A stretch of DNA of 22,665 nt from a virus, in the IMG/VR virus record IMGVR_UViG_3300009415_000006, positions 1 through 22,665 of that record. One strand, given 5' to 3'. Positions 1-22,665 of the stretch are shown here, one piece after another; positions within the stretch are counted from its first letter, which is position 1; the number at the start of each line of letters is the position of its first letter. The notes beneath the pieces are model-generated. The model did not search any database and was not told where the DNA came from. It saw only the letters and a program-made list of their open reading frames with translations. A program made the translations under genes and the position numbers.

Positions 1-1
1 A

Positions 2-571
2 CGGCTTCAAAAGAAAGGAAGTTTGCCTTCACCACATGAAGGAAGTTTGCCTTCACCACATGAAGGAAGTTTGCCTTCACCACATGAAGGAAGTTTGCCT
101 TCACCACATGAAGGAAGTTTGCCTTCACCACATGAATCTATTAAAGATCCATGTTCTTTAAAAGAAGATCCATGTTCTTTAGAAGAAGATCCAAAAACAA
201 CAACTACTAAGAAGAGCGATAATGGTGGTGGTTTTGACGGATCGGAACTGGAGGAAGTCTTTTCTTTCTATGCCAACAATTTCAATCCCTTATACGGACC
301 ATTTGAAAAAGATAGCTTAGACGACCTTTGCCGCGAGTACGGCCCAAAGCCAACTATCAACGCCATGCATGTCGCTGTTTCAGCGAATGTAAAAAGCATT
401 CGCTACGTTCAAGGCATCTTAAAAAATCAACGCAATGCAGTCAATCATCAATCCAAACAAAAGACCGAAGAAGATTCGTATGCCAACCATATTGGCACAC
501 CACTATCCAAAGAATTACAGGATGAAGTTGACAGTCTATTTGCCGCAGCCGAAAACAGGGGTAATACATGA
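2..571 (+). CDS. DnaD-domain phage replication protein, 5' end outside window
   Basis: The frame is open to the left edge, so the true start, and probably an N-terminal winged-helix domain, lies upstream. Nucleotides 17-192 encode a low-complexity linker: five GSLPSPHE repeats, then KDPCSL(K/E)E repeats and a short Thr/Lys/Gly stretch. From about nt 245 to 440 follows a compact helical domain with the DnaD C-terminal (DnaB_2 family) pattern: an FSFYxNNFNPL-type opening, an acidic LxxLCxEYG helix, then AxxxAVxxNxxSIRYVxGILKN. This family binds DNA and remodels it at replication origins, handing over to a helicase loader. The next gene is a DnaC-like ATPase overlapping by 4 bp (ATGA), the usual phage DnaD-DnaC pairing. 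The domain call rests on motif resemblance only. Confidence 0.82.
   Translation, partial: RLQKKGSLPSPHEGSLPSPHEGSLPSPHEGSLPSPHEGSLPSPHESIKDPCSLKEDPCSLEEDPKTTTTKKSDNGGGFDGSELEEVFSFYANNFNPLYGPFEKDSLDDLCREYGPKPTINAMHVAVSANVKSIRYVQGILKNQRNAVNHQSKQKTEEDSYANHIGTPLSKELQDEVDSLFAAAENRGNT
17..136 (+). repeat. five tandem 24-bp repeats inside the DnaD-type gene
   Basis: The unit GGAAGTTTGCCTTCACCACATGAA is split here as GGAAGTTTGCCT and TCACCACATGAA. It occurs five times head to tail with no spacers and no visible mismatches, and encodes GSLPSPHE. Each unit contains GAAGG...CCTTC across its boundary, so single strands could form small hairpins. Being in frame (24 = 8 codons), copy number can change without a frameshift. 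Confidence 0.95.
145..192 (+). repeat. two and a partial tandem 21-bp repeats, DnaD-gene linker
   Basis: The units at 145-165 and 166-186, plus a partial one, begin AGATCCATGTTCTTTA and encode DPCSL(K/E)E. They directly follow the 24-bp array, so the interdomain linker is built from two unrelated in-frame repeat families. Confidence 0.85.
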
Positions 572-1470
572 TTCCGCTTAGCGAAATAATTGGTAAATCT
601 TCGGGAATAACATTACCCCACAGACCCATGGGCTGTACAGACTGCAACAGCAGAAAAACACCGGGCTTTATTGAAAAAAATACTCCCTACAGCTTGGCCC
701 ATAGTTCGGTAGAATCAACCCTAAACAATAATTTTTTTTGCACCTGTGCAACCGGGCAACGCCTGGAACTACGCTGCAAAGAGTTATTAGGCACAGATCC
801 AGAACTGATCAATGAGATAAAGAAACGCTCTTCCATGAGAAGGGCAATACAATATAATTTTAACGACTCGCGTGGGTTCGAAATACCACCCAGCTTCCAA
901 AGGCTAGGGTTAATTGAATGGAAAATGAAATTTGGACGCAACCCAACACATTCCGATTTTTTGAAGGCACTAAGCAACCATGAAAAATCCAACCGTGTAG
1001 AGACCGGAGCAGGGCAGTGGAGTGGAATATTTACATTTGGTAAAGCGGGAACAGGGAAAACTGGTGGACTAACGGCTCTTTTGGCTTACTACATTCAGAA
1101 AGGGGAACCATGCCTTTGGCTAACACTTCAAGACATGCTCAATATGTGTAAATGGGATGAGCCAGAAATCATCAAGAAACGAATGAGACTTATATCTCAA
1201 GTCCCATATTTAATGATTGATGAATTTATTCACCCCGGCGAAAAGATTACCGATCACGAAAGGGATCGCATCATCTTCCCGATCATTGATCGCCGCTATC
1301 AATCGGACCTAACAACACTTTGCACTAGTAACTCAACACACTCTGACATAAAATCCAAAGTTGGTGAGGCCACTTGGGACAGGCTCCTAACACTTTGCGC
1401 ATTCATTCATTGTGGTGGTTCTAGCGTTAGAACACAAGTAACCAACGCCTATGCAGCACCAGCGAATTGA
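568..1470 (+). CDS. DnaC-like AAA+ helicase loader
   Basis: This 300-aa protein starts at ATG 568, overlapping the previous stop by 4 bp. The N-terminus carries a likely zinc site (Cys23-x2-Cys26 and Cys58-x-Cys60), as in many phage and Gram-positive DnaC/DnaI-type loaders. The ATPase core shows Walker A GKAGTGKT (158-165), Walker B LMIDE (215-219), a sensor-1-like SN pair (254-255) and a late WDRLL segment that may hold the arginine finger. The family loads the replicative hexameric helicase onto DNA opened by an initiator such as the adjacent DnaD-type protein. Length and motif order are normal for the family. The exact partner helicase, whether host DnaB or a phage helicase, is not visible here. 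Confidence 0.88.
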   Translation: MIPLSEIIGKSSGITLPHRPMGCTDCNSRKTPGFIEKNTPYSLAHSSVESTLNNNFFCTCATGQRLELRCKELLGTDPELINEIKKRSSMRRAIQYNFNDSRGFEIPPSFQRLGLIEWKMKFGRNPTHSDFLKALSNHEKSNRVETGAGQWSGIFTFGKAGTGKTGGLTALLAYYIQKGEPCLWLTLQDMLNMCKWDEPEIIKKRMRLISQVPYLMIDEFIHPGEKITDHERDRIIFPIIDRRYQSDLTTLCTSNSTHSDIKSKVGEATWDRLLTLCAFIHCGGSSVRTQVTNAYAAPAN

Positions 1471-1481
1471 GAAACCCAACA

Positions 1482-2099
1482 ATGAAAGAAAAACCAATCC
1501 TATTCAGCGCAGACATGATCCGCGCAATCCTCGACGGGCGCAAGACCCAAACCCGCCGCGTAATCAAACTGCCCCCAAGCTCATCCTATCTGGGAATCAT
1601 AGAAGAGCGACAAACATACTGGTTTGGCACCCCTGAAAACCCAAAGGGAGTAGCGTCGATGGAAAAACGCTGCCCCTATGGCGCACGCGGCGATCAACTG
1701 TGGGTCCGCGAGACCGCCTACATCTCACCACCAAATTTCTGCAAACGATACGAAGCCACACACATCGACCCAGACGGCGCTCCCCGCGTCGTAGACTATG
1801 CGGCCAGTATGGATGCGGACGCTGTACGAGCAGCTGAGGATTACGGCATAAAAAAAACACCGTCCATCTTCATGCCGCGCTGGGCCTCTCGCACACAGCT
1901 GAAAGTCAAGAGCATTGGGGTTGATCGGTTGCAGAATATATCGGAAGATGACGCTCACGCAGAAGGAATCCCAAGACGGAAAGGCCCATACATTTTGGAT
2001 TTTGCAAAACTATGGGACGAGATTAACGGGAAGCGTGGATATAGTTGGCGGTCAGACCCACTTGTCTGGGTAGTGAAATTCGAGCGAGAAGGAGAATAA
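1482..2099 (+). CDS. ASCH-like phage protein
   Basis: This is 205 aa from ATG 1482. A TTG at 1467 overlapping the previous stop (TTGA) would add five residues. The N-terminus, KPILFSADMIRAILDGRKT followed by QTRRVIK, is the hallmark of a common phage/prophage family. Further signatures are a GDQLWVRET segment in the middle, RLQNISEDDAHAEGI, and a C-terminal FAKLWDEINGKR...PLVWVVKFER. I relate it to the ASCH/PUA-like superfamily of putative nucleic-acid-binding proteins from remembered family patterns. The function is unknown. Its place behind the helicase loader fits an early-region accessory gene. Confidence 0.75.
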   Translation: MKEKPILFSADMIRAILDGRKTQTRRVIKLPPSSSYLGIIEERQTYWFGTPENPKGVASMEKRCPYGARGDQLWVRETAYISPPNFCKRYEATHIDPDGAPRVVDYAASMDADAVRAAEDYGIKKTPSIFMPRWASRTQLKVKSIGVDRLQNISEDDAHAEGIPRRKGPYILDFAKLWDEINGKRGYSWRSDPLVWVVKFEREGE

Positions 2100-2107
2100 A
2101 CCAACCA

Positions 2108-2407
2108 ATGAGCAAAACAACCAAACTCGACCACAAAGGCATCATCATCTCATCCGGCTTCGGTCACCGTACACAAGAACCCTACGTCCAGCTCCTAGAG
2201 CACGAACAAGATTGGATGATTCAAATACCCGCAAGCGATGCCGCAAAACTAGGCATCGAGCTAATCAAAGCATCCGAATGCGCACTCACAGACGGCCTAA
2301 TAATGGGGTTCGCCACCGAAATCGCAGACCTAACATTCGAAGATGCCGCAGGCCTGCTTATCCACATGCGCGAATACCGCCAAAAGAAAGATAGCGAAAC
2401 AGGATGA
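2108..2407 (+). CDS. hypothetical protein, early region
   Basis: This 99-aa protein starts at ATG 2108. An in-frame start at 2045 exists but lies inside the previous gene. A GAAGGAGAA sequence 10-18 nt upstream of ATG 2108 is a plausible ribosome site. The protein is soluble-looking, with alternating strands and helices (YVQLLEHEQDWMIQIP, then DAAKLGIELIKASECALTDG, then a final helix with RQKKDSETG). I do not recognise the family. It sits 8 nt after the ASCH-like gene and is translationally close to the following mini-ORFs. Confidence 0.65.
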   Translation: MSKTTKLDHKGIIISSGFGHRTQEPYVQLLEHEQDWMIQIPASDAAKLGIELIKASECALTDGLIMGFATEIADLTFEDAAGLLIHMREYRQKKDSETG

Positions 2408-2451
2408 GCGAAAGACTCATAGGCATCATAGAAGAGCGAGAAACGAAATAA
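2404..2451 (+). CDS. possible 15-aa peptide, MSERLIGIIEERETK
   Basis: ATG 2404 overlaps the previous stop (ATGA) and the frame ends after 15 codons. Nucleotides 2425-2439 repeat exactly a 15-nt stretch of the ASCH-like gene (1596-1610), giving the shared peptide IIEER-x-T. It may be a recombination relic rather than a functional peptide. Confidence 0.25.
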   Translation: MSERLIGIIEERETK

Positions 2452-2452
2452 T

Positions 2453-2626
2453 ATGACAACAGATCAGGATCCAACTGAAATAGACATCGATGATCTCATG
2501 ACTCAACTTGCGGATGCACACTTCAATCTGGTCATGGCGAGAAATGAAGTTGATGAGCTAGAAATAGAGGTCAGAAAACTAAACAAGCAGATTGAAGAAT
2601 ATCGGAGACGAAACCAAAGCATATGA
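2453..2626 (+). CDS. small acidic coiled-coil protein, 57 aa
   Basis: ATG 2453 opens a 57-codon frame: an acidic N-terminus (MTTDQDPTEIDIDDLMTQLA) followed by a charged amphipathic helix with heptad-like spacing (NEVDELEIEVRKLNKQIEEYRRR). Such small coiled-coil ORFs are common between phage early genes. No SD stands out. It overlaps the next ATG by 4 bp (ATGA at 2623-2626). The family is unknown. Confidence 0.55.
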   Translation: MTTDQDPTEIDIDDLMTQLADAHFNLVMARNEVDELEIEVRKLNKQIEEYRRRNQSI

Positions 2627-2697
2627 CAACAACACAAATCACAATCGCAAAAGCATCCCCCGAAGAAGTGGATGCGATGCGTGGCAGACTGGGTTGA
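2623..2697 (+). CDS. possible 24-aa peptide overlapping the next ORF
   Basis: ATG 2623 overlaps the coiled-coil gene stop by 4 bp. It reads MTTTQITIAKASPEEVDAMR plus GRLG and then stops. The frame overlaps the 60-aa ORF starting at 2672 in the +1 phase. The two could be one gene broken by a frameshift, or a short coupled leader. Nothing identifies a function. Confidence 0.3.
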   Translation: MTTTQITIAKASPEEVDAMRGRLG

Positions 2698-2854
2698 TGA
2701 TGATGGCGATGAAGTCGCTGACTATATCTATAAAACCCTCGTCGAGACCAGACCGTTTTCAATCGAACGGATTCTGCTGGGCTACGAAACGCTCGTTCAC
2801 AATTTTTGTGACCCAGATGTTAGTCACCTAGCAATCAAGAGAAATCTCGAATAA
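2672..2854 (+). CDS. small acidic protein, 60 aa
   Basis: ATG 2672 is preceded by GAAGAAGTGG, a weak purine-rich SD. The protein reads MRCVADWVDDDGDEVADYIY, then a helical segment ending KRNLE. The reading frame is open back to 2627 without another ATG, so its N-terminus may have been supplied by the overlapping 24-aa frame before a frameshift. There are no recognisable domains. The gene ends 14 nt before dyad element A. Confidence 0.5.
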   Translation: MRCVADWVDDDGDEVADYIYKTLVETRPFSIERILLGYETLVHNFCDPDVSHLAIKRNLE

Positions 2855-2868
2855 AAGACTAGTTCAAC

Positions 2869-2900
2869 CTATCGCGTATAAAGCTTATTATCAACGAGAG
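2869..2900 (+). promoter_or_regulatory. 32-bp dyad element A (operator-like)
   Basis: This reads CTATCG-cgt-ATAA-agctta-TTAT-caa-CGAGAG, matching the five-copy consensus CTATCG-N3-ATAA-N6-TTAT-N3-CGATAG with one arm mismatch. The right arm (CGAGAG) is also the probable SD of the gene starting at 2907, so anything binding or folding here should affect its translation or transcription. Confidence 0.75.
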
Positions 2901-2906
2901 AAATTT

Positions 2907-3320
2907 ATGAAAGACCAAATACGAAACTACTGGCTTAAAGACCAAGGTGGTATGGGCAACTACATCATTGCCAATACCACCAAGACAGAACAACCCGAAA
3001 GAACCTTCATCGATCCCGATTGGGAAGAAATAGAAGAACCCGAAATAATAGAATCGGTAATCCTAAACAATGGCACATCCGTAGAAAAACAAAGCGACGG
3101 ACAAATATTCATCAGCCACCCGACAGGCGTCCCGCCTGAAACGCTCGCAGCACTGGGCCTAACATCCTTAGCGTCATCCTTGGAAAAAGCAAAAGCAAGA
3201 AGCGCCACCCACTCCGCACCCGAGCACGCCGATCAGCCACCGCCTTCAAAAACACAGGAGCCAACTCAGCGCACCGATCCGCCTCATGCACCGCCGCATG
3301 GCACTCCTTGCACAGAATAA
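2907..3320 (+). CDS. hypothetical phage protein with overwritten C-terminus
   Basis: ATG 2907 is preceded by GAGAG in the dyad element. Residues 1-96 look like genuine protein: charged, with EEIEEPEIIESVILNNG, a QSDGQIFISHPTG strand and PPETLAALGLTSLASSLEK. From about residue 97 (nt 3195) the composition becomes Pro/His/Thr/Ala-rich and is exactly antisense to the HNH gene core. The simplest reading is that the original 3' end was lost when the HNH cassette inserted, leaving a chimeric tail of about 40 residues. The function of the N-terminal part is unknown. Confidence 0.55.
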   Translation: MKDQIRNYWLKDQGGMGNYIIANTTKTEQPERTFIDPDWEEIEEPEIIESVILNNGTSVEKQSDGQIFISHPTGVPPETLAALGLTSLASSLEKAKARSATHSAPEHADQPPPSKTQEPTQRTDPPHAPPHGTPCTE

Positions 3321-3564
3321 CCAGATTCTCTAAATTATCGCTCCCACCCTCAGCCCGCGGGCGGATGTGATGCGCTTCCAGCGACCGCTTCCGCCTGCAC
3401 CCCGCCATTCGGCAGCGCCACCCATCCCGAGCCATCGCCCGCCGCTTCTGATTCTGCATCCCCGTGCTGCCAAGCCTGTGGCCGGAAGGCCACACAGGAA
3501 CCTCTATCTTTAATATCTCATAGCCAATCGGTCTTACTTCTAAGGCGCTATTATGTTTCCGCAT
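3112..3564 (-). CDS. HNH homing-type endonuclease
   Basis: This is 150 aa from the minus-strand ATG at 3564, with GGGAG seven nt upstream. A 174-aa form from 3636 would run through the hairpin RNA and is less likely. The HNH core is complete: Cys51-x4-Cys56, LEAHH at 62-66, GGSDNLENL (73-81) and Cys85-x2-Cys88-His89. The cysteines bind structural zinc and the His-Asn-His residues coordinate the catalytic metal. The N-terminus (MRKHNS... GHRLGST) is shared with the minus-strand ORF near 19.6 kb. The last ~28 residues are antisense to the disrupted + strand gene, so the native C-terminus probably ended near residue 122. It is likely a selfish nicking or cutting enzyme. Translation is probably controlled by the adjacent hairpin RNA. 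Confidence 0.8.
   Translation of the reverse strand: MRKHNSALEVRPIGYEILKIEVPVWPSGHRLGSTGMQNQKRRAMARDGWRCRMAGCRRKRSLEAHHIRPRAEGGSDNLENLVILCKECHAAVHEADRCAELAPVFLKAVADRRARVRSGWRFLLLLFPRMTLRMLGPVLRAFQAGRLSGG
3553..3564 (-). promoter_or_regulatory. start-codon element X of the HNH gene
   Basis: Minus strand ATGCGGAAACAT is both the first four codons (MRKH) of the HNH gene and the 3' copy of X. Its complement is in the loop of the hairpin RNA (3606-3617), and a second sense copy lies at 3735-3747. Confidence 0.75.
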
Positions 3565-3578
3565 AATTAAACTCCCAA

Positions 3579-3675
3579 TAAAAAACATCGCCCGATGTCC
3601 GAGGGTGCGGAAACATTTCACCTCAACAGAAGGCAAGCCTACTGGGAAGTCCCTCAGACATCGGGCGATGTCTAC
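3579..3675 (-). ncRNA. candidate start-masking hairpin RNA, copy 1
   Basis: On the minus strand the left arm (3673-3651) and right arm (3602-3582) pair over 20 of 21 positions, and the right arm runs into TTTTTT (3586-3581). It therefore looks like a ~95-nt transcript closed by its own intrinsic terminator. The ~30-nt loop holds AATGTTTCCGCA (3617-3606), the exact complement of the start region of the HNH gene and of an upstream copy. In this copy each arm is itself palindromic (ACATCG-GG-CGATGT). A probable promoter with extended -10 TGATACAAT precedes it. A second cassette at 19.65 kb has the same layout with different sequence. Confidence 0.62.
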
Positions 3676-3681
3676 GAATTA

Positions 3682-3708
3682 ATTGTATCACAAAGTGGCC
3701 CACGCCAA
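3682..3708 (-). promoter_or_regulatory. predicted promoter of hairpin RNA copy 1
   Basis: The minus strand shows TACAAT (3687-3682) with an upstream TG (extended -10), and TTGGCG (3708-3703) 15 bp further up as a weak -35. The block TTGTG-N-TACAAT-N-AATTCG is conserved in the second cassette while the flanks are not. Confidence 0.55.
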
Positions 3709-3747
3709 AGCGTATGAGCCTGCTGTTTGAAGTAAATGTTTCCGCAT
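3688..3747 (-). CDS. possible 19-aa leader peptide beginning MRKH
   Basis: Minus-strand ATG at 3747 with GAAGAA just upstream. It reads MRKHLLQTAGSYALAWATL and stops at 3688. Its first 13 nt (TGCGGAAACATTT) match the complement of the hairpin RNA loop better than the HNH start does. It could be a decoy, a leader peptide or a duplicated 5' end. The second cassette has an ATGATGGTGAGACAG counterpart encoding only seven residues. Confidence 0.35.
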   Translation of the reverse strand: MRKHLLQTAGSYALAWATL

Positions 3748-3761
3748 TTCTTCGTAGAAAC

Positions 3762-3790
3762 AACATACCACGGCTTTCACGCGCGCGCAA
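3762..3790 (-). promoter_or_regulatory. predicted upstream minus-strand promoter, copy 1
   Basis: TTGCGC (3790-3785) and TATGTT (3767-3762) are separated by 17 bp on the minus strand, about 15 bp before the upstream X copy. The corresponding position in the second cassette has a stronger TTGACA-16-TATGGT. Confidence 0.4.
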
Positions 3791-3812
3791 GACCCAAAAA
3801 TCACCGAATGTT

Positions 3813-3861
3813 ACATAAAGTCATAACGCGCAACAAATTACTTGACAATATTACTTTATGT
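3813..3861. promoter_or_regulatory. inverted ACATAAAGT / ACTTTATGT operator-like pair
   Basis: ACATAAAGT (3813-3821) and ACTTTATGT (3853-3861) face each other 31 bp apart. The second lies between the -35 and -10 of the + strand promoter. Similar ACTTTAAGT boxes occur twice in the second cassette. Confidence 0.4.
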
Positions 3862-3869
3862 GATAAAAT
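3842..3869 (+). promoter_or_regulatory. sigma70-type promoter, + strand
   Basis: TTGACA (3842-3847), a 16-bp spacer and TAAAAT (3864-3869). It reads into about 110 bp with no substantial ORF (only a 13-codon frame from ATG 3912) before the hairpin and palindromic terminator. Confidence 0.6.
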
Positions 3870-3875
3870 TGCATC

Positions 3876-4023
3876 TGACGTTTCTGAATTCGACTCTCGA
3901 CTCTCGTCTTCATGAATATCTCCTTCGCTGCACATAATTTTTCAGTTGGGTAATGGGTTGAGGCGCTTCTAGCGCCAATAAAAAAACAGGGACTATGTCA
4001 ATTGACATAGTCCCTGTTTTTTT
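3876..4023 (+). ncRNA. possible short + strand transcript between promoter and terminator
   Basis: A good promoter at 3842 and a perfect palindromic terminator ending at 4023 bracket about 150 bp without a convincing gene. It contains an 8-bp direct repeat (CGACTCTCGACTCTCG), a 13-codon ORF at 3912-3953 and a GGCGCT-TCT-AGCGCC hairpin at 3962-3976. It may be a small RNA or just cassette flank. Confidence 0.3.
3980..4023. terminator. 44-bp perfect palindrome, bidirectional terminator
   Basis: The centre AATTG-type core and arms ACAGGGACTATGTCAA / TTGACATAGTCCCTGT match perfectly over 22 bp each, flanked by A- and T-runs, so it would terminate on both strands. It ends 37 bp before the first head gene and no promoter is visible in between. 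Confidence 0.85.
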
Positions 4024-4060
4024 TTGCCCAAAAATAAACCACCCAGCAAAAGGCAGAGCC

Positions 4061-4438
4061 TTGCAAATCGAAGTTTTCGGGGTACCCGAAGCGCTAGCCA
4101 AACTCACGCCGCTCGAACAAACAGCCTTCCTCGAAGGCACACTCTTTCGAGCCGCCACCATCATCCAAGGCGAGCTGGCCCAATACCCATCGCAGCCATC
4201 CGGCACAACCTACCGCCGCACCGGTACACTAGGCCGCCGCTGGACATCACGCAAAGACACCGGCGGCGACCAAATAGCCGTCGAAGTTGGCAACAACACA
4301 GAATACGCACCCTACGTCATGGGCCAAGGCACCCAAGCCCGCTGGAACAGCCACTGGCAAACCGACGCCCAAATCGCCGAATCAGCACTCCCAACCATCC
4401 AAACCATGATTCAGGCCCAAATAAACGCAATCACATGA
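4061..4438 (+). CDS. Mu gpG / HK97-gp10-like head-tail completion protein
   Basis: I choose TTG 4061 (AAAGG about 9 nt upstream), giving 125 aa. An ATG at 3995 lies inside the terminator palindrome and is unlikely. The N-terminus MQIEVFGVPEALAKLTPLEQ is typical of small virion-morphogenesis proteins. It is followed by a long helix (FRAATIIQGELAQYP), an RTGTLGRRW segment, a NNTEYAPYVMGQGTQA motif (the XYAxYVxxGT pattern of gp10-like proteins) and a C-terminal helix. These proteins join head and tail or complete the tail end. The position immediately before the protease/capsid gene (ATGA overlap) mirrors Mu gene order G-I-T. The family call is from motif resemblance. Confidence 0.7.
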   Translation: MQIEVFGVPEALAKLTPLEQTAFLEGTLFRAATIIQGELAQYPSQPSGTTYRRTGTLGRRWTSRKDTGGDQIAVEVGNNTEYAPYVMGQGTQARWNSHWQTDAQIAESALPTIQTMIQAQINAIT

Positions 4439-6927
4439 TTGAATTCCCGACAACACTCCCCTCGCTTAGCAGGGGAGGGCTAGGGAGGGGTAAAAAGATA
4501 CACCTCTCCACACCAACCGAGCAACGCCGCCAACTCCGTCTCCAAACCGGCGAACTCCGCGCCCTCGCCACCAGCGACAGCACCAACCGCGTCTACGACG
4601 TAATCCTGCTCCGCAGCGGAACATGGAAAGGTTGGGGCATCAACTGCCCACCCACAGCACTCGCCAACACAGACGTAAACATATTTAATGGCAAGCTCAG
4701 CTTCCTAAACCCGCCCAAACATGGTGATTACGCCAACCACGGCTCGCCATCGCTCGACCTAATGCTCGGCACAATCTGCAACGCCCGCTACGACAGCACC
4801 GAGCAGGCCATCGTTGGCCAACTCGCCCTAGCCGAAGGCACACCCAACGCACAGTGGGTCCAAAATCTGCTAGACGGCGTCATCCAAGCCCGCGACAACG
4901 GCGAACAAATCCCCAATTTAGGCATGTCGTCCGTCGTCTGGATAGACATCGAAGAAGAAACCGACGCAGTCGGCAACTACGTCGTCCGCAGCCTGCTCGA
5001 ATGCGAACAAGTGGATCTAGTCCACAACCCAGCCGCGGGCGGCGAAATCATGCGCATCGCCAACAGCATCGGCCCCGCGCCCTGGCAAAACCAAAGCGAC
5101 ACCGACCAAATTGAGGTCAACAACTCCACATCTACCGAGGCTAACGAAATGTTACTCCAACAACTAATCAACATCGTACTGGCATCCCAAATAGCAGCCG
5201 GTGCCAAAAACGGACTCATCGAGCGCCTATGCGCCAACCCAGACGAATGGACTGAGGATAAGGTAAAAAGCGAACTAACCCAGCTCGCCGCGCGTGGCCC
5301 CGACCCTGCGCCCCAAAACCCACCCGCCCAATCCACTGGCAACGGTCAACCCGCCAACCTAAACACACCCGCCCCCACGCCCCAACCCGCAGGGGCACCG
5401 CCTGCACCAACCCCTCCTCCGGGGCAGCCAGGCAACGAGCAGCAACCTGTCGGTGATAACACCGATTATGCGCGACAGCTTCAAACCCAACTCGCTGTCA
5501 CTCAAAGCGAGCTCGAAGCCGCCCGCCAAGTGCAGGCCAGCTTTCTCGCATCTAGCCGCGAGCACATGCTGGTAACCCAGCTTTCCGCCAGCTCACTCCC
5601 AAGCGTCATGCGCCAAGCAGTCCGTGACACACTCCCAGACGCTTGGACACCAGAGCAGCTCACAGCCGCAATCGAAAACCAGCGAACCATGCTTGGCGCA
5701 CTCCGCGACGACAACGTCATCAGCGGCTTTGGCCTGCCACACACCACCAGCGCCGACGATCAGCAGCTCACCAGCATGGACCAAATAGAACTCGCCACCA
5801 ACGCGCTCTTCGAAGGTGGCCGTCCGGGTGAAGGCGTCCACAGCCTAACCGGTATCAAAGAGCTATACATGCTGCTCTCCGGAGATCGTGAAATGCATGG
5901 CGTATTTAATCGCCAAAATGTTTACCTCAACGGCAACATCAACACAGGCACATTCGCCGGGCTAATCTCACGCTGCTATCACACGCAGGTATACGACAAA
6001 TTTCAGGAGTATACAAAGTGGTGGGAAAAACTAGTTTGCGAAGAAGACTACAACTGCCTCAAGCCAATCGAGCATTGGACAATGGGCGACGTGGTCGGCG
6101 ACCTGCCCAAAGTCAACGAGGCACAGCCATATAAGGAACTCAACTTCAAAGGCAACAAGAAGGAGAAGACCGAATGGTGCAAGCGCGGTGGCTTCATCGG
6201 CATCACGCTCGAAACCATCGACTGTGACGACATGCAGTTCGTGCGCCGCATCCCGCGGCAGCTAGCACGCACAGCCGCCGAAACACTCGGCAACAGCATC
6301 GTCCAAATGCTCGAATACGGCCACATCAGCCCCGTACTCGACAGCACGCAGCAACCAATCTTCTCGGATCAGCAGCCAGGCTACAACGGAGAAATCGTCT
6401 CCAACTACGGCGACCTACCGCTCAGTGTCGATAGCTGGGAACAGGTCAGCGTCGAAATGGAGACGCGCATGAACGAGCAAGGCAAATGCGTCGGCATGGA
6501 GCCAGAATGCATGATCGTCCATCCATCCATGTACATGGCCGCACTGCGCGTACTCGCCTCCATCGGCTGCTGCGACAACGAGAATCCATTCGCGGCCACA
6601 CCCGGCGCAACCATCGACGACGTCGGCGCACGCTTTGCAATGGCCCGCACCAAGGTTATCAAAAGCAAGTATCTCAAAAACCGCAAACGCTGGTACGCCC
6701 TAACAAACAAAGAAGACTGCTGCTCATTCACCATCGGTTACCGCTTTGGTCGCACGCCAGAAATCTTCTCGCTCCCAATGTCCAACCCAATGGATCAGAC
6801 ATACGGCCTCATGTTCCAAGAGGACGTCTTACCCGTCAAGGTGCGGTGGTTCTACGCACTCGGCGCAGTCGATTGGCACGGCATCTACGCCAACGACCCA
6901 ATGAAAGGAATGCCAGCCACACCGTAA
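4435..6927 (+). CDS. prohead protease-scaffold-major capsid fusion protein
   Basis: This is 830 aa from ATG 4435, overlapping the previous stop by 4 bp. Residues ~7-21 are a translated copy of the dispersed hairpin repeat. Residues ~50-205 resemble prohead proteases: a candidate catalytic His102 (YANHG), Ser165/166 in NLGMSSVVW, and the VDLVHNPAAGG motif (193-203). Residues ~235-400 are a Pro/Gln-rich linker plus coiled coil, typical of scaffold. From ~430 the sequence looks like a Mu gpT-type capsid protein, with GDVVGDLPKVNEAQPYKEL, an ITLETIDCDDMQFVRRIPR segment and many Cys (VCEEDYNC, GCC, DCC). The expected role is self-cleavage during head maturation, releasing the capsid subunit. Such fusions are known in phages. 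Catalytic residues are inferred. Confidence 0.82.
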   Translation: MIEFPTTLPSLSRGGLGRGKKIHLSTPTEQRRQLRLQTGELRALATSDSTNRVYDVILLRSGTWKGWGINCPPTALANTDVNIFNGKLSFLNPPKHGDYANHGSPSLDLMLGTICNARYDSTEQAIVGQLALAEGTPNAQWVQNLLDGVIQARDNGEQIPNLGMSSVVWIDIEEETDAVGNYVVRSLLECEQVDLVHNPAAGGEIMRIANSIGPAPWQNQSDTDQIEVNNSTSTEANEMLLQQLINIVLASQIAAGAKNGLIERLCANPDEWTEDKVKSELTQLAARGPDPAPQNPPAQSTGNGQPANLNTPAPTPQPAGAPPAPTPPPGQPGNEQQPVGDNTDYARQLQTQLAVTQSELEAARQVQASFLASSREHMLVTQLSASSLPSVMRQAVRDTLPDAWTPEQLTAAIENQRTMLGALRDDNVISGFGLPHTTSADDQQLTSMDQIELATNALFEGGRPGEGVHSLTGIKELYMLLSGDREMHGVFNRQNVYLNGNINTGTFAGLISRCYHTQVYDKFQEYTKWWEKLVCEEDYNCLKPIEHWTMGDVVGDLPKVNEAQPYKELNFKGNKKEKTEWCKRGGFIGITLETIDCDDMQFVRRIPRQLARTAAETLGNSIVQMLEYGHISPVLDSTQQPIFSDQQPGYNGEIVSNYGDLPLSVDSWEQVSVEMETRMNEQGKCVGMEPECMIVHPSMYMAALRVLASIGCCDNENPFAATPGATIDDVGARFAMARTKVIKSKYLKNRKRWYALTNKEDCCSFTIGYRFGRTPEIFSLPMSNPMDQTYGLMFQEDVLPVKVRWFYALGAVDWHGIYANDPMKGMPATP
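4455..4492 (+). repeat. dispersed hairpin repeat inside the capsid gene
   Basis: CCCCT...AGGGG followed by AGGGCTAGGGAGGGGT, the same family as the copies before 6998, 7760, 12080, 16717 and 17159. Here it lies 20 bp after the chosen ATG and is read through in frame (TLPSLSRGGLGRGKK). Confidence 0.8.
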
Positions 6928-6947
6928 CAAAGAATATTCCGTGAAAG

Positions 6948-6992
6948 CTCCCTCTCCTTCACGCTGCGCGAGGAGAGGGCTGGGGTGAGGTT
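6948..6992 (+). repeat. dispersed hairpin repeat carrying the SD of the next gene
   Basis: CCCTCTCCT and AGGAGAGGG form a 9-bp stem. The following CTGGGGTGAGG ends 7 nt before ATG 6998 and supplies its ribosome-binding purines. Confidence 0.8.
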
Positions 6993-6997
6993 AAACC

Positions 6998-7702
6998 ATG
7001 TCCAAAAAGCTAACCTGTCTAAAAGACTACCAAAACCGAATAAAGCAACAACTCGGCGCATACCTAGACATTAGCAAATGGACCGCCTACACCATCGACG
7101 CCGGACTCCGTGAAGCACTTCGAGCCGCCAACCAGCACATCGAGCCGCTAGAAGTAAAGCTCGACGTAGCCCAAGGCCTCGACGAAAACGGATGCCCAAT
7201 TCCAAACACCGGCGTCATCGACGTTTCCGAACTCTGCTACTTCGACATCTGCGCAGTAGCAACCCGAAACAGCAGCGGCCAATGCTGTTTCGATAGCAGC
7301 CAAGTTAACTTTCGTACATCGCTCGACGACAAACTCTACTTAGGCTGCTGTAGCTGCATCGGGACAACCGTCTGCATTCGCTACACGCCAATACTCTGCA
7401 TATGCGACTTAGACGGAGCAACCGAAACAGACCATAACGTACCAAGTCGCTATGCAGATACCATTGCCAAAGGCGCAATCGCCTACGCACTACGCATCAG
7501 GGCACGCCAGCTCAGCGAATCACGCAACGAGCAAGACAAAGCCAAGCAAGAGAGCACGCACGCCAAAACGCTCCTAGACATGGCCCAACTCTACCTCGAA
7601 GAATTCGAAGAGATGTGCGTTCGCCAATCAATGCCACAAGAAACAATCGTCTGGAACATCGACATCGGCGACCGCCAATGCAAAGACATGAAACTCTGCT
7701 AG
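6998..7702 (+). CDS. cysteine-rich head-tail connector (adaptor-like)
   Basis: This 234-aa protein starts at ATG 6998 just after the hairpin repeat. The first half is helical (LKDYQNRIKQQLGAYLDISKWTAYTIDAGLREALRAANQH), then comes a beta-rich middle with clustered cysteines (QCC, GCCSC, CIRY, LCIC), then a long helix (YADTIAKGAIAYALRIRARQ...KAKQESTHAKTLLDMAQ). The plan and the position directly after the capsid gene fit a phage adaptor/neck protein. It has 15 Cys in 234 residues, far above normal for a bacterial cytosolic or virion protein. The family assignment is by context and helix pattern, not by a diagnostic motif. Confidence 0.6.
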   Translation: MSKKLTCLKDYQNRIKQQLGAYLDISKWTAYTIDAGLREALRAANQHIEPLEVKLDVAQGLDENGCPIPNTGVIDVSELCYFDICAVATRNSSGQCCFDSSQVNFRTSLDDKLYLGCCSCIGTTVCIRYTPILCICDLDGATETDHNVPSRYADTIAKGAIAYALRIRARQLSESRNEQDKAKQESTHAKTLLDMAQLYLEEFEEMCVRQSMPQETIVWNIDIGDRQCKDMKLC

Positions 7703-7720
7703 AGAGTTACCCGTTAAAGC

Positions 7721-7758
7721 ACCCTCTCCTAGCGTAAAGGAGAGGGATGGGGTGAGGT
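7721..7758 (+). repeat. dispersed hairpin repeat carrying the SD of the next gene
   Basis: A 9-bp stem, CCCTCTCCT (7722-7730) and AGGAGAGGG (7738-7746), is followed by ATGGGGTGAGGTT and then ATG 7760. The SD (GGTGAGG) is part of the repeat. Confidence 0.8.
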
Positions 7759-7759
7759 T

Positions 7760-8383
7760 ATGTGTAAACAGCAATACATCTCAATTGCCCACCTGCGCCA
7801 ATACCAAGGCATAGACAGCAGTTGCGACGACGCACTACTAGTAGAAATCGCCTGTAGAGCCTCAGAACTAATCCAGCTCTACACCCGCACTGGCGGCGAG
7901 CACCACCCGGGCACCGCCCGACACGCCGATTGCGGATGGGCCTTCTGCGCCTGTCACGAACGCAGGTACTACACCTGCGATCAAACCATCCTGGAAGAAC
8001 TATTCCTCCAAGACGGCATCGTCGAAATTACGCAGATCACAAATGGCGACGGAACCATAATCACAGACGGGCATATCACCCAGACCCTCTACGACACAAA
8101 CGGACCATGGTGGTCCATCTGCCTCACACAAGGCGAATGGACAGACAAGCCAAACCCAATCTGCATCGAAGGTTGGTTTGGCTACAGCAAAGAACCACCA
8201 CAGGACATCATCCATGCCACCCTCAGAATGGCGGCATACATATATAGACAAAAAGACGCCCAAGTCTTCGACACAACAGCAATCCCAGAAATGGGCATTA
8301 TCCAGATACCACCAGGTATCCCGTCAGACGTCCGCGAAATAATCGCACGCTACCGAAACAAACGCAACGCATTCGTCCGCTAA
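7760..8383 (+). CDS. gp6-like head-tail connector
   Basis: This is 207 aa. The N-terminal pattern AHLRQYQGIDSSCDDALLVE, then IACRASELIQLYTRTGG, and the later IEGWFGYSKEPPQDIIHATLRMAAYIYRQKDA resemble HK97 gp6/YqbG-type connectors, in which helices ring the portal exit. A Cys/His cluster in between (HADCGWAFCACHERRYYTC) could bind metal or form disulfides and is not a normal part of the family. The gene follows the first connector in the same operon, and its SD is supplied by a hairpin repeat. Confidence 0.72.
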   Translation: MCKQQYISIAHLRQYQGIDSSCDDALLVEIACRASELIQLYTRTGGEHHPGTARHADCGWAFCACHERRYYTCDQTILEELFLQDGIVEITQITNGDGTIITDGHITQTLYDTNGPWWSICLTQGEWTDKPNPICIEGWFGYSKEPPQDIIHATLRMAAYIYRQKDAQVFDTTAIPEMGIIQIPPGIPSDVREIIARYRNKRNAFVR

Positions 8384-8396
8384 ATAACACCCGAGA

Positions 8397-8428
8397 CTAT
8401 CGCGTATAACCGCAATTATCACCTACAG
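8397..8428 (+). promoter_or_regulatory. 32-bp dyad element B
   Basis: CTATCG-cgt-ATAA-ccgcaa-TTAT-cac-CTACAG: the left half is perfect, the right arm has two mismatches. It lies 13 nt after one stop and 30 nt before ATG 8459. The spacer bases differ from other copies while arm spacing is identical. Confidence 0.75.
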
Positions 8429-8458
8429 AAAAAACCGTTCATCTGAGGTAACAAACCA

Positions 8459-10057
8459 ATGGCAATCCAAAACGAACCACCCGTACTACACCCAACACCC
8501 GAATGCTGCGAAGGCCACAACAGCACCGGCAGCCCACAAGCAATGCCTTTCAGCTACACCGATCCATTGCAGCCAGATAAACACTGGCAAACAATCGAAG
8601 AATTCCACGCCACCAAATCAGCCTGCGCAGGTGTATTCTACTGCGACTGCACCAACGACGTACTCTACGTTGGCACAAAAGACGGCTGCCTAAATGACCT
8701 CTCCGGCAACCCACCAGCAGGCGACGGCTCGGGCAACGGCCCCGGCGCAGGCACCGGTCCTGCCAGCGTAGATGGCGAGAATTGCACCTACATCTACATT
8801 ACAGATGAAAACGCGCTCGATGAACCAACGCCAACGACCGAGCAGTGTGACGCATGGCTCGCAGCATTTGACCCAACCCAATACAGTGGGTACGACCCAG
8901 CCGCCAACAACAAATTTACGGTCGAATTTAACGACGGCGGGCAAATTGTATTCCTAGTCAACGAAGATGGCTCAATCAAGCTCGATAAAGATGCACCGCT
9001 TGGACCGCTTGGACCGCTGGCCAGCATGACAGAGGAAGAGCTAAAAGCCTACATCCAAGACTGCATCGGCGACCCACCAACCCCGACAACAGCCGAGGAT
9101 GACAGTTACACCGGCACCGAAGGCGAGGCCTTCAGCGAGGACATCACAACCAACGACGTCCCAAGTGACGAGCTGGCCAGCATCACAAAAGACAGCGGTT
9201 CACTGCCCGCAGGCTTGACGCTAGATACAGCCACTGGCGCAATCACCGGCACGCCAACCGAATCAGGCACATTCACCTGTGATTACACGCTCGTTAGCAC
9301 ATCCGGTTCCACCGACACCGCCACCATCACCATCGTCGTTGAGCCTGCCGCAGCAGGGTGTGTAAAACGAGAAGTCTGTGGCGTAATGAAGTCAGCGGTC
9401 TTCTCGCAAGCAACAGCGGTTCTACAGGGAGGTACTTCGGTCGGAGCAACCCAGGGTGTATGGGATCTGACTTGGCCAAGCGGCATGGAGGGGCGGGTCA
9501 CAATTGACTTTATTGCTGGTAGCAACAATCTAGTTGAGCTTGACGACACAGGTGGACTAGTCCTTGTCAAAATGGAGGATCCAACTGCCTCCTCAGTGCA
9601 AACATCTTACAGTTACAAGAACGAGATCAGGAAAGCCGCACCAGAGCTAGATGGATGTTTGGGTCGAATGCGCTTATACCAAAGATTGCTGGATGGAGAT
9701 AACCGCACATGTTTTAAGGCGGCTACAGTGACTGACTCTAGCGGTGTCGACAATCAGCCTGATTCGGAGACTTATTGCGCTAGCGTGGATGTAGATAACG
9801 CAGACCTTTACATTGATAACAACCTGCTTTCTGGGTTGGTAACTGTAGGAACAATCTGGGAGGGTGAAATTATTTTTGCTGGAGCGAATACAATTCAGAG
9901 TGGATCGGATTGGGTGAACTTCTCCTTCAATGAGGGCTGGCAGGCTCCTGTCAAAGTTACTGTAGAGGATTGCCCGGGGAAAGAACCCGCCTTTGTTTCA
10001 GCAGTAGACGTAGATGGCAATTCGGTTGCTGAAGGAGAAGTCAACTTCACCCCATGA
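8459..10057 (+). CDS. virion surface protein with Ig-like domain
   Basis: This is 532 aa from ATG 8459 (TGAGG 12 nt upstream). Residues ~20-80 (QAMPFSYTDP...CAGVFYCDCTNDVLYVGTKDG) match the small protein encoded at 14785 and may be a shared virion-binding module. A Gly/Pro linker follows. Residues ~215-300 show a putative Ig/cadherin-type (He_PIG-like) domain: LPAGLTLDTATGAITGTPTES, then a TFTCDYTLVSTSG strand. The last ~230 residues are a beta-rich unrecognised domain encoded in DNA of visibly different base skew. A decoration, fibre or capsid-surface role is the best guess. The stop overlaps the next ATG by 4 bp. Confidence 0.6.
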   Translation: MAIQNEPPVLHPTPECCEGHNSTGSPQAMPFSYTDPLQPDKHWQTIEEFHATKSACAGVFYCDCTNDVLYVGTKDGCLNDLSGNPPAGDGSGNGPGAGTGPASVDGENCTYIYITDENALDEPTPTTEQCDAWLAAFDPTQYSGYDPAANNKFTVEFNDGGQIVFLVNEDGSIKLDKDAPLGPLGPLASMTEEELKAYIQDCIGDPPTPTTAEDDSYTGTEGEAFSEDITTNDVPSDELASITKDSGSLPAGLTLDTATGAITGTPTESGTFTCDYTLVSTSGSTDTATITIVVEPAAAGCVKREVCGVMKSAVFSQATAVLQGGTSVGATQGVWDLTWPSGMEGRVTIDFIAGSNNLVELDDTGGLVLVKMEDPTASSVQTSYSYKNEIRKAAPELDGCLGRMRLYQRLLDGDNRTCFKAATVTDSSGVDNQPDSETYCASVDVDNADLYIDNNLLSGLVTVGTIWEGEIIFAGANTIQSGSDWVNFSFNEGWQAPVKVTVEDCPGKEPAFVSAVDVDGNSVAEGEVNFTP

Positions 10058-12000
10058 AGAAGAATTTAAGCCTTATCTTGCTGTTGTGGATGGCAATAAC
10101 AATAATGCCATCCACAACAGCGTTGGCCTCTACACCAACCCCAACTCCTGTTCCAAGCAGGGTTTTCTATGTTTCGAATCAGGGTATCGACTCGAATAGT
10201 GGCACATCCGCTGGTTCGCCTTGGGCTACCATAGCCAAGGTGAACGCTCAAACATTTCAGCCAGGAGATCACATCCTGTTTGAGCGTGGTGATACATGGA
10301 CGGGATCGGGCGTCATAGTGGATGCGGCAGGTGTCGCAGGTGCGCCTATTGTGTACGGCGCATATGGATCAGGATCAAAGCCAAAAATAAATGGTGGTAC
10401 TTCTGCAGCCAACGCAATAGGCACGGCATTCAGCATCGATAATCAGCCATACATTACGATTGAAAATATCGAGATGGCCTATTGGCGATCTGGCATTCAT
10501 TGCCGACGCAACGCAACCAACCAAATATACCGCGACAACTACCTGCGCGACTTTCAGCGTGTGACCAGTTTTGGATTGCAATTTAATACATATTCGGATG
10601 GTGTTTATCGTTGCCAACAAGACGGTACATTCCAGCGCAATCTAATCGAAGATGTAGACTTTCCGATTTACATGGAAAACTGGTCGGGGCAATTTTCGAA
10701 TTGGACAAATCCATACGAAAACACAAATGTTTTGATTCAAGACAATGTTGTTAACTGCCATACATTCGACAATGGTCAACCCTATGGCACCACTCAAAAC
10801 AAGCCCAGTCGCGTGTCGTCTCACGGTATGGATATCAAAGGCACACAAGTTCATCTGGTTGGGAATGCGATTCTGAATTGTGGGAATGCCAACGGCTTAC
10901 ATGGCGTGTACCTTGGTACGCAAGGGGCGGGGAAATCCGTAGTTGAAAACAACCACTTCCAAAGCAACAGTTCGCTTGGTTTGAAAGTGGCAGATATGGA
11001 TAATGTCACCGTTCGTAATAACACGTTCCTTTGGAACGGTCAAGCCTCAATGAATATTGAAGCTGCTAGCCATAATATTTATGTTGGTTGCAACACTTTT
11101 TTGGACAATGGCACAGTTACCGATAGTGGGCATCGAAGCAATGGGCTATTTGTGCGCGGCACGAACAACGAAGCTGCGCTATGGAATGCGTTCCCGCCAC
11201 CAAACTACCAACATGGGCCCAATACGGATATCACCCATGAGTACAATCTCAACTATACGACTAGTGCATACCCCAACAGATCATTTATCTATGCCTACAC
11301 GTACGTCAATAGTGGCACGATCTGGAATTCTACGTCTAATCCAGTTGCGGCACCACCGGCGAACACATCAGACGCAATTACATCATTTGCGTCTGATAGC
11401 AACCAGTACTTTGCGGAGTCTGGAAGCTACAATTACAAATGGCCTGTTGGTATTTTCGATACATCACTAGCTAACTGGCAAGCAGGCACAGTGCATGACA
11501 CTAACAGTGTGTACAGTAATCCTGGATTTTCCGCACCTGGAACGACAAACATGGCATACAGTGGCACAACGTATGGTCACCAGTCTAGTAATTGTCCGCT
11601 AGAGCCAACAAGTGCAACCGTTGTGCGAGCTGACGTCGCCGCCTGTCTTTACGTAAATGAGCCAGCAACACCAACGCCTACCAATACACCAACGCCTACC
11701 GCCACGGCCACGAGCACACCGACACCAACCAACGAACCAGTCATCACACCAACGCCTACCGCCACGGCCACGAGCACACCGACACCAACCAACGAACCAG
11801 TCATCACAGACACACCAACGCCAACTCCTGCCGACACCACACCCATACCAGGGCTCACACAAGTCCCCGCATTTAAATGCACAGACTGTGAAATCATCCG
11901 TCCGCAGTCGGCACCAGCACCATTCGTAGATCCAGAACGTGGCAACGACCTCGACATCTGGCAATGGCTGCTCAACCTAATCCGTAACCTAGAACTATAG
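10054..12000 (+). CDS. secreted right-handed parallel beta-helix protein
   Basis: This is 648 aa from ATG 10054 (ATGA overlap). A classical signal peptide is present: KK, a hydrophobic core LSLILLLWMAITIM, and an ALA cleavage site near residue 25, followed by a (TP)n stretch. Residues ~35-500 carry a YVSNQGIDSNSGTSAGSPWATI-like opening typical of pectate-lyase/polysaccharide-degrading beta-helices, then repeated NxI/NxF rungs (ITIENIEM, VLIQDNVVNC, HLVGNAILNC, VTVRNNTFLW). After that come Thr/Pro linkers with a 60-bp duplication and a short C-terminal tail (DIWQWLLNLI). It probably binds or depolymerises cell-surface polysaccharide. Catalytic residues are not assignable. A Sec signal in a virion operon is unusual. 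Confidence 0.75.
   Translation: MKKNLSLILLLWMAITIMPSTTALASTPTPTPVPSRVFYVSNQGIDSNSGTSAGSPWATIAKVNAQTFQPGDHILFERGDTWTGSGVIVDAAGVAGAPIVYGAYGSGSKPKINGGTSAANAIGTAFSIDNQPYITIENIEMAYWRSGIHCRRNATNQIYRDNYLRDFQRVTSFGLQFNTYSDGVYRCQQDGTFQRNLIEDVDFPIYMENWSGQFSNWTNPYENTNVLIQDNVVNCHTFDNGQPYGTTQNKPSRVSSHGMDIKGTQVHLVGNAILNCGNANGLHGVYLGTQGAGKSVVENNHFQSNSSLGLKVADMDNVTVRNNTFLWNGQASMNIEAASHNIYVGCNTFLDNGTVTDSGHRSNGLFVRGTNNEAALWNAFPPPNYQHGPNTDITHEYNLNYTTSAYPNRSFIYAYTYVNSGTIWNSTSNPVAAPPANTSDAITSFASDSNQYFAESGSYNYKWPVGIFDTSLANWQAGTVHDTNSVYSNPGFSAPGTTNMAYSGTTYGHQSSNCPLEPTSATVVRADVAACLYVNEPATPTPTNTPTPTATATSTPTPTNEPVITPTPTATATSTPTPTNEPVITDTPTPTPADTTPIPGLTQVPAFKCTDCEIIRPQSAPAPFVDPERGNDLDIWQWLLNLIRNLEL
11686..11808 (+). 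repeat. perfect 60-bp tandem duplication in PT-rich linker
   Basis: 11686-11745 and 11746-11805 are identical over 60 bp and encode two 20-residue TPTPTATATSTPTPTNEPVI units. Identity at every third base indicates a recent duplication or ongoing copy-number change. Confidence 0.92.
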
Positions 12001-12026
12001 ACAATAAACATCATTATCACCGATAG
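11995..12026 (+). promoter_or_regulatory. 32-bp dyad element C
   Basis: CTATAG-aca-ATAA-acatca-TTAT-cac-CGATAG: arms match the consensus with one mismatch. The stop codon TAG of the beta-helix gene is the end of the left arm, so the site begins inside the coding sequence. Confidence 0.78.
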
Positions 12027-12045
12027 AATTTCACCCCACAACAGT

Positions 12046-12078
12046 TCCTCCCCAAGGGGAGGCTAGGAGGGGGCCAAG
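12046..12078 (+). repeat. dispersed hairpin repeat before ATG 12080
   Basis: CCTCCCC-AA-GGGGAGG (7-bp stem) followed by CTAGGAGGGGGCC. The AGGAGGGGG lies 5-13 nt before the start codon and is the SD. Confidence 0.75.
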
Positions 12079-12079
12079 T

Positions 12080-12478
12080 ATGCCTACCGCACTAAAAGAA
12101 GCAACCACAACCGAACCCGGCGTCAAGGACATCGGCAACATGCGCCACTTTCCTAATGGCGACATAGGTATTCGCGACCCGCAGTCAGGTATATACAAAC
12201 TCTGGAAGAAAACACCAGAAGGCGAAACCGATCCCTGCAAAGTCGCCTACGTCCCGTGTTACTGCATCGTCAGTGATGACGATGCAGTCAGCGGTGGAAC
12301 GAATGGCAGCGGATCTGGTGACGGAAGCAACACTAACTCTACCAGTGGCGATGTTGGCTCGGGCGGTGAAATCACTCAAATTGCACAACTAATAGAAACA
12401 TTAAACCAATTTATGGAACAACAGGCCCCTATAATATTTGCAGGGAACTACTGTTACAGGAGCACAAATGACAATTAA
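12080..12478 (+). CDS. hypothetical virion-region protein, Gly/Ser linker
   Basis: This is 132 aa from ATG 12080. It has an N-terminal beta-rich part (MRHFPNGDIGIRDPQSGIYKLW), a cysteine pair (VPCYC), a long Gly/Ser/Asn/Asp linker, and a C-terminal helix (ITQIAQLIETLNQFMEQQ). I do not recognise the family. The flexible linker between two folded ends suits a structural adaptor. It overlaps the next gene by 11 nt. Confidence 0.6.
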   Translation: MPTALKEATTTEPGVKDIGNMRHFPNGDIGIRDPQSGIYKLWKKTPEGETDPCKVAYVPCYCIVSDDDAVSGGTNGSGSGDGSNTNSTSGDVGSGGEITQIAQLIETLNQFMEQQAPIIFAGNYCYRSTNDN

Positions 12479-12830
12479 AAACGCAGCCAAATTTTTTGAT
12501 CCCGTGTCGGGAAAATTCCTCGCTTTCGATTGCGAGACAGGCGATCCTGTGCCCGTCGAAGGGCTAAAGGATTGTCCTGAAAAAGAAATCGATTGGGAAG
12601 AAGTCTGTATCCAGAAGCAAGGCAACACTGATCCAGCCAATGTAGTAAAAGGCTGGCTAGTAACCGTCTCTTACATGGATCCATTTACAGACACTCTAGT
12701 CGTCGAAAGCACCCAGATCTTTGATCAAGGGCGTGAAAATGACCTAACCGCCGATTACGAAGTAACCGAATGTGTGAGCACTAATCTCATCCCAGTCGGT
12801 CAATCCTGCTATAACGACGGCAAAAAATAG
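12468..12830 (+). CDS. hypothetical virion-region protein
   Basis: This is 120 aa. ATG 12468 is chosen because AGGAG lies 7 nt upstream. An in-frame start at 12438 is inside the previous gene and lacks an SD. It is acidic and beta-rich, with FFDPVSGKFLAFDCETGDPVP, several isolated Cys, and NTDPANVVKGWLVTVSY. The last of these loosely resembles NTDPTDLVNGWVGG in the tail-tube-like protein at 17159, which may be chance. No known family. Confidence 0.6.
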   Translation: MTIKNAAKFFDPVSGKFLAFDCETGDPVPVEGLKDCPEKEIDWEEVCIQKQGNTDPANVVKGWLVTVSYMDPFTDTLVVESTQIFDQGRENDLTADYEVTECVSTNLIPVGQSCYNDGKK

Positions 12831-12842
12831 TTTAAAACATTT

Positions 12843-12880
12843 GTGAGGATATGTGGCAGCAATCTGCCCCATATCCTCAC
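12843..12880 (+). other. strong 38-nt hairpin without U-tract
   Basis: GTGAGGATATG pairs with CATATCCTCAC (11 bp), then one t/c mismatch, then GGCAG-caat-CTGCC (5 bp). No T-run follows, so it is not an ordinary intrinsic terminator. It ends 20 nt before ATG 12901 and could be an RNA processing or translation-control element. Confidence 0.75.
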
Positions 12881-12900
12881 CGGACCGCACCAGTGAAATT

Positions 12901-13176
12901 ATGGTAAATGCAGTCAAAGTCCTAAACCAGCTTACAAACAAATACGAATGGCGCACCTGCCCGGAAAATCAGCCTATTACTGATCCGGATATTATTGCTC
13001 AGTTGGAAAGTTGCCTCACAAACCCACTTAAAAACACTCATCTGATAGAGGGTTGCATAGAATCGGAAAACGGAGAAAGAATTTCAGCATTCACTATCGT
13101 TGACAATGCAGGCGCACCACTATTCGCACCCAAGCCATTAACTGATCTTGGGTTTGTGGAGTGCTGTGATGCCTAA
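12901..13176 (+). CDS. hypothetical virion-region protein
   Basis: This is 91 aa from ATG 12901. A GTG at 12853 would begin inside the hairpin and is rejected. The sequence contains KVLNQLTNKYEWRTCPENQP, ITDPDIIAQLESCLTN and a C-terminal GFVECCDA. Cysteines are paired or near-paired as in its neighbours. It overlaps the next gene by 8 nt. No family recognised. Confidence 0.55.
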   Translation: MVNAVKVLNQLTNKYEWRTCPENQPITDPDIIAQLESCLTNPLKNTHLIEGCIESENGERISAFTIVDNAGAPLFAPKPLTDLGFVECCDA

Positions 13177-14374
13177 AAAAACCTGTATAAAACAGCCTGT
13201 ATATACTCAGCCTCAACAGCCGCGCGGCTTCACCTGGGAAACGTGGGCCCCGGGTGCCGGAGGTAGCAACAGCGCAATAGCTGGCTTCGAACAGGCATGG
13301 AGCGGCCCACCTTTAAACGGTGTACCAACACACGCAAACGGCGCACCAACAACCTCTGGCATCGAAACAGATGTCCGATTTGCGCAAAGCGAACGAGGGC
13401 AAGATGAACACAAGCTCTGCTTTTGGATTTGGAACGACAGCTCAGCGGCGATCGAACTATCCGACTCAGACATGCGCGCCGAATCAGTACGCGTATACGC
13501 AGGCTGCGATTGCTCATACAGATTGGTACACGAACGCTATCAATCCGGGGGTGGGCCATACAATTCACAAGGATCGTTCTTAACCTTGCCAGCCGGTGCA
13601 ATAACCAAACTGACGGTCCTAATCCACGACCCGGGGGCAGATTTCTCTGGCTTTTGGCTACGAGCAAACACGGTCGGCAGCGAAACACTATTCGATCCAG
13701 TTACATTCCAAGAAAAGCCGACTGTCGAATGCGAAATAAAGTGCGCCTGCAAACTAGCGGAAAATCAAACGCTCAAGCCAATCACGCTCCAATGCTTTGA
13801 TTGCAGCAGCGTCAATGCAGCAGTCGCAATTCCAGACCAAGAAATCTGTACGGACATCCGTACTCCCTACGTCAGCAACCGCACAAGCTGGTGGGGCGGC
13901 TGGACAGCGGTGGCCACCGCCAACGTAGCGCGTGAGATTGTTGTCCCGTGGCGTCAAATCGCCACACGCACCAACACAACGGGTAAAACAGTAGACATTC
14001 GCGTCGAAGTGGACTGGGGTGATCACCTCACCTACCTACGCCGCGCCCGCATGTATCTCTGGACAGAATGGCGAGTACTCATCAACGGAACTGTCGTCAT
14101 GACACGTACCTACGACGACTACTTATATATAGACAAGCGCAACGACACGAATCCAGATGTCGTCCGACCACAGCTATACGAGATCCAGCCGATGGGGGTG
14201 TCAATGTACCACCGCTACAATGCCCCAGTCGCAGCCGTCATCTCAGTCGAAGTCCAAAGCCGTTGGCAAGTGGCCGCTGCCCAAACATCTGCCTACGCCC
14301 GCTACATCGGCGGTCTGCGCAGCCAAGCCAGCATCGACCTATTCCTGCAAAATTTAGTAGTCGGGAGGATTTAA
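13169..14374 (+). CDS. large beta-rich virion protein, Cys-containing
   Basis: This is 401 aa from ATG 13169, with GGAG about 9 nt upstream and 8 nt inside the previous gene. The N-terminal half is beta-rich, with ESVRVYAGCDCSYRLVHERY, SFLTLPAGAITKLTVLIHDPG and GFWLRANTVGSE, resembling a jelly-roll or receptor-binding-type fold. A Cys cluster (CEIKCACK...CFDC) separates it from a second beta-rich half (REIVVPWRQIATRTNTTGKTVDIRVEVDWGD split by linkers) ending with a helix. I suspect a tail or capsid surface protein. No diagnostic motif. Its stop shares a base with the next ATG (TAATG). Confidence 0.6.
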   Translation: MPKKTCIKQPVYTQPQQPRGFTWETWAPGAGGSNSAIAGFEQAWSGPPLNGVPTHANGAPTTSGIETDVRFAQSERGQDEHKLCFWIWNDSSAAIELSDSDMRAESVRVYAGCDCSYRLVHERYQSGGGPYNSQGSFLTLPAGAITKLTVLIHDPGADFSGFWLRANTVGSETLFDPVTFQEKPTVECEIKCACKLAENQTLKPITLQCFDCSSVNAAVAIPDQEICTDIRTPYVSNRTSWWGGWTAVATANVAREIVVPWRQIATRTNTTGKTVDIRVEVDWGDHLTYLRRARMYLWTEWRVLINGTVVMTRTYDDYLYIDKRNDTNPDVVRPQLYEIQPMGVSMYHRYNAPVAAVISVEVQSRWQVAAAQTSAYARYIGGLRSQASIDLFLQNLVVGRI

Positions 14375-14754
14375 TGGAACTAACACCATTCGAAGACGGG
14401 GTCAAAGAAATGGTCGCAGACGGTACCATCACACAGGACGAAGCAGACGAACTAATCGCCGTAGCAGAACAAGGGGAAGACTTCGAGCTACCCTATGGCA
14501 AAGAACCCTGGGCAGAGCAGGAAGAAAAGCCAGAACCAGAAATCTTGATCCGTCACCAAGCATTCAACGGCATGGGGCCTGCCATGCTCAAACGCCTAAA
14601 AGAAGCCGACATCCGCTATGTAGAGCAGCTCGCTGAGCTCGGGAAACAAGGCATCAACGACCTTCCCGTTTCAGGCATCGGTCCAGAAAAAGCAGACTCA
14701 TGGTATGCCCAAGCCTGCAAAATAATGGCCAAACATTCTATCGACGATAACTAA
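14374..14754 (+). CDS. helix-hairpin-helix protein
   Basis: This is 126 aa from ATG 14374 (GGGAGG 7 nt upstream). The acidic helical N-terminus (MELTPFEDGVKEMVADGTIT, QDEADELIAVAEQ) is followed by a C-terminal HhH region: GMGPAMLKRLKEADIRYVEQL, then ELGKQGINDLPVSGIGPEKADSWYAQA. The paired GxGP turns are characteristic of sequence-independent DNA-binding HhH repeats. This may be a DNA-contacting virion or packaging factor, or HhH used as a protein interaction module. The end of the gene, including its stop, lies within dyad element D. Confidence 0.68.
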   Translation: MELTPFEDGVKEMVADGTITQDEADELIAVAEQGEDFELPYGKEPWAEQEEKPEPEILIRHQAFNGMGPAMLKRLKEADIRYVEQLAELGKQGINDLPVSGIGPEKADSWYAQACKIMAKHSIDDN

Positions 14755-14769
14755 CCTTATACGCGATAA
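14738..14769 (+). promoter_or_regulatory. 32-bp dyad element D
   Basis: CTATCG-acg-ATAA-ctaacc-TTAT-acg-CGATAA, one arm mismatch. The left half codes for the last residues of the HhH protein and the stop TAA lies in the central spacer. The right end is 15 nt before ATG 14785, next to a truncated GAGGTGAGGTT ribosome site resembling the tail of the hairpin repeats. Confidence 0.78.
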
Positions 14770-14784
14770 AAATGAGGTGAGGTT

Positions 14785-15066
14785 ATGCCAGCAATAATGC
14801 AACCAAGCGTCTGCGCCTACAACGGAATCCACAACGGCAGCCTGCTCCAAGCCATGCCGTTCGACGACCAGCCAGGTGACCCAGCACGACCGGGCATACC
14901 AGTTCAGACAATCCTGAACTATCACACAATACCAGATCCAGAAATAAAGGGCAGCGTCGGCAGCGCTTGCCCAGGCATTCCATACATGGACTGCACAAAC
15001 GGAATCCTATACCACGGTCAACCAGACGGCACACTACGTGCCGCAGATGGCTCAACACCAATATGA
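14785..15066 (+). CDS. small virion-region protein, paralogue of the 8459 N-terminus
   Basis: This is 93 aa with GAGGTGAGG 4-12 nt upstream. LLQAMPFDDQPGDP and CPGIPYMDCTNGILYHGQPD align with QAMPFSYTDPLQPD and CAGVFYCDCTNDVLYVGTKD of the 532-aa protein. It therefore looks like the shared N-terminal module standing alone. Three cysteines are conserved in part. The stop overlaps the next ATG by 4 bp. A capsid- or tail-docking function is inferred from the reuse of the module. Confidence 0.62.
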   Translation: MPAIMQPSVCAYNGIHNGSLLQAMPFDDQPGDPARPGIPVQTILNYHTIPDPEIKGSVGSACPGIPYMDCTNGILYHGQPDGTLRAADGSTPI

Positions 15067-15701
15067 ACCTGCTAAACATTCTGACTGGTTTTCAGCATAT
15101 ACATCAGCAGCTACCATTAATCAATAAGGCTGCGCTGCATCCCGCACCACAGGTCTTCACAGCTACGGCCCCGCTCATCTTCACCCGCGTCGGGCCAATC
15201 GTAGCGGCAAATGGATTCAAGCCAAATCAGCAGTCAACTAAGCGCAATGTAACGTACCGCCAATTTTTTGTTGAATGCTGGGTGAAGCCAGTTGCGCAGG
15301 GCAAACTGTTCGATGGGTATGACAAAGCTATCCCAATTCTGGCAATGCTCTACGATGCCTATGCCCTAAATCCCAATCTGCTTGGCACCGTAACTGGCAT
15401 CGAAAGCATCACAGATACTGGCATCGTAGTCATAAACGAAAACAGCGACATAGCCCACCATGGATTCCGTATGACCGTAACCGTCAAAGCAGCCGGATAC
15501 AAACCATGCAGCGCCGGGCAAGCCTGCTGCGTCAACGTCCCTCAAATGATCTGTATGGATCGAGACTTTACAGACTGCACCGGTTGTGGACACAAACCAG
15601 ATCCAGAAGAGCAAGCTGAGCGACCAGTCCGCACGCAGGCCGAAGCACAGGCAATCTTCGACGACATCTACGGGGCACATGATGACAGTACCAACGCTTG
15701 A
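15063..15701 (+). CDS. probable tail terminator / tail completion protein
   Basis: This is 212 aa from ATG 15063 (ATGA overlap). The pattern of an early helix, a VGPIVAANGF turn, NVTYRQFFVECWVKPVAQGK, a long helix (GYDKAIPILAMLYDAYALNP), a GIESI strand, and a closing HHGFRMTVTVKA strand resembles small tail-terminator proteins of siphophages and myophages. A Cys-rich extension (CSAGQACC...MICMDRDFTDCTGCG) follows and is not a normal part of that family. The position between the head connectors and tail tube agrees. Assignment is by fold-like pattern only. Confidence 0.58.
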   Translation: MNLLNILTGFQHIHQQLPLINKAALHPAPQVFTATAPLIFTRVGPIVAANGFKPNQQSTKRNVTYRQFFVECWVKPVAQGKLFDGYDKAIPILAMLYDAYALNPNLLGTVTGIESITDTGIVVINENSDIAHHGFRMTVTVKAAGYKPCSAGQACCVNVPQMICMDRDFTDCTGCGHKPDPEEQAERPVRTQAEAQAIFDDIYGAHDDSTNA

Positions 15702-16179
15702 AAAATGCACCGACCTGCCATCATGGCCACAAGTAGACGACATATACATAGCACGCGGCAGCACATGGCCAATCACATTCGAGCACCAACTGCCAGACAA
15801 TTGCATCATCGAATCCGCTCGCTTCTCAATCCGGCGCTTCGACCAGGGCCAACTAATGCTCGCCACCAGCAGCATCGACAACTCTGATCAGTGGCAGATT
15901 GAAGACGTAACCACAGCAGCAGGCCAACCGGGCATAAAGCTCACGCTCACCAAAGAGCAAACCGAATGCCTGCCTGAAGGCCGCTGGTGCTACAGCATCG
16001 ACGTCCAGTGCGAAAATGGCGACTGCTACACAATCAAATATGGCCGAGTCACAATCATCGGTCACCAAACTGGGGACTACAACCCCCGCGGGCTATTCAT
16101 CAAATGTGAGCTCAAATCACATTGCAAATGCGAACCAATAACAGATGAGCTAACGTACTCGGTCACGGCTCACAGCTAA
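15679..16179 (+). CDS. phage minor structural protein, Ig-like (BppU-N-like pattern)
   Basis: This is 166 aa from ATG 15679, with a second ATG at 15682, overlapping the previous gene by 23 nt. It carries the common phage pattern DIYIARGSTWPITFEHQLPD, then SARFSIRRFDQG, LTLTKEQTECLPEGRWCYSI and GRVTIIG: a beta-sandwich domain found in baseplate or decoration proteins. Nine cysteines are present, most in the second half (CENGDC, CELKSHCKC), again pointing to disulfides or metal. It ends 1 nt before dyad element E. Confidence 0.6.
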   Translation: MMTVPTLEKCTDLPSWPQVDDIYIARGSTWPITFEHQLPDNCIIESARFSIRRFDQGQLMLATSSIDNSDQWQIEDVTTAAGQPGIKLTLTKEQTECLPEGRWCYSIDVQCENGDCYTIKYGRVTIIGHQTGDYNPRGLFIKCELKSHCKCEPITDELTYSVTAHS

Positions 16180-16180
16180 A

Positions 16181-16212
16181 CTATCGACAATAACGCCATT
16201 TATCACCGATAG
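16181..16212 (+). promoter_or_regulatory. 32-bp dyad element E (consensus copy)
   Basis: CTATCG-aca-ATAA-cgccat-TTAT-cac-CGATAG: both arms perfect. It starts one base after a stop codon and ends 26 nt before the GTG start at 16239. Thymines follow (AGTTTTTT), so as RNA it could also act as a weak terminator. Confidence 0.82.
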
Positions 16213-16238
16213 TTTTTTAAGGACGGGTATTACTTAAA

Positions 16239-16625
16239 GTGAAAATTTTCAACTTAATCTTCAGGGAAAAACCAGCCAACCGCTTCGAGCAGATATTCCT
16301 ATTCATCCTCGCAGCCCTGGCAATCATCCGCCTAGCCGACGACATCACATCGCCTGACCTAGCCGGGCCATTCGACATCTACAAGCGCACCCGCAAAGCA
16401 GTAGACCAATCGCCCGCACCCAACTGGGTCAAAGATGGAATTCGATGCAGATGGTGCGCATCATTCGACCTCGGCCTAATATTCGACCTCGGCCTAATAT
16501 TCGGCCTAATCCTGCCAGCCCGCAACTGGCGCGAAAAGCTATTCACCATGATCGGACTATCCGGGCTCTACAACATCTATTTCCGCTACACCTACGGCTG
16601 GCCCGAACTAATCAAACGCCACTAA
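16239..16625 (+). CDS. small membrane protein, DUF1360-like
   Basis: This is 128 aa from GTG 16239, with AAGGACGGG upstream. There are three hydrophobic stretches: FEQIFLFILAALAIIRLAD near residue 20, FDLGLIF...GLILPA near 80-95, and LFTMIGLSGLYNIYF near 105. A KDGIRCRWCASF segment (CxxC) fits the DUF1360/YjcA-like family pattern of small membrane proteins. An in-frame 18-bp duplication adds an extra FDLGLI. In a phage tail module a membrane protein suggests a lysis, superinfection-exclusion or host-envelope role, but nothing proves one. Confidence 0.6.
   Translation: MKIFNLIFREKPANRFEQIFLFILAALAIIRLADDITSPDLAGPFDIYKRTRKAVDQSPAPNWVKDGIRCRWCASFDLGLIFDLGLIFGLILPARNWREKLFTMIGLSGLYNIYFRYTYGWPELIKRH
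16463..16510 (+). repeat. 18-bp tandem repeats in the membrane protein gene
   Basis: ATTCGACCTCGGCCTAAT occurs at 16463-16480 and 16481-16498, followed by a 12-bp shortened copy. It encodes FDLGLI twice, then FGLI, lengthening a transmembrane segment. Confidence 0.9.
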
Positions 16626-16645
16626 GAAACACCGACCTTTAACAG

Positions 16646-16683
16646 TCCCCTCCCTTATCAGGGGAGGGCTAGGGTGGGGTTAA
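16646..16683 (+). repeat. dispersed hairpin repeat before the 16717 gene
   Basis: CCCCT...AGGGG then AGGGCTAGGGTGGGGTTAAC. It is nearly the same sequence as the copy inside the capsid gene. Here the start codon is 33 nt further on and uses a separate SD (TAGGAGCG). Confidence 0.8.
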
Positions 16684-16716
16684 CATCCCACCAGTCTCAC
16701 GATATAGGAGCGCACC

Positions 16717-17118
16717 ATGCCACCAGCAACACAAGCAGACCAAACCGGCCCCATCTCACACACGCAAAAAATTCGCTACACAGGCACACACTGGATGCCG
16801 CGCCGCTTCGCAGTCTCCAACGACGCAGGCCAAACGCTACGCGACTATGTTTTTGGTGCCACATCAGGCAAACAAGTCCAGTCTGTATCAACCAACGACG
16901 CGCCGCTCTTCCTGAAAGCCAACGCAGATCGCATCACAGGCATTGGGCCCAATGACAAATGGGAAGCAGTAAAAGAAGAAGCGGTTGACGCAGATGAAAT
17001 CTTGGCCGACATCCTCGGCATCGAGCCACCAGCTGCAGAAGAACCAGCACAGCCCGCTGCGCCCACAAAAACAGTACCACCAAAATCAGACACAAAGACC
17101 GATACAAAGCCAAACTAA
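16717..17118 (+). CDS. hypothetical protein with Pro/Ala/Lys tail
   Basis: This is 133 aa with AGGAG 7-11 nt before ATG 16717. A compact beta-rich N-terminal part (IRYTGTHWMPRRFAVSND, LRDYVFGATSGKQVQS) is followed by a helix (DKWEAVKEEAVDADEILADI) and a disordered tail of PPAAEEPAQPA and KSDTKTDTKPN type. Placed just before the tail-tube gene, it could be a tail completion or minor protein. No family recognised. Confidence 0.58.
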   Translation: MPPATQADQTGPISHTQKIRYTGTHWMPRRFAVSNDAGQTLRDYVFGATSGKQVQSVSTNDAPLFLKANADRITGIGPNDKWEAVKEEAVDADEILADILGIEPPAAEEPAQPAAPTKTVPPKSDTKTDTKPN

Positions 17119-17130
17119 GCACAATTAATC

Positions 17131-17158
17131 ACTCCCCACGAGGGAGGTAGGAGGGGCA
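17131..17158 (+). repeat. short dispersed hairpin repeat before ATG 17159
   Basis: CTCCC-cacga-GGGAG followed by GTAGGAGGGGCA and the ATG. The AGGAGGGG is the SD, so this gene too takes its ribosome site from the repeat. Confidence 0.68.
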
Positions 17159-18646
17159 ATGAGCTGCAAAGATTGCGGTGATTTACAAGCCTTAACACAA
17201 GAACAAATCCGGGCCCACATCCAACCTTGTGGGGCAGGGAAAAACAATCCGATCTTCTTCGCTGGCATCGACTACGACGAAGTTCAGATAACTGACTCCA
17301 CAGACTTTCTTTCGGGCACGCGCGAGGCCATCCGCCGCCACGACCCACGCCGAACAGGACAATATTACAAGAAGGGTGAGCGCACCACGCCTCCAGGCGA
17401 TAACACCATCACCGTCGAATTCGCCGAATGCTGTGGCGATATCCCGCGCCACGAGCTGATCAAAGACAGCATGACTCTCTACGAGATGAATGTCTGCTGC
17501 AACACCGATCCAACCGATCTAGTAAATGGCTGGGTAGGCGGAAACCTAACGGTCTACCCAAATATTCGGCTTAGCGAGCGCCGTCGCAACGCGCGTGTCA
17601 GCTTTGGCGACAGCAATGATGTAACGGCAACCTACAGCGGAACGATGGATCAGTCGTACAAAATCGGCGAAATGAAATTCGTCGATATTGCAGACGGCCT
17701 CGGAGCAGACCGCATCCGCGATGCCATCATGATCGGCAACGACTCCTGTGGTGGTGGCGACTGTGGCGAAACAGCCGAAAGCTGCACGGACCGGATCTAT
17801 GCCGTTGACCGCGCAGGTAATTTTATCTGCAAAATAGCCGACAGCCCCGCTGTAATAACGGCTATCCCCGGCATAGTCAGCCCCGTTTCTGTCATCAACG
17901 AAGGTAATTATATTTATGTATTGGACATCGGTGGCAGCTACTTTTTCACAAACCTAGACAGCGCTGGCAAGCCAACTACATGGAACCAATCTGCTGATCC
18001 GGTGGGAACCCATCGTCATTTCATAAATTGTGAACGCGGAGTGATTTCAGTTGGTGACATATCTGGGGACGCAGCTATTTGGAAAATCACCGGGACAGGG
18101 GCCAGACCATCACTTGTCTACAACGCAGATACAAATGCAGGGCTAATCAGAGCTGACTGCTGCGGGAAAACCGTTATATCGGTTGGCTTTAGTGGCCTAA
18201 TTATCACCAGTAACGATTACGGTAGCACATTCGGCCCGGCACCAACCTCACCAACAACCGACACAATCACAGCCATCCATGTCCACGACGAAAACAGTTG
18301 GGATATCGGTACCGCTACTGGAGAGTACTGGTGTACGCGCGACGGTGGCTCCACCTGGCAGCAGACAAATTACGGCGCACCACTGGCAAACATAACCGAT
18401 ATCTGTTATGCCAACAGCGAGGTCGGCATGATCGTCGGCACAGGCGGCCTATACACAACATTCACCGGTGGCGAACTAAACACCTGGGCATCAGACGAGA
18501 GCGCCCGCATTCCGCAGGCAATCAACAGCAACCTGGTCAAATGTCACTGGCCCTGCTGCGGCAACAAGACGTGCCAAGTCAACAATGTCCTAATCGCCGG
18601 ATTCACTGGCGTAACCGGAGAACTCTGGGTAGGACAACCAAGCTAA
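17159..18646 (+). CDS. major tail-tube-like protein fused to an Asp-box beta-propeller
   Basis: This is 495 aa. Residues ~30-200 (NNPIFFAGIDYDEVQITDST, a TITVEFAECCGDI strand, WVGGNLTVYPNIRL, ARVSFGDSNDVTATYSG) fit a tail-tube beta-barrel. The gene sits immediately upstream of the tail chaperone and tape measure, the standard place for this protein. Residues ~205-480 contain repeated four-strand blades with Asp-box signatures (TSNDYGSTF, TRDGGSTW) as in BNR/Ycf48-like propellers. There are 20 Cys, including CC pairs and C-GGGD-C. If correct, every tube ring carries propellers on its outside, which would suit adhesion to glycans. The domain boundary is near residue 200. Confidence 0.68.
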   Translation: MSCKDCGDLQALTQEQIRAHIQPCGAGKNNPIFFAGIDYDEVQITDSTDFLSGTREAIRRHDPRRTGQYYKKGERTTPPGDNTITVEFAECCGDIPRHELIKDSMTLYEMNVCCNTDPTDLVNGWVGGNLTVYPNIRLSERRRNARVSFGDSNDVTATYSGTMDQSYKIGEMKFVDIADGLGADRIRDAIMIGNDSCGGGDCGETAESCTDRIYAVDRAGNFICKIADSPAVITAIPGIVSPVSVINEGNYIYVLDIGGSYFFTNLDSAGKPTTWNQSADPVGTHRHFINCERGVISVGDISGDAAIWKITGTGARPSLVYNADTNAGLIRADCCGKTVISVGFSGLIITSNDYGSTFGPAPTSPTTDTITAIHVHDENSWDIGTATGEYWCTRDGGSTWQQTNYGAPLANITDICYANSEVGMIVGTGGLYTTFTGGELNTWASDESARIPQAINSNLVKCHWPCCGNKTCQVNNVLIAGFTGVTGELWVGQPS

Positions 18647-18677
18647 AACCAACAAACAAAAAGGACGGGTATCCCAA

Positions 18678-19409
18678 ATGAACAACTTAACTTTCACATT
18701 CCGATCAGGCTACACAATCAAGCGCAATCCCCGCTACCACCGCATGACGCTCTTCGCCGTCATGCAGGCCTGGGAGGACAACCCAAAAAATGCACTACCG
18801 GGGCCTCCCACCAAAACACACACGCAGCCCAACGGCGAAACGCGCGACATAGTCCTAGAGGACAGCCAAGTCTATCTGGCATCCATCGGTCTACACAACC
18901 GAAAGCGCCAACGAGCAGAAGAACGATACAAAATACGATTAGGCTTCGACAAGAACAGCATCGATCACAAACTCGTCGCAGATCACAATGCCGAAATGGA
19001 AGCGCTAGAAATTCCAACCCTCGACAACGACGTCGAACAATATCTAATGCTTGTCAGCGAGCCAGCAGTCACCGGCCCCCTGATCGGTAAAAACGGCAAA
19101 CCTGAGAAAGACAAAGCCGGCAACGAGATTATCGGAGTCGTTCAACAATCCGAAATACAGGATCTCTTTGACTGGCTCGACAACAGCACCGGCAACCAGT
19201 CCGCAGTAATGCAACGCCACCTGCCCCAAGCGAGGGCCACCTTTCCACCAAATAACGTGGAAGGGCAGCAGCATCTGGGATCTACCAACCAGCAGCCGCA
19301 AGGCCAGCAAATCCCCATCACTCAGCCAACCAACGGAACTGACGGAGATGGAAGCGGCCAACCACTTCCAACTGTCACCAACCTGGTCGGTAATGAGTGG
19401 TCAGGATAG
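18678..19409 (+). CDS. tail assembly chaperone-like protein
   Basis: This is 243 aa with AAGGACGGG upstream of ATG 18678. The N-terminal part (LTFTFRSGYTIKRNPRYHRM, VMQAWEDNPKNALP) and a helical middle resemble tail assembly chaperones. The C-terminal ~55 residues are Gln/Pro/Asn/Gly-rich and probably disordered. Context is decisive: it lies between the tube protein and the tape measure protein, where chaperones that coat the tape measure are always encoded. A second short ORF overlaps its 3' end in the +1 frame, recalling the G/GT pair of lambda. Confidence 0.65.
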   Translation: MNNLTFTFRSGYTIKRNPRYHRMTLFAVMQAWEDNPKNALPGPPTKTHTQPNGETRDIVLEDSQVYLASIGLHNRKRQRAEERYKIRLGFDKNSIDHKLVADHNAEMEALEIPTLDNDVEQYLMLVSEPAVTGPLIGKNGKPEKDKAGNEIIGVVQQSEIQDLFDWLDNSTGNQSAVMQRHLPQARATFPPNNVEGQQHLGSTNQQPQGQQIPITQPTNGTDGDGSGQPLPTVTNLVGNEWSG

Positions 19410-19500
19410 GGCGCACTGGTACGCCGCATACGAGGCAGTCACACAGCGAGACGCTGTGATTGCATGGGATACCCGTCCCAGAAAGAAAGGCGAGGACTAG
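19393..19500 (+). CDS. 35-aa second chaperone ORF (GT-like), overlapping
   Basis: ATG 19393 lies within the last codons of the chaperone gene, in the +1 frame, and that frame is open well upstream, so a frameshifted fusion is also possible. The peptide MSGQDRAHWYAAYEAVTQRD... has the aromatic/Ala helix typical of lambda GT-type tails. The stop TAG is the exact centre of the following palindromic terminator. No classic -1 slippery heptamer is visible. Reinitiation at ATG is the simpler expression route. Confidence 0.5.
   Translation: MSGQDRAHWYAAYEAVTQRDAVIAWDTRPRKKGED
19442..19458 (+). other. short perfect hairpin inside the GT-like ORF
   Basis: CACAGCG-aga-CGCTGTG, seven base pairs with a 3-nt loop, 33 nt after the chaperone stop. 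It is too far from the overlap to be a standard frameshift stimulator but may modulate reinitiation. Confidence 0.5.
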
Positions 19501-19513
19501 TCCTCGCCTTTCT
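19484..19513. terminator. 30-bp perfect palindrome, bidirectional terminator
   Basis: AGAAAGGCGAGGACT and its exact complement meet at 19498/19499, ending in CCTTTCT on the + strand and the same on the minus strand. It should stop + strand transcription after the chaperone and minus-strand transcription from the HNH-like cassette. Confidence 0.75.
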
Positions 19514-19647
19514 CATACAAATATAAAATAACCCGTTCCACGCAGTCGATCCTAACCGTCGACCAACCGGGCACGCGACCGGAATATACACCACCTCAAA
19601 CGTCGCTACTTCAGAATTTTGATGTCTCACCATCATCTTACTCCATA

Positions 19648-19741
19648 TAAAAATAGCACAACCGAGTACCCAAGGTGATGGTGAGACATCTTCACGCTGG
19701 CAAGCCGTTGTGAGGAACCTTGAGCACTCGGTTGTGCTATC
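19648..19741 (-). ncRNA. candidate start-masking hairpin RNA, copy 2
   Basis: On the minus strand ATAGCACAACCGAGT...CAAGG (19740-19718) pairs with CCTTG...ACTCGGTTGTGCTAT (19674-19652), about 20-21 of 23 positions, followed by TTTTT. The loop carries GATGTCTCACCATCA (19690-19676), complementary over 15 nt to the start region of the downstream ORF and over 13 nt to an upstream copy. It has the same order and nearly the same size (~94 nt) as the RNA at 3579-3675 with unrelated stem and loop sequence. Confidence 0.65.
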
Positions 19742-19747
19742 GAATTT

Positions 19748-19770
19748 ATTGTAACACAAATCAGCCCCGC
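19748..19770 (-). promoter_or_regulatory. predicted promoter of hairpin RNA copy 2
   Basis: TG-T-TACAAT (extended -10; TACAAT at 19753-19748) on the minus strand, with TTGCGC- or CTTGCG-like hexamers 15-16 bp upstream. The block is conserved with the first cassette. Confidence 0.5.
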
Positions 19771-19829
19771 GCAAGACGCGCAAAGGGCCAGCATTCACGA
19801 AGTCTGTCTCACCATCATTCGTAAATGCC

Positions 19830-19857
19830 ACCATATCACAAAAAAAACCTTTGTCAA
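19830..19857 (-). promoter_or_regulatory. predicted upstream minus-strand promoter, copy 2
   Basis: TTGACA (19857-19852), 16-bp spacer with a T-tract, TATGGT (19835-19830). It lies 12 bp before the upstream X copy (ATGATGGTGAGACAG), whose small frame (MMVRQTS, 19818-19795) stops almost at once. Confidence 0.55.
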
Positions 19858-19867
19858 GCGCAATATT

Positions 19868-19915
19868 ACTTTAAGTAATTTATCCACGAAACTGGTCCAA
19901 TTCTTCACTTTAAGT
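19868..19915. promoter_or_regulatory. paired ACTTTAAGT boxes before the tape measure gene
   Basis: ACTTTAAGT at 19868-19876 and 19907-19915; the second ends one base before ATG 19917. CAATATTACTTTA around the first is identical to the block at 3846-3858 in cassette 1. No good SD for the tape measure gene is visible here. Confidence 0.4.
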
Positions 19916-19916
19916 T

Positions 19917-22665
19917 ATGGCATTAGCAACCGTAGGCGTCCGATTAACAGCAGACAACCTTGGCGCATTCCGCAACCAAATGCGCCAAGCCGGTTCATCG
20001 ATCAACGAATTTGGTGCTAGTGCTAAGCGCGTCCAAACCCAAACCCGCGGCATAACAGGCTCACTTGCCGGAGCCGGAGCAGGACTAGCTGGCGCACTAG
20101 GCCCAGTCGCAGGCGTTACCCTTGGCTTGGCCGGTGCAGGCGCTGCGCTCAAGTCCGTCGTTAGCACCGGGGCCGACTTCGAACAGGCCATGTCCAACGT
20201 CGGCGCAATCAGCCGCGCCACTGCCGACGAACAACGCCAACTCACCCAGGCATCGCTAGATCTAGGCGCGACCACAGCCTTCAGCGCAACCCAAGTCGCA
20301 GACGGCCAAAAATTCCTAGCCCAAGCAGGCTTCGAAGTCAACGAAACCCTGCAAGCCATGCCCGGGCTGCTCAGCGTAGCCTCCGCCGCGCAAACCGATC
20401 TGGGCACCACATCAGATTTAACCTCCAACATTCTAGGTCAATTCAACCTAGAAGCCAGCGAAACCGGCAAACTTGGCAACACCCTCACATCCGTCTTCAC
20501 CGGTGCCAATACCGATTTAGTTCAATTGGGCACAGCCCTTAGCTTCGGTGGTGCATCATTCGGTGCGCTGGGCGGCTCCGTCGAAGAAGCTGCTGTAGCG
20601 GTCGGTCTCTTCTCCGATGCAGGCGTGCAAGCATCGCGCGCGGGTACTGGTCTGCGTGCCATCGGCGCATCACTCGCCGCGCCCACAGCCGAAGCAGCCA
20701 AAGAGATGGCCCGCCTTGGTGTAGACGCATTCGACACAGAAGGCAACTTCATCGGCTTGGCCAACGTAGTCGACAACCTCAACGCCTCACTATCCGGCCT
20801 ATCCGATCAGCAGCGTGTCCAATCCATCGACACCATCTTTGGCCGCGTCGCAACACCCGCCGCCCTAGCCCTCCTCGATGCCGGTGGCGACGAAATCCGC
20901 AAGCGCCTCGCCGACGTCGACACCGCCCAACAAGAAGGTCTCTCTGATCTTGTTGCAGCAGAGCAGCTCGACAACCTGCGCGGCGACATCACCCTACTCA
21001 GCAGCGCTTGGGAAGGGCTTTCTATCACGCTATCTGGTGCAGTCAACCCCGCCCTGCGCACCATTACCCAAGGCTTGACGGGCACAATCCAAGCAACAAA
21101 CTCATTCATAACCGGCATCCAGTCTGGCCAAGGCGTGCTGGCCAGCTTCAGCACCAGCTTCGCCAGCCTAACACCCAACCTGTCAGCAGTCGCAACCGGC
21201 CTAGACAGCGCACTCGCCACCATCAGCGCCGGGCTATCACAAATAAACCTGCCCGAAATCGACTTCAGCCAGGTATTCGCCAACTACGACACCAGCGGCA
21301 TCACCCTGCCCACGCTCAGCGGCACGCTCGATTTCTTAGTCACAAACATAAACACACTCTTTGGTACAGAACTCTCTACCAGCGATTTCGCCCTGCCCAC
21401 GCTTAGCGGAGCAGTAGACTTTGTCGTAAATGCAATCAACGCCGTCCTGCCCGAAACAATCACAATTCCAGCCCTGCCCGCCGTCGACACACTCTTCGAC
21501 GACATCAACAATCTTGTCCCATCCGACTTCACCCTACCAACACTACCCGACATCAGCACACTGCTCAACGACATCACCAATCTTGTTCCGACAGGATTCA
21601 CATTACCAACCCTGCCCGACCTCTCTACAATCACAACAGCACTAAGCAGCATAGACCTATCATTCGGTGGCCTGTCAACCACAATCGATACATTTGACAC
21701 ATCACTTTCATCACTCAGCGACGGTGGGCTATCGACAATAACTGGCATTATCACCGACACAATCGGCGGCATCAGCACAGCGCTCGAAGGCGTAGACATC
21801 GGCACCGCAGGCCAAACCTTCAGCGACATAATCGCCAGCACGCTCGGCGTGGTCGAAACCCTAAACGGTTTAGGCACAGAAACGTCGACCGCCGCTGTGG
21901 AATCACTCAACGGCCTAGCCATCGGCGTCGCCAACTTTGCTACCAACCTAACCGAATCTATTGACGCAGATCTGCTCGGCACCGCCGCGACTGGAGTGAT
22001 CACCTCATTTGTCGATCGCTTCACCGCTACTGCATCATCTGTCGATTTACCTGGCATATCAGAAGCAGCAACAGCCTTCTACGCGACTTACACCCAAAAG
22101 CTGGGAGAGTTTGCTAGCGGCGACAACATCGCAGGCATTGCAGAAAGCGTAGGCGGCTTTGCATCAACAATCGTCAGCCAAATCGGCAGCACACTCGCAT
22201 CACCCGAGGTTGGCGAAAATGTTGGACTAGCAGTCGGTAACGTAGCAGACACAATCCTGCAAGCCATCACCAGCACCTTCTCTGGTCTAAGCGAAACCCT
22301 AGCCGAAACCGACACAGATGCTCTGGTGGCCGGTACTGTTGCCATTGCCAAAAACATCGTCACCGCCATTACAACAGCATTCGGCCAAATCGACTTCGGT
22401 GCGCTGCTAACAGACATAGAAGACTACGGCGAAAACGTAGCTACATTTGTCACAAACCTCGGTGGCTCAATCACCAGCGCCATCAGTGGATCAAACCTAA
22501 CCTTCGACAGCCTAAAAGACTCCATCACCACCGCATTCGACAGCCTAAAGGAATCCATTCGGATCGCCATCGATGGCCTGCTAGTTGGCGCTGCAGAGTT
22601 TTTGCCCGGCGCAAGCGGACTACCAGCCGTACAAGACGCGCAAGGTCGCCTAGATCAAGCTGCGG
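19917..22665 (+). CDS. tail tape measure protein, 3' end outside window
   Basis: At least 916 aa from ATG 19917, open at the right edge. Residues ~40-370 carry a TP901-type minor tail/tape measure core: GADFEQAMSNVGAISRATAD, LGATTAFSATQVADGQKFLAQAGF, GTALSFGGASFGALGGSVEE, SRAGTGLRAIGASLAAPT. Gly/Ala-rich hydrophobic stretches near residues 45-80 are typical. From ~460 follow degenerate LPTL...IN repeats and a long Thr/Ser/Ala helical region, as expected of a length ruler. It determines tail length and is ejected with or ahead of DNA. The SD is weak and the gene is separated from its chaperone by a terminator and the second cassette, which is unusual. Confidence 0.88.
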   Translation, partial: MALATVGVRLTADNLGAFRNQMRQAGSSINEFGASAKRVQTQTRGITGSLAGAGAGLAGALGPVAGVTLGLAGAGAALKSVVSTGADFEQAMSNVGAISRATADEQRQLTQASLDLGATTAFSATQVADGQKFLAQAGFEVNETLQAMPGLLSVASAAQTDLGTTSDLTSNILGQFNLEASETGKLGNTLTSVFTGANTDLVQLGTALSFGGASFGALGGSVEEAAVAVGLFSDAGVQASRAGTGLRAIGASLAAPTAEAAKEMARLGVDAFDTEGNFIGLANVVDNLNASLSGLSDQQRVQSIDTIFGRVATPAALALLDAGGDEIRKRLADVDTAQQEGLSDLVAAEQLDNLRGDITLLSSAWEGLSITLSGAVNPALRTITQGLTGTIQATNSFITGIQSGQGVLASFSTSFASLTPNLSAVATGLDSALATISAGLSQINLPEIDFSQVFANYDTSGITLPTLSGTLDFLVTNINTLFGTELSTSDFALPTLSGAVDFVVNAINAVLPETITIPALPAVDTLFDDINNLVPSDFTLPTLPDISTLLNDITNLVPTGFTLPTLPDLSTITTALSSIDLSFGGLSTTIDTFDTSLSSLSDGGLSTITGIITDTIGGISTALEGVDIGTAGQTFSDIIASTLGVVETLNGLGTETSTAAVESLNGLAIGVANFATNLTESIDADLLGTAATGVITSFVDRFTATASSVDLPGISEAATAFYATYTQKLGEFASGDNIAGIAESVGGFASTIVSQIGSTLASPEVGENVGLAVGNVADTILQAITSTFSGLSETLAETDTDALVAGTVAIAKNIVTAITTAFGQIDFGALLTDIEDYGENVATFVTNLGGSITSAISGSNLTFDSLKDSITTAFDSLKESIRIAIDGLLVGAAEFLPGASGLPAVQDAQGRLDQAA
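21290..21650 (+). repeat. degenerate LPTL-type repeats in the tape measure gene
   Basis: Five units of about 25-40 codons each share (F/I)xLPTL(S/P)...(D/T)...(I)N, for example ITLPTLSGTLDF, FALPTLSGAVDF, FTLPTLPDIST, FTLPTLPDLST. The last two are the most alike at DNA level, suggesting stepwise duplication. Confidence 0.65.

What the first reader, a model, noticed from the sequence alone, without database searches (positions are those of the whole stretch)
19621..19857. Second cassette with the same architecture but different sequence: covariation across the window
19.62-19.86 kb repeats the cassette-1 plan: TTGACA promoter, X2 (TGATGGTGAGACA), TGTTACAAT promoter, arm, anti-X2, arm plus TTTTT, SD, X2 at the start codon (ATGATGGTGAGACATC). 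The stem arms and the X/anti-X pairs are unrelated in sequence to cassette 1 (GCACAACCGAGT versus ACATCGGGCGATGT; GTGAGACA versus GCGGAAACA), yet both pairings persist. Preserved pairing with changed sequence is direct comparative evidence that both helices matter, and that each copy is tuned to its own start codon so that the two would not cross-regulate.
Basis: seen in the sequence. Interest (0 to 1): 0.9.

Follow-up and report, generated by a model that had tools for sequence, protein, structure and literature searches.

The report
Phage antisense-RNA switch on nuclease gene
An uncultured phage carries two related gene-control cassettes in which a small hairpin RNA, made just upstream of a gene on the same strand, can pair with that gene's start codon and with a decoy copy of it; each cassette has its own matched code, much like the antisense RNA that gives phages P1 and P7 their separate immunities, but here one cassette controls a DNA-cutting (HNH) enzyme gene.

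Summary
On the minus strand at 19857-19439 the order is promoter, X, second promoter, hairpin arm, anti-X, arm with U-run, SD, X at the start codon. The same order and spacing (X to X 182 and 183 bases) recurs at 3790-3112 before an HNH-endonuclease ORF. A detector for this plan finds only these two places in the window and none in 60 shuffled windows. All three differences are compensated in anti-X and copied in the upstream X. The hairpin stem keeps 21 of 21 pairs with 10 two-sided changes. This makes the covariation argument stronger. The plan is not new: phage P1/P7 C4 antisense RNA has the order a1b1 - C4 - a2b2 - icd, and phage P4 has seqA - CI RNA - seqC. P1, P7 and D6 also have private matched codes. 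Rfam's C4 model does not match either cassette. Most likely this is a C4-like same-strand antisense RNA that blocks translation of an HNH gene (cassette 1) and of a 64-codon ORF without HNH (cassette 2). No further members were found. Nothing here shows transcription or function.

The parts
19830..19857 (-). cassette 2 promoter P1, TTGACA-16-TATGGT with TG before the -10
19791..19828 (-). cassette 2 5' hairpin (11-bp stem GCATTTACGAA / TTCGTGAATGC) presenting the upstream X2 in its loop
19805..19818 (-). upstream X2, ATGATGGTGAGACA (target-like copy)
19748..19758 (-). cassette 2 promoter P2, extended -10 TGTGTTACAAT (TTTGTGnTACAATnAATTCG shared with cassette 1)
19649..19741 (-). predicted antisense RNA 2, about 93 nt, from P2 start to U-run
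   Evidence: fold -48.6 kcal/mol
19718..19740 (-). 5' arm of stem
19692..19713 (-). inner hairpin with CUUG tetraloop (GGCUUGCC shared with cassette 1)
19676..19690 (-). anti-X2 GATGTCTCACCATCA, abutting the 3' arm
19653..19675 (-). 3' arm of stem, followed by U-run (intrinsic-terminator shape)
19641..19644 (-). Shine-Dalgarno GGAG
19621..19636 (-). X2 at the start codon, ATGATGGTGAGACATC
19439..19633 (-). 64-codon ORF from the second ATG (MVRHQNS...GRRLGST...), no HNH domain; P0002 is the 65-residue reading from the first ATG
3762..3790 (-). cassette 1 promoter P1, TTGCGC-17-TATGTT with TG before the -10 (weak -35)
   Evidence: read
3729..3753 (-). cassette 1 5' hairpin presenting the upstream X1 (3747-3736)
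3682..3690 (-). cassette 1 promoter P2, TGATACAAT
3579..3674 (-). predicted antisense RNA 1 with stem arms 3673-3651 and 3605-3583
   Evidence: fold -52.6 kcal/mol
3606..3616 (-). anti-X1 ATGTTTCCGCA, abutting the 3' arm
3553..3564 (-). X1 at the start codon, ATGCGGAAACAT
3112..3564 (-). HNH endonuclease ORF (150 aa, P0001)
   Evidence: PF01844 1.1e-11; PHROG HNH

Best explanation
Each cassette is a self-contained antisense-RNA control unit of the same kind as phage P1/P7 C4 and phage P4 CI. Promoter P2 makes a short hairpin RNA that ends at its own U-run. Its anti-X segment, held next to the 3' arm as a small loop, pairs with X at the start codon of the downstream gene (start codon plus codons 2-4) and blocks ribosome entry. 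Promoter P1 makes a longer RNA that starts with a second copy of X in a hairpin loop. That copy, with a second short complementary block behind it, can capture anti-X in cis or in trans. It either relieves the block or, as in P4, marks the nascent transcript for termination at the hairpin. The target genes are an HNH endonuclease (cassette 1) and a short ORF with a related N-terminus but no HNH domain (cassette 2). Shown by sequence: the order, the pairings, their covariation, promoter-like and terminator-like signals. Inferred: transcription from P1 and P2, translation block, the role of the upstream X, trans action, absence of cross-talk.
For: Two homologous copies with 21/21 stem pairs kept, 10 two-sided changes and 0 broken; sliding the 3' side by 1-3 columns drops pairing to 33-43%. 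Three two-sided X:anti-X compensations, same three changes in the upstream X. P2's expected start falls on the first base of the stem in both. Leaving aside the strand that encodes anti-X itself, the two X2 copies are the best targets of anti-X2 in the whole window (-27.5 each, next best -23.6); for anti-X1 the start-codon site ties with others at -21.4. A second complementary block lies behind the upstream X (tail-shuffle p = 0.0045 and 0.022). P1's record annotates the same order: a1, b1 targets, C4 RNA, a2, b2 targets, icd. P1, P7 and D6 show the same kind of matched code changes. C4 folds into the same layout: long stem, tetraloop hairpin, antisense loop, 3' arm. P4 CI pairs with seqA upstream and seqC downstream (PMC4825925).
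Against: Only two sequences, in one contig. No transcript data. Rfam C4 and c4-a1b1 do not match. The cassette-2 ORF lacks the HNH domain, so either the loss is recent or the short ORF or the RNA itself is what is kept. The long stem with U-run should stop most P1 transcripts, so how the ORF is reached is unexplained. For cassette 1 the 11-nt start-codon pairing is not unique by energy in the window.
Confidence: 0.72

Rival explanations
1. A purely cis-acting leader: there is no separate sRNA; within one transcript anti-X pairs either with the upstream X (gene on) or with the start-codon X (gene off), and the terminator hairpin attenuates.
For: All elements lie on one strand in order, and the upstream X pairs at least as well as the start-codon X over the whole loop (-37.6 and -40.2 against -33.6 and -32.7).
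Against: An extended -10 promoter sequence (TTTGTGnTACAATnAATTCG) sits exactly at the stem start in both cassettes, which a cis-only leader does not need; the product would be a complete terminated hairpin.
Confidence: 0.15
2. A type I toxin-antitoxin module: the ORF product is toxic and the sRNA is its antitoxin.
For: Short ORF with its own antisense RNA at the start codon; HNH nucleases can be harmful to the cell.
Against: Cassette-1 product is an HNH endonuclease of the phage/homing kind, not a small membrane peptide; cassette-2 product matches no Pfam, PHROG or NCBIfam family. PADLOC was not searched.
Confidence: 0.06
3. A DNA-level element: X and anti-X are inverted repeats used as recombination, inversion or endonuclease target sites, and RNA pairing is incidental.
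For: X is a near-palindrome (ATG-N6-CAT) present in direct and inverted copies; HNH homing enzymes recognise sites near their genes.
Against: The changing stem, the U-run, SD spacing and X fixed on the start codon are RNA and translation features; no recombinase was noticed in the window; the half-sites are only 3-5 bp.
Confidence: 0.04
4. Chance or assembly artefact.
For: Only one contig.
Against: Zero hits in 60 shuffled windows; two diverged copies 16 kb apart.
Confidence: 0.02

Closest known systems
C4 antisense RNA of phages P1 and P7 (immI; Rfam RF01695 with c4-a1b1 RF03163)
   Same: Antisense RNA on the same strand just upstream of its target gene; order target copy - antisense RNA - target copy at the ribosome binding site; long stem closing a tetraloop hairpin and an antisense loop next to the 3' arm; upstream target in a hairpin; codes differ between P1, P7 and D6 while matching within each.
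   Different: C4 has two short blocks (7 and 8 nt); here one 11-15-nt block covers the start codon itself. Both C4 promoters lie before a1, while here one promoter lies between upstream X and hairpin. Here the hairpin carries a U-run. Target is an HNH gene or short ORF, not icd/ant. No Rfam match. Two different codes in one genome.
CI RNA of satellite phage P4 (seqA - seqB in CI - seqC)
   Same: Antisense segment flanked by two complementary copies on the same transcript (PMC4825925).
   Different: CI acts by premature termination and is processed from the leader; here the pairing sits on a start codon. My exact-match search did not recover seqA/B/C in the P4 record.
RBS-sequestering hairpins of phage homing endonuclease genes (I-TevI, Aeh1 mobE, T4 segB)
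   Same: Tight translational control of a phage endonuclease gene by RNA structure (PMC3014915).
   Different: Those are simple cis hairpins over the RBS, with no antisense RNA and no second target copy.
CfrI antisense RNA next to the F-CphI homing endonuclease gene in cyanophage S-PM2
   Same: Antisense RNA near a phage homing endonuclease (PMC12197685).
   Different: Antisense to psbA; a different design.

Membership tests
C4 antisense RNA (RF01695) | matches the Rfam covariance model | tested here: not met
   No match at gathering, none at E<=10 in either cassette; P1 C4 as control scores 68.8 bits
C4 antisense RNA (RF01695) | antisense RNA on the same strand, upstream of its target gene, complementary to the ribosome binding region | tested here: met
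   (by sequence; that an RNA is made is inferred)
C4 antisense RNA (RF01695) | a second target copy upstream of the RNA (a1 b1), in a hairpin | tested here: met
   but RF03163 not matched
C4 antisense RNA (RF01695) | two separate complementary blocks a and b at both targets | tested here: not met
   one block at the start codon; a second block only at the upstream copy
C4 antisense RNA (RF01695) | controls icd/ant antirepressor operon | tested here: not met
   HNH ORF or short ORF
C4 antisense RNA (RF01695) | processed from the long transcript, acts in trans | not testable with these tools
   needs RNA data
P4 CI RNA | complementary copies upstream and downstream of the antisense segment | tested here: met
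P4 CI RNA | acts by transcription termination of the leader | not testable with these tools
   needs RNA data
Homing endonuclease (HNH) | HNH domain in the controlled ORF | tested here: met
   cassette 1: PF01844 1.1e-11; cassette 2: absent
Homing endonuclease (HNH) | cuts alleles lacking the insertion and spreads into them | not testable with these tools
   no close relatives of the phage found
IscB / RNA-guided HNH | RuvC domains around HNH, ~400+ aa | tested here: not met
   150-aa protein, only the HNH part aligns

The most novel reading that the evidence does not exclude
An RNA-coded self/non-self switch for selfish nuclease cassettes: a cell or phage that already carries a cassette makes the matching antisense RNA and keeps an incoming copy's nuclease silent, while a cassette with a different 6-base loop code is not recognised. 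One phage then carries two 'heteroimmune' codes, one still armed (HNH) and one reduced to code plus short ORF.
Probability: 0.15. Interest if true: 0.75.

Novelty: new variant of a known kind. Interest (0 to 1): 0.52.

Why it matters
Same-strand target-antisense-target control is best known from phages P1/P7 and satellite P4 of enteric bacteria, where it sets immunity. This would extend the design to a distant, uncultured phage (host perhaps Chloroflexota, a guess), to a nuclease gene, to direct start-codon masking, and to two separately coded copies in one genome. It would make the divergence of antisense codes testable on paralogues, and it supplies a search template (X - arm - anti-X - arm - X on a start codon) that does not depend on sequence.

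Tried and rejected
Relatives of the HNH protein: none close in IMG/VR by peptide patterns, only generic HNH domains in phages and plasmids and in about 200 genomes of one phylum. Relatives of the phage's structural proteins: none in IMG/VR; weak capsid hits to Microcystis and Pseudomonas phages. DNA patterns from shared cassette parts: five collection scans gave only chance matches without the plan (checked in 27, 48, 69, 103, 104). A covariance model of the two RNAs found nothing convincing in about 570 kb of loci beyond the window or in about 590 genomes of three phyla; an empty answer there shows little, since no genome known to hold a member was in the set. IscB/omega-RNA idea: dropped, since only the HNH part aligns. 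Target-site-duplication idea (RNA cassette inserted between two X copies): not excluded, but the 5' hairpin built around the upstream X argues for function. Rfam near-hits to plant and animal microRNA families are long-hairpin noise.

Full report
What was checked. The window is a 22,665-base IMG/VR virus record. The finding's elements were read on the minus strand. Cassette 2 runs: TTGACA-16-TATGGT, X2, TGTGTTACAAT, 23-nt arm, inner hairpin, anti-X2, arm, U-run, GGAG, X2 on the start codon. Cassette 1 (3790-3112) has the same plan before a 150-aa HNH ORF (PF01844, E 1.1e-11). The two X copies lie 182 and 183 bases apart. A script that looks for word / reverse complement / word with flanking arms finds only these two places in the window, and none in 60 dinucleotide-shuffled windows.

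The GGAG lies 7 bases before ATG in cassette 1 and 7 bases before the second ATG in cassette 2. With that register the start-codon elements are ATG-CGG-AAA-CAT (MRKH) and ATG-GTG-AGA-CAT (MVRH), 9 of 12 bases the same. Positions 4, 5 and 8 differ. Each is changed on both sides of the X:anti-X pairing, and the same change is in the upstream X. The long stem keeps all 21 aligned pairs with 10 changed on both sides, 3 on one side and none broken; shifting the register removes this. Outside these parts the P2 promoter block, the U-run/SD block, GGCTTGCC and the N-terminal peptide are shared. So the cassettes are diverged homologues with real covariation. The limit is that there are only two sequences.

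Shape. X is ATG-N6-CAT, so X and anti-X can each form a small hairpin with a 6-nt loop (CGGAAA against UUUCCG; GUGAGA against UCUCAC), a natural start for loop-loop pairing (read from sequence; folds; in cassette 1 the anti-X hairpin is weak). P2's expected start is the first base of the stem in both, so its product would be a compact hairpin of about 95 nt ending in U's. Duplex energies are -17 to -27 kcal/mol for cognate and -6 to -10 for swapped pairs. The upstream X carries a further complementary block (AACAGcAGGC in cassette 1, GCTGGC in cassette 2) and binds the whole loop more strongly than the start-codon site does (-37.6 against -33.6, and -40.2 against -32.7; tail-shuffle p 0.0045 and 0.022).

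What it works like. The P1 record annotates, on one strand: promoters, a1 and b1 target sites, C4 RNA, a2 and b2 target sites, icd. Rfam's C4 structure is a long stem closing a tetraloop hairpin, a second hairpin with an antisense loop, and an unpaired antisense stretch against the 3' arm, much the same layout as here. Aligning P1, P7 and D6 shows their a and b codes change together in all three places, and C4 is held responsible for P1/P7 heteroimmunity (PMC12197685). P4 CI RNA likewise pairs with seqA upstream and seqC downstream (PMC4825925). Membership in the Rfam C4 family was tested and not met. So it works like C4/CI but is not filed as C4.

Mechanism, with status. (1) An antisense RNA from P2: inferred from promoter and terminator shape. 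(2) Pairing with the start codon: supported by covariation. (3) Block of translation: inferred from position. (4) Upstream X as decoy or termination site: inferred; not decided. (5) Private codes: supported by energies only. Keeping a phage endonuclease gene translationally quiet has precedent in I-TevI, mobE and segB (PMC3014915).

Open points. Cassette 2 keeps a perfect leader though its ORF has no HNH domain. How transcription passes the hairpin is unknown. No third member was found in any collection reachable here, so host range and age are unknown.

Noticed in passing
3842-4023 (+): Strong promoter-like site TTGACA-16-TAAAAT (11 of 12) divergent from cassette 1, followed by a perfect 22-bp palindrome with T-run (3980-4023): a possible ~150-nt transcript ending just at the start of the next + strand gene.
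   Followed up: no
19484-19513: Perfect 15-bp palindrome with T-runs on both sides (bidirectional terminator shape) downstream of cassette 2; the cassette 2 ORF reads through it.
   Followed up: no
19862-19882 and 3845-3862 (-): Shared AAAGTAATATTG upstream of P1 in both cassettes, inside a 15-base palindrome ATTACTTAAAGTAAT in cassette 2; possible operator.
   Followed up: no
3112-3320: The HNH ORF's C-terminus overlaps the end of the opposite-strand gene 2907-3320; the reading frames suggest that insertion of the cassette changed that gene's end.
   Followed up: no
10054-12000 (+): Secreted-looking protein with TPTPTATATSTPTPT repeats (two exact 60-bp copies), a style common in Chloroflexota; basis of the host guess.
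   Followed up: no
4024-6927 (+): Very long ORF matching head maturation protease and major head protein PHROGs: protease and capsid apparently fused.
   Followed up: no
15-136: Five exact copies of a 24-bp repeat inside an ORF.
   Followed up: no
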